Assembly: GCA_943356675.1 (NCBI GenBank)
Contig: CALRFQ010000004.1
Location: forward strand, 1 to 52,317
DNA: 52,317 nt
Origin: Candidatus Nomurabacteria bacterium
GTDB lineage: Bacteria > Patescibacteriota > Minisyncoccia > Phycocordibacterales > UBA9973
Direction: 5' to 3'
The number at the start of each line of letters is the position of its first letter. Position 1 is the stretch's first letter. Both the position numbers and the translations under genes were made by a program. The notes beneath the pieces were generated by a model that saw nothing but the letters and a program-made list of their open reading frames with translations, was not told the origin of the DNA and did no database searches. Of this stretch, positions 1 to 52,317 are shown piece after piece.

Positions 1-591
1 AGTACTTTATTAATAATAATTCTTAAATATAAGTATTTAATAATATTTCCACTTGCGGTAGTAGAAGGTCCATTCCTTGCGATTCTTATTGGATATTTAA
101 TTTTTGCTGGCCACCTCAACTTATATATTACTTTTTTAATATTACTAATTGCGGACATAGGTCCGGATATTTTGTATTACAGGCTTGGACGCTACGGGAG
201 TAAGAAAATTCTCGAAAAGAAGTATTTTTCACAATCTGAAAGAGCAGTTACAAATATGAATAATCTTGAGCATATGTGGCATAACCACACAAATAAAACT
301 ATGTTCTTTGGCAAGCTTGCTTATGGTATAAGCCTACCTATTATCATTTCTGCTGGTGTGGCTAAACTCCCAATCCGTAAATTTATCATTACTAGTTTAC
401 CTGTAGGGATTTTCCAGATCGGACTCTTCCTATTTTTAGGATTTCATTTAGGAGCTTCGTATGAAATTGCAATACAGTATGTGAAGTATCCTGCTATAAT
501 ACTAGCAGTTCTAATAATCATAGCGATTTCTATTTATTTCTTATTCTCGAAATATTTTGCAAAATTATTTACAATAACAGCTAAAGAATAA
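1..591 (+). CDS. DedA/SNARE-associated family membrane protein (5' truncated by window edge)
   Basis: Frame 1 is open from base 1: STLLIIILKYKYLIIFPLAVVEGPFLAILIGYLIFAGHLNLYITFLILLIADIGPDILYYRLGRYGSKK; VEGP and YRLGRYG-type motifs of DedA proteins, multiple TM segments. The listed ORF start at 172 is internal. Confidence 0.8.
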   Translation, partial: STLLIIILKYKYLIIFPLAVVEGPFLAILIGYLIFAGHLNLYITFLILLIADIGPDILYYRLGRYGSKKILEKKYFSQSERAVTNMNNLEHMWHNHTNKTMFFGKLAYGISLPIIISAGVAKLPIRKFIITSLPVGIFQIGLFLFLGFHLGASYEIAIQYVKYPAIILAVLIIIAISIYFLFSKYFAKLFTITAKE

Positions 592-594
592 TGT

Positions 595-1317
595 ATGAAA
601 AAAATTAGTGTAGTGGTTCCAGCACATAATGAAGAGAAGTGTATACGAGATGTGATATCAGCTGTCCTTCGTCAGGACTATCCTGATTTCGAGATGATTG
701 TTGTGGATAATGCTAGTAAGGATCACACATATGAATACGCAAAAGAATTTCCGATAACCGTTGCAAAAGAGGAGAGGAAGGGCACGCAGTGGGCCCGTGA
801 ATGTGGTAGGAATTTGGCAAAAGGAGAGATAATAGCATACCTCGATTCTGACTGTATTCCAGATAAAGATTGGCTCTCAAAAGCTTCAAAGATATTTGAT
901 GATGAAAAAGTTGTGGCAGTTACCGGGCCTTATGATTATTATGATTCCTCATTTAGTTTTAGATTAATTTCGCTCTGGATTCAAAAATACATTTATAGTG
1001 TGAATAATGTAATACTGCAATTTTTCAAAAAAGGGGCAGTGCTGATAGGAGGGAATATGCTGATACGAGCATCATCACTTAGGGATATTGGAGGCCTTGA
1101 TACTTCCATAGTTTTTTATGGCGATGACACAGACACAGCCAAGAGGCTAAGTGCTGTGGGGCAAATTTATTTTGAAAAGAATTTAATTATGAAGACTTCA
1201 GATCGGCGCTTTAAAGGCCACGGAATTTTTAAAACTATGATGAGCTATTTTATTACATTTTACTCAACAACTTTCTTTGGAAAATCTGCAGTTAAAAACC
1301 ATAAGGATTTTAGATAA
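595..1317 (+). CDS. Family 2 glycosyltransferase
   Basis: N-terminal KISVVVPAHNEEKCIRDVISAVLRQDYPDFEMIVVDNASKDHT and DSDCIPD (GT-A fold). Confidence 0.9.
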   Translation: MKKISVVVPAHNEEKCIRDVISAVLRQDYPDFEMIVVDNASKDHTYEYAKEFPITVAKEERKGTQWARECGRNLAKGEIIAYLDSDCIPDKDWLSKASKIFDDEKVVAVTGPYDYYDSSFSFRLISLWIQKYIYSVNNVILQFFKKGAVLIGGNMLIRASSLRDIGGLDTSIVFYGDDTDTAKRLSAVGQIYFEKNLIMKTSDRRFKGHGIFKTMMSYFITFYSTTFFGKSAVKNHKDFR

Positions 1318-1321
1318 ATAT

Positions 1322-1978
1322 ATGAAAAAGTTTTTATTAGCAAATGCACTGCATTTTAAAAAAAGAAGTTTTGTTGTTACATTTTCTGTTGCAGTTTTTA
1401 TGCTGGCGGCGGCGTGTATTATAAACTTCTATGCAGGCACTTATGCGACTGAAAATGCAAGTAGCTCAGTGACAGACATAGTGCTTTCAAATATCCGAAT
1501 TTATGATGTGGATGGTATGTTTAAGTATGGCACTCTAGCATTCTGGGGCTTCCTTATACTTCTTTGCTTATATGATGCGAAGAAATTCCCATTTACTGTG
1601 AAGACCTTGAGTATTTTTATTGTAATACGATCTATATTTATTAGTCTTACTCACCTAGGTCCTTTCCCGGGGCAAGTAAGTTTTGCCGCGACAGACATAA
1701 TAAGCAAATTCTCTTTTGGCGGAGATTTGTTCTTCTCAGGCCATACAGGGATACCATTTCTATTTGCGCTTATCTTTTGGGAGACTAAAAAGCTCCGATA
1801 TTTATTCATAGCTTCATCACTCTTCTTTGGCACCATAGTTCTCCTAGGACACTTCCATTATTCCATTGATGTGCTCGCAGCATTCTTTATCACATACACC
1901 ATCTACCATATAGCCACCATCTTCTTTAAAGATGATTTGAAAATGTTTATAGAAGACAAAACTAAATTTTTAGATTAA
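1322..1978 (+). CDS. PAP2_C / sphingomyelin-synthase-like integral membrane phosphotransferase
   Basis: ATG at 1322 (MKKFLLANALHF) preferred over 1277, which overlaps the upstream CDS. Motifs GDLFFSGHTG and HFHYSIDVLAAFFITYTIYHI resemble sphingomyelin synthase D3/D4 motifs. Confidence 0.65.
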   Translation: MKKFLLANALHFKKRSFVVTFSVAVFMLAAACIINFYAGTYATENASSSVTDIVLSNIRIYDVDGMFKYGTLAFWGFLILLCLYDAKKFPFTVKTLSIFIVIRSIFISLTHLGPFPGQVSFAATDIISKFSFGGDLFFSGHTGIPFLFALIFWETKKLRYLFIASSLFFGTIVLLGHFHYSIDVLAAFFITYTIYHIATIFFKDDLKMFIEDKTKFLD

Positions 1979-2898
1979 ATGGAATTCTTTGCGTGCTTGT
2001 ATGACTTCCATAGGAAGTAGCCGATGATGCTAAATGTAGCGACAGGGGAGACCCACTGTGGTATGTGTACTCCAAATGCATCTGTTACCATTATTATTCC
2101 AAGAGCAAGGATGGAATACATTGCACCATTTTTCAGATAAACATATTTCTTAATTCTATCTATGTTTCCTATTGTGAGTTTGCGGAGTACATATGCACCA
2201 AGCCCGTTACCTAAAAGTATGAGGGGGACTGAGAGTGTAAATGCGAATGCACCGAGCACTCCGTCGATAGAGAATGTGGCATCGATTATTTCAAGATAAA
2301 GAATTTTTGAAAGGTCACTCATAGTAGAGCTTCCTGAAAGAAGTGCCTTTTCACCCTTCTCAGCATTTTCTTTAAAGCCGTGTGTGATAAAGAATGCAGT
2401 GGAACCTACAACTGCGCCAAATGCAATCATAGGATTTATTTTCATTGCATACCAAACTATGACTGTGAGGAGTATTGATACTGTCGCGAAGAACCAAACA
2501 CTGTGGAGTACGAAGAACTTCTCAATTCGTAGGCCAAACTTTTTTGATTCAAGGAAAAGCCAGTGAAAGAATAAGAACACAAGAAAGACTCCACCACCCA
2601 TAAGCAGGATTGGGGAAGCAGTTTCGATAGCAGTGTGCACAGATGGGTCGTTTGAGAATGTCGCAGTGAAAGCACTTATTGGCCCAAGGCCAGGGGTTGC
2701 TCCCCAGATGATAAGCCATGGCAAGAGCCCACGTACAGCAAAGACGGCGATGATAAGGCCCCATAACAGGAACCACTTTTTCGCCTTTGCACTCATCGTG
2801 CCCAGGACCTCAGCGTTAATTACGGCGTTATCAATACTACTAATAATTTCAAATACACAAAGACCCAAAACTGTTAAAATCATAGACATTATATTCAT
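1975..2898 (-). CDS. DUF475/TerC-like integral membrane protein
   Basis: LGLCVFEIISSIDNAVINAEVL...EIIDATFSIDGVLGAFAFT. Start taken as the fourth codon ATG (2898) because TATAAT on the minus strand overlaps the upstream ATG. Confidence 0.75.
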   Translation of the reverse strand: MNIMSMILTVLGLCVFEIISSIDNAVINAEVLGTMSAKAKKWFLLWGLIIAVFAVRGLLPWLIIWGATPGLGPISAFTATFSNDPSVHTAIETASPILLMGGGVFLVFLFFHWLFLESKKFGLRIEKFFVLHSVWFFATVSILLTVIVWYAMKINPMIAFGAVVGSTAFFITHGFKENAEKGEKALLSGSSTMSDLSKILYLEIIDATFSIDGVLGAFAFTLSVPLILLGNGLGAYVLRKLTIGNIDRIKKYVYLKNGAMYSILALGIIMVTDAFGVHIPQWVSPVATFSIIGYFLWKSYKHAKNSI

Positions 2899-2955
2899 AC
2901 GCTCCATTATATGGGTTTTTCATTCTATCCGCAAATAATATGATATAGTAAATAA

Positions 2956-4182
2956 ATGTTTAAAAATAAAATTTTAGTCACTATATTCATTACTGTATTT
3001 ATCGACTTAATTGGAATCGGAATTCTTATACCTGTTATTCCGCAACTTTTCGCAAATCCTTACTCAGCTGAGTATATGCTACCTTTCGGCACTTCGATAA
3101 AAACAGGCTACCTCCTACTTGGTGCACTTATTGCTCTATACCCGATAGGACAGTTTATGGCGACTCCGATTCTTGGCCAGCTTTCAGATAGATATGGAAG
3201 AAAGAAAATTCTTGCTATATCATTACTCGGCACATCGCTTTCTTATATAGTTTTTGCAATAGGAATTATTACGAAGAATATTCCACTTCTTTTCTTTGCA
3301 AGATTCTTCGATGGGCTGACAGGAGGGAACATCTCCGTTGCTCAGGCGATGATATCAGACACATCAGCGCCTGAGAATCGCGCAAGGAACTTCGGTATGA
3401 TAGGTGCGGCTTTCGGACTTGGGTTTATATTCGGTCCATATATTGGTGGCAGACTTTCAGACCCACTCACCGTGTCATGGTTCAATGCTGCGACACCGTT
3501 TTTCTTTGCAGGTATCCTCGCATTCCTCAATATGCTTTCTGTATGGTTCTTACTTAAAGAGACTAATATGAATCCTAGGAATGATAAAATCACTTGGAAT
3601 AAATCTATAAGCAATGTGATTCGTGCATTTAAAATGCCCGGAGTTAATGTAATATTTCTGACCAGCTTTTTATTCTTCGGTGGATTTACATTTTTTAATT
3701 CATTCTTCTCAGTATTTCTAATCGACAAATTCCATTTCAATCAGGGGAATATTGGTGACTTCTTTGCATATATAGGTATCTGGGCAGCATTCACTCAAGC
3801 TGTACTTACGAAGCAATTTGCAAAAAGATTTGAACAATCAAATATTATAAAGTTTGCACTCGCAGGCGCAGCCACGATGATGCTCTGCTATTTCTTGCCA
3901 CGCCTTTCTTGGCAGCTATTGCTTATCCCACCATTCTTCTCTATATGTACTGGACTCATAATGGCGAACCTCACAAGCCTCCTTTCGAAGTCCGCACCAC
4001 GCGATTCACAAGGGGAGATCCTTGGCATCAATGCTTCCGTGCAAGCTCTCGCTCAGGCTATCCCAGCACTCCTTTCAGGCTTCATAGCTGCATCACTCGC
4101 TCCGACGACTCCAATCCTTGTCGCTTCATTCTTCATATTCCTCTCAGCTCTCGCATTCTCAAGGTTGTATAAAAAGTCCTAA
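2956..4182 (+). CDS. MFS transporter (TetA-like drug:H+ antiporter family)
   Basis: GQLSDRYGRKKIL motif, 12 TM pattern, FARFFDGLTGGNISVAQAMISD. Confidence 0.85.
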   Translation: MFKNKILVTIFITVFIDLIGIGILIPVIPQLFANPYSAEYMLPFGTSIKTGYLLLGALIALYPIGQFMATPILGQLSDRYGRKKILAISLLGTSLSYIVFAIGIITKNIPLLFFARFFDGLTGGNISVAQAMISDTSAPENRARNFGMIGAAFGLGFIFGPYIGGRLSDPLTVSWFNAATPFFFAGILAFLNMLSVWFLLKETNMNPRNDKITWNKSISNVIRAFKMPGVNVIFLTSFLFFGGFTFFNSFFSVFLIDKFHFNQGNIGDFFAYIGIWAAFTQAVLTKQFAKRFEQSNIIKFALAGAATMMLCYFLPRLSWQLLLIPPFFSICTGLIMANLTSLLSKSAPRDSQGEILGINASVQALAQAIPALLSGFIAASLAPTTPILVASFFIFLSALAFSRLYKKS

Positions 4183-4200
4183 AGTGTATACTTTTAGCAT

Positions 4201-5958
4201 ATGCTAGAAGAAGTAAAAGCCTGCCAGAATTGCCACCAAAATTTCATCATCCTCCCAGATGACTTTTCTTTCTATGAAAAGATGAGTGTACCTGCTCCAA
4301 CATTTTGTCCTGATTGTAGGTTACAAAGAAGACTAGCTTGGAGAAATGAGAGAAGTTTATTTAAAAGAGCAAACAATGCACCTGGATCAGAGGGAAGTAT
4401 TATAATTTCAACATATCCACCATCCTTACCTCTAGTTGTTTACGACAATGAATATTGGTGGAGTGATTCATGGGATGCTATGGATTATGGAATTGATTAT
4501 GATTTTTCCTCAAACTTTTTTACTCAATTCAATATATTATTAAAATCTACTCCACTCATCAGTTTTTTTGATAGTAAGGGTGTAAATAATAGATATTGTA
4601 ACTACATAACTGAAGGCAAGAATAATTATATGCTTTCAGCTATTTGGAGTTGTGAAGATTGTTTGTATAGCAACAGGAATTCATTTTGTAAAAATTGTGT
4701 TGATCAGTATGTTTGCCATAAGAATGAATTTAGTTATAGTAATGTGTATTGCGGGGAATCAAATAAGTTATTTTATTCCGAACATTCGTACAATTGTGTG
4801 GACAGTTACTTTCTTTATGATTGCAGAGGTTGCACAGATTGCTTTATGTCTTACGGACTCCGAAATAAATCTTATTATATTCAGAATGTTCGACACACAA
4901 AGGAAGAGTATAAAGAAAAGATGAGTAAAATTAATTTAGGAGATTATTCGACAATATTGGAACTTAAAAAATATTTTAAAGAATTTAAAAAAGATGCAAT
5001 CAGAAAATATGCAAATAATATAAATTGTGTGAATGTAACAGGGGATAATATCGAAAATGCCAAAGATGTAAAGTACTCTTTTGATTTACCTGGAGAATAT
5101 GAAAATGTTAAATATTGTAACTGGGGAACCTATGGTCTCAGAGATTCATATGATACAGGTCCAGGGACTGGTGGTAAATCAGAGCTTACTTACGAGGCGG
5201 TAAGTACTGGTGTTGCTGATTCAAATTGTGCGTTTACTACTGTGGTCTGGAACTCAAGAAACGTACAGTATTCTTTTAATTGTTATTCTTGTAATGATTG
5301 CTTTGGGTGTGTGAGTTTAAGAAATAAATCGTACTGTATTTTTAATAAGCAATATACTAAAGAAGAATACATAGAACTTCTCGATAAGCTTAAAAAGCAT
5401 ATGGATAATATGCCATATATGGATAAAGCAGGTAATATATATAAATATGGTGAATTTTTCCCAATCGAGATTTCTCCTTACGCATACAACGGCTCGACAG
5501 CTCAGGATTACTTCACTTTAACAAAAAGACAATCTGAAGATTTAGGCTATTTTTGGCAAGATGATTTAGATAGGAATTATTTAATTAGTATAAAGTCTAA
5601 TGACTTACCGAATAATATAAATGATATAAATAGTAGTCTTTTACAAGAAACTATTGAGTGTGCTAATGCAAACAATAATTTATATTGTTGCACGAAAGCA
5701 TATAAACTTATACCTGAAGAATTTGATTTTTATAAAAGAATGAATTTACCTATACCAAGACTCTGTCCAAATTGTAGACATGTAGAGAGAATCTCAGAGC
5801 GTAATCCTATGAAGCTTTGGCACAGAAACTGTATGTGTGATAAATTAAATCATCACCATGGAGAGGGTAAGTGTGATGTAGAATTCGAGACCTCATACGC
5901 CCCAAATCGCCCTGAGAAGGTATACTGTGAGAAGTGCTACCAGCAAGAAGTATTATAA
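4201..5958 (+). CDS. Cys-rich protein with N- and C-terminal zinc-ribbon-like modules (unknown function)
   Basis: CQNCHQNFIILPDDFSFYEKMSVPAPTFCPDCRLQRRLAWRNE at N-terminus; C-terminal EEFDFYKRMNLPIPRLCPNCRHVERISERNPMKLWHRNC; many CxxC pairs between. Confidence 0.85.
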   Translation: MLEEVKACQNCHQNFIILPDDFSFYEKMSVPAPTFCPDCRLQRRLAWRNERSLFKRANNAPGSEGSIIISTYPPSLPLVVYDNEYWWSDSWDAMDYGIDYDFSSNFFTQFNILLKSTPLISFFDSKGVNNRYCNYITEGKNNYMLSAIWSCEDCLYSNRNSFCKNCVDQYVCHKNEFSYSNVYCGESNKLFYSEHSYNCVDSYFLYDCRGCTDCFMSYGLRNKSYYIQNVRHTKEEYKEKMSKINLGDYSTILELKKYFKEFKKDAIRKYANNINCVNVTGDNIENAKDVKYSFDLPGEYENVKYCNWGTYGLRDSYDTGPGTGGKSELTYEAVSTGVADSNCAFTTVVWNSRNVQYSFNCYSCNDCFGCVSLRNKSYCIFNKQYTKEEYIELLDKLKKHMDNMPYMDKAGNIYKYGEFFPIEISPYAYNGSTAQDYFTLTKRQSEDLGYFWQDDLDRNYLISIKSNDLPNNINDINSSLLQETIECANANNNLYCCTKAYKLIPEEFDFYKRMNLPIPRLCPNCRHVERISERNPMKLWHRNCMCDKLNHHHGEGKCDVEFETSYAPNRPEKVYCEKCYQQEVL

Positions 5959-5994
5959 TATACTCAATTCATGCTATAGCTTACATTGAGTATA
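5959..5994. promoter_or_regulatory. Perfect 10-bp inverted repeat (TATACTCAAT-N16-ATTGAGTATA) between the two Cys-rich paralogues
   Basis: Read directly from sequence; lies between stop 5958 and start 6006. Confidence 0.5.
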
Positions 5995-6005
5995 AATAAA
6001 TTATT

Positions 6006-7739
6006 ATGGAAACAAGAAACTGCCAAAATTGCAAAAATAATTTCAACATCGAACCGGATGACTTTTCTTTCTATGAGAAGATAAAAGTTCCAGCGCCTAC
6101 ATTTTGCCCGGAGTGTAGATTAATCAGGAGGTTACAAAGCAGAAATGAGAGAGTTCTGTTTAGGGCTGAATGCGCATTGTGTAAAAATCCTACAATCACA
6201 GGTTATCATCCAGATAATCAATATGTAATTTATTGTACCAATTGCTTTGCCTCTGATAATTGGGATCCACTTTCTTATGGAGTAGATTATGATTTTTCTA
6301 AAACTTTTTTTGAACAATATAGTGACTTACAAAAGAAAGTGCCACATAAAGGACTCTATGAAATAATGTCACAAAATAGTACGTTTTCAAATTACGTGTT
6401 TAGTTCTAAAGATATATATCTTTCTTTCACTGTTGTTGATTCTGAATGGGTTTACTATACTCGTAGCGCAGATAGGTGTAAGGAAAGTATGGATTGTTAC
6501 AACATACTTGATTGTGAATCATGTTACGGGTGTATTCAGACAAGTAAAAGTTACGGATCAACTTATTTACTAGAAAGTAAGGACTGCGTAAGCTCTCATT
6601 TTCTTTTCGATTGTACAAATTGTACTGATTGTTTTATGTCATCAAACTTACGCAATAAGCAATACTATTTCCGTAATAAACAACTTTCAAGAGATGAATA
6701 TAAAAAGGCGATTGAATTAGTTAGCATGAATAGAATTTCTAATATAAATATTTTAAAAAATGAATTCAATTTGATGGTTCTAAGTTCTATTCACCGCTAC
6801 TCTTCAATAATTGGATCTGTAGATTCAACAGGGGATAATATTATTCGCTCCAAGAATACGAAAGATTCATTCCATTCAACAGAAACTGAAAATAGTCGTT
6901 TCGCAATGAGAACTGTAGGAATGAAAGATTCATATGATGTCATAGGAAGTTTGCAAAGTGAGCTTCTTTATGAAGTTCATGGTGGTGCGCGTGGCTCTAT
7001 GAATTCTCATTTCGTAAATGTTGGTACCTCCACAGTGGATTCTGAGTATACAGATTACTGTACAAACACTAAAGATGTTTTTGGATCTGTTAGTCTTAAT
7101 CAGCAATCATATTGTATTTTAAATAAAAAATATATAAAGGAAGAATATCATTCATTAATTTCTAAAATTAAAAAACATATGGTAGATATGCCGTATGTTG
7201 ACGAGAAGGGCAGAGTATATTCATTTGGAGAGTATTTCCCTCAAATCTGTGTACCATTCGCTTACAATGAATCAGCAGCGCAAGAATTTTTTCCTCTTTC
7301 TGGGGATGAAATTATTAACCAGGGCTATCTTTATCGTGAGCCTATTGTTCCAAGTTATGCACCTACTATTAGTAGGGGGACAATTCCAGATAATATAAAT
7401 AATGTAACAGATGGAATTATTAACGAAATTATTGAATGTGCTCATAATGGACATTGCGATAAACATAGATGTGTTGGAGCATTCAAAATTAACGTAGAAG
7501 AATTATCGTTTTATAAAAAATTTGGTTTACCTTTACCAGACCTTTGTCCTAATTGTCGTCACTACGATAGATTGGATTATGTGCACATGCCAGTTCTGTT
7601 TAAAAGAAAATGTAATTGTGTTTTGAATCATCAATTTCATGAAGGGGGTACATGTGAGGTAGAATTCGAAACATCATACGCTCCAAATCGCCCGGAGAAA
7701 GTCTATTGTGAGAAGTGCTATCAGCAAGAAGTGCTTTAG
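6006..7739 (+). CDS. Paralogous Cys-rich protein with N- and C-terminal zinc-ribbon-like modules (unknown function)
   Basis: Same architecture as 4201..5958; identical C-terminal VEFETSYAPNRPEKVYCEKCYQQEVL. Confidence 0.85.
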   Translation: METRNCQNCKNNFNIEPDDFSFYEKIKVPAPTFCPECRLIRRLQSRNERVLFRAECALCKNPTITGYHPDNQYVIYCTNCFASDNWDPLSYGVDYDFSKTFFEQYSDLQKKVPHKGLYEIMSQNSTFSNYVFSSKDIYLSFTVVDSEWVYYTRSADRCKESMDCYNILDCESCYGCIQTSKSYGSTYLLESKDCVSSHFLFDCTNCTDCFMSSNLRNKQYYFRNKQLSRDEYKKAIELVSMNRISNINILKNEFNLMVLSSIHRYSSIIGSVDSTGDNIIRSKNTKDSFHSTETENSRFAMRTVGMKDSYDVIGSLQSELLYEVHGGARGSMNSHFVNVGTSTVDSEYTDYCTNTKDVFGSVSLNQQSYCILNKKYIKEEYHSLISKIKKHMVDMPYVDEKGRVYSFGEYFPQICVPFAYNESAAQEFFPLSGDEIINQGYLYREPIVPSYAPTISRGTIPDNINNVTDGIINEIIECAHNGHCDKHRCVGAFKINVEELSFYKKFGLPLPDLCPNCRHYDRLDYVHMPVLFKRKCNCVLNHQFHEGGTCEVEFETSYAPNRPEKVYCEKCYQQEVL

Positions 7740-7795
7740 AAATAGAGCTATATAGCATTCGCCAAAAGGGGAGGGATTTTGTATAATAGGAACAT

Positions 7796-8197
7796 ATGGA
7801 AAATACAAATAATCAAAAAATTAAAATATTCGTTGCGGCAATTATAGGCGCCCTTATTATCGTAATCGGTCTTGGTATGACAGTAAATAAGCCCGGAAGC
7901 ACAAAGCTCGATGGCTTCGCACAATGTATCACGGATTCTGGAGCGAAGTTCTACGGAGCTTTCTGGTGCCCTCACTGCCAAGCACAAAAGGCTCTTTTTG
8001 GAGCATCAGCAAAATTGCTTCCTTATATAGAGTGTTCAAATGCAGACCGTTCACAAAAGCAAGCTTGTATTGATGCAAAAGTAGAAAGCTACCCAACATG
8101 GGAAATGAAAGATGGCACAAGACTACCAGTCGAGAATGGTGCAGGTGTGTCTCTTGAGACATTAGCCGCAAAGACTCAGTGTGTACTCCCTAAGTAA
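7796..8197 (+). CDS. Membrane-anchored thioredoxin-fold protein
   Basis: N-terminal TM then KFYGAFWCPHCQAQKALFG (WCPHC active site) and ESYPTWEMKDG. Confidence 0.8.
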   Translation: MENTNNQKIKIFVAAIIGALIIVIGLGMTVNKPGSTKLDGFAQCITDSGAKFYGAFWCPHCQAQKALFGASAKLLPYIECSNADRSQKQACIDAKVESYPTWEMKDGTRLPVENGAGVSLETLAAKTQCVLPK

Positions 8198-8198
8198 T

Positions 8199-8741
8199 AT
8201 GCCAGCATATTTAGAAAATTTTAATCAGTTGCTTGCGTACGGCACAATCTTGATACAGATTGCGATCTTGGTTCTTGCTGTGGCACTTATTTTTTTTCCA
8301 AAGACAAATCAAATCAGAGTTTTCTTTAAAGAATATACTTTTTCTTTTGGTTTTCTGCTTGCACTCGGGGGAGTACTGCTCTCACTATTTTATTCTGAAG
8401 TTATTGGTTTTCCACCATGTGAGCTCTGCTGGATAAACCGTATCTTTATTTACCCACAAGCAATACTTCTTGGTATGGAATTATATAAGCGTGATAAATC
8501 CATAGTGGATCACTCCATTGTGCTTGCACTTCTTAGTATCATCACATCAATCTTCCATGTATACACAGAGAATGGTGGTGAATCTGCTCTTCCTTGCTCG
8601 TCACCCACAGTGGTCACACAAGTTTCCTGCGCAACTCGCTATGTATACGAATTCGGCTACGTGACCATCCCAGTTATGGCTCTCACGATGTCTTTGTTTA
8701 TTTTACTCTTGCTTGTGAACTACAAGCATTCTACTCGCTAA
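8199..8741 (+). CDS. Disulfide bond formation protein B (DsbB/BdbC)
   Basis: ATG at 8199 (MPAYLENF). Four TM segments, PPCELCWINRIFIYPQ and a second Cys pair (CSSPTVVTQVSC). Confidence 0.85.
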   Translation: MPAYLENFNQLLAYGTILIQIAILVLAVALIFFPKTNQIRVFFKEYTFSFGFLLALGGVLLSLFYSEVIGFPPCELCWINRIFIYPQAILLGMELYKRDKSIVDHSIVLALLSIITSIFHVYTENGGESALPCSSPTVVTQVSCATRYVYEFGYVTIPVMALTMSLFILLLLVNYKHSTR

Positions 8742-8781
8742 TGTGTTATAGAATTTTAATATTAAGTAGTATAATTATTAT

Positions 8782-9210
8782 ATGCTAGTAGAATCAATCG
8801 ATAAAACTAATAAGAATATTGTTTTCGTATATACGACTTGCCAAGATTTGGCCGAGGCTAAGTATTTGAGCCTTTCAGCAATAGAGGAGAGGCTTGCTAT
8901 CTGCTCAGACTTTTGGGAAGTAAGTTCACTTTATCCATGGCACGGTGTGATACAAGATGTCACTCAGTACATGGTAATGATGACTACAGAGAAGTCACTC
9001 GCTGAGAAGTTGGTTGCATTCATTGCCGGCTTACACTCATATAGTATCCCTATGGTATCTACGTGTGAATCACAATTTACAAATCCAGCTTATCTCACTT
9101 GGGCTGACAAAACTTTAAATAGTAATGAATTATACAAAAGTAGAGAAGAAGAAATTGCGACAGAAAGAAGTATAGCTGAAGATGGATATCATCCCGGTCA
9201 TCTAAAATAA
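8782..9210 (+). CDS. cutA: CutA-like divalent ion tolerance protein
   Basis: VFVYTTCQDLAEAKYLSLSAIEERLAICSD...SLYPWHGVIQ...HSYSIPMV matches the CutA1 pattern. Confidence 0.75.
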   Translation: MLVESIDKTNKNIVFVYTTCQDLAEAKYLSLSAIEERLAICSDFWEVSSLYPWHGVIQDVTQYMVMMTTEKSLAEKLVAFIAGLHSYSIPMVSTCESQFTNPAYLTWADKTLNSNELYKSREEEIATERSIAEDGYHPGHLK

Positions 9211-9272
9211 TTTTTTCTCATTCGCTAAATGTGCTATAATATAAGATATATTATTAAATAATTATATTTTAT

Positions 9273-9719
9273 ATGGATTCTCAACCAACTGGAAATAAAA
9301 AGATTATATCAATCATTATCGCTATAGTACTAGTCTTACTTATAGCTTATGGATTATTACACACTAAGGCATCTGCACCTGAGAATGGAGCAATGTCCGA
9401 TAAAAAAGAAGTTAAACAAATGAAAGAAATAGCAGAGAAAGGGGATGTGGTTACCATGAATTATACTGGCAAGCTTACAGATGGGCAGGTGTTTGATTCA
9501 AACGTAGACCCAAAATTTAATCATGTAGAGCCTTTTGAGTTCACTCTTGGCATCGGGCAAGTCATAGCAGGATGGGATGAAGGTATTGTAGGGATGAAAA
9601 TTGGAGAGAAGAAGACACTTACTATCCCTGCAGAGAAAGCATATGGTGCACGTGGTCAAGGACCTATCCCCCCAAACTCAACTCTTGTTTTCGATGTAGA
9701 ACTTACTGGAATTAAATAA
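9273..9719 (+). CDS. FKBP-type peptidyl-prolyl isomerase with N-terminal TM anchor
   Basis: [21 protein letters not shown]...[55 protein letters not shown]. Confidence 0.93.
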
Positions 9720-9728
9720 TAAATTATA

Positions 9729-11024
9729 ATGCAAAAAATAAAAGACATACTCTTAAATATAAAATCATGGTCACTTCGCCGAAAAATATTTTTTGGAGTG
9801 CTTTTATTTGTTGTAATACTTATTTTATATAAAGTTCTTGCTCCCGTGGATAATAGTGCCAATACTCTAACAGATATCGCTAAAAGAATAGATTTAAAAG
9901 AGACAGTCCTAGCTACAGGCCAAGTCACTTCTAAAACTGACCTCTCATTATCTTTCAATGCGACTGGAGTAGTAAAAAGTATGAAAGTAGTAGTGGGTGA
10001 TAATGTGAAGCAGGGTCAGATTCTAGCTACACTTGATCAAGGTTCACAACTAGCAAGCCTAACTTCTGCTAGGGGAGCAGTTGCTCAAGCAGAAGCTAAA
10101 TATACAAAAATTTTAGAGGGTAGTACAGATTCAGAAGTTGCACTCGCTAGGGTTTTGCTTCAAAATGCAAAAAATAATTATACCCAAACTAAATTGCAAC
10201 AAGATATTTTAGTAAGTGAGGCTGAAAATAAATACCAGTCAGATCTTGCTAGTCGCACATCAAATTTCATAACAGTAAAAAATGATTTCGAATATGCAAA
10301 GAAAACTCGTGACGCGACTCTAAGTGCTGCTCAGTCAGTGATAGATCAGCGTCAAGCAGAACTCGATATTAAACTTTCAAAAGCAAGAACCTCTGATATT
10401 AGTTTAGCTGAAGCAGATATCCTTTCTGCAAAAGGTCAGTATCAGGCAGCAAGTGCAAATTATGAAAATACAATACTTCGTGCGCCGGCAGACGGCACAA
10501 TCACAAAAGTGGATATAAAACTTGGTGAACTCGTGCAAGCACTTAAAGAAGTAATGGTTCTTCAAGATGTGAAGAACGTGTATCTTGAAGCAAATATAAA
10601 CGAAGCAAATATTGCTCGTGTTGCCGTGGGTTCTGTTGTGGATATTACATTTGATTCACTTGGCTCAGATAAAATATTTAAAGGTAATGTTTTGAAAATC
10701 GATCCTTCTTCTACTGTAGTATCTGGAGTGGTGAATTATAAAGTTACAGCAAGTGTAGACACTATCACCGATATTCGACCAGGTATGACTGCAAATATGA
10801 CCATACTAATAAATGAAAAGAGTGGTGTGGTTACTGTCCCAAGTCGTGCTGTGCTTACGGGGAAGGACGGAACAAGAACTATAAGAATCGTTACAGATAC
10901 AAAAAAGAAAAAGTTTATAGAAGTCCCAGTCACAGTCGGTATCACCGGTGATGGAGGCCTAGTAGAAGTGCTAAGCGGGGTGAAAGAAGGAGATGAAGTT
11001 GTGACTCTAATAAAGAAACCTTAA
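9729..11024 (+). CDS. HlyD/MacA-type efflux periplasmic adaptor
   Basis: N-terminal TM, lipoyl/coiled-coil pattern (GDNVKQGQILATLDQ; ILRAPADGTITKVDIKLGE). Confidence 0.88.
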   Translation: MQKIKDILLNIKSWSLRRKIFFGVLLFVVILILYKVLAPVDNSANTLTDIAKRIDLKETVLATGQVTSKTDLSLSFNATGVVKSMKVVVGDNVKQGQILATLDQGSQLASLTSARGAVAQAEAKYTKILEGSTDSEVALARVLLQNAKNNYTQTKLQQDILVSEAENKYQSDLASRTSNFITVKNDFEYAKKTRDATLSAAQSVIDQRQAELDIKLSKARTSDISLAEADILSAKGQYQAASANYENTILRAPADGTITKVDIKLGELVQALKEVMVLQDVKNVYLEANINEANIARVAVGSVVDITFDSLGSDKIFKGNVLKIDPSSTVVSGVVNYKVTASVDTITDIRPGMTANMTILINEKSGVVTVPSRAVLTGKDGTRTIRIVTDTKKKKFIEVPVTVGITGDGGLVEVLSGVKEGDEVVTLIKKP

Positions 11025-11026
11025 AT

Positions 11027-11737
11027 ATGTTAATAGATTTAAAAAATATCACAAAAGAGTATGACAATAGCGGAGTCGTTACTCGAGTTCTTCATGGTAT
11101 AAGCCTAGAAGTAGAAGAGGGAGAATTCCTATCTATAATGGGGCCATCTGGTTCAGGTAAGTCTACTCTTATGCACATCATCGGTTTCTTGGACAGGCCA
11201 AGTACTGGTATATATAATTTCAACAATGAAGACACGAAAGATTTTCCAGATGATGATTTAGCTCGTATTAGAAATGAGCGTATTGGCTTCGTGTTTCAGT
11301 CTTTCAATCTTCTTGCTCGCACCAGTGTGCTAGACAATGTGATCCTGCCACTTACGTATAGTAAATTAGAAAATCATATCGAAAGAGCCACAAAAGCTCT
11401 CGAGTCCGTCGGCCTTGGCCAAAGGCTTGGATTTATGTCCAATCAAATTTCTGGTGGTCAGAAGCAGCGTGTGGCTATAGCTCGCGCACTTGTGTGTGAT
11501 CCCAAAGTTATTTTCGCAGATGAGCCGACAGGAAACCTCGATTCTAAAAGTGGTGCGACAGTAATGAACATACTTCAGAAATTAAATGACGAAGGGCGCA
11601 CTATCATCCTAGTCACTCACGACAGAACCGTGGCTGAACATGCAAAAAGAATTATTACAATTCGTGATGGAATGATAGTTATGGATGAGAAAATAGCAAA
11701 CCAAATTCGTAATGTGCCTGTAGAGGATAGAGATTAA
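11027..11737 (+). CDS. ABC transporter ATP-binding protein (MacB/LolD type)
   Basis: Walker [10 protein letters not shown], signature [14 protein letters not shown], Walker [14 protein letters not shown]. Confidence 0.95.
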
Positions 11738-11738
11738 T

Positions 11739-13004
11739 ATGTCCCTTTTTGTGAAGAAAATTACAAATACTTTCAAGCAATTACTTTCAAGAAAAGGAAG
11801 GAGTTTGCTTACTATACTTGGAATCGTTATTGGTGTCGCTGGTGTGATCATAATAGTGTCGCTTGGCGCTGGTGCGCAAACTCTAGTCTTAGGTCAGATT
11901 ACAAAATTAGGCACAAATCTTATTGGAATTCTTCCTGGTAAAAGTAATGAGAAAGGCCCACCGGCCGCGGTCTTTGGTGTGCAGGTCACTACTCTCACCG
12001 CAAATGATGTAGAAGCTATAAAAGATACTTCAAAAGTTCCTCATGCTGTGGGTGTGGCATCTTTCGTAAGAGGGAATGCGACAGTAATTTCTGGGCGAGA
12101 ATCTGTCGACACTACTTTTTCTGCGACAGATGGGAGCTATCCTAGAGTGCAAGATGTGGAGATGGATCGCGGAGTATTCTTCTCTGATGAAGAGGGTAGA
12201 GCAGGGGCAAATGTAATTGTACTTGGATACGATGTTGCAGATCAGCTTTTCCCAAATGGTGACGAGCTCGGGCAGATTGTGAAAGTTCAAACTAACGGCA
12301 ACAATAGTACTGCTATTCCATTTCGAGTTATTGGAGTACAGAAAAAGTTGGGAAATGTATTTTTCCAAAATCAGGACGATCAAGTTTTCATTCCGTTCCC
12401 AATAGGTCAGAAGCAATTTCTTGGAATAAATTATATTCAATTCGTGAGAGTAAAAGCTGATAGCACAGATAATGTGAAAAGTACCATAGAAGATATCCAA
12501 AGAGTTCTGAGGGATCAGCACAGGATTAAAGATATAGAAAATGACGATTTCTCAGTGCGAGATTTGGCTGATGCAATTAAAATTCTGACTAGTATTACTG
12601 ATGGACTGCGAATGTTTCTAGGACTCATGGCGGGGATATCTCTTGTGGTAGGTGGAATAGGAATTATGAATATAATGCTTGTGACAGTGTCAGAGCGAAC
12701 TCGCGAAATAGGTCTTAGGAAAGCAATAGGCGCGACTAGCAAGCAAATCCGTGACCAATTCCTTTTTGAAGCTGTGATCCTCACTTCTCTCGGAGGTGTG
12801 TTTGGTATTATTGTCGGCAGTTTGATTTCTTATCTTATTGCAGTAGGTGCTAGGTATGCTGGGTATGATTGGTCGTTCGTGATTTCACCAACTGCTATAA
12901 TCCTTGCTGTGGGTGTGTCTGTGCTGACTGGAATTACATTTGGACTTTATCCAGCTATAAAAGCAGCGAAGCTTAATCCTATAGACGCACTTAGATACGA
13001 ATAA
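11739..13004 (+). CDS. ABC transporter permease (MacB/FtsX-like)
   Basis: GRSLLTILGIVIGVAGVI N-terminus; VGGIGIMNIMLVTVSERTREIGLRKAIGA; YPAIKAAKLNPIDALRYE end. Confidence 0.93.
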   Translation: MSLFVKKITNTFKQLLSRKGRSLLTILGIVIGVAGVIIIVSLGAGAQTLVLGQITKLGTNLIGILPGKSNEKGPPAAVFGVQVTTLTANDVEAIKDTSKVPHAVGVASFVRGNATVISGRESVDTTFSATDGSYPRVQDVEMDRGVFFSDEEGRAGANVIVLGYDVADQLFPNGDELGQIVKVQTNGNNSTAIPFRVIGVQKKLGNVFFQNQDDQVFIPFPIGQKQFLGINYIQFVRVKADSTDNVKSTIEDIQRVLRDQHRIKDIENDDFSVRDLADAIKILTSITDGLRMFLGLMAGISLVVGGIGIMNIMLVTVSERTREIGLRKAIGATSKQIRDQFLFEAVILTSLGGVFGIIVGSLISYLIAVGARYAGYDWSFVISPTAIILAVGVSVLTGITFGLYPAIKAAKLNPIDALRYE

Positions 13005-13007
13005 TTT

Positions 13008-14267
13008 ATGAAAAAATATTTCAAACAAGCATGGCGTGGAATTTCTGCAAGTAAATCTCGCACTTTTCTTACTACGCTAGGGATAATGATAGGTATCGGT
13101 ACTGTTATCTTAGTGCTTTCAGCGGGGGAAGGATTTAAGAGTTATATTAATGCACAGATAGATGCCTTCGGATCAAATAGCGTAATAATTGAAACAGTTG
13201 TGCCAGCTTCTACGAAAGCTAGGAATAGCGGATCTGCACAGGATGGAGGAAGTAGCTCTGCAAATAATGCAGTGCCTATTAAAACTTTCAAAAATAAGGA
13301 TATCAATGATATTAAAAATTTAAATAATGTCCAAAATGCTTACGGAGCTGCTCTCGGTCAGCAAGTGGTGACATATGGAAATGTTTCGAAAAATATTTTT
13401 ATATTTGGAGCTGATGCTAGTCGTTTTGATATTGATAAAGGTGAGATCGCAAGCGGTCGCCCTTATACAGAGGAAGAGGATAGTGCACTTGCTCAAGTGG
13501 CTGTGCTCGGGCATGATATCGCCATAGATTTATTTGGGGAGAATGACCCACTCGGTAAATACGTGAGAGTTGGAAGTTATAATTTTGAAGTTATTGGCGT
13601 ATATGCCAGAAGAGGCAGTTTCGGATATTCAAACGATGATGAGCAAGTTTTCATACCTATCTCTACACTACAGAAAAAGATTCTGGGTATCGATTATCTG
13701 TTTTATGGAGTGGCAGAGCTCGTCGATAATAATAAATCAGAAACGACAGGGCTCGACATTGCGGACTTACTAAGACGCAACCACTTTATTACAGATATAA
13801 ATAAAGATGATTTTAAAGTGCAGACTCAAGCTCAGAGTATGGATACTTTCAATACGATTCTTTCAGCTGTGACATTCCTCCTAATTGCTATCGCTGCTAT
13901 ATCGCTCGTAGTCGGGGGAGTAGGAGTGATGAATATTATGTATGTGGTAGTCACAGAGCGCATTGCGGAGATAGGCCTCAAGAAAGCTCTCGGTGCAACA
14001 AATAAAGATATCCTTTATGAATTCCTAATAGAATCCATTCTGCTCACTTGTATCGGGGGAGTAGTGGGTATTATTGGTGGATCACTCTTTTCTTTCATTA
14101 TTGCGAAGGTAGTGCAAAGCCAGGGTATTACATGGGCGTTTTCTGTGCCGCTTTATGGTATTATACTTTCAGTGTCAGTATCGATGGTTATCGGAATTAT
14201 TTTCGGAGTATTCCCAGCTCGCAACGCTGCGAAATTAAATCCTATAGAAGCATTAAATAAAGAATAA
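13008..14267 (+). CDS. ABC transporter permease (MacB/FtsX-like), tandem paralogue
   Basis: SRTFLTTLGIMIGIGTVI; VGGVGVMNIMYVVVTERIAEIGLKKALGATNKDI; FPARNAAKLNPIEAL. Confidence 0.93.
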   Translation: MKKYFKQAWRGISASKSRTFLTTLGIMIGIGTVILVLSAGEGFKSYINAQIDAFGSNSVIIETVVPASTKARNSGSAQDGGSSSANNAVPIKTFKNKDINDIKNLNNVQNAYGAALGQQVVTYGNVSKNIFIFGADASRFDIDKGEIASGRPYTEEEDSALAQVAVLGHDIAIDLFGENDPLGKYVRVGSYNFEVIGVYARRGSFGYSNDDEQVFIPISTLQKKILGIDYLFYGVAELVDNNKSETTGLDIADLLRRNHFITDINKDDFKVQTQAQSMDTFNTILSAVTFLLIAIAAISLVVGGVGVMNIMYVVVTERIAEIGLKKALGATNKDILYEFLIESILLTCIGGVVGIIGGSLFSFIIAKVVQSQGITWAFSVPLYGIILSVSVSMVIGIIFGVFPARNAAKLNPIEALNKE

Positions 14268-14268
14268 T

Positions 14269-14991
14269 ATGGAATTTTTTGCAAATAAATCTAATAAAAA
14301 AGAACAACCAGTATTTAAAATCCTGCCCTCAGATGTAAGGTATGCTTTAGAATACAAGGAAGGTAAATTAAATAAAGATGATTTAGAAGTTCTTGTTATG
14401 AGTAATTTCGAAGATGAAGCATTTTACCTTACCTTAAAGAGTTTAAATAACAATAAAGAAGAACATAAAAATTTACTTAAAAAATATATCTCAAATCTAA
14501 TTAATCTAGATCACGGGGGAGTGGAGTATAAAAAATGTATTCAAGATATTGTAAATGAAGAATTAGATTTGAATAAGAACTTGGAAGTCGATGGCGTTAA
14601 GCTTGCGCAAATTTCACGCCAAGGTTTCGATACGTGGCAAGATAAATTTAAAACACTTTCAAATGAGCTTAGTAAAAGTGATAAGAATGTATTTTTAGTA
14701 GCACACTCTACTATTCTAGGCCTTGATTCTTTTTTAAAGAATTTTGCAAAAGAAGAAAAGGATTTAAATATTATCGTGCCCTCCTGGTTTAATGATAAAT
14801 GTGTGGGCTATAATATTTCATTCAAAGAAGGGAATCCAGAAATGAATGATTTATATAGTGATTTTAAGAAAATAAATGCAATTGTAGTAGATGATACTGT
14901 GAATACAGGTGGCACTATCGATAAGGTTAAAGATTTTTGGTTGGAATCAGGCGATGCTGAGCCAGAGGTGCGTACAGTAGTTGGGAAGTAG
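14269..14991 (+). CDS. Hypothetical protein with phosphoribosyltransferase-like PRPP loop
   Basis: INAIVVDDTVNTGGTIDKV resembles the PRPP-binding motif of type I PRTases; rest not recognised. Confidence 0.6.
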   Translation: MEFFANKSNKKEQPVFKILPSDVRYALEYKEGKLNKDDLEVLVMSNFEDEAFYLTLKSLNNNKEEHKNLLKKYISNLINLDHGGVEYKKCIQDIVNEELDLNKNLEVDGVKLAQISRQGFDTWQDKFKTLSNELSKSDKNVFLVAHSTILGLDSFLKNFAKEEKDLNIIVPSWFNDKCVGYNISFKEGNPEMNDLYSDFKKINAIVVDDTVNTGGTIDKVKDFWLESGDAEPEVRTVVGK

Positions 14992-14992
14992 A

Positions 14993-15028
14993 AAAGCCTC
15001 GTAAAAATACGAGGCTTTCTTTTTTTTG
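14993..15028 (+). terminator. Rho-independent terminator
   Basis: AAAGCCTCGTA-aaaa-TACGAGGCTTT stem followed by a T run. Confidence 0.9.
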
Positions 15029-15040
15029 TTTTAACTTTCA

Positions 15041-15631
15041 CTATTTCACACCCCCTGCTTCTCCACTAATGGTTCTATTTCCAATATTATAGAGAGGCTC
15101 GAAAAGTAAAACGGCATAATTCGTTTGAGCTGTAACACTGAAAGTCATTTCAGTTTTAAGAGTAGGGTCTTTCCTTGTTATGGAGCCACCCTTGTGCATA
15201 ACCGTGTATTCACGGTTATGGTTCTTTTCAAACCACAGCATGTAAACATTTAGTGAAATCTCATCAAACCTTACGCAGACTTGGCTCCAATCAGAATTGT
15301 GTTTAACGATCAATCCTTTAGTGTAAATTGGAACTTTGTAGGTGTAGGTTATGACTGAATCAGTCATTGGGACTTTTCCATCTACTACATCTGAGAATTT
15401 CAAGCGCTGTACGGATGTCAGGAAAATATCAGCGTTATTATAATAATAAATGTTTAGCATTTGTGCCTCTGAAAAGGGCCGGCCAGTTCTCAACGAATCA
15501 TCCCAAGGTTGGAAATTTGGTCCCTTATCTTCAGCTTTTTTTACTGCTGCATTTTCGGTTGTTTTACAGCCGTTTAGTATTACCATCCCGGTAAGTACTA
15601 AAAATACGAGGTACTTATTTTTAAGTTTCAT
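15041..15631 (-). CDS. Putative lipoprotein of unknown function
   Basis: Signal peptide with lipobox-like end (LVLTGMVILNGC). Confidence 0.65.
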   Translation of the reverse strand: MKLKNKYLVFLVLTGMVILNGCKTTENAAVKKAEDKGPNFQPWDDSLRTGRPFSEAQMLNIYYYNNADIFLTSVQRLKFSDVVDGKVPMTDSVITYTYKVPIYTKGLIVKHNSDWSQVCVRFDEISLNVYMLWFEKNHNREYTVMHKGGSITRKDPTLKTEMTFSVTAQTNYAVLLFEPLYNIGNRTISGEAGGVK

Positions 15632-15750
15632 ATAAATATAATTAGATTTCTCGCAGTATATAACATTTATAGTGAAAAGTCAAGTTGGTTTTCTTCTCAA
15701 TTTAAGTCGTTCTTAATGAAAAAGTCTCTAATTTTTGCTATAATATAAGG

Positions 15751-15885
15751 ATGGGAAAGAAAATCTTAAAAATAGCTTTTTACCTAGTCCTTCTTTCAGT
15801 CGTGCTTTGGGCAATTGGGGTAGTAATGAATGAGCCGAAATCTCAAAATAGCGGGTTAGAAAATATAGCAATAAATAAGAAGTAA
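15751..15885 (+). CDS. Small single-TM protein (44 aa), not in the supplied ORF track
   Basis: MGKKILKIAFYLVLLSVVLWAIGVVMNEPKSQNSGLENIAINKK*; TATAAT at 15739-15744, 6 nt before ATG. Confidence 0.6.
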   Translation: MGKKILKIAFYLVLLSVVLWAIGVVMNEPKSQNSGLENIAINKK

Positions 15886-15915
15886 TAATTTATCATTAAG
15901 TCCGTCGTAAATAAT

Positions 15916-16707
15916 ATGGAAACAATAATTACAAGCAAAAAGTTTATAAATGCGAGTACAATATTAGTAGCACTATTATCATTGTTAGTATTCGTAATGT
16001 TTATTAATCAAGTGAAGGAGAGTAAGTATATCGGTCGCGGGGCAGCAGCCTCAAGTAGTATCTCAGTAACAGCTGATGGGGAAGTGACTGCAGTGCCAGA
16101 TATCGCAGTACTTACATTTACAAATGAAAAAGATGCAACAACAGCAAAGGAAGCTCAAGCACTTCTAAACAAAGAAGTAGCTGATACACTAGCATATCTA
16201 AAGAAGCAAAATATTGCAGATAAGGATATAAGTTCTGAGTACGGCGGAGTGACTCCAAAGTATATTAATAATACCGTTTACTGTATGACTGTGCCTTGCC
16301 CACAAGGAGATCCAAAGATTGTCGGTTACATTGCTACACAATCTGTAATTGTGAAGGTTCGTGCTGTGGATACTGCCAATGATGTGCGCACAGGCTTAGC
16401 TACTCTTGGTATAAAAAATATTTCCGGACCAACATTTAGTATAGATAGCCAAGATAAACTAAATGATGCTGCTCGCACAAAAGCTATAGAGAATGCTAGA
16501 GTTAAGGCAGAAGTATTAGCAAAAGAGCTTGGTGTGAAGCTAGGATCTGTTATCAGCTTTACTGAGAATGGCGGTGGGTACCCTATGATGTATGCAAGTA
16601 AGGCATCAATGGATTCTGCAGGAAGTATCTCTATGCCAGCTCCAGTCTTACCAAAGGGCGAGAATAAGATTACTACAAGTGTCACAATAACTTACGAAAT
16701 AAAGTAA
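15916..16707 (+). CDS. SIMPL domain (DUF541) protein with N-terminal TM
   Basis: SISVTADGEVTAVPDIAVLTFTNEKDATTAKEAQALLNKEVADTL...ARTKAIENARVKAEVLAKELGVKLG. Confidence 0.9.
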   Translation: METIITSKKFINASTILVALLSLLVFVMFINQVKESKYIGRGAAASSSISVTADGEVTAVPDIAVLTFTNEKDATTAKEAQALLNKEVADTLAYLKKQNIADKDISSEYGGVTPKYINNTVYCMTVPCPQGDPKIVGYIATQSVIVKVRAVDTANDVRTGLATLGIKNISGPTFSIDSQDKLNDAARTKAIENARVKAEVLAKELGVKLGSVISFTENGGGYPMMYASKASMDSAGSISMPAPVLPKGENKITTSVTITYEIK

Positions 16708-16717
16708 CAAACAAGAG

Positions 16718-16745
16718 AAAACACCCCGTATTTACGGGGTGTTTT
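16718..16745 (+). terminator. Rho-independent terminator
   Basis: AAAACACCCCGTA-tt-TACGGGGTGTTTT. Confidence 0.9.
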
Positions 16746-16751
16746 CGTATA

Positions 16752-16780
16752 TTGACTTTCTTGTGAAATAAGAGTATTAT
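16752..16780 (+). promoter_or_regulatory. Sigma70-like promoter for secE-nusG-rplK
   Basis: TTGACT (16752-16757), 17-nt spacer, TATTAT (16775-16780). Confidence 0.7.
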
Positions 16781-16790
16781 CTATTTATAT

Positions 16791-16811
16791 ACACCCGCGG
16801 GGTGTTTTTTA
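16791..16811 (+). promoter_or_regulatory. Terminator-like hairpin in the secE leader
   Basis: ACACCC-gcg-GGGTGT followed by T6, directly downstream of the predicted start site. Confidence 0.5.
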
Positions 16812-16827
16812 ATAAGAATTAAAATAT

Positions 16828-17013
16828 ATGGCAAAATTTATTGAATATTTAAAAGAAACTAGAGCTGAATTTAAGCACGTTACTTGGCCTACGAGAATGC
16901 AAACTATCTACTTCACTGCTACTGTTATAGTAGTATCAGTTTTCATTGCGTATTTCCTTGGTTTTTTTGATACTGTCTTTAAAGTTGGGCTTGAGCGTTT
17001 ACTTACTAGATAA
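16828..17013 (+). CDS. secE: Preprotein translocase subunit SecE
   Basis: 61 aa, FIEYLKETRAEFKHVTWPTRMQTIYFTATVIVVSVFIAYFLGFFD; followed by nusG. Confidence 0.93.
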   Translation: MAKFIEYLKETRAEFKHVTWPTRMQTIYFTATVIVVSVFIAYFLGFFDTVFKVGLERLLTR

Positions 17014-17021
17014 TTAATTTT

Positions 17022-17056
17022 TCTAGAAACTAATCACTAGTTACTAGAACCTAATC
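17022..17056 (+). repeat. Five degenerate heptamers immediately upstream of nusG
   Basis: tctagaa|actaatc|actagtt|actagaa|cctaatc. Confidence 0.75.
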
Positions 17057-17058
17057 AT

Positions 17059-17607
17059 ATGGCAAAACAAGAACTAAGAGGAGAGCGAAATTGGTATGCG
17101 ATTCACACTTACGCAGGATATGAGAATGCGGTTCTTCGTAATCTTCGTCAGCGTATTGATTCACTAGGTATGAATGACAAGATTTTCAATGTCGTCGTTC
17201 CGACTGAAAAGAAAATAAAAATTAAGGGTAGTAAGCGTGCTGAAGTAGAAGAGAAGATATACCCAGGTTATGTACTTGTAGATATGATTGTGGATGACAA
17301 CTCTTGGTATGTAGTCCGTAATACTCCTCGTGTGACAGGGTTCGTCGGAGCTGGAGTAAACCCTGTGCCACTTGATAAAAAGGAGGTGGATGAACTCTTC
17401 GCGAAGATGGATGGCAATGAAAAAGCAAAACACCAGATTGACCTGTCGCTCGAAGAAATGGTTCGCATAGCTGATGGACCGTTTAAAGATTTGGAAGGAA
17501 AGGTTTCAGAGATTGATCAAGATCGTGGAAAGGTGAAGGTGCTCGTATCAATGTTCGGCCGTGAGACACCAGTAGAGCTTGATTTCCTTCAGATAAAGAA
17601 ATTGTAA
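17059..17607 (+). CDS. nusG: Transcription termination/antitermination protein NusG
   Basis: NWYAIHTYAGYENAV...YPGYVLVDM...VRNTPRVTGFVGAG...VRIADGPFKDLEGKV. Confidence 0.97.
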   Translation: MAKQELRGERNWYAIHTYAGYENAVLRNLRQRIDSLGMNDKIFNVVVPTEKKIKIKGSKRAEVEEKIYPGYVLVDMIVDDNSWYVVRNTPRVTGFVGAGVNPVPLDKKEVDELFAKMDGNEKAKHQIDLSLEEMVRIADGPFKDLEGKVSEIDQDRGKVKVLVSMFGRETPVELDFLQIKKL

Positions 17608-17612
17608 TTGGA

Positions 17613-17656
17613 CATTTATTTATATATTGGGCGCTTCTCCCGAAATACAAATAAAT
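17613..17656 (+). promoter_or_regulatory. Possible structured leader between nusG and rplK
   Basis: Inverted repeat ATTTATTT ... AAATAAAT enclosing a GGG/CCC inner stem. Confidence 0.35.
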
Positions 17657-17689
17657 ATATGAAAAGTATTATTTAAATAAATTAATTAT

Positions 17690-18115
17690 ATGGCAAAGAA
17701 AATAACAAAAAAAGTAAAGTTACAAATTCAAGCTGCGAAGGCCACTCCTGCGCCACCACTAGGTCCTGCCCTCGGTCAGGCTGGAGTGAACATTGCGGAA
17801 TTCTGTCAGAAGTTTAACGCGGCAACGCAAGCTATGGCAGGGGACATTGTGGGAGTTCAGATTTCAGTTTACGAAGATCGTACTTATGATTTCGTAGTGA
17901 AGACTCCACCAGTAGCAGGTCTTATCTTTAAGGCTGCAGGTGTGGAGAGTGGTTCAGGTAAGCCAAATACTTCAAAAGTAGGCAAGATCACAAAGGCGCA
18001 AGTCCGTGCTATTGCTGAGAAGAAAATGCCAGACCTAAACGCAAAGAACATTGAAGGAGCAATGAAAATCATCGAAGGTTCTGCTCGTTCAGCTGGTATC
18101 ACAATAGTAGACTAA
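17690..18115 (+). CDS. rplK: 50S ribosomal protein L11
   Basis: [38 protein letters not shown]...[10 protein letters not shown]. Confidence 0.97.
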
Positions 18116-18124
18116 TACATAAAG

Positions 18125-18166
18125 ATTCCCCGCCAATTTAAAACATAGGCGGGGGATTTTTATTTT
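18125..18166 (+). terminator. Rho-independent terminator after rplK
   Basis: TCCCCGCC ... GGCGGGGGA followed by TTTTTATTTT. Confidence 0.85.
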
Positions 18167-18168
18167 AT

Positions 18169-19194
18169 ATGAAGAAAAATAATAAAAAGAAAATTCCATA
18201 CCTCACAGCTCTTGTAAAAAAGCTTGCTCCGAAAATCGGTGCGAAGGTAGTAGTGGAGCCAGAGTGGGGAATAACAGCTCAAATAAAATACAAGAATGGC
18301 GTAGTACGGTCACTTCGTATGTATACACTCGATCTCAATCCTATTGCTTCATCTGATATCGCTCGCGATAAAGACTATGCGAAATACTTTATGAAAGAGA
18401 GTGGCTATCCTGTGGCGGAAGGTGATACTGTGTATAGCGACGCTTGGGCAGATGCTATAGGTAGTAATAAGAAACTTTCTTATGGAATTAAATACGCGAA
18501 GAAGCTCAGCTACCCTGTTATAGTGAAGCCAAATAGTAAGAGTATGGGTGTGGGGGTGTGCGTAGCTCACTCTGAAAAGGAACTCACTTCAGCGCTTAAG
18601 GAAATATGGAAAGGCGACAAAATTGCAATCATTGAGCGATATATGCCAGGGCGAGATTATCGGATAGTTGTACTCGATGGGGAAATTATTTCTACATATG
18701 AACGCACACAGCTTTCTGTGGTAGGTGACGGCAAGAATACAATTTTGAAATTACTTGAAATAAAGCAAAAGAATTTCATAAAAGAGAATCGGGATACAAA
18801 AATAAATTTCAAGGACAGGAGAATAAAATTGAAATTAAAAAAACAGAGATACACACTTTCAAGTGTGATTTCAAAAGGGGAGAAAGTATACTTGCTCGAC
18901 AATGCGAATCTTTCGACCGGTGGCGATGCTTCTGATGTGACGCAAACAATTTCAAATAGCTTCAAGAAGATAGCTACAAACCTCACTCGTGATATGGGCC
19001 TACGAATAGCAGGGGTGGATATTATGGTCACGAAGGGGGATATTACAAAAAATGTGAAGAATTGTGAATACTATATTATCGAAATCAATGCTGCTCCAGG
19101 GCTTGATCACTATGTGACTACAGGTCCTGCGCAAAAGAAGATCGTGGAAGCAATGTATCTTAAGGTCCTAAAGGCTCTTGGGAAAAATAAATAA
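18169..19194 (+). CDS. ATP-grasp domain protein (cyanophycin synthetase/GshAB-like)
   Basis: YPVIVKPNSKSMGVGVCVAHSEKELTSAL...IIERYMPGRDYRIVVLDGEII...EINAAPGLDHY. Confidence 0.82.
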   Translation: MKKNNKKKIPYLTALVKKLAPKIGAKVVVEPEWGITAQIKYKNGVVRSLRMYTLDLNPIASSDIARDKDYAKYFMKESGYPVAEGDTVYSDAWADAIGSNKKLSYGIKYAKKLSYPVIVKPNSKSMGVGVCVAHSEKELTSALKEIWKGDKIAIIERYMPGRDYRIVVLDGEIISTYERTQLSVVGDGKNTILKLLEIKQKNFIKENRDTKINFKDRRIKLKLKKQRYTLSSVISKGEKVYLLDNANLSTGGDASDVTQTISNSFKKIATNLTRDMGLRIAGVDIMVTKGDITKNVKNCEYYIIEINAAPGLDHYVTTGPAQKKIVEAMYLKVLKALGKNK

Positions 19195-19212
19195 AAGGAA
19201 TATAATATACAT

Positions 19213-19542
19213 ATGGTAGATTTAAAGGAATTACAAAAGGAAGTAATAAGAAATAAAATCGAAAAAGGCTTCAATACTAGTGATATGGCGCTTGAATTTT
19301 GCCGTGCTCATGAGGAACTCTCAGAAGCATTCTCAAAGTACAACAAGAATCAGGATGGTGTTGCGGAAGAGTTTGCTGATGTGGCGATATTTCTTCTCGG
19401 CATGTGTGAATCACTTGGCTACGACATGGAGAAAGAATTAGTTAGAAAGATTGAGATAAATAAAAATCGTAAATACATCAAGAGTAAATCTCCAGATGGT
19501 AAAGATGTTTTCATAAGAGTGAAGAGCGATATAGATCCCTGA
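19213..19542 (+). CDS. MazG-like nucleotide pyrophosphohydrolase
   Basis: EELSEAFSKYNKNQDGVAEEFADVAIFLLGMCESLGYD (EExxE...ExxD metal-binding pattern). Confidence 0.75.
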   Translation: MVDLKELQKEVIRNKIEKGFNTSDMALEFCRAHEELSEAFSKYNKNQDGVAEEFADVAIFLLGMCESLGYDMEKELVRKIEINKNRKYIKSKSPDGKDVFIRVKSDIDP

Positions 19543-19544
19543 AT

Positions 19545-19571
19545 AAAAAACAGCCTAACGGCTGTTTTTTT
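19545..19571. terminator. Bidirectional terminator between convergent MazG-like and folA genes
   Basis: AAAAAACAGCC-taac-GGCTGTTTTTT; overlaps the folA 3' codons. Confidence 0.8.
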
Positions 19572-20052
19572 CATAGAGTACAAAATCGCAATTGAAATTA
19601 TTTTTCTCATCATGTGTGTGTTGTTCGTGCGAGACTTCTTTCCAGAAGGCAGGGTCTATAATAGGGAAGAATGCATCGGCATCGAAGTTGCCATCCACAT
19701 GTGTGATATAGAGTCTGTCTGCATGGTCCATAGCTTGCTTGTATATCTCTGCGCCACCAATTATGAAGACTTCGTCATTTATATCGTATCTAAATAGATC
19801 TATCGCTTCTGTGAGAGAGTGCACTACTTCTACTCCTTCTGCCACATAGGAAACGTCACGAGTGATTACAATGTTTCTTCTGTTTGGCAGTGGTTTCCCA
19901 ATAGACTCGAAAGTTTTGCGTCCCATTATTACAGGGTGGCCACTTGTCGTATCACGGAAGTGCTTCATATCTATCGGCAAATCCCAAAGAAGTTCATTAT
20001 TCTTCCCGATGGCATTATTTTTACCGATAGCTACGATTATTGAAAGTATCAT
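19555..20052 (-). CDS. folA: Dihydrofolate reductase
   Basis: ILSIIVAIGKNNAIGKNNELLWDLPIDMKHFRDTTSGHPVIMGRKTFESIGKPLPNRRNIVITRD; VFIIGGAEIYKQAM. Confidence 0.97.
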   Translation of the reverse strand: MILSIIVAIGKNNAIGKNNELLWDLPIDMKHFRDTTSGHPVIMGRKTFESIGKPLPNRRNIVITRDVSYVAEGVEVVHSLTEAIDLFRYDINDEVFIIGGAEIYKQAMDHADRLYITHVDGNFDADAFFPIIDPAFWKEVSHEQHTHDEKNNFNCDFVLYEKNSR

Positions 20053-20053
20053 A

Positions 20054-20335
20054 TTATTTCTTATACATCTTATTTAAAACTTTCGCAAAGCCACCATTCT
20101 TGTCTTGAAGCTCTTTAGAACCTCTGGTAATTGTGCCGATACCAATCTTAAGATCTTCAGCAATAGCCCACTGTTTCTCACCTTTATAAAGCCTATGCAT
20201 TATCTCCCAGCGCTTCGGTAGGGCATTGTATTCGCGGGCAGTAAGTATATCTTCAAGGAATGAGTTAAGTAGTGTAGTGTCCTTCGCAGCCACCATAAAT
20301 GCTTTTATGAGTTCCTCTTTGTAAGTATTTTTCAT
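20054..20335 (-). CDS. TrpR/YerC-family transcriptional repressor
   Basis: LTAREYNALPKRWEIMHRLYKGEKQWAIAEDLKIGIGTITRGSKELQ; helix-turn-helix segment close to E. coli TrpR (NELGAGIATITRGSNSL). Confidence 0.88.
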   Translation of the reverse strand: MKNTYKEELIKAFMVAAKDTTLLNSFLEDILTAREYNALPKRWEIMHRLYKGEKQWAIAEDLKIGIGTITRGSKELQDKNGGFAKVLNKMYKK

Positions 20336-20374
20336 GTACCCAAATTATACTCCAAAAACCCAGAATTTAAAATA

Positions 20375-20392
20375 CTGCGTACTAGTACGCAG
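20375..20392. promoter_or_regulatory. Perfect 18-bp palindrome upstream of the TrpR-family gene (putative operator)
   Basis: CTGCGTACTAGTACGCAG; about 40 bp upstream of ATG 20335(-), whose -10 TATAAT is 20343-20348(-). Confidence 0.75.
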
Positions 20393-20396
20393 GTAT

Positions 20397-20440
20397 AAAA
20401 ATCCCCCGCTTGTTTAGGCCAGCAGGGGACTCTATTTTTT
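20397..20440 (-). terminator. Terminator of the 20449..20781(-) gene
   Basis: Minus strand: TCCCCTGCTGG...CAAGCGGGGGA followed by TTTTTATA. Confidence 0.65.
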
Positions 20441-20448
20441 AGAGAAAA

Positions 20449-20781
20449 TTAAATTTTCACTAGTACACCTTCGGCAATCCATCTATCGATAAATTCCTTC
20501 TCGAAAAAAAGTTTGAGTTCGAATATGAAATATCCGTCTTTTCTTTCTTCAAGATGGTATTCTTGACTGTAATTGATTTTGCCCTCTTCTGTGGATACAT
20601 GCCAGCCGGACCCAGTGTAATAATTAAATTTGGCATCTATTGTTGCCTTATATTTTTTGAAAGAACTAATATCAGGTAGTTCTTGTACCTGGTTTGAAGT
20701 TTTGATTTGGGAGCCTTCATTTACTCCTTCGAAACTTTGATCACCCTGACCTTCAGCTCCTGATATATGATTGATGCACAT
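20449..20781 (-). CDS. Hypothetical protein, predicted TrpR-family regulon member
   Basis: Start chosen at Met24 (20781), downstream of the 36-bp palindrome; product MCINHISGAEGQGDQSFEGVNEGSQIKTSNQ...WIAEGVLVKI has no recognised domain. Confidence 0.55.
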   Translation of the reverse strand: MCINHISGAEGQGDQSFEGVNEGSQIKTSNQVQELPDISSFKKYKATIDAKFNYYTGSGWHVSTEEGKINYSQEYHLEERKDGYFIFELKLFFEKEFIDRWIAEGVLVKI

Positions 20782-20804
20782 GTACTTTTTAGGTAGCAAG
20801 TAAA

Positions 20805-20840
20805 TATACTTGCATACTAGTATACTAGTATGCAAGTATA
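20805..20840. promoter_or_regulatory. Perfect 36-bp palindrome, trp-operator-like
   Basis: TATACTTGCATACTAGTA|TACTAGTATGCAAGTATA. Confidence 0.8.
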
Positions 20841-20856
20841 AAAAATGCAAGGGGAT

Positions 20857-20892
20857 ATAGAAAACAGCACATTGTATTGTGCTGTTTTCTAT
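20857..20892 (-). terminator. Hairpin downstream of thyA
   Basis: 15-bp perfect stem ATAGAAAACAGCACA-ttgtat-TGTGCTGTTTTCTAT. Confidence 0.65.
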
Positions 20893-20914
20893 AAGTAGGT
20901 TTGTCTGTATATTT

Positions 20915-21748
20915 TTATAGTGCTATTTCTAGGCCGTCGATAGGAGGGAGGGGATTGTATTGAGCTTGGAGGTCTCTTAGGATTTCGCCGACCAGTTCTT
21001 CATCTTTTGCCTCAGCACGCTTGAAGGTGTTCTCTGGTAAGTGCAGCTCTATATTCTTGTGGTCATTTGTGCGAGAGATTATTTCATTGGCACCTGCATA
21101 GTGGTTGTCGTAAATGTGAGCGTTTGAAATGGAATGTGTGTATATTCCAGGTTTCACTCCGAGGCGTTGCGCAATCATACATTGAAGAAGTGCGAAGCCG
21201 AAGGTGTCGAAAGGGCAACCGAGTATCATATCGTTTGAGCGGACGATGTTGTGCATATTGAGTCTGCCGCCGATTATGTTTATGGTGTATGTGTATGGGC
21301 AAGGCACGTTCTTCTTGGGTGTGCCTCCGTAGCCATCATCCTTTGGATCCCAAGTTACTATCACTCCATGTCGTGAGCTCGGTTCCTTCTCAAGGAGTTC
21401 TATCGCTTTGCCGAGTTGGTCACGACCGAAGTGGTTACGCCAGCGCCAGCCGTAAGCGGAAGAGAGTGTGCCATCTGGTTCTAGAAATGGGTCCCACATT
21501 TTTGTGAATTTACGAAGGAATGTAGTGTCTTTCTCGCCTTGCACAAACCACACTTGTTCCGCGATTGGGGACTTGAGCGGATTCTTTCTTAGAGTGAGCA
21601 CTGGGAAACCGTCCTTCTCTATGTCGAATTGGAAGGTGAGCCCTGGGATTGCTTTCGTCTTGTGCCCAGTGCGTTCATTGAGTTCTTCCACACCTTCTTC
21701 CATTATTCTCTTAATAATATTTTGGTAGATTGCATCAAATGTTGTCAT
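20915..21748 (-). CDS. thyA: Thymidylate synthase
   Basis: MTTFDAIYQNIIKRIMEEGVEE...GWRWRNHFGRDQLGKAIELL...PCPYTYTINIIGGRLNMHNIVRSNDMILGCPFDTFGFALLQCMIAQRLGVKPG. Start at 21748; the listed 380-aa ORF is over-extended. Confidence 0.94.
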   Translation of the reverse strand: MTTFDAIYQNIIKRIMEEGVEELNERTGHKTKAIPGLTFQFDIEKDGFPVLTLRKNPLKSPIAEQVWFVQGEKDTTFLRKFTKMWDPFLEPDGTLSSAYGWRWRNHFGRDQLGKAIELLEKEPSSRHGVIVTWDPKDDGYGGTPKKNVPCPYTYTINIIGGRLNMHNIVRSNDMILGCPFDTFGFALLQCMIAQRLGVKPGIYTHSISNAHIYDNHYAGANEIISRTNDHKNIELHLPENTFKRAEAKDEELVGEILRDLQAQYNPLPPIDGLEIAL

Positions 21749-21778
21749 ATGTTCGATTATACAATAGAATATAAATAT

Positions 21779-22267
21779 ATGGAAAACATTAAATACCCGT
21801 ATTTGCCGGAAGGGAAGACTATATTGTATGTGCCGATCTCGAATGTTTTCATGGCGGAAGCAAAGGAGTTTGCTCGGAATAATTCTCTTGATAAAGTAAT
21901 GCCCAATGCAAGTATCTTGGTGAAGGATGGTGTAGTTGCTGGCCGTGGTGCCAATGGAAGCACATATCACGAGACGCATGAGTGTGAGAGGGTGAAGCTC
22001 AAGATGCCAACTGGTGTGGGCTATGAACTCTGCGAAGGTTGCCACCCGAAGAATCATGGAGAGCCAAAGGCAATAAAAAATGCGATAGATAATGGATACG
22101 ATTCAAAAGGTGGAGACATATATCTATGGGGGCACTGGTGGTGCTGTGAGCCATGCTGGAATACTATGATAGAGAATGGGATTAAAGATGTGTATTTGCT
22201 CGAGGATAGTGAGGTGCTATTTAATCGTGAAAATCCTGAGAATGTGATAGGTCATCAATTTGAATAA
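21779..22267 (+). CDS. Cytidine/dCMP deaminase-like zinc hydrolase
   Basis: MENIKYPYLPEGKTILYV...CHPKNHGEPKAIKNAIDNG...HWWCCEPCWNTMIENGIKDVYLLED (H[x]E and PCxxC-like zinc motifs). Confidence 0.7.
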   Translation: MENIKYPYLPEGKTILYVPISNVFMAEAKEFARNNSLDKVMPNASILVKDGVVAGRGANGSTYHETHECERVKLKMPTGVGYELCEGCHPKNHGEPKAIKNAIDNGYDSKGGDIYLWGHWWCCEPCWNTMIENGIKDVYLLEDSEVLFNRENPENVIGHQFE

Positions 22268-22274
22268 AATTAGA

Positions 22275-22306
22275 TGAAAAAGCTAGCTCATTGAGCTAGC
22301 TTTTTT
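22275..22306 (+). terminator. Rho-independent terminator
   Basis: AAAAAGCTAGCTCA-ttg-AGCTAGCTTTTTTG. Confidence 0.85.
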
Positions 22307-22359
22307 GTTTACTAGCCGTGTGCTAAAATGAGGCTATTATAAAATAACTTACAATTATT

Positions 22360-23610
22360 ATGAGTACACGAGATAACGAAGTTTTTGATGCAATTGCAGG
22401 GGAGGCTATTAGACAAAGAGATGGACTAGAACTTATTCCTTCTGAGAACTACGTGTCCAAGGCTGTGCTTGAGGCCAATGGTTCGATAATGACAAATAAA
22501 TATTCTGAAGGTTACCCAGGCCGCAGATACTATGGTGGTCAAGAATACACAGACATAGTGGAGAGAATAGCAATTGAAAGAATTTGTAAGTTATTTGATT
22601 GTAAGTTTGCAAATGTTCAGCCTCACTCTGGTGCTCCTGCGAACCTCGCAGTATACGCTGCTCTCCTTGAGCCGGGTGATACAGTGATGGGTATGGATCT
22701 ATCCCACGGAGGCCACCTCACTCACGGCCATCCGATGACTCTTCCTGCGAAGATATACAAATTCGTGACTTACAAAATGAAAGACCCAGAGACTGGCGAG
22801 ATTGATTACGATGATATGCTACGCGTGGCTCGTGAAGAAAAGCCAAAATTAATTATTGCTGGATTTTCTGCATACCCTCGAACTCTCAATTACAAAAAGT
22901 TTGTGGAGATTGCAAAAGAAGTGGGAGCTATCACCATGGCAGACATGGCGCACATAGCAGGGCTCATTGCTGGAAAGGCAGCACGCAATCCATTTGAAGA
23001 TGGATTCGACATCATCACTTCCACTACTCACAAGACTCTTCGTGGTCCACGCGGAGGAATAATCCTTACTCGTGAGAGTGAAGAGATTGCTAAGAAGATC
23101 GACAAATCTATCTTCCCAGGAATTCAAGGAGGTCCACATATGCACACGATAGCTGCGAAGGCAGTGGCATTTGGCGAAGCAATGACGCCGGCATATCAAG
23201 AATACGCACAGCAAATTCTTAAAAATGCTAAAGCAATGGAAGAAGTTCTCAAGAAGAATGGTGTGCGCATGATTGGAGGGGGGACAGACAATCATCTAAT
23301 TCTCGCTGATGTTTTCGGCTCACTCGGAGTTACTGGCAAGGAAGCGCAGACAGTGCTTGATGAAGTGGGAATTACTCTCAATATGAATTCCATCGCTGGG
23401 GACACTCGTAAACCTCTTGACCCATCCGGAATCCGCTTCGGCACTCCTGCTATCACAACTCGCGGATTTAAAGAAGCTGATTGTGCGGAAGTTGCTCAGC
23501 TACTCATCGACACTCTCAAGAATAAAGACAATGCTGATATGAAAGTTGAAATTAAAGCCAAGGTGAAAGCCATGGCACAGAAATTCCCAATACCAGAGAG
23601 TTTCGTATAA
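22360..23610 (+). CDS. glyA: Serine hydroxymethyltransferase
   Basis: LELIPSENYVSKAVLEANGSIMTNKYSEGYPGRRYYGGQEYTD...TTHKTLRGPRGGIIL. Confidence 0.98.
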   Translation: MSTRDNEVFDAIAGEAIRQRDGLELIPSENYVSKAVLEANGSIMTNKYSEGYPGRRYYGGQEYTDIVERIAIERICKLFDCKFANVQPHSGAPANLAVYAALLEPGDTVMGMDLSHGGHLTHGHPMTLPAKIYKFVTYKMKDPETGEIDYDDMLRVAREEKPKLIIAGFSAYPRTLNYKKFVEIAKEVGAITMADMAHIAGLIAGKAARNPFEDGFDIITSTTHKTLRGPRGGIILTRESEEIAKKIDKSIFPGIQGGPHMHTIAAKAVAFGEAMTPAYQEYAQQILKNAKAMEEVLKKNGVRMIGGGTDNHLILADVFGSLGVTGKEAQTVLDEVGITLNMNSIAGDTRKPLDPSGIRFGTPAITTRGFKEADCAEVAQLLIDTLKNKDNADMKVEIKAKVKAMAQKFPIPESFV

Positions 23611-23620
23611 TAACATTTAA

Positions 23621-24490
23621 ATGAAAATCCCGACAAAGAAATTAAAAGATGGTTTTGAAATGCCTATATATGGTCTTGGTACTTGGCAGATGGGAGGGAG
23701 AAATGAACGTGATCTTAATAATGATGACGAGGCTGATATTTTAGCAATTAGGAATGCTATAGATGCCGGGATTGCTCATATCGACACGGCAGAACTTTAT
23801 GCAAATGGTTACACTGAAATTCTAGTCGGTAAAGCCTTAGTGGGTTATGACAGATCAAAAATTTTCTTAGTTTCTAAGGTCCAGCAAAAAAACTTGAGTT
23901 ATGAAAATATTTTAAATTCATGTAAACAAAGTCTTGAAAGATTAGGTACAAACTATTTAGACCTCTATCTTCTTCATAGATACAATAAGGATATCCCACT
24001 TCAGGATTCTATTAGAGCTCTCGATAAGCTTGTTGAGGATGGGCTGGTTAAACATATAGGAGTATGTAATTTTAACAAAGAACATTTAGCTGAAGCTCAG
24101 AGTTATACTAAAAACAAAATTGTTTGCGATCAAGTGCATTTAAATTTAATGTTTCGAGAACCAGAAAAGACTGGACTACTTGAATATTGCCAGAATAACG
24201 ATATTTTCTTAAATGCATGGAGACCTGTGGGTAAGGGTAATTTACTAGAGAATATTCCTTCAGTATTGCAGGAAATGTGTGATAAATACAATAAGACTCC
24301 TTCCCAGATTGCTATAAATTGGTTAATAGCACAACCTAATGTAATTACACTTTCTAAAACACGCAACTCCGCTCATTTAGAAGAGAATCTAGGTGCTTTA
24401 GAATTTGAAATGGATACTGGTGATATTGAGCGCTTGCGAACTGAATACCCAAACCAAAAGTACATATCAGACGCTGTTCCTCTTGAATAA
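23621..24490 (+). CDS. Aldo/keto reductase
   Basis: GLGTWQMGG...IDAGIAHIDTAELYANG...NYLDLYLLHRY...VKHIGVCNFN. Confidence 0.93.
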   Translation: MKIPTKKLKDGFEMPIYGLGTWQMGGRNERDLNNDDEADILAIRNAIDAGIAHIDTAELYANGYTEILVGKALVGYDRSKIFLVSKVQQKNLSYENILNSCKQSLERLGTNYLDLYLLHRYNKDIPLQDSIRALDKLVEDGLVKHIGVCNFNKEHLAEAQSYTKNKIVCDQVHLNLMFREPEKTGLLEYCQNNDIFLNAWRPVGKGNLLENIPSVLQEMCDKYNKTPSQIAINWLIAQPNVITLSKTRNSAHLEENLGALEFEMDTGDIERLRTEYPNQKYISDAVPLE

Positions 24491-24493
24491 TAT

Positions 24494-24904
24494 ATGAAAA
24501 TCTTTATTTGCTCATCTAAATATTTCTATAAGGACATACCGCCTATTAAGGAATTCTTAGAGAGTAAGGGTCATATAATTACGCTTCCGAATAGCTATGA
24601 TAATCCTGGTATGGAAGACAAGATGAGGAATATCAGCCAAGAGGAGCATTCAGCTTGGAAAGGTGAAATGCTTAGACTTCAAAAAGAGAAGGTTCGAGAT
24701 TGTGATGCTATTCTAGTTTTAAATTTGGAGAAAAATGGGCAGAAGAATTATGTTGGTGGCGCAACCTTCCTTGAGGTTTACATGGCTTTTGATTTTCAGA
24801 AGAAGATTTTCCTATACAATGACTTCCCAGACAATATTTTGCGTGATGAGCTTGTGGGAATGAATCCAACAATAATTAATGGAAATTTAGAATTAATACA
24901 ATAA
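24494..24904 (+). CDS. Nucleoside 2-deoxyribosyltransferase-like protein
   Basis: MKIFICSSKYFY...DCDAILVLNLEKNGQKNYVGGATFLEVYMAFDFQKKIFLYND. Confidence 0.55.
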   Translation: MKIFICSSKYFYKDIPPIKEFLESKGHIITLPNSYDNPGMEDKMRNISQEEHSAWKGEMLRLQKEKVRDCDAILVLNLEKNGQKNYVGGATFLEVYMAFDFQKKIFLYNDFPDNILRDELVGMNPTIINGNLELIQ

Positions 24905-24907
24905 TTT

Positions 24908-25474
24908 ATGATTGAAGTTGAGAAAAATTTCCAGCCGACAGAGGATCAGCTTGCGAAGATGCTTGCTGATTCTGAGTTTGTTAGTAATAAAATTCTGCAT
25001 GATATTTATTATGACTTTGAAGATGCTCGACTTTTTCGAGGGTATGTGAAATTTAGATCAAGAAATGGAGTTTATGAATTAAAAATTAAAAATCAAGAAG
25101 GTGGTAATATAGAAGCAAAGTCAGAAACTGAGATTGAAGATGTAGAAGAAATAAAGAAATATTTTAATACTAAAAAAGACTTGAAGGAATTCGTCGAGAC
25201 TGAAATGGTTTTATGGAGTAACTACGAAAACGATCGAACTGAATATCATAATGGTGATTTCGTGATTGATATAGATAAATTAAGCTATGGCTACGGTATG
25301 GTGGAGATAGAGCTTATGGTGGATAGTATTGATAAAGTTGCAGATGCTGAAGATAAAATTATAAATTTTGCCAAGAAATATGATTTCGAAATTAAAGATG
25401 TCCCATCCAAAGGTATCTCTTATTTTAAAATGGTGAAACCAGAGCTGTATAAGAAATATTATCTAAAAGAATAA
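24908..25474 (+). CDS. CYTH domain protein
   Basis: N-terminal IEVEKNF, followed by YYDFEDARLFRGYVKFRSRNGVYELKIK. Confidence 0.75.
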   Translation: MIEVEKNFQPTEDQLAKMLADSEFVSNKILHDIYYDFEDARLFRGYVKFRSRNGVYELKIKNQEGGNIEAKSETEIEDVEEIKKYFNTKKDLKEFVETEMVLWSNYENDRTEYHNGDFVIDIDKLSYGYGMVEIELMVDSIDKVADAEDKIINFAKKYDFEIKDVPSKGISYFKMVKPELYKKYYLKE

Positions 25475-25477
25475 AAT

Positions 25478-25957
25478 ATGGCACACATTCATGAAAAAAT
25501 AGATTATTGCGCAGAGGCATTCATTGTTTATAAGAATAAAGTTCTTCTTCGTATGCATGACAAATACAAATTTTGGCTTTCTGTAGGAGGGCACATAGAG
25601 CTTGATGAAGATCCAGTGGAAGCTGTGATAAGAGAAGCAAAAGAAGAAGTGGGTTTAGATATAGAAATAGTGGGTGATTGCCCAGCACAAGATAATACAC
25701 CAGAGAACAGAGGTTATCAATATATAACTGCACCTCGCTACCTAGGCAGGCATCCAGTAAAGGAAAATCATGAGCACGTTGTTTTCGTATATTTTGCTAA
25801 ATCTTCAACGGACTTAGTTTCCGACTCAGTCCTTGATCATGAGAAGGGTGTGGAGACGAAGTGGTTCTCTATGGAAGACCTTGAGAATACAGAGCTCGTG
25901 CCAAATGTAAAATTTTATGCGACTGAAGCCTTAAAAGCGCTTGGTGATACAGAATAA
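25478..25957 (+). CDS. NUDIX hydrolase
   Basis: GGHIELDEDPVEAVIREAKEEVGLDI Nudix box. Confidence 0.92.
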   Translation: MAHIHEKIDYCAEAFIVYKNKVLLRMHDKYKFWLSVGGHIELDEDPVEAVIREAKEEVGLDIEIVGDCPAQDNTPENRGYQYITAPRYLGRHPVKENHEHVVFVYFAKSSTDLVSDSVLDHEKGVETKWFSMEDLENTELVPNVKFYATEALKALGDTE

Positions 25958-25990
25958 GACAATAGAACCTTATTGTGATAAAGTTAGTAT

Positions 25991-26641
25991 ATGAAAGAAA
26001 TGCTACATATTCCTAGGCAAATACTTATACTCTTTGTAGTTATAGCGCTACTTATTTTCGGCAGGATAATATTCTCTGGCTCACAATATTATTTATTTCT
26101 ATTTTGGAATATATTCTTGGCATTTGTGCCATTTGTGATTAGTCGAATCGTGTCCCTCATATCGAAGAAGGATGATTCTAAATACATAGGGGTGCTTATA
26201 GCTGGAGCTTTCCTTTGGCTTATCACTTTCCCAAATGCGCCATACTTGGTGACGGACGTTATACACTTGGGTCATAATCGCCTGATGCCTGTGTGGTACG
26301 ATGCGATCCTACTTTTCCTCACAGCTTGGGTTGGAATGCTTTTTACTTTCTATTCACTCTCTAATATCGAAAAGTCACTCCGAACTAAATTCTCACAAAT
26401 AAAAACAGAGGTGATACTAGGCCTCGCTATCTTACTATCTAGTTTTGGTATATATTTAGGTAGATTCCTAAGATGGAATAGCTGGGATGTGATAACGAAT
26501 CCGACTGAGCTCACTTTTGATATCTTAGACATATTCATGCATCCAAGTCGTCATGGGGAAGCGTTTGGCTTTACTATCGTAATGCTCATATTTATATCTG
26601 TGTCGTATTATGCATGGAAAAGTGGGCATGAAAATAAATAA
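25991..26641 (+). CDS. DUF1361-like membrane protein
   Basis: Multiple TM; FLWLITFPNAPYLVTDVIHL and GRFLRWNSWDVITNP. Confidence 0.75.
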   Translation: MKEMLHIPRQILILFVVIALLIFGRIIFSGSQYYLFLFWNIFLAFVPFVISRIVSLISKKDDSKYIGVLIAGAFLWLITFPNAPYLVTDVIHLGHNRLMPVWYDAILLFLTAWVGMLFTFYSLSNIEKSLRTKFSQIKTEVILGLAILLSSFGIYLGRFLRWNSWDVITNPTELTFDILDIFMHPSRHGEAFGFTIVMLIFISVSYYAWKSGHENK

Positions 26642-26645
26642 ATAT

Positions 26646-27344
26646 ATGATAAAAAATAAAAAAGGAAAACTAATTGTAATAGATGGCACGGATGGAAGTG
26701 GGAAGAAGACACAAGTGGATTTACTAATGAAGCATTTGTCTAGCGAGGGGTATAAGGTGAAGATGGTAGACTTTCCGGATTACTCTTCAAATTTCTTTGG
26801 AGAATTCATCGGGCACTGCCTCTCTGAGCAATACTTCAACTTCGTAAATGTGCATCCGAAGATTGCTTCGGTCCTATACGCGGCAGATAGATTTGAAACG
26901 AAAGAGAAGATGGAGAAATGGCTAAATGACGGATTTATAATTATTGCGAACCGCTATGTGAGTGCAAACCAGATCCACCAAGGAGGAAAGATAAAGAATG
27001 CGAAAAAGCGCCAAGCATTTATCGAGTGGCTCGATGAGATGGAATACAAAGTTTTTAAAATTCCAAGACCAAATGTAGTTTTCTATTTAGATATTCCGAT
27101 TAATATTACAAAAAGGCTTCTTAAAGAGAGAAATAAAAGTACTTCACGATCCTACTTAGGGAAGAAGAAGGATGTTCACGAGAAAGATTTCTCATTTCTA
27201 GAAAATTCTAGAAAGAGCGCGGTTTGGCTCGCAAAGACTCAAAAGAATTATGTGCAAATCGATTGCGTTTCGAAAAATGTTCTCCGCACTCGCGAGGACA
27301 TACATGAAGAACTGTATAAAAAAGTAGGGAAGCTTTTAAAGTAA
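26646..27344 (+). CDS. tmk: Thymidylate kinase
   Basis: KLIVIDGTDGSGKKTQVDLLMKHL P-loop; ADRFETKEKMEKWLNDGFIIIANRYVSANQIHQ. Confidence 0.88.
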   Translation: MIKNKKGKLIVIDGTDGSGKKTQVDLLMKHLSSEGYKVKMVDFPDYSSNFFGEFIGHCLSEQYFNFVNVHPKIASVLYAADRFETKEKMEKWLNDGFIIIANRYVSANQIHQGGKIKNAKKRQAFIEWLDEMEYKVFKIPRPNVVFYLDIPINITKRLLKERNKSTSRSYLGKKKDVHEKDFSFLENSRKSAVWLAKTQKNYVQIDCVSKNVLRTREDIHEELYKKVGKLLK

Positions 27345-27405
27345 CTTCTGTTGACAAAATTCAAAATAAGCGTAGTATGAGGGTAAATTTTTAACCCCAA
27401 ATAGT

Positions 27406-27750
27406 ATGACTAGCATTGATTCAACCCTGCTCCCATTAAGGAACTTTTTCCTTTATTTGCTTATTAATAATAAATTACAGATTGAGGAGATCTACAGCAT
27501 CCTCTATAATCGGAAATTTATTAAAGAGAGCGAGTTCGAGGAATTCCAGCGCATAGATATATTGCCAAAATATACCGATATCGCTGAGGCTGCTATGCAC
27601 CCTGAGAATTTCTTATTAGTTCAAAAGATTTTTACAAAATTTTCAGAGTTATTGGGTAATGACACCCTCTATCATGGCTTTGTGAATTATCAGAAAATTC
27701 ACGATGTCATATTCACTAAAGATTACTTTAATCCAGTAATCGAAAAATAA
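27406..27750 (+). CDS. Hypothetical protein
   Basis: 114-aa ORF preceded by TTGACA-16-TAGTAT and followed by a terminator. Confidence 0.6.
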   Translation: MTSIDSTLLPLRNFFLYLLINNKLQIEEIYSILYNRKFIKESEFEEFQRIDILPKYTDIAEAAMHPENFLLVQKIFTKFSELLGNDTLYHGFVNYQKIHDVIFTKDYFNPVIEK

Positions 27751-27775
27751 AAGACAATTTATATTGTCGCAATAG

Positions 27776-27797
27776 AAGGCTTACCTAAGCCTTTTTT
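27776..27797 (+). terminator. Rho-independent terminator
   Basis: AAGGCTTA-cc-TAAGCCTT followed by a T run. Confidence 0.85.
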
Positions 27798-27830
27798 GTT
27801 TGCCTGCCATAAATGCTATAATCACCACAT

Positions 27831-28337
27831 ATGAGAATTCCGATAGTAAATGAACAGGATGAAGTTTTATATTATAAAGAACGTGAAGAGACTACCCGTG
27901 AAGAAATACGGCGTATTATTGGACTCAATGTTTTTAATGAAAAAGGTGAAGTCCTTATTGCAAAACGCCAATCCAATAAAAAAATTGATCCTAATTTATG
28001 GGGTCCGTCTGTGGCTGGCACAGTGGATGAAGGTTGTGATTATGATGATACTGTAGTTAAAGAAGCTGAAGAAGAAATAGGATTAAAAAATATAAAACCA
28101 ATATTTTTAAAAAAATATTTTTACGAAACTCCTAAAACAAGGCGCTACACACAGCTTTATTACGTCACAATAGATTCTGGTACAAAACTAACTTTGCAAG
28201 ATGAAGAAGTAGCTGAAATCAAATGGATTAGTATTATTGACTTAGAAAATTGGTTTAAAGAAAAGCCAAAAGATTTTATTCCATCATTCCAAAGGACAAT
28301 GAATAATATCAAAGAAATTAATGAAAATAAAAATTAG
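27831..28337 (+). CDS. NUDIX hydrolase (IPP-isomerase-like subgroup)
   Basis: LIAKRQSNKKIDPNLWGPSVAGTVDEGCDYDDTVVKEAEEEIGL. Confidence 0.88.
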   Translation: MRIPIVNEQDEVLYYKEREETTREEIRRIIGLNVFNEKGEVLIAKRQSNKKIDPNLWGPSVAGTVDEGCDYDDTVVKEAEEEIGLKNIKPIFLKKYFYETPKTRRYTQLYYVTIDSGTKLTLQDEEVAEIKWISIIDLENWFKEKPKDFIPSFQRTMNNIKEINENKN

Positions 28338-28743
28338 AAAATTAAAAGAAGATGCGAAGTTGCCTACATATGCAAACCCGGGGGATGTGGGTATGGATAT
28401 GTATGCGATGGAGACAGTGACTATTCCTCCTATGGGGCACCACAGATTTTGGCATGGATTTGCACTGGAGTTTGAGAATGGCTATGCGGCTATAGTGAAG
28501 GATAAATCGAGCATTTCTAAAGCGGGGCTTCACACTATGGGAGGAGTTTTCGACGCGGGATTTAGAGGAGAATATAATACGCACGTAGTAAACCTTGGAA
28601 GCGAAGCGTATACTGTGGAAGCTGGCGACAAGGTGGCACAGCTCATCATTTACCCTGTGGCTATTGCGGAACTTGAGGAATCTGATACATTAAGTGAGTC
28701 AGTGCGTGGGGAAGGAAGCTTCGGCAGTACAGGCAAAAAGTAA
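28321..28743 (+). CDS. dut: dUTP diphosphatase-like protein
   Basis: YANPGDVGMDMYAMETVTIPP...KDKSSISKAGLHTMGGVFDAGFRGE...GDKVAQLIIYP...RGEGSFGSTGKK. Confidence 0.88.
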   Translation: MKIKIRKLKEDAKLPTYANPGDVGMDMYAMETVTIPPMGHHRFWHGFALEFENGYAAIVKDKSSISKAGLHTMGGVFDAGFRGEYNTHVVNLGSEAYTVEAGDKVAQLIIYPVAIAELEESDTLSESVRGEGSFGSTGKK

Positions 28744-28744
28744 T

Positions 28745-30469
28745 ATGGAAACACAGATAAAGAATTTAATTAAAGATGCACTTAAGAACCTCGGCATAGA
28801 AGCGAAGGCTATAGTGCTCGAGCACCCAGCGGATATAAAGATGGGGGATTATTCTACGAACGTTGCCATGGCTTATGCAAAAGCTCTCAAGATGAACCCA
28901 AAGGAATTGGCAGAGAAAATCGTGGGAGGAATAAATAAAATATCAGAAATTGAAAAAATCGAAGTTGCTGGTCCTGGCTTTATAAACTTCTATCTATCTC
29001 GCGAATTTTTTGCAAATTCTATAAAAGAAATTTTAAATAATAAAGAAAATTGGGGTAAAAATAATATTTCAAAAGGAAAGAAGATTATGGTGGAGTATAC
29101 AGACCCAAATCCTTTCAAACCATTCCATATTGGTCACCTTATGACGAATGCCATAGGAGAGTCACTTGCTCGTATTACAGAATTCTCTGGTGCGGATACT
29201 GTGCGTGCAAACTATCAAGGTGATGTAGGTATGCATGTGGCGAAGTCTATGTACGGGATTTTCAATTCTAAAGAATATAAAGAAAGTGGAATTCCAAAAT
29301 TAGGAAGTTCTGAGGCAGCTGTGTGGATAGGTGAATGCTATTCGAAAGGTAGTGATGCATATGACAATGATGCTGACGCTAAAAAGGAAATAGAAAGTTT
29401 TAATAAAAAAGTTTATGACAAGAGCGATGAAAAGGTAAATGAAGTTTATGATTGGGGTAGAAGTGTTACCCTAGAAGCCTTTGAAGAAATTTACAAAACT
29501 TTAGGAACAAAGTTCAAGCATTACTTTTTTGAAAGTGTAATGGCACCAATTGGCGAGAAGATAGTTCGAGAAAATATGGGAAATGTGTTTGAAGAATCCG
29601 AAGGCGCCATAGTATTTCATGCTGAGAATTATGACCCCAAGCTTCATACTCGTGTATTTATTACGTCCCTCGGAATTCCACTTTATGAGACGAAAGAAAT
29701 TGGACTTACCGTTACAAAATTTGAAAAAGAACAAAACCTCGACCTTTCTATAGTAGTTACTGCTATCGAGCAAGGTGAATATATGAAAGTAGTTGCGAAA
29801 GCTATGTCACTGCTTCATCCAGAGCTCGAAATGAAGATGAAGCATATTACTCACGGAATGATGCGTCTTACAACAGGGAAGATGAGTTCAAGAAAAGGGA
29901 ATGTAATTACTGGAGAGTCACTACTTCGTGATTCTATTTCCACAATTTTAGAAAAAGTACAAGAGAGGGATATGAGCGAGGATGAGAAGAAAGAGGTGGC
30001 AGAAATTGTGGGAGTATCTGCGCTCAAATATTCAATCTTAAAATCTTCGATGGGATCAGACATTATTTATGACTTCGATAAGTCTATATCTTTCGAAGGG
30101 GATTCAGGTCCGTACCTTCAGTACACAGTTGTGCGTGCAAGTGCGATACTCCGAAAGGCAGAGGAAGCAGGCCTATCACCTGTAACCTTTGACCTATTAC
30201 CTGTTCCAAACGAGATTACGAGTTTGGAACACATGCTCTATCAATTCCCTGAAGTCGTCGCTCGCGCATATGAATCACTTGAACCTCACCATATAGCCAC
30301 ATACCTTACTGAGCTTGCGAGCGCCTTTAACTCATTTTATGGCAATACTCAAATAATAAACAAAGAAGACCCAAATTCAGGTTACCGCGTAGCCCTCGTG
30401 GAAGCTTTCTATAATACTATGAAAAACGGCTTATACCTTTTAGGTATCAAAACTCCTGAAAAGATGTAG
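28745..30469 (+). CDS. argS: Arginyl-tRNA synthetase
   Basis: EYTDPNPFKPFHIGHLMTNAIGESLARI (HIGH), MRLTTGKMSSRKGN; C-terminal DALR domain. Start at 28745 follows dut directly. Confidence 0.95.
   Translation: METQIKNLIKDALKNLGIEAKAIVLEHPADIKMGDYSTNVAMAYAKALKMNPKELAEKIVGGINKISEIEKIEVAGPGFINFYLSREFFANSIKEILNNKENWGKNNISKGKKIMVEYTDPNPFKPFHIGHLMTNAIGESLARITEFSGADTVRANYQGDVGMHVAKSMYGIFNSKEYKESGIPKLGSSEAAVWIGECYSKGSDAYDNDADAKKEIESFNKKVYDKSDEKVNEVYDWGRSVTLEAFEEIYKTLGTKFKHYFFESVMAPIGEKIVRENMGNVFEESEGAIVFHAENYDPKLHTRVFITSLGIPLYETKEIGLTVTKFEKEQNLDLSIVVTAIEQGEYMKVVAKAMSLLHPELEMKMKHITHGMMRLTTGKMSSRKGNVITGESLLRDSISTILEKVQERDMSEDEKKEVAEIVGVSALKYSILKSSMGSDIIYDFDKSISFEGDSGPYLQYTVVRASAILRKAEEAGLSPVTFDLLPVPNEITSLEHMLYQFPEVVARAYESLEPHHIATYLTELASAFNSFYGNTQIINKEDPNSGYRVALVEAFYNTMKNGLYLLGIKTPEKM
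30172..30206 (+). repeat. Five degenerate heptamers inside argS
   Basis: cctatca|cctgtaa|cctttga|cctatta|cctgttc. Confidence 0.7.
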
Positions 30470-30522
30470 GATACTACTTTTTTTATGCTATAATATTAAA
30501 ACTTAATAGTTGACTTTTTATT

Positions 30523-32376
30523 ATGATGAAAAAATATTTATCAATTTTTGTTTTATCTTTTTTGTTCCTAAGCACTAATAGTGCCTTGGCTGTTTATAAT
30601 GCGTCAGACGTGATAGGGCAACGTGATTCTTCAAATAATGCTGTTTTTACAACAAGTGCTGCAAATAACGGTAGTACGGTAAGTGCACGAGGGCTTTCTA
30701 GTGAAGTTCGTGCTGTAAAATTAGACACAGTACATCACCGATTGTTCGTTGTGGATAGAAATAACAATCGTGTACTTGTGTACAACCTTGATTCCAGTAA
30801 TAATCTTCTTGATACAGATGCTGATAATGTATTTGGACAAGTTGATTTAACTGCTACTGCATCATCTTGTACTACCGCGACAGGTTTAAATTCACCTACT
30901 GGCGCAGAATATGATTCTGCAAATAATCGTCTATTTGTTGCTATGACCAATAGTGGAAGTGCTTATAGTCGTATTGTTGTTTATGATTTATCTTCTGGTA
31001 TTACAGATGGGATGGCTGCAGTAAATGTACTTGGTCAAGCAAATCTTACAACATGTAATTCTAGAGTAAGTACGGCGAGTAACGTATATTTCCCATTTGA
31101 TATGAAGTACGACACTACTACAGGGTTATTGTATGTAGCAGATTTGTCTCGTAACCGTGCACTTGTTTTTGATGCTCGTCCAGCAAGTTCTGCTCCTATG
31201 ACTGTGTGTGGTGCTACTACAACAGGTATAGTAGACAATATGGATGCATCATGTGTTCTTGGTCAACCAAACTTTTCTACAGTTAGTTCAGGTAATACAA
31301 TAGCAAAAATGAATGGTACATTTGGTTTTGAAATCGATACGACTAATCATCGTTTATATGTATCTGAATATGCTTCCAATCGTATTAAGGTTTATGACAC
31401 ATCAGCATTAGCAACAAGCATGGATGCTTCATATGTTTTAGGTCAGACTGATTTTTCTGGAGCTACATCAGGTGTAACACAATCGAAATTTAATTCTCCG
31501 ACTGCGATGGCGTTTGATGCCACTACTGGACTACTTTATGTAACTGATGAAAACAACCACCGTGTAATGGTTTTTGATGTATCAGGAACTATATCTAACG
31601 GAATGTCTGCATCGTATATTCTTGGTGCAGATGATTTTACAACAATAAATAGTGGACCTACAGCATCTTTAATGGGAGTAGTTTTTGGTGTTGCTATTGA
31701 TACAAACAACAAGAATTTATTTGTGGTGGATAAAACTAATGACCGTGTTCTTCTTTTTAAACCAACTATTGCAATTCAATCAAGCACATTGAATTCAGGT
31801 AAAGTAACTAGAACATATTCAGAAAGTATATCGATAAGTGATAATCAACAGACTCCTTCTCTTGAGCTAGTTAGTGGAACGTTACCAACTGGAATTTCAA
31901 TTTCAGGTACATCATTAGTGGGTAGAGCTACAGAATTTGGAACTTACAATTTTGTATTAAAGGCAGTTGATACTGGCATACACGGAATTTTCTCTTCAGA
32001 TGACACTAATTTCAGCATAGACATTCAATACCTACCTAGTACTTCTGGATCTACTGCTTCAAGCTTTGGTTCAAAAGTAAACAATAATACTCAAAGTTCA
32101 ATTCCTGTAAGTACTGAAAATGATACATCTATTAAGGTGTGTGCCGCATTTGGTAAGCCAGTTAAGTTTGGTAGAAATAATGATAAAGATGAGGTAAAGC
32201 TATGGCAACAATTCTTAAACAATAGTGAAGGTGAGAAATTAGCTGTTGATGGAGGATACGGATTAAAGAGCAAGCTAGCTGTTGCTAGATTCCAAAAGAA
32301 GCACAACCTAGGATCAGATGGAATTATAGGTCCAAAAACAGAAGAAGAGGGTAATAAAACAAAGACTTGTTATTAA
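30523..32376 (+). CDS. Secreted NHL-type beta-propeller protein with Ig-like and peptidoglycan-binding-like C-terminus
   Basis: Signal peptide KKYLSIFVLSFLFLSTNSALA; repeated VLGQ..F / HRLFV.D..NNRV motifs; C-terminal DEVKLWQQFLNNSEGEKLAVDGGYGLKSKLAVARFQKKHNLGSDGIIGP. Confidence 0.88.
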   Translation: MMKKYLSIFVLSFLFLSTNSALAVYNASDVIGQRDSSNNAVFTTSAANNGSTVSARGLSSEVRAVKLDTVHHRLFVVDRNNNRVLVYNLDSSNNLLDTDADNVFGQVDLTATASSCTTATGLNSPTGAEYDSANNRLFVAMTNSGSAYSRIVVYDLSSGITDGMAAVNVLGQANLTTCNSRVSTASNVYFPFDMKYDTTTGLLYVADLSRNRALVFDARPASSAPMTVCGATTTGIVDNMDASCVLGQPNFSTVSSGNTIAKMNGTFGFEIDTTNHRLYVSEYASNRIKVYDTSALATSMDASYVLGQTDFSGATSGVTQSKFNSPTAMAFDATTGLLYVTDENNHRVMVFDVSGTISNGMSASYILGADDFTTINSGPTASLMGVVFGVAIDTNNKNLFVVDKTNDRVLLFKPTIAIQSSTLNSGKVTRTYSESISISDNQQTPSLELVSGTLPTGISISGTSLVGRATEFGTYNFVLKAVDTGIHGIFSSDDTNFSIDIQYLPSTSGSTASSFGSKVNNNTQSSIPVSTENDTSIKVCAAFGKPVKFGRNNDKDEVKLWQQFLNNSEGEKLAVDGGYGLKSKLAVARFQKKHNLGSDGIIGPKTEEEGNKTKTCY

Positions 32377-32384
32377 TTATGCTC

Positions 32385-32414
32385 ATAAAAACACCACATA
32401 TGTGGTGTTTTTAT
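32385..32414. terminator. Perfect 30-bp palindromic terminator between NHL paralogues
   Basis: ATAAAAACACCACAT|ATGTGGTGTTTTTAT. Confidence 0.8.
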
Positions 32415-32471
32415 GTAATATCTTTTAAACTTATGATATAATATTAAAACTTAATAGTTAACTTTTATATT

Positions 32472-34292
32472 ATGAAAAAATATTTATCAATTTTTGTTTT
32501 ATCTTTTTTGTTCCTAAGCACTAATAGTGCCTTGGCTGTTTATAATGCGTCAGATGTTATAGGGCAGCGTGACGGGTCTAATAATGCGTCTTATACTACA
32601 AACACCGCAGCTGTAACAGCAAGTGGTTTGTCTGCTTATATACGAGGTATTGCCCTAGACGAAGTACATCATCGTCTGTTTATATCTGACGGATCAAACA
32701 ACCGTGTTTTGGTTTACAATCTTGACTCAGCAAATAAACTTATAGACACTACCGCTGACAATGTTCTAGGTCAACCAGATATGACATCAAACACGTCTTT
32801 ATGTACCAGTATGTCTGGTTTAGCTGGCCCCAGAGGTTTGTCTTATGACCCATTAAACAATCGCCTTTTTGTTACGATGGATGGTATGACTGATTACAGA
32901 ACAGGGCATGGTGTTTTTGTATACGACGTAGCTTCAATTACAGACGGTGAAGCGGCTGTGAATGTGCTAGGCAGGTCAACTATGGCATCTTGTGCAAACA
33001 CAAGTGTATACAATGCTGTAAATATTATGTTTCCGTACGGTGTTGCCTTTGATGTAGAAACAGGCCTATTATATGTTTCTGACCTATCTCATAGCCGTGT
33101 TGTCGCTTTTGATGCACGACCAGCTGGTAGTGCATCTACTTCATTTTGTGGCGCCAGTGCCACCACAGGTATTGCAGACTTTATGTCAGCTTCATGTGTG
33201 ATAGGTAAAGCAAACTTTACTTCGTCTACTTCAGCTCCTTTATCTGATACTGTTATGGGTAACAATTCAGGTGTAACTATAGATTATGTACACCACAGGC
33301 TTTTTGTTAGTCAGTATGCTTCAAATAGAATTACAGTATATGACATATCAAGTTTGGCAAACGGAATGGCTGCATCATATGTTATCGGGCAGGCAGACTT
33401 TTCTACATCTGCAGCTGGATTAACCGCATCTACTGTAAACAATGTCAGCTCTACAAGTTATGACTCTGTAAATAATTACCTTTATGCATCAGATGAATTA
33501 AATAGACGCGTTCTAGTATATAAATTAGACAATATAGCAAACGGCATGTCTGCTTCATACATACTTGGCCAAGACGATTTTACTACAAACACAGCAAGTC
33601 TGACACAGCATGGTTTCGGAGACAAGCCAGGTGAATCTTATTATGATACAACAAATCAACGCCTGTATGTTTTAGAACAAGCTGGTGCACGCGCATTAGT
33701 TTTCCAGCCAACAATCGCAATCCAATCAAGCACATTAAATTCAGGTAAAGTGACTAGGTCATATTCAGAAAGTATAACGATAAGTGATAATCAACAGACT
33801 CCTTCCCTTGAACTAGTTAGTGGAACGTTACCAAGTGGAATTTCAATTTCAGGTACGTCACTAGTGGGTAGAGCTATAGAATTTGGAACTTACAATTTTG
33901 TACTAAAAGCAATAGATACTGGTATTCATGGTATTTTCTCCTCAGATAATACTAATTTTAGTATTGATATTCAGTATCTACCTAGTACTTCTGGTTCTAC
34001 AATTATGGGTTCAATACCCATAGAGATTAATAATAATGATTCATCAAGTAAAGTTTGTGTAGCATTTAGTAAAACTATAAAAGCTGGTCAAAAGAATGAT
34101 AAAGATGAAGTTAAGTTATGGCAGCAATTTTTAAACAATAGTGAAAATGAGAACTTAGTGATCGACGGGGGGTATGGTGCGAAGAGTAAAGCTGCAATTG
34201 TTAAATTTCAAAAGAAAAATAATTTGGGTTCTGATGGTATCATAGGACCGGTTACTCGTCTTCCAGCAAATATGATCCTTGGATGTAAGTAA
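32472..34292 (+). CDS. Paralogous secreted NHL-type beta-propeller protein with peptidoglycan-binding-like C-terminus
   Basis: Same signal peptide and C-terminal modules as 30523..32376; ends TRLPANMILGCK. Confidence 0.88.
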   Translation: MKKYLSIFVLSFLFLSTNSALAVYNASDVIGQRDGSNNASYTTNTAAVTASGLSAYIRGIALDEVHHRLFISDGSNNRVLVYNLDSANKLIDTTADNVLGQPDMTSNTSLCTSMSGLAGPRGLSYDPLNNRLFVTMDGMTDYRTGHGVFVYDVASITDGEAAVNVLGRSTMASCANTSVYNAVNIMFPYGVAFDVETGLLYVSDLSHSRVVAFDARPAGSASTSFCGASATTGIADFMSASCVIGKANFTSSTSAPLSDTVMGNNSGVTIDYVHHRLFVSQYASNRITVYDISSLANGMAASYVIGQADFSTSAAGLTASTVNNVSSTSYDSVNNYLYASDELNRRVLVYKLDNIANGMSASYILGQDDFTTNTASLTQHGFGDKPGESYYDTTNQRLYVLEQAGARALVFQPTIAIQSSTLNSGKVTRSYSESITISDNQQTPSLELVSGTLPSGISISGTSLVGRAIEFGTYNFVLKAIDTGIHGIFSSDNTNFSIDIQYLPSTSGSTIMGSIPIEINNNDSSSKVCVAFSKTIKAGQKNDKDEVKLWQQFLNNSENENLVIDGGYGAKSKAAIVKFQKKNNLGSDGIIGPVTRLPANMILGCK

Positions 34293-34351
34293 ATCTATTT
34301 CTCTCAAAAAAGTGCTTTTTTTACACAGTATTTACTGTATAATATAAACAC

Positions 34352-36304
34352 ATGAAACGGAAGTTAATATTTAAGGTAATATCTGTATTTATAATAATTT
34401 CAGTATTTTTTATTGCTTATAAAAACTACTCACACGCTGCATTTAGTACAGTAGACTGTACAAACGGCGCACACCTCACAACACTAGGGGGTATATCTCA
34501 GGCTGAATGTCAGGCATTAGAAGATTTATATACAGATACAGCCGGTGCATCGTGGACCACTAAGACAAACTGGGATACTGTTTCTGATGTTGGTACATGG
34601 TACGGGGTAACTCGTACTGGTACACATGTTACAACTATTCTATTAAATAGTAATAATCTGGTTGGGACTTTACCCTCATCTATCTCTAGTTTAACAGGGT
34701 TAGTAAGTTTCAATGTGCAAAATAATACACTTTCTGGTCCTATACCATCTTTTACTTCAAATACTGCTCTGATTAATCTTATTATGAGCTATAATCAATT
34801 CACTGGATCAATTCCATCATTAAGTACAAATACATTATTAGAATATGTTTATTTTAATAATAATCAACTCACTGGGTCTATTCCATCTTTATCAACCAAT
34901 ACCGTATTGGTTGATTTATATATTAATAATAATCAACTCACTGGGTCTATTCCATCACTAAGTACAAATACATTATTGAGATATGTTGATTTAGGATACA
35001 ATCAACTCACTGGGTCTATTCCATCCCTAACAACCAATACTACATTAGTTTATTTTTATGTTAATAATAATCAACTCACTGGGTCTATTCCATCATTAAC
35101 ACCAAATACATTATTGAAATATGTTGAGTTAAATAACAATCAGCTTACTGGATCTATTCCATCATTAACAGCAAATACAGTCCTAGAAGAATTTTATGTT
35201 AATAAAAATAATCTAAGTGGAGATATTCCAGATCTAACATCTTTTGCTTCACTTTTAGGTTCATTTGCTGAAAATGCTTTATATACCAGTTCTAGTACCA
35301 TAGATACAGCTGCAGATACTAAATTTTCTGAAAACTGGTCTGCTACGCAAACCATAGCTCCTACTGGAGTTGCTGCCACAGTATCAGGAACTGATATTAT
35401 TATTTCATGGAATCCTATAGAATATGCATCCATTGGGTCTTATAAAGTTTACTCAAGTACAGTTTCAGGTGGGCCGTACAGTACATTACAAGGCACCGTA
35501 GCTAGGACTGGTAGTCAAACACTTACTATTTCTGGTCTGAGTACTAATACGAATTATTATTTTATAGTTCAGTCGTATACACCAGACAACGGAACACAAC
35601 AAAATGTAGTAACTGCAGATTCAGCAGAAGTTTTAGGAAGAATTGCGAGGCGCTCAAGTTCTAGTGGAAGTTCTGGAAGAGTAATTCATACATATCCAAC
35701 AAGTGCGGATGCTTCTAAAATGAATATATCTTTAACCAATATTCCAACTTTAGTAAATAATATTGCCAAATTAAAGTGGAGCCCTATTGTTAATGCGGTC
35801 AGCATGGTGTTTTCTTTGGACTCAAATTTTATAAATGCAATAAGTATGCCATTCAAACAGGAATCAAATTTTATTTTACCAAGCGTTATTGGGACATATA
35901 ATATATACGCAAAACTCACTTCTTCTACTGGTGATTCATTGTATTTTAATCCAATCTTAGTAAAAATTGATAACATTTCAAAAATTAAGCTAGTGGAAAA
36001 GCCAATCGTTCCAAAAGTGATTAATAAAAAACCAACAGTAACTCCAATTAAAACTATAAAGACATGTGGACCGCTTAATAAATACTTAGAACCAGGAAGA
36101 GTAAATAATGATAAAAATGAAGTTAAGCTTTGGCAGAATTTCTTGAATAAATACGAGGGGGAGGAACTTGATGTAAATGGTAATTATGATTTACTAACTC
36201 AAGAAGCTGTCTTTCGGTATCAAGCTGTAAATAATATGAAAGTTGACGGAGTAATAGGATCCGCTACACGCCTACCAGCAAACAGAATCCTTGGCTGTAA
36301 GTAA
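34352..36304 (+). CDS. Secreted leucine-rich-repeat protein with Fn3-like and peptidoglycan-binding-like domains
   Basis: N-terminal TM/signal; (N)NNQLTGSIPSLxxNTxLxxxxx repeats; TNYYFIVQSYTPDNG Fn3-like; C-terminal NEVKLWQNFLN...VDGVIGSATRLPANRILGCK. Confidence 0.9.
   Translation: MKRKLIFKVISVFIIISVFFIAYKNYSHAAFSTVDCTNGAHLTTLGGISQAECQALEDLYTDTAGASWTTKTNWDTVSDVGTWYGVTRTGTHVTTILLNSNNLVGTLPSSISSLTGLVSFNVQNNTLSGPIPSFTSNTALINLIMSYNQFTGSIPSLSTNTLLEYVYFNNNQLTGSIPSLSTNTVLVDLYINNNQLTGSIPSLSTNTLLRYVDLGYNQLTGSIPSLTTNTTLVYFYVNNNQLTGSIPSLTPNTLLKYVELNNNQLTGSIPSLTANTVLEEFYVNKNNLSGDIPDLTSFASLLGSFAENALYTSSSTIDTAADTKFSENWSATQTIAPTGVAATVSGTDIIISWNPIEYASIGSYKVYSSTVSGGPYSTLQGTVARTGSQTLTISGLSTNTNYYFIVQSYTPDNGTQQNVVTADSAEVLGRIARRSSSSGSSGRVIHTYPTSADASKMNISLTNIPTLVNNIAKLKWSPIVNAVSMVFSLDSNFINAISMPFKQESNFILPSVIGTYNIYAKLTSSTGDSLYFNPILVKIDNISKIKLVEKPIVPKVINKKPTVTPIKTIKTCGPLNKYLEPGRVNNDKNEVKLWQNFLNKYEGEELDVNGNYDLLTQEAVFRYQAVNNMKVDGVIGSATRLPANRILGCK
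34721..35272 (+). repeat. Eight tandem 69-nt units encoding 23-aa plant-type LRRs
   Basis: Units such as NNQLTGSIPSLSTNTLLEYVYFN with 69-nt periodicity; near-identical core aataatcaactcactgggtctattccatc. Confidence 0.9.
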
Positions 36305-36351
36305 ATCTATTTCTTTCAAAAAAGCTTATTTTTTGGTAGTATTTACTGTAT

Positions 36352-39300
36352 ATGGATGAAACAGTTAAGAAATCAAATAATGCAGAAAGGGAAGAGAAGA
36401 TACTGAAATTCTGGCAGGAGAATGATACTTTTCAAAAAAGTTTAAAAAAGGATGCTCCAAAAGGGAACTATGTGTTTTATGATGGGCCACCTTTCGCTAC
36501 AGGGCTCCCTCACTATGGGCATATCTTGGGCTCTACTGCTAAAGACGCCATAGGCCGCTACAAGACCATGCAGGGCTTTACTGTGCCACGTAAGTGGGGC
36601 TGGGATTGCCATGGGCTTCCTATTGAGAACATTGTAGAGAAAGATCTTGGGATTTCTGGAAAGAAGGGCATTGAAGAATACGGGCTAGAGAAATTCTCAG
36701 AGCATGCTCGAAGTAAGGTCCTCACATATGTGGGTGATTGGAAGAGGACAGTGGATCGTATGGGGCGCTGGGTGGACTTCGATAATTCATACAAGACTAT
36801 GGACAACACTTTCATCGAAAGTGTGTGGTGGGCTCTCGGTGAACTAAACAAAAAAGAATTACTTTACGAAGGAGTGCGCGTGCTTGCATATTGCCCACGT
36901 TGTGAGACTCCAATTGCCAATTCTGAAATAGCGATGGACAACAGTTATAAGGATATAACTGATATTTCTGTTTATGTGAAGTTTGAATTAGTGAGTGAAC
37001 CAAAAACATACCTACTTGCATGGACGACAACTCCTTGGACTCTACCGGGGAACACTGCTGTAGCAGTGAATAAAGATTTCACCTATGTATATGTAAAAAA
37101 TAATAAAGAAGATGTGAATGAGACTTTAATTCTTGAAAAGGGTAGATTTGAAATACTGAAAGATAAATTTACAAATCCTGAAATATTAAAAGAGGTTTCC
37201 GGTAGTGACCTTATCGGACTCTCATACTTGCCAGTATTTAGTTACTACAAGGATACAGATATGCCAAATAAAGAAAATATTTGGAAAGTTTGGCATGCTG
37301 ATTTTATAACATCGGATTCAGGTACTGGTATCGCTCACGAAGCTCCAGCCTTCGGAGAGGATGATATGAATTTAGCAAAAGCAAACAATATTCCTTTTAT
37401 TCGCCATGTGGAGCCAAACGGAACTTTCGTAAGCATGGTTACGGATTTCGCTGGAGAGAAAGCGAAACCAAAAGAGGATCACCAGTCCGGCGACGTGCTC
37501 ATCATAAAGTACCTTGCGAAAGAGGGCGCACTTTTTGCAAAAGAAAAAATCATCCACTCATATCCTCACTGCTACCGCTGTGAGACACCACTACTATACT
37601 ATGCACTTCCTTCTTGGTTTGTGAACATCCAAAAGGTGAAGGCGAAGGCTCTCGAAGAGGCTAAATCTATGAATTGGATCCCTTCGCACCTTAAAGATGG
37701 ACGCTTCAACAATATACTCGAGAATGCACCAGACTGGACCATCTCTCGCAATCGCTTCTGGGCGAGCCCACTTCCTATTTGGAAAAACAAAGATGGGAAA
37801 ATACTTTTTGTAAATTCACTTGAAGATTTGAAAAATAAAACTAAAAAAAGTGGGAATAAATATTTCGGAATGCGACATGGTTATGGTCAGCATATGGAGA
37901 AGGGGGTAGTGTCATCACTCGACCATGATTCATATCACCTTACAGAAGAAGGCAGAAACGAGGTAGTAAAAAGCGCTACAGATTTGAAGAATAAAGGTAT
38001 TACAAAAATCTTTACTTCACCACTAATTCGCACGAAAGAAACTGCAAAGATCGCTGCAGGAATTTTAGGTATTAATCCAAGTGAGATAGTAGTAGATGAC
38101 AGGATTCGTGAGTATGAATTCGGAGAATTTAATGGCAAGCCTTGGCAAGAGTATATCGATTATCGTGATCAACATATCGCCACTTATGATGAGCCACTAG
38201 GAGGGTCAAGCTTACTTGAAACGAAAAAGCGTTTCGCTGATTTTATTTATGAAATTGAAAATAATTTCCAGAATGAAAATATTTTAATTGTGACTCACGG
38301 TGTTTTCTTCGAAACAATACCAGCGATAATTGAAGGAGCAAATAATGAAAGATCACTTGAAATAGTTTTTGAGGTCTTTAACAATGCACGAATACAACCA
38401 GCAGAAGTAAGAGAATATGATTTTACTCCAATCCCTCACAATGCAAAATACGAGCTTGATATGCATCGCCCGTATATTGATAGGATTACACTAGTGGATG
38501 AAAATGTAGATGAATACAAGAGAATTCCTGAGGTGATAGACTGCTGGTTTGAATCTGGCTCAATGCCATTTGCTCAGGATCACTATCCGTTTGAGCGCCC
38601 AAACTGGCAGAAAGAGAATTTCCCAGCTGGCTTTGTGGCAGAATATATTGCTCAGACTCGCACATGGTTCTACTACTCACATATTATTTCTACTATTTTA
38701 TTCGGGCAAGCTCCATTTCAGAATATTATTTCTACAGGTACGGTACTCGCAGAAGATGGAGAGAAGATGAGTAAGTCCAAGAATAATTTCACAGACCCTT
38801 GGATAATGTTTAATAAAGTGGGCGTGGATCCTATACGCTTCTATCTTATGAGTTCACAGGTAATGCGTGGGGAGGATTTGAACTTCTCAGATAAGGCAGT
38901 GCAAGATGTGGCAAGTAAAATCGTAGGACGCTTGGATAATGTGGTAGCATTTTATGAACTATATCGTGATAAAAATCTAGAACCTAGAACCTCTAACCTA
39001 GAACCTAGTTCAAATGCTTTAGATATCTGGATACTTGCAAGATTAAGTGAGACTATAAATGAAGTAACTCTCAATATGGATGCATATGATTTAGCGCTTG
39101 CTTCTAGACCTTTTGAAAGCTTCATAGAAGACCTTTCCACTTGGTATCTTCGCCGTTCACGCGACCGAATAAAGGATGGCGACAAAGAAGCAAAATCCAC
39201 AATGTATTTCGTGCTCAAAAATTTGGTGAAGGTTATGGCTCCATTTACACCTTTCATAGCAGAAGATGTATGGCAGAGGCTCAAGACTGAAGGGGATGCT

Positions 39301-39834
39301 GAAAGTGTGCATTTAGCTAAATGGCCTGAAGGGCAGGTTCTAGTTTCTAGTGATAAGGTTCTAGTAGAAATGCAACAAGTTAGAGATGTAGTTACACTTG
39401 GACTCGAAGCTCGTCAAAAAATGGGTATTAAGGTTCGTCAACCTCTAAATAGCTTAAAGGTTGTAGGTAGTAGGTTACAGGATGAGTATATAGAAATTTT
39501 GAAAGATGAGTTGAATATTAAAAATATTGAGATAGTAGAAGGGGAGGCACTAAATGTGGAGCTGGATACAAATATCACATTAGAATTAAAACAAGAAGGG
39601 GACTACCGTGAATTACTTCGTGCTGTGCAGGACCTAAGAAAGACAGAAGGACTTAACCCAAGTGATGTTGTGACTCTCGTTATTTATACAGATGAAAATG
39701 GGAAAAATATTGTGGAAATGTTTAAGAATGATTTTATGAAAACTGCCGGACTTAAAGAAATAAAAATGGAAGAGTTCGATGGGCTTGAAGTGAAAGTAGG
39801 GGAACTAGTATTTAAAATAAAAATTCTCAAATAA
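36352..39834 (+). CDS. ileS: Isoleucyl-tRNA synthetase containing an inserted histidine-phosphatase domain
   Basis: LPHYGHILGST (HIGH), YPHCYRCETPLLYYALPSWFV, DCWFESGSMPFAQDHYPFE, GEKMSKSKNNF (KMSKS). Insert FGMRHGYGQH...SPLIRTKETAKIAAGILG...LIVTHGVFFETI. Confidence 0.96.
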   Translation: MDETVKKSNNAEREEKILKFWQENDTFQKSLKKDAPKGNYVFYDGPPFATGLPHYGHILGSTAKDAIGRYKTMQGFTVPRKWGWDCHGLPIENIVEKDLGISGKKGIEEYGLEKFSEHARSKVLTYVGDWKRTVDRMGRWVDFDNSYKTMDNTFIESVWWALGELNKKELLYEGVRVLAYCPRCETPIANSEIAMDNSYKDITDISVYVKFELVSEPKTYLLAWTTTPWTLPGNTAVAVNKDFTYVYVKNNKEDVNETLILEKGRFEILKDKFTNPEILKEVSGSDLIGLSYLPVFSYYKDTDMPNKENIWKVWHADFITSDSGTGIAHEAPAFGEDDMNLAKANNIPFIRHVEPNGTFVSMVTDFAGEKAKPKEDHQSGDVLIIKYLAKEGALFAKEKIIHSYPHCYRCETPLLYYALPSWFVNIQKVKAKALEEAKSMNWIPSHLKDGRFNNILENAPDWTISRNRFWASPLPIWKNKDGKILFVNSLEDLKNKTKKSGNKYFGMRHGYGQHMEKGVVSSLDHDSYHLTEEGRNEVVKSATDLKNKGITKIFTSPLIRTKETAKIAAGILGINPSEIVVDDRIREYEFGEFNGKPWQEYIDYRDQHIATYDEPLGGSSLLETKKRFADFIYEIENNFQNENILIVTHGVFFETIPAIIEGANNERSLEIVFEVFNNARIQPAEVREYDFTPIPHNAKYELDMHRPYIDRITLVDENVDEYKRIPEVIDCWFESGSMPFAQDHYPFERPNWQKENFPAGFVAEYIAQTRTWFYYSHIISTILFGQAPFQNIISTGTVLAEDGEKMSKSKNNFTDPWIMFNKVGVDPIRFYLMSSQVMRGEDLNFSDKAVQDVASKIVGRLDNVVAFYELYRDKNLEPRTSNLEPSSNALDIWILARLSETINEVTLNMDAYDLALASRPFESFIEDLSTWYLRRSRDRIKDGDKEAKSTMYFVLKNLVKVMAPFTPFIAEDVWQRLKTEGDAESVHLAKWPEGQVLVSSDKVLVEMQQVRDVVTLGLEARQKMGIKVRQPLNSLKVVGSRLQDEYIEILKDELNIKNIEIVEGEALNVELDTNITLELKQEGDYRELLRAVQDLRKTEGLNPSDVVTLVIYTDENGKNIVEMFKNDFMKTAGLKEIKMEEFDGLEVKVGELVFKIKILK
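37848..38430 (+). other. Histidine phosphatase (phosphoglycerate-mutase-like) domain embedded in IleRS
   Basis: MRHG; HLTEEGRNEV; FTSPLIRTKETA; DDRIREYEFGEFNG; VTHGVF. Boundaries approximate. Confidence 0.88.
38976..39010 (+). repeat. Five near-perfect heptamers inside ileS
   Basis: tctagaa|cctagaa|cctctaa|cctagaa|cctagtt. Confidence 0.85.
39331..39365 (-). repeat. Inverted-orientation heptamers inside ileS
   Basis: gggcagg|ttctagt|ttctagt|gataagg|ttctagt (reverse complement of the CCTAGAA type). Confidence 0.65.
39454..39481 (-). repeat. Inverted-orientation heptamers inside ileS (second block)
   Basis: ttaaagg|ttgtagg|tagtagg|ttacagg. Confidence 0.6.
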
Positions 39835-40262
39835 TGAATACAGAGCAGTGCTACGGAATAATAGTGGTAAACAAGGATGAAGACTTAAAATTTCTGATAG
39901 TTCAGCTTGTGGATTCTGAAGGAAGCTGGGGCTTCCCGAAAGGGCACCATGAAGGCACTGAGACAAAGCTCGAGACCGCAAAGAGGGAAGCTTTCGAAGA
40001 AGTGGGCATTTCAGATATTAAAATCCTAGAAACAGAACTCATTCACGAAGAATACTTTATAAATAGGAACGGAGAGCAGGTTCTTAAAAATAATGATTAT
40101 TTTATTGGATTTGTGGATACAAAGGATGTAGTAATTCAAGAAGAAGAGATTAATGACTATAAATGGGCAACATACGAAGAAGCTCTAAACCTTCTCCAGT
40201 ATGACACTCGCAAAGTCGTGCTAACGAAAGCAAAAAATATTTTAGTAGATATGGTAAAATAA
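39834..40262 (+). CDS. NUDIX hydrolase (Ap4A-hydrolase-like)
   Basis: GSWGFPKGHHEGTETKLETAKREAFEEVGI. Confidence 0.92.
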   Translation: MNTEQCYGIIVVNKDEDLKFLIVQLVDSEGSWGFPKGHHEGTETKLETAKREAFEEVGISDIKILETELIHEEYFINRNGEQVLKNNDYFIGFVDTKDVVIQEEEINDYKWATYEEALNLLQYDTRKVVLTKAKNILVDMVK

Positions 40263-40266
40263 ATTT

Positions 40267-40836
40267 ATGAAAAAAGTATTTATGGTCCATGGTTTTAATG
40301 GAGAGCCAAACGGTGGATGGAGACCTTGGCTTATGGGAAAGCTTGCAAGTGATGATATATGGGCTTGCTCACTTCCAATGCCTACACCAAGTGACCCAAA
40401 GAAGGACGAGTGGGTAAATATGATTTCGGATTCAGTCGGAGACCCTAATGAAGAAATATTTCTTATGGGTCATTCACTTGGTGTGCCAAGTGTACTTAGG
40501 TATTTAGAAAGCCTACCAGAAGGTAAAAGGATTGGTGGCGCGGTATTAGTTTCTGGAATTATTGAAGTTATTCCTGGAAAAGAAAAGTACTCAAAAATTA
40601 ATCATTTTTTTGAAAATCCATTTGATTTTAATCATATAAAGAATGTGTGCCCAAATATTATTGTAATTCATGGAGAAGATGATCCTGCTGTGCCATTTAC
40701 TCAAGCACAAAAATTGTCACATGATTTAAGTTGCGAATTAATACCTGTCAAAAATGGAGGTCACCTGAATGGTTCATCTGGCTGGTATGAATTACCCGAG
40801 GCATATGATGCTTTAATAAAAATGATAAATAAGTAA
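40267..40836 (+). CDS. Alpha/beta hydrolase (RBBP9/YdeN-like)
   Basis: KVFMVHGFNGEPNGGWRPWL...FLMGHSLGVPSVLRYLE...VIHGEDDPAVPF...GGHLN. Confidence 0.88.
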   Translation: MKKVFMVHGFNGEPNGGWRPWLMGKLASDDIWACSLPMPTPSDPKKDEWVNMISDSVGDPNEEIFLMGHSLGVPSVLRYLESLPEGKRIGGAVLVSGIIEVIPGKEKYSKINHFFENPFDFNHIKNVCPNIIVIHGEDDPAVPFTQAQKLSHDLSCELIPVKNGGHLNGSSGWYELPEAYDALIKMINK

Positions 40837-40859
40837 ACTATTAATATTACAAAGTTCTA

Positions 40860-41444
40860 ATGCATCATATCTTTCACACACATGGATTTATACTGGGCTC
40901 GGTGGGGCATGGCGAGGCGAATAAAACGCTCGTGATTTACACGAGGGAGCTCGGGCTTGTGAGAGCAAGAGCACAGGGGATAAGGCTTGCGAAGTCGAAG
41001 CTCCGCTTCGGCCTCCAAGATTTTTCTTATGCTAAAATCGATTTAGTGCGAGGTAAGGAGATTTGGCGAGTTACTTCTGCGACTACTATAGATTCTTTCC
41101 CATATGCTAGAGCAAATAAAAATACAATCTTGCTCATTGCGCAAATTTCTAAACTAATAGAAAGACTTTGTAATGGGGAAGAGGCGAATAATAGAATTTT
41201 TGATGAAATTATCCAAGCATTTTATTTACTAGATAATCCCGAAATCAAAAAGGAGACTTGTGAATCCATAGAGATATATCTAGTGCTTCGTATTGTGCAC
41301 AACCTGGGATACGTAGGGGAATCCGAGTTACTGACGAAGTACCTAGGAGACGAATTTAGTCAGGATCACCTCAATTCTGTGCTCACAGAAAAAACTAATA
41401 TATTGGGTCATATAAATAAAGCATTGCGGGAAAGTCAGCTTTAG
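40860..41444 (+). CDS. recO: DNA repair protein RecO-like
   Basis: HTHGFILGSVGHGEANKTLVIYTRELGLVRARAQGIRLAKSKLR N-terminal OB-fold pattern. Confidence 0.75.
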   Translation: MHHIFHTHGFILGSVGHGEANKTLVIYTRELGLVRARAQGIRLAKSKLRFGLQDFSYAKIDLVRGKEIWRVTSATTIDSFPYARANKNTILLIAQISKLIERLCNGEEANNRIFDEIIQAFYLLDNPEIKKETCESIEIYLVLRIVHNLGYVGESELLTKYLGDEFSQDHLNSVLTEKTNILGHINKALRESQL

Positions 41445-41473
41445 TAAGGATATATTTATGGTATAATAATTCT

Positions 41474-43372
41474 ATGTCAGAATCTGATGAAAATTTACAT
41501 AAAATCGAAGACATAAAGCGCAAGCTTTATGATCCAGCATATCCTAATGCCAAGCATCGCACTGAAGGGACTCTCCACACTGTGAGTCATGATGTGTCAC
41601 ACCATTGGACAGATGAGAATAATGTTCATGAAGGTAAACCAATGAAAGCACCCACAAAAATATTTAAGAAATTTTTTATAGGAGCAGTATTATTTTTTAT
41701 ATTCGCCATTATTTTTGGCGTTTTTATGTATTACCGCGGTGCCGATACAGTCACTAGTGAAAAGATAGACATCACAGTACTCGGGAATTCATTTACAGAA
41801 GGTGGAGCAGATTTGCCACTACAGATAGAAATTGTGAATCGTAACAATGCCAATCTAGAACTTGCGAATATGCTCATAGAGTATCCTCGCGGAGCATCAG
41901 CCGATAATAAGACAGACATGGTGAGACTTCCACGTGACCAGATAGGCACAATACTGCCCGGAGGAAGAGTAGAGAGAAATATTAAAGTATCTTTATTTGG
42001 TGATCAGGGGACAGTGCGCCAGATCACTGTGCACTTCGAGTACCACCCACAGGGTTCTAATGCAATTTTCACAAAAGAAGTAACTTACCCTGTTACTATA
42101 AGCACATCACCGCTTGCCCTTCGAGTGGATGGACCTGTGGATTCTAGCTCAAATCAAGCTGTGACACTTACTGTAACTGCTTCACTAAATACCACGCTCC
42201 CAAGTGCTGCTCTACTTAAAGTGGGTTATCCATCTGGATTCGTATTTGAGAGCGCAGACCCAGCTCCGCTTGCAGATAAGTCTCTATGGAGCTTGGCGAC
42301 ACTTACTCAACAGAACCCAGCAGTGATTACAATACACGGCAGGATTAATGGCCAAGATGGTGATGAGCAAGCATTCCACGTGTATGCAGGGACAGCAAGC
42401 CCTCTTGATCCAAACTTGGTTGATGTAGTTTACAATTCACTGCTTCACACTATTACACTAGCGAAGCCATTTCTGAATGCGAACCTATCAATAAATGGAA
42501 ACACTGCTGACCAATTCTCCGTGCCTGATGGCCAGCCTGTGACAATGGACATAGATTGGACCAATAATTTAACAACACAAGTTTCTGATGCTGAAATACG
42601 CGTGCAGTTTTCTGGTAACGTCTTCAACAAAAGTTTAGTTACTGTTTCAAATGGATTTTATAATTCTGGAACGAATGAGATCATCTTCAATAAGAGTACT
42701 GCACCAGTTTTCTCATCTATAGATCCAGGGCAGAAAGGGAAACTATCATTTACATTTACACCACTCCCAGTTTCAGGAAGTGACACAAGTATGAAGGATC
42801 CACAAGTAGTAGTGGAAGTAAGTATAAAAGGGCGTGAGACATCTTCAGGTCAAGGATTTTCTGAAGTGAAAAATTTTGAGAAAAAGGTGGTGAGAGTCAT
42901 GTCTGATTTCCAGATATCTCCACTAGCTAGATATGTAAGTGGAGCATTTCCACCAACAGCTGAGAAGGACACTGTATATAATGCGACTCTTACACTTTCA
43001 AATTCTGTTAACACAATAGCAAATGCTGAAGCACGCACTACTCTTCCTATATATGTGAAGTGGGGAGGGCTCGTAGGTACTACAGCTGAGAATGTGATTT
43101 ACAACGATGTAACTCGCGAGATTACTTGGAAGATTGGGTCAGTGCGCCCTCATACTGGATTCGGACCTATAAATAGAGAAGTTTCCTTTAAATTAATTCT
43201 TACACCTTCAATATCTCAAGTAGGTAGCGTGCCTCAACTTCTAAAGGATGTGTCTCTCGTGGGTCAGGATACATTTGCAGGGAACAGTATCAAAACAAGT
43301 GTGACAGGATTAAATACTAGAATCGAGAATGATCCGGCTTTCAAATTTGGCTATGAACGTGTTATAAAGTAA
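41474..43372 (+). CDS. Large single-TM extracytoplasmic protein with repeated beta-sandwich-like segments
   Basis: TM FFIGAVLFFIFAIIFGVFMYY followed by about 550 aa Thr/Ser/Val-rich extracytoplasmic region. Confidence 0.75.
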   Translation: MSESDENLHKIEDIKRKLYDPAYPNAKHRTEGTLHTVSHDVSHHWTDENNVHEGKPMKAPTKIFKKFFIGAVLFFIFAIIFGVFMYYRGADTVTSEKIDITVLGNSFTEGGADLPLQIEIVNRNNANLELANMLIEYPRGASADNKTDMVRLPRDQIGTILPGGRVERNIKVSLFGDQGTVRQITVHFEYHPQGSNAIFTKEVTYPVTISTSPLALRVDGPVDSSSNQAVTLTVTASLNTTLPSAALLKVGYPSGFVFESADPAPLADKSLWSLATLTQQNPAVITIHGRINGQDGDEQAFHVYAGTASPLDPNLVDVVYNSLLHTITLAKPFLNANLSINGNTADQFSVPDGQPVTMDIDWTNNLTTQVSDAEIRVQFSGNVFNKSLVTVSNGFYNSGTNEIIFNKSTAPVFSSIDPGQKGKLSFTFTPLPVSGSDTSMKDPQVVVEVSIKGRETSSGQGFSEVKNFEKKVVRVMSDFQISPLARYVSGAFPPTAEKDTVYNATLTLSNSVNTIANAEARTTLPIYVKWGGLVGTTAENVIYNDVTREITWKIGSVRPHTGFGPINREVSFKLILTPSISQVGSVPQLLKDVSLVGQDTFAGNSIKTSVTGLNTRIENDPAFKFGYERVIK

Positions 43373-43376
43373 CTAT

Positions 43377-44675
43377 ATGGAAAACAACGACGACAAGCTA
43401 ATGGAGAAGATAATAAGCCTTTGTAAGCGCAGGGGATTCGTTTACCCTGGATCTGAGATCTATGGAGGGCTCGCCGGCACATGGGATTACGGTCCGCTTG
43501 GTGTCGCACTCAAGAATAACATAAAGGATGCATGGAGAAAGAAATTCGTATCTTCCAGGAATGATATGTATGAAGTGGATGCTGCAATACTCATGAATGG
43601 GGAAGTTTGGAAAGCGTCAGGGCACGTGGATACTTTTACAGACCCACTCGTGGAATGTACTAAATGTAAAAAAAGATTCCGTGAGGATACACTTAAGGTG
43701 AAAGGTAAGTGTGATGATTGCGGTGGGGTGACGGGTGAAGCTCGCCAATTCAACATGATGTTCTCAACAAAGATCGGAGCGGTGGAGGATAGTGCGGCGA
43801 CTGTGTACCTAAGGCCCGAGACAGCCCAAGGAATATTTGTGAACTTCAAGAATATTGTGGATTCATTTCACCCAAAGCTACCATTCGGAATTGCACAAAT
43901 TGGAAAAGCTTTCAGAAATGAAATTACTCCAAGAGATTTTATTTTTCGAGTGAGAGAAATAGAACAAATGGAAGTTGAATATTTTATTCGTGAAGATGAT
44001 GCAGACAAATCATTTACATATTGGCATGAGGAGATAGTGAGCTTTGCTGAAGAGCTTGGTCTTGATATGGCTAGTTTCCATGAGGTGATAGTTGGTGACG
44101 GAGATCGTGCTCACTATTCTAAGCGCACTACTGATTTCGAATTTGATTTTCCTTTTGGTCAAAAAGAATTATTTGGTCTCGCATACAGAGGAAGCTTCGA
44201 TCTAAATAATCACAAACTTGAATACATAGATGAAGAAGCTAAAGAAAAGATAACGCCCCACGTGATAGAGCCTTCTATGGGTGTGGACCGCTTGGTTCTA
44301 GCACTTATGCTTTCAGCTTATGCTGAAGATACACAAGGAGAAGAAGTCCGTTCATATCTTAAATTTAAGCCAAGTATGGCGCCTGTAGTATGTGCTGTTT
44401 CTCCACTACTTAAGAATAAGCCAGAGCTCGTAGAGAAGGCGAGGGTGGTGTATGGAATGCTTAAATCTGAATTCGGAAGAGTGATGTGGGATGACAATGG
44501 CAACATCGGCAAGCGCTACAGACGCCAGGATGAGATAGGAACTCCATGGTGCATAGTTATAGACTTCGATACACTCACAGATGATACTGTCACTATTCGT
44601 GACCGCGATACAGGTTCTCAGGAAAGAATCGCTAAGCTAGAACTTGTTGATTATATAAAAGAAAGACTTTCCTAA
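43377..44675 (+). CDS. glyS: Glycyl-tRNA synthetase (alpha2 type)
   Basis: KRRGFVYPGSEIYGGLAGTWDYGPLGVALKNNIKDAW...RPETAQGIFVNFKN...MGVDRLVLALM. Confidence 0.96.
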   Translation: MENNDDKLMEKIISLCKRRGFVYPGSEIYGGLAGTWDYGPLGVALKNNIKDAWRKKFVSSRNDMYEVDAAILMNGEVWKASGHVDTFTDPLVECTKCKKRFREDTLKVKGKCDDCGGVTGEARQFNMMFSTKIGAVEDSAATVYLRPETAQGIFVNFKNIVDSFHPKLPFGIAQIGKAFRNEITPRDFIFRVREIEQMEVEYFIREDDADKSFTYWHEEIVSFAEELGLDMASFHEVIVGDGDRAHYSKRTTDFEFDFPFGQKELFGLAYRGSFDLNNHKLEYIDEEAKEKITPHVIEPSMGVDRLVLALMLSAYAEDTQGEEVRSYLKFKPSMAPVVCAVSPLLKNKPELVEKARVVYGMLKSEFGRVMWDDNGNIGKRYRRQDEIGTPWCIVIDFDTLTDDTVTIRDRDTGSQERIAKLELVDYIKERLS

Positions 44676-45946
44676 TGACAAAACCTAAAAAGATAATATT
44701 AAAAAATGGCCTTACTGTAGTGACAGTACCCATGAAAGATACTCCGACTGTCACAGCGCTTGTGCTTGTGGGCACAGGGAGCGACTATGAGGATAAGAGT
44801 GTGAATGGAATCTCACACTTCCTAGAGCATATGTGCTTTAAGGGGACAGAGAAGAGGCCTTCGGCTCATGCGATCTCCCATGAGCTTGATGCTCTTGGCT
44901 CACAGTATAATGCCTTCACAGACCATGAGCTCACTGGCTACTATGCGAAAGCAGATGCGAAAAAGTTTAAGAAAGTTTTTGAAATTATTTCTGACATTTA
45001 TCTAAATTCTACTTTCCCTGAAGCTGAGATTGAAAAAGAGAAAGGTGTGATAGTTGAAGAGATAAATATGTATGAAGATATGCCACACCGCCATGTGCAA
45101 GATATATTTGGTGAGCTTCTTTATGGTGATCAGCCAGCAGGGCGAAACATCGCAGGCACGAAAGAGAATGTAAGAAAGATGACTCGCAATGATTTCGTAA
45201 AATATAAAACTTCACACTATGTGCCGAAGGCTACTACTATTGTGATAGCCGGAAATGTTTCAAGTAAGGATGCATTAGTGGAAGTAAAAAAGCATTTCGG
45301 TAATATGAGCGGGGGAGTAAAAGGAAAGAAAATAAAAACGATAGATAAGCAGGATGCTCCCAAGGTTATGCTTAAATTCAAAGCTACAGATCAAACACAT
45401 TTCGTACTAGGATTCAGAAGCTTCGATATGTTTTCGAAAAAGAATACAACACTCTCACTACTTTCTGGAGTGCTTGGTGCGGGTATGAGTAGTAGGCTAT
45501 TCATTAAGCTCCGCGAGGATTTGGGTGCTGCTTACTACGTGAATGCTTACAACAATCTCTCTCTCGATCATGGAGTTTTCCAAATATCTGCAGGTGTTAC
45601 AAATGAACGAACACAGGAGGTGATTACAGAAATTTTAAAAGAATGCAAAAGATTAAAGGATGAGCTAGTCGGGGAAAGTGAACTTCAAAAAGTGAAATCT
45701 TTCATAATTGGTAATAGCAAAATGTCGCTTGAAGCATCTGACGATGTGGCGAATTTCTACGGCACCCAACAGCTTCTAAAGGGTGAGATGAAAACTATTG
45801 ATGAAAAAGCTAAGGAAATAAATAAAATCACAAGCCGTGATATACAGAAAATGGCACGTGAGATATTCACAGAAAAACACTTAAATATGAGTCTTATTGG
45901 TCCACACAAAGAAGAGGCTAAATTCATTAAAATACTCACTTTATAA
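44675..45946 (+). CDS. M16 family zinc peptidase
   Basis: ISHFLEHMCFKGTEKRPS (HxxEH). Confidence 0.95.
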   Translation: MTKPKKIILKNGLTVVTVPMKDTPTVTALVLVGTGSDYEDKSVNGISHFLEHMCFKGTEKRPSAHAISHELDALGSQYNAFTDHELTGYYAKADAKKFKKVFEIISDIYLNSTFPEAEIEKEKGVIVEEINMYEDMPHRHVQDIFGELLYGDQPAGRNIAGTKENVRKMTRNDFVKYKTSHYVPKATTIVIAGNVSSKDALVEVKKHFGNMSGGVKGKKIKTIDKQDAPKVMLKFKATDQTHFVLGFRSFDMFSKKNTTLSLLSGVLGAGMSSRLFIKLREDLGAAYYVNAYNNLSLDHGVFQISAGVTNERTQEVITEILKECKRLKDELVGESELQKVKSFIIGNSKMSLEASDDVANFYGTQQLLKGEMKTIDEKAKEINKITSRDIQKMAREIFTEKHLNMSLIGPHKEEAKFIKILTL

Positions 45947-45967
45947 GAGATGTGGTATTATTGAAAT

Positions 45968-47035
45968 ATGGGAGAAAATCATACAAAAACTACTATTTCA
46001 ATATCTACAGGGACCCTATTTCGGGTGCTACTTATTGGTGTGCTTGTGCTCGCTGTGTATAAGCTAAGGTCTCTTGTGCTCGTGCTTTTCACTGCTATAG
46101 TAATAGCTTCATTTATGCAGTCGGCACTTGCTAGGGTGAAGAAATATGTGCCAAACAGATCACTTGCTGCATTTATAATTTATTTTATTTCAATATCAAT
46201 ATTCGCAGGATTATTCTCTGTATTCATTCCAGTATTCCTCGAAGAAATGTCCGCACTTGTAGCACAGCTCGGACCATACATACCAAGCAATAGTATTCTG
46301 AATACTTTCCAGAGTTCTTCACTTACTGGTGCAAAAGATGTGGCTACAAGTATTGCTGGCAACGCATCGCTCGGTGATGTGATCAATAATGCGAAGAATT
46401 TAGCCGGAACTTTCTCTGGTGGATTTCTTGCGATCTTCAGTTCAGCATTCGATGGATTGTTTAATATGGCACTAATTGTAATTATTTCTTTTTATCTATC
46501 AGTGAATGAGAAGGGAATAGAAAATTTCCTACGCATAATTATCCCTGCGAAATTTGAAGAGTATGTGATAGGTCTTTGGCAGAGGACAGAGCGCAAGATT
46601 GGCTTATGGATCCAAGGTCAAATGCTTCTTGGTATTATTATTGGCGTGCTCTCATATCTAGGGCTCACAATCCTCGGGGTAAAGTATTCTCTAGTTCTCG
46701 CTCTTATTACAGCTTGTTTTGAGCTCATACCATTTGGAATGCTTCTTTCAATTTTGCCTGTTATATTATTCTCTTACTTAGATGGTGGCATATCATTGAC
46801 CGCGAAAGTTTCTGTGCTTTATTTTATGCTTCATCAATTTGAGAATTATTTGATTTATCCACTCATAGTGAAAAAGGTTATCGGTATATCTCCACTCATT
46901 GTAATCGTATCTCTTCTTGCTGGTGCAGAGCTAGCTGGGTTCTGGGGAGTAATACTTGCTATACCATGTGCAGTGCTCCTTCTCGAATTCCTAGATGACG
47001 TCGAAAAGAAAAAGATATTTTCTGAAACTAATTAA
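45968..47035 (+). CDS. AI-2E family (UPF0118) membrane protein
   Basis: Multiple TM; LILGVLSYLGLTILGVKYSLVLALITACFELIPF-type region; HQFENYLIYPLIVKKVIGISPL. Confidence 0.9.
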   Translation: MGENHTKTTISISTGTLFRVLLIGVLVLAVYKLRSLVLVLFTAIVIASFMQSALARVKKYVPNRSLAAFIIYFISISIFAGLFSVFIPVFLEEMSALVAQLGPYIPSNSILNTFQSSSLTGAKDVATSIAGNASLGDVINNAKNLAGTFSGGFLAIFSSAFDGLFNMALIVIISFYLSVNEKGIENFLRIIIPAKFEEYVIGLWQRTERKIGLWIQGQMLLGIIIGVLSYLGLTILGVKYSLVLALITACFELIPFGMLLSILPVILFSYLDGGISLTAKVSVLYFMLHQFENYLIYPLIVKKVIGISPLIVIVSLLAGAELAGFWGVILAIPCAVLLLEFLDDVEKKKIFSETN

Positions 47036-47038
47036 TAT

Positions 47039-48490
47039 ATGAATAAAACATTTTACATTACAACTACACTTCCATATGTGAATGCACCACTGCATATGGG
47101 GCATGCACTTGAGTTTATTCGCACAGACGCTATAGCTCGCTACAAGATGGTTCAAGGATACGACGTGTATTTCAATACGGGTACTGATGAGCATGGAGTG
47201 AAGATATATGAGAAGGCAAATGAACAGGGTATGACAGCTCAAGAATTCGTAGACAAAGGCTTTGCAGTATTTAAAGAACAGCTTGAGATGTTTGGTGTAT
47301 CAAAAGATGTGCATTTTATACGCACTACAGATAAGCACCACGAGGAGGCCGCTCAAGAACTATGGAGAAGAGTGGAGAAGAATGGCTACATTTACAAGAA
47401 GAATTATGAAGCGAAGTATTGTGTGGGCTGTGAAAGTGAAAAGACTGATTCCGAGCTTGATGAAAAAGGGGAATGTAAGGATCACCCAGGCAGAGCACTC
47501 CAAATAATAAATGAAGAAAATTATTTCTTCAAGTATTCTGCATTTCAAGATAAACTTCTTGATTTTTATAGTAAGAATACAAAATTCGTAATTCCAGAAT
47601 TTCGCTTTAATGAAATGAAATCTTTTGTGGAAGGAGGACTTCAAGACTTTTCTATCTCACGTATCAAGTTAAAAATGCCTTGGGGAGTGACGGTGCCAGG
47701 AGATGAGAACCAAGTAATGTATGTGTGGTTTGATGCACTTACAAATTATATATCTACACTCGGCTGGCCAGAGAATAATGAGCAATTTGAGAAGTATTGG
47801 CTAAACGGAACACCCACACAGTATTGTGGCAAGGATAATACTCGCTTTCAGTCTGCAATGTGGCAAGCTATGCTTATGGCCGCAGAACTTCCAAATTCAC
47901 ACCAAGTGGTAGTGAATGGTTTCATTACTGCAGATGGTGGACTCAAGATGTCGAAGACACTTGGAAATGTAGTGGACCCTCGCGACATTGTAAATGAATA
48001 CGGTACAGATGCACTAAGATACTTTTTACTTGCCGAAGTTTCCTCTTTTGAAGATTCACCATTTACGATTGAGCGATTTAAAGATTCATATAATTCCGGA
48101 CTTGCAAATGGGATAGGGAATTTAACGAACCGTATTATGAAAATGGCAGAGACTAACCTCGAAGTTTGGCCAGAAATTCCTCAAATGACAATGACAGAAG
48201 ATTGGGTGCCTGCCATAACTGCTATGGAGAATTTCAATATTCAAGAAGCGATGGGTGTGCTAATGAAGCACGTGTCAGAGCTCGATGAGCTTATCCAGAG
48301 CAAACAACCTTTCAAACTCGTAAAGACAAATAAAGAAGAGGCAATCGAAATCATAAAAGACTTGGTAATTAAATTAAATAATATTGGCATAATGCTTGCT
48401 CCAGCACTCCCAGAAACAAGTAAAAAGATTTTGGAGATTGTAGCATCGAAGAAAATGCCAGAGGCACCGCTATTTCTTAGAAAAGATTAG
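47039..48490 (+). CDS. metG: Methionyl-tRNA synthetase
   Basis: TTLPYVNAPLHMGHALEFIRTDAIARY...TGTDEHG...LKMSKTLGNVVDP. Confidence 0.96.
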   Translation: MNKTFYITTTLPYVNAPLHMGHALEFIRTDAIARYKMVQGYDVYFNTGTDEHGVKIYEKANEQGMTAQEFVDKGFAVFKEQLEMFGVSKDVHFIRTTDKHHEEAAQELWRRVEKNGYIYKKNYEAKYCVGCESEKTDSELDEKGECKDHPGRALQIINEENYFFKYSAFQDKLLDFYSKNTKFVIPEFRFNEMKSFVEGGLQDFSISRIKLKMPWGVTVPGDENQVMYVWFDALTNYISTLGWPENNEQFEKYWLNGTPTQYCGKDNTRFQSAMWQAMLMAAELPNSHQVVVNGFITADGGLKMSKTLGNVVDPRDIVNEYGTDALRYFLLAEVSSFEDSPFTIERFKDSYNSGLANGIGNLTNRIMKMAETNLEVWPEIPQMTMTEDWVPAITAMENFNIQEAMGVLMKHVSELDELIQSKQPFKLVKTNKEEAIEIIKDLVIKLNNIGIMLAPALPETSKKILEIVASKKMPEAPLFLRKD

Positions 48491-48529
48491 CTTCATTTTA
48501 TCTTCACGAAATGGGTATATAATGAGTGT

Positions 48530-49195
48530 ATGAAGATACTTTTAGTGGAAGACAATGTAAAACTATCGAAGTCTATCAAGCAGGGGCTTGAGCAGGAGGG
48601 CTTTGCTGTGGACTGCCTTTTCGACGGTTTACTTGCTGAAAGCAGGCTTAAAATGAGCTCTGATGAGTATGATGTGGTTATCCTAGACAGAATGCTCCCT
48701 GGGAAAGATGGCGTATTGGTGTGCCGGTCCGTTCGTGATTCTGGCGTAACCGTGCCTATAATAATGCTTACAGCTCTTGATACAACTGGGGATAAGGTGG
48801 AAGGGCTTGATTCTGGAGCGGACGATTACTTGGCCAAACCTTTTGAATTCAGTGAGCTCGTAGCAAGACTGCACGCACTGCTTCGCCGCCCGAAGAACTT
48901 AGCACCTGATAAGGTAGAGCTAGGAGACATAGAGCTAGATACTACAAATAAAATCGTGAAGTATAAAGGTAAGGAAATTACTCTCACACTCAAGGAATTT
49001 ATGGTGCTGGAATATTTGATAAAAAATAGAGGTAAGGTGATCTCGAGAGACACTCTGTATTCACACGCTTGGGATTTCGCTGATTCATTATTTAGTAACA
49101 CTGTCGATGTGCATATTAAAAATTTACGTAAGAAGTTAAAAGACAATGGAAAAATTATTCAAACAGTACGAGGGTTGGGTTACAAAATTCAGTAA
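48530..49195 (+). CDS. OmpR-family response regulator
   Basis: MKILLVEDNVKLSKSIKQGL, VVILDRMLPGKDG, winged-helix C-terminus ending VRGLGYKIQ. Confidence 0.95.
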   Translation: MKILLVEDNVKLSKSIKQGLEQEGFAVDCLFDGLLAESRLKMSSDEYDVVILDRMLPGKDGVLVCRSVRDSGVTVPIIMLTALDTTGDKVEGLDSGADDYLAKPFEFSELVARLHALLRRPKNLAPDKVELGDIELDTTNKIVKYKGKEITLTLKEFMVLEYLIKNRGKVISRDTLYSHAWDFADSLFSNTVDVHIKNLRKKLKDNGKIIQTVRGLGYKIQ

Positions 49196-50177
49196 TAAAT
49201 TAGAGAAAGACGCTTTTCTTAAAGCGCGTATTCGTCTTACATTAATTTATACAGGTACTGCTGCATTTATCCTTGGAGTTTTCAGTTATATATTGTACGG
49301 TTCACTCGTAGCTCAGCTTTATGACTCTATTCAAGATAAAATATTTGATCCAAAGCTTAGGCATTTATTTTTAGATCGTGCGCAAGACATAATTCAAAGC
49401 CGTATAATTTTCGATGACATAATCGTCCTATCGTTTGTGTTAGTCTTAGGATTTCTTCTTACGAAGTGGACACTAAAGCCTATAAAGGAAAGTATGGATA
49501 GGCAGAAAAGGTTTATAGCGGATGCATCACATGAGCTTCGCACACCTATCGCAATACTGAAAACTCAAGTGGAGGTAGCTATGAGGAAAAAGCAGATTTC
49601 AAATGGTGAAGCTCAAGAAATCCTAAATGATGTATTAGGTGAAGTGAATGTGCTTGCGAACCTCGCAAATAATTTGCTCAGTCTTTCCAAGCAAACTTCA
49701 GATATTTCTAAAAAAGGATTTACAAAAATTTCAGTAAACAAAATTTTAAATGAATCAATACTGAAAATGAATGTGATTGCGGAAGAGAAGAAGATTGCAT
49801 TAGTAAATAAGGTTGAGAGTATGGAGAGTTATGTAAACGGCGATTCTGTAATGCTTACTCAGCTATTCTTCAATATTTTAAACAATGCTATTAACTACAC
49901 ACCTGTGGGTGGAGTGATTACAATATCAAATAAAGTAAAGAATAATAATACTGTAATAAATATAGAGGATAATGGTAAAGGCATATCTCACGACAAGCTA
50001 CCTTATATTTTTGAACCATTTTATAGGTCACTTGATAGTGATACTGTGCAAGATGGGGCGGGTCTTGGGCTCACTATAGCGAAATCTATTGTGGATATAC
50101 ATAGTGGAGAGATATCTATAAAAAGTGAGGAAAATAAGGGCACAAATGTGGAGATAACTTTGCCTCTTACTTCATAA
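49146..50177 (+). CDS. Sensor histidine kinase
   Basis: Two TMs, HisKA RFIADASHELRTPIAILKTQVE, HATPase NAINYTPVGG...IEDNGKGI...GAGLGLTIAKSIV. Confidence 0.95.
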   Translation: MEKLFKQYEGWVTKFSNKLEKDAFLKARIRLTLIYTGTAAFILGVFSYILYGSLVAQLYDSIQDKIFDPKLRHLFLDRAQDIIQSRIIFDDIIVLSFVLVLGFLLTKWTLKPIKESMDRQKRFIADASHELRTPIAILKTQVEVAMRKKQISNGEAQEILNDVLGEVNVLANLANNLLSLSKQTSDISKKGFTKISVNKILNESILKMNVIAEEKKIALVNKVESMESYVNGDSVMLTQLFFNILNNAINYTPVGGVITISNKVKNNNTVINIEDNGKGISHDKLPYIFEPFYRSLDSDTVQDGAGLGLTIAKSIVDIHSGEISIKSEENKGTNVEITLPLTS

Positions 50178-50206
50178 TACCTTCATGTAGCTTTGGTATA
50201 GTTTAC

Positions 50207-50230
50207 ATACTTCAAAAGTCGTCGAAGTAT
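50207..50230. promoter_or_regulatory. Inverted repeat ATACTTC-N10-GAAGTAT upstream of 50248
   Basis: Perfect 7-bp arms just upstream of a gene adjacent to the two-component system. Confidence 0.4.
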
Positions 50231-50247
50231 TAATAAAAATAAATTTT

Positions 50248-50562
50248 ATGAATATCGAACTAAGTAAGAGTGAACCGCAGACAATAAGCGTGAGTAAGAA
50301 TAAAGTAATAGTTGCATTGTGTTTCGGAATACTTATTATGATTGCGATGAATCTGTGTATGGCGATGCAATTGCATCATGTAAGGGGTTTTGAAAGAGGT
50401 GGTGAGCGTTTTGGAAGAGGCAGTATGATGTATGGTAAGCAATTTAATAACCAGTATCCTACTATGATGCAGGGTTATAAATTAAATAGTCAGGCATCAG
50501 AAGGAGCTGCAACTATAAATTCTGGAGCTACTTCCGCGACCAAAGTAGCCCCAGCTCAATAA
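50248..50562 (+). CDS. Small membrane protein with His/Met/Arg/Gly-rich external segment
   Basis: TM VIVALCFGILIMIAMNLCMAM followed by QLHHVRGFERGGERFGRGSMMYGKQFNNQYPTMMQGY. Confidence 0.65.
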   Translation: MNIELSKSEPQTISVSKNKVIVALCFGILIMIAMNLCMAMQLHHVRGFERGGERFGRGSMMYGKQFNNQYPTMMQGYKLNSQASEGAATINSGATSATKVAPAQ

Positions 50563-50591
50563 TAAATAAAAGAGTAATAGCTTCGATTAAT

Positions 50592-50620
50592 AAACAGCAC
50601 ACGCTCCCCGTGTGCTGTTT
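50592..50620 (+). terminator. Terminator-like hairpin
   Basis: AAACAGCACACG-ctccc-CGTGTGCTGTTT. Confidence 0.75.
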
Positions 50621-50644
50621 GCTATTTTGTGCTAAATTATAGTT

Positions 50645-51487
50645 ATGGAATTCAAATACATAGACATACATGCACATACGAACTTCAAGGCCTTCGATGA
50701 GGACAGGAAGGAGACTATAGAGCGGGCACTAAATGCTGGGGTGATGGTGATGAACGTGGGCACACAGATAGATACCTCTAGGAAAGCCGTGGAAATGGCA
50801 AATGAATTTAATGAGGGAGTGTATGCCATTATAGGGCTCCACCCGATACATACTGGAGCGTCGTATCACGACGTGAAAGAGCTTGGTGAAGAGGGGAAGG
50901 CTTTCACTTCTCGCGGGGAAGAGTTCAATGCGGATGCATACCGAGCACTCCTTAGAGATCCAAAAGTTGTGGCTATTGGTGAATGCGGGCTAGATTACTA
51001 CAGATGCACAGAGGAAACTATTGCGAAGCAGAAGGAAGCTTTCATCGGGCAAATAAAACTTGCGAATGAATTTAAGAAGCCACTAATGCTCCATATTCGA
51101 AATAATCCTGAAGATAAAACTCATGATGCATACTCTGATTCACTAGAACTTTTGAAACAATATGCAGAAGTGAAAGGGGATGTGCACTTCTTCGCAGGTA
51201 GCTTAGAAATTGCGAAAGCATTCGTGGATTTCGGATTTACGATTTCATTTACTGGAGTGCTCACTTTCACTCATGACTATGATGAAGTAGTGAAAGCAAT
51301 CCCGCTTGAGATGATAATGACAGAAACAGATTCGCCATACATCACTCCTGTGCCATACCGCGGCAAGCGCAATGAGCCAATGCACGTGCGTGAAGTAGTA
51401 AAAAGAATCGCCGAAATAAAAGGACTCTCTGAAGAAGAAACAGCTAAGATCCTATTTGCTAATGCTAAGCGAGTATTTGGAATTTAA
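50645..51487 (+). CDS. tatD: TatD family DNase
   Basis: YIDIHAHTNFKAFDED...AIIGLHPIH...VVAIGECGLDYYR...MTETDSPYITPVPYRGKRNEP. Confidence 0.95.
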   Translation: MEFKYIDIHAHTNFKAFDEDRKETIERALNAGVMVMNVGTQIDTSRKAVEMANEFNEGVYAIIGLHPIHTGASYHDVKELGEEGKAFTSRGEEFNADAYRALLRDPKVVAIGECGLDYYRCTEETIAKQKEAFIGQIKLANEFKKPLMLHIRNNPEDKTHDAYSDSLELLKQYAEVKGDVHFFAGSLEIAKAFVDFGFTISFTGVLTFTHDYDEVVKAIPLEMIMTETDSPYITPVPYRGKRNEPMHVREVVKRIAEIKGLSEEETAKILFANAKRVFGI

Positions 51488-51519
51488 ATTACAAATTTTT
51501 TTGTTTAGTATTTTAAATA

Positions 51520-52317
51520 CTAGTTAATATTTTGATACCAAATATCATTGATTTTTACAAATTTGATTGTATATTTGGAAGTATTTCCATATTCATTTTG
51601 TTTATTAATTTTGACTGTGGCAAATGTTTCTTTAATATCCCATATTGTGTTTTTAGATGCAAAATCTTCTGGAACTATATCTCCGATTAAAAATGCATCT
51701 ACCATATTCATCATTTCTGTCAGTGCCTCATTATTGATAATATCATCAGTTGGCCCAAGAGGAGTAAGAATTAATATATATTTCGTAAATTCTTCAATAT
51801 CTCTAGCTATGATGATTTTTCTAAATAACGAAAATGATTCTTGAATTTTAATCTGTGTGGGACTTAATGAAACTATATCGTTTCTAATTACTGTAGGAGT
51901 TGTCTGGTGTTGTGCTAAGGTAAAAGGAAAATCCCTTACTACGAAATCAGTTGAGGTTAGTTCACCTACTGGCAATTTTAATCGCAATATTCCTTCGATT
52001 TTTACAATATCAGTATCTGAACCACTAGAAAGTTCACCAGAGGCAAATGCTAAAATATTTGGTGATGGATATTCCAAGTACTTTGTATTAATAATAGGCT
52101 CAAAGCTATCGTCAAAACTATCATTTAGTCTAATTAAATTTTTGCCAGATTGGTCAAAAGCCCCAGTAATTTTTATATTTACAGAATCTATGTCATTGTT
52201 TTTTACAATATTTGGTATTGGCACCATCCGTATTTCTAGACCAAAGTCACCTAGAATTATGGGTGACTTTGATTTATCATGAACTTTTATCATAGCAAAA
52301 CCAATATTTTGGGATAT
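51520..52317 (-). CDS. Hypothetical protein (5' end beyond window)
   Basis: Reading frame stays open through the right edge (..ISQNIGFAMIKVHDKSK..); no recognised domain. Confidence 0.6.
   Translation of the reverse strand: MSQNIGFAMIKVHDKSKSPIILGDFGLEIRMVPIPNIVKNNDIDSVNIKITGAFDQSGKNLIRLNDSFDDSFEPIINTKYLEYPSPNILAFASGELSSGSDTDIVKIEGILRLKLPVGELTSTDFVVRDFPFTLAQHQTTPTVIRNDIVSLSPTQIKIQESFSLFRKIIIARDIEEFTKYILILTPLGPTDDIINNEALTEMMNMVDAFLIGDIVPEDFASKNTIWDIKETFATVKINKQNEYGNTSKYTIKFVKINDIWYQNIN

Follow-up and report, generated by a model that had tools for sequence, protein, structure and literature searches.

Histidine phosphatases of branch 1 of PF00300, such as PhoE, PspA, and CobC, are free-standing enzymes that share an RHG motif, a second arginine, an acid residue, and a second histidine; they are broad or small-molecule phosphatases, and their substrates are small phosphoesters. 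Isoleucyl-tRNA synthetases (IleRS) of solved structure, among them those of T. thermophilus (1ile) and Priestia megaterium (IleRS2, 8c8v; type 2, the mupirocin-resistant type), have a short zinc-knuckle loop. There is a curated precedent for an IleRS with an additional enzyme domain, ileS_w_GNAT (NF040702), in which that enzyme is a GNAT. Mycobacterial MutT1 pairs a NUDIX domain with an RHG domain in a protein that has no synthetase part. MutT1 degrades diadenosine polyphosphates (PMC11784022, PMC7705103), and its NUDIX domain does this work; since no activity has been demonstrated for its RHG domain (PMC11784022), MutT1 is a weak functional parallel for the protein described below.

Aminoacyl-tRNA synthetases (aaRSs) are among the best-studied enzymes, which makes a phosphatase nested in one of them notable. 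Our literature search found no description of such a protein, and likewise none of an interchange between an RHG domain and an upstream gene or of a family of hydrolases inserted in synthetases; a paper on domain insertions (PMC13114784) mentions neither histidine phosphatases nor Patescibacteria. Already known are both partner families and the combination of IleRS with an extra enzyme domain (GNAT, in NCBIfam). What is new is a sister RHG as an upstream coupled gene in families of the same class whose IleRS lacks the insert.

An RHG phosphatase domain inside the IleRS catalytic domain

The window, that is, the whole 52,317-nucleotide stretch analyzed here, contains an ileS gene in which a complete RHG phosphatase gene has been placed in frame in the zinc-knuckle loop of IleRS (Table 1). 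The initial annotation had placed a histidine phosphatase domain within the IleRS catalytic domain at positions 37848 to 38430, and these boundaries are correct to within ∼25 bases; the reading frame is continuous across the insert from HIGH to KMSKS, as had been claimed. The open reading frame matches PF00133, PF08264, and PF00300 and exceeds the NCBIfam ileS equivalog cut-off (849.7 versus 621.4 bits for TIGR00392). Its assignment to IleRS is further supported by the presence of HIGH, KMSKS, and the editing domain and by a host fold that matches solved IleRS. In genome coordinates the ileS profile match is split in two, and PF00300 occupies the gap. Within the catalytic domain, the insertion falls in the loop that separates the two zinc half-sites, with GS..EL preceding it and DLHRPYID following it. 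The expectation of a short linker at this position was borne out by insert-less relatives, which have ∼10 amino acids there (e.g., GSVAELEKLTNQKVKDLHRPFID); compared with solved IleRS, the window protein has ∼195 extra residues. The zinc cysteines have been lost from the window IleRS and are kept in some relatives, such as that at locus L010.

Table 1. Features of the ileS locus in the window. Residue counts refer to 106 insert domains, for which the seed model was built from inserts and decayed copies may be under-counted.
Feature	Position	Strand	Evidence
ileS (isoleucyl-tRNA synthetase with nested RHG)	36352..39834	+	uninterrupted ORF, 1160 aa; TIGR00392 849.7 bits
N-terminal portion of IleRS (catalytic half plus editing domain), until first zinc half-site	36367..37863	+	TIGR00392 positions 4-506
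HIGH motif (HYGH, residues 54-57)	36511..36522	+	from translation
Whole inserted stretch	37864..38454	+	gap separating two TIGR00392 matches; alignments A1, A2
RHG histidine phosphatase domain, branch 1, residues 507-681	37870..38394 (genome-coordinate match 37870-38400)	+	PF00300 E 2e-25
R508-H509 of RHG motif (phosphate-accepting His)	37873..37878	+	invariant, 106/106
R560, second catalytic Arg (SPLIR)	38029..38031	+	106/106
E587, acid/base residue (RIREYE)	38110..38112	+	E in 101/106, D in 3
H649, second catalytic His (VTHG)	38296..38298	+	105/106
C-terminal portion of IleRS (second catalytic half plus anticodon-binding domain)	38455..39471	+	TIGR00392 positions 509-852
KMSKS motif (residues 805-809)	38764..38778	+	from translation
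NUDIX hydrolase gene, intact NUDIX box, overlaps ileS stop by one base	39834..40262	+	PF00293 E 2.1e-14
Ser_hydrolase (alpha/beta) gene, next after NUDIX	40267..40836	+	PF06821 E 3.4e-26

The PF00300 match of the full frame scores 90 bits against a gathering cut-off of 21.7, and the excised insert alone gives a clear match of 94.4 bits (E 9.3e-27). All five catalytic residues are in place (R508, H509, R560, E587, and H649), so that the acid residue is retained together with both catalytic histidines and the arginine pair that had been noticed initially. Inserts at the zinc site have a mean pairwise identity of only 34%. Among close pairs with usable dS, dN/dS is 0.05 to 0.14 for the insert and 0.08 to 0.14 for the host; in some more distant pairs the insert reaches 0.21 to 0.23, a weaker constraint than that on the host. 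We conclude that the RHG insert is held under strong constraint as an enzyme.

An AlphaFold model of the full-length window IleRS was confident (pLDDT 90.4, pTM 0.83), with pLDDT mostly 82 to 98 over residues 500 to 690 and confident strands and helices in alternation over residues 503 to 689. A single-sequence model of the insert alone was poor (pLDDT 51.6). Foldseek returned synthetases only among the best 50 matches to the full-length model. The host part resembles T. thermophilus IleRS with a TM-score of 0.92, and therefore the synthetase fold is unharmed by the insert; the corresponding value for P. megaterium IleRS2 is 0.82 (both by target length). The invariant catalytic residues, host-like purifying selection, and confident model make it highly probable that the insert, which the initial annotation had suggested could be active, is an active phosphomonoesterase.

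No curated substrate-specific RHG model in NCBIfam reached its own cut-off: equivalog scores fell short for NF038349 (2,3-dPGM; 80.7 versus 225), TIGR03162 (CobC alpha-ribazole phosphatase; 69.1 versus 162.9), NF045917 (PspA phosphoserine phosphatase; 44.2 versus 350), and TIGR00249 (SixA phosphohistidine phosphatase; 28.3 versus 74.5 bits). The window protein likewise missed the curated cut-off of NF040702 (342.1 versus 1999). By profile, the closest solved relatives of the insert are PhoE (1ebb/1h2e, E ∼4e-31), PspA (4ij5, 1e-28), and CobC (6nru, 6e-25), from which it differs in being nested in IleRS.

Distribution and exchange of the insert

Among 114 sampled genomes of the window's class, 76 carry the RHG insert in a long IleRS frame, 27 have an ileS without it, and the remainder are partial or unclear; 36 of the 76 carriers encode no RHG besides the insert. 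Within the window's family, PF00300 was found in 95 of 100 genomes, mostly in frames of ∼1120 to 1270 amino acids, and RHG-bearing IleRS recurs across the phylum in many other families of Patescibacteria, which number in the dozens. Scanning a public collection of genomes gave a list of 80 loci, 18 of which match the insert region; these are named Nomura-, Yanofsky-, Wolfe-, or Peregrinibacteria, plain "bacterium," and, in one possibly misnamed case, Spirochaetia. The remaining 62 match the IleRS flanks alone and come nearly all from other phyla (one is from Uhrbacteria); as these loci are a sample of matches, absence of the insert outside Patescibacteria is sampled, not proven. The initial annotation had named three findings on which its reading would fall, and each turned out the other way: the insert matches PF00300, other IleRS share it, and an assembly chimera is ruled out by the recurrence of the same architecture in the 76 class genomes and in independently assembled named genomes. 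The RHG insert in IleRS is real and old.

The relatives of the window have two IleRS types, each forming one clade (support 100), and the inserts are mixed across the two types (AU p = 0.017), so that by these phylogenies the inserts have moved between them. At L012, an RHG of another lineage occupies the same IleRS site. From this replacement and the discordance between inserts and IleRS types, we infer that the phosphatase was moved or re-acquired. Different RHG lineages are found at one IleRS site, and most independent insert lineages share that site, the zinc knuckle. The coexistence of the two IleRS types (∼43 to 50% identical) in the window's GTDB family points to xenologous replacement of ileS.

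RHG occurs sporadically in ValRS as well, at a site equivalent to that of IleRS or at a neighboring one. All RHG-bearing frames longer than 650 amino acids that were inspected are IleRS or, less often, ValRS; L044, L045, and L082 are IleRS. In Peregrinibacteria-type genomes (family f83), two RHGs stand in tandem within IleRS. Several individual synthetases combine modules: one IleRS has three RHGs at three sites (L067:2167-6882), a ValRS has two RHGs (L341), and other ValRS have RHG with ASCH (L002) or with HAD and Ser_hydrolase (L072). Further synthetases carry GNAT and RHG (L068), Ser_hydrolase, NUDIX, and RHG (L069), or an inserted Ser_hydrolase (L091), and an IleRS with NUDIX only (L328) belongs to a genome without RHG. 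Among shorter frames, L117, L118, and L119 (∼480 amino acids) have a mutase-type RHG domain, the last reading as a phosphoglycerate mutase-pyruvate kinase fusion. RHG also occurs C-terminal to a transporter-like membrane protein (L349, 624 amino acids) and to DedA-like membrane proteins (L350 and L351, 446 and 437 amino acids), all named by eye.

RHG genes upstream of ileS and possible roles of the insert

In five genomes of the same class (G373, G447, G488, G510, and G550, from families f19, f24, and f168), an RHG gene lies directly upstream of an insert-less ileS on the same strand, with gaps of −7 to +14 nucleotides to the ileS start where measured. The encoded proteins and the insert align over their entire lengths, and in the tree these proteins fall within insert clades; by its arrangement, the upstream gene is translationally coupled to ileS. 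In G172 (family f75), the RHG gene is 330 nucleotides upstream and groups in another insert clade. Among insert-less class genomes, 4 of 33 RHG genes adjoin ileS, versus 0.05 under a simple expectation, with fewer than 4 independent cases because the three f168 genomes are related. Since some relatives without the insert encode RHG just upstream of ileS, RHG and IleRS probably work together, and the role for the synthetase proposed in the initial annotation gains support; the candidate roles named there are regulation, adenylate or pyrophosphate clearance, and quality control. Two considerations count against such a tie: the adjacency might be a trace of the gain or loss of inserts and not of joint function, and unrelated enzymes in other loops of the same synthetases fit a tolerant chassis. 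RHG activity is also dispensable, because no RHG whatever is encoded in 12 of the 27 class genomes that lack the insert. On balance, we judge the chances that the function of the RHG is tied to IleRS to be even, and those of an insert that is both active and tied to be slightly under even.

We propose that the RHG domain, once placed in frame in IleRS, would have been kept as a working enzyme in which the histidine is phosphorylated and then hydrolyzed, and that it would serve the synthetase, either directly on it or alongside it, by dephosphorylating a small compound produced or met there. Because aaRSs make AMP and ApnN, including diadenosine polyphosphates (PMC7705103), the favored substrate class would be a nucleotide by-product of amino-acid activation, namely AMP, an aminoacyl-nucleotide, or a product of the breakdown of diadenosine polyphosphates such as Ap4A, an assignment that we nevertheless rate as unlikely to be right in itself. 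A NUDIX enzyme encoded beside or inside such synthetases might cooperate on diadenosine polyphosphates. Tentatively, the insert may be an extra catalytic centre of IleRS beyond synthesis and editing, which would clear or proofread a phosphorylated activation product, and may form part of a wider Patescibacterial habit of keeping interchangeable small-enzyme modules (RHG, NUDIX, HAD, Ser_hydrolase, GNAT, and ASCH) in or beside class I synthetases. The insert is widespread and conserved, and its relatives offer natural experiments (RHG as a separate coupled gene, RHG absent, a lineage with two, and a protein with three), which makes it testable whether charging with isoleucine, and sometimes valine, yields a product that needs removal by a phosphatase. 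The arrangement also bears on minimal genomes and the packing of activities into essential proteins.

The main rival to a tie with IleRS is that a general-purpose RHG enzyme sits in a permissive loop and supplies an activity that the cell needs for reasons unrelated to tRNA charging. This would suit the many carriers in which the insert is the only RHG (36 of 76), the hosting of NUDIX, GNAT, HAD, Ser_hydrolase, and ASCH as well by IleRS and ValRS, with L067 having its three RHGs at three sites, and the stretch 3′ of ileS in the window's family, where the complement of small hydrolase genes itself varies. It sits less easily with the restriction of RHG in long frames to IleRS and, less often, ValRS, with the targeting of one site by several RHG lineages, and with the repeated appearance of RHG, where the insert is missing, as a coupled gene directly upstream of ileS. 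We consider this explanation possible but rather doubtful.

Another candidate role is repair, in which the phosphatase would undo phosphorylation of the synthetase or of tRNA (e.g., by a HipA-like kinase toxin, or at a tRNA 3′-phosphate). Kinase toxins that phosphorylate aaRSs exist, and the insertion site lies within the catalytic domain. RHG enzymes can target phosphoproteins, as SixA does with phosphohistidine (PMC12934123). However, the closest solved relatives of the insert are small-molecule phosphatases and the SixA model scores under its cut-off, and we regard repair as improbable.

Still less probable is that the insert supplies a missing phosphoglycerate mutase. The window's own genome (G000) has an enolase match (C2:12050-12847) and lacks iPGM, aPGM (PF01676), and any other RHG, a pattern repeated in its close relatives G037, G042, and G056. 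Against this, iPGM is present in half of the genus's genomes (12 of 24), relatives hold both the insert and a separate mutase-type RHG, the NCBIfam mutase models remain far under their cut-off (80.7 versus 225), and genomes without the mutase have a divergent enolase (244 to 272 versus 446 bits). A pseudo-enzyme of which the fold alone matters, for instance in bracing a zinc-less knuckle, would agree with the lack in the window protein of the cysteines kept by relatives such as L010, but it is scarcely credible given catalytic residues that hardly vary in a domain that otherwise drifts and the presence of the insert in relatives with the cysteines as well.

Small-enzyme genes around ileS

Two of the families found as modules within synthetases are encoded directly downstream of ileS in the window (Table 1). 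NUDIX is a gene next to ileS here yet lies inside IleRS in another lineage, and Ser_hydrolase is the gene after NUDIX here, yet some IleRS and ValRS carry it as an insert. Elsewhere in the window's family (L172 to L211), the small enzyme genes that separate ileS from the following conserved gene (∼195 amino acids, RecO-like by eye) are variable and include NUDIX, Ser_hydrolase, HAD, ASCH-HAD, metallo-hydrolase-like, HD-like, and others, identified by eye except for the two of the window. Upstream of ileS, positions 30523-36304 hold three consecutive related genes of 606 to 650 amino acids, the third of which contains repeats of the leucine-rich type (TGSIPSL...) and, at the C terminus, a stretch resembling a peptidoglycan-binding domain.
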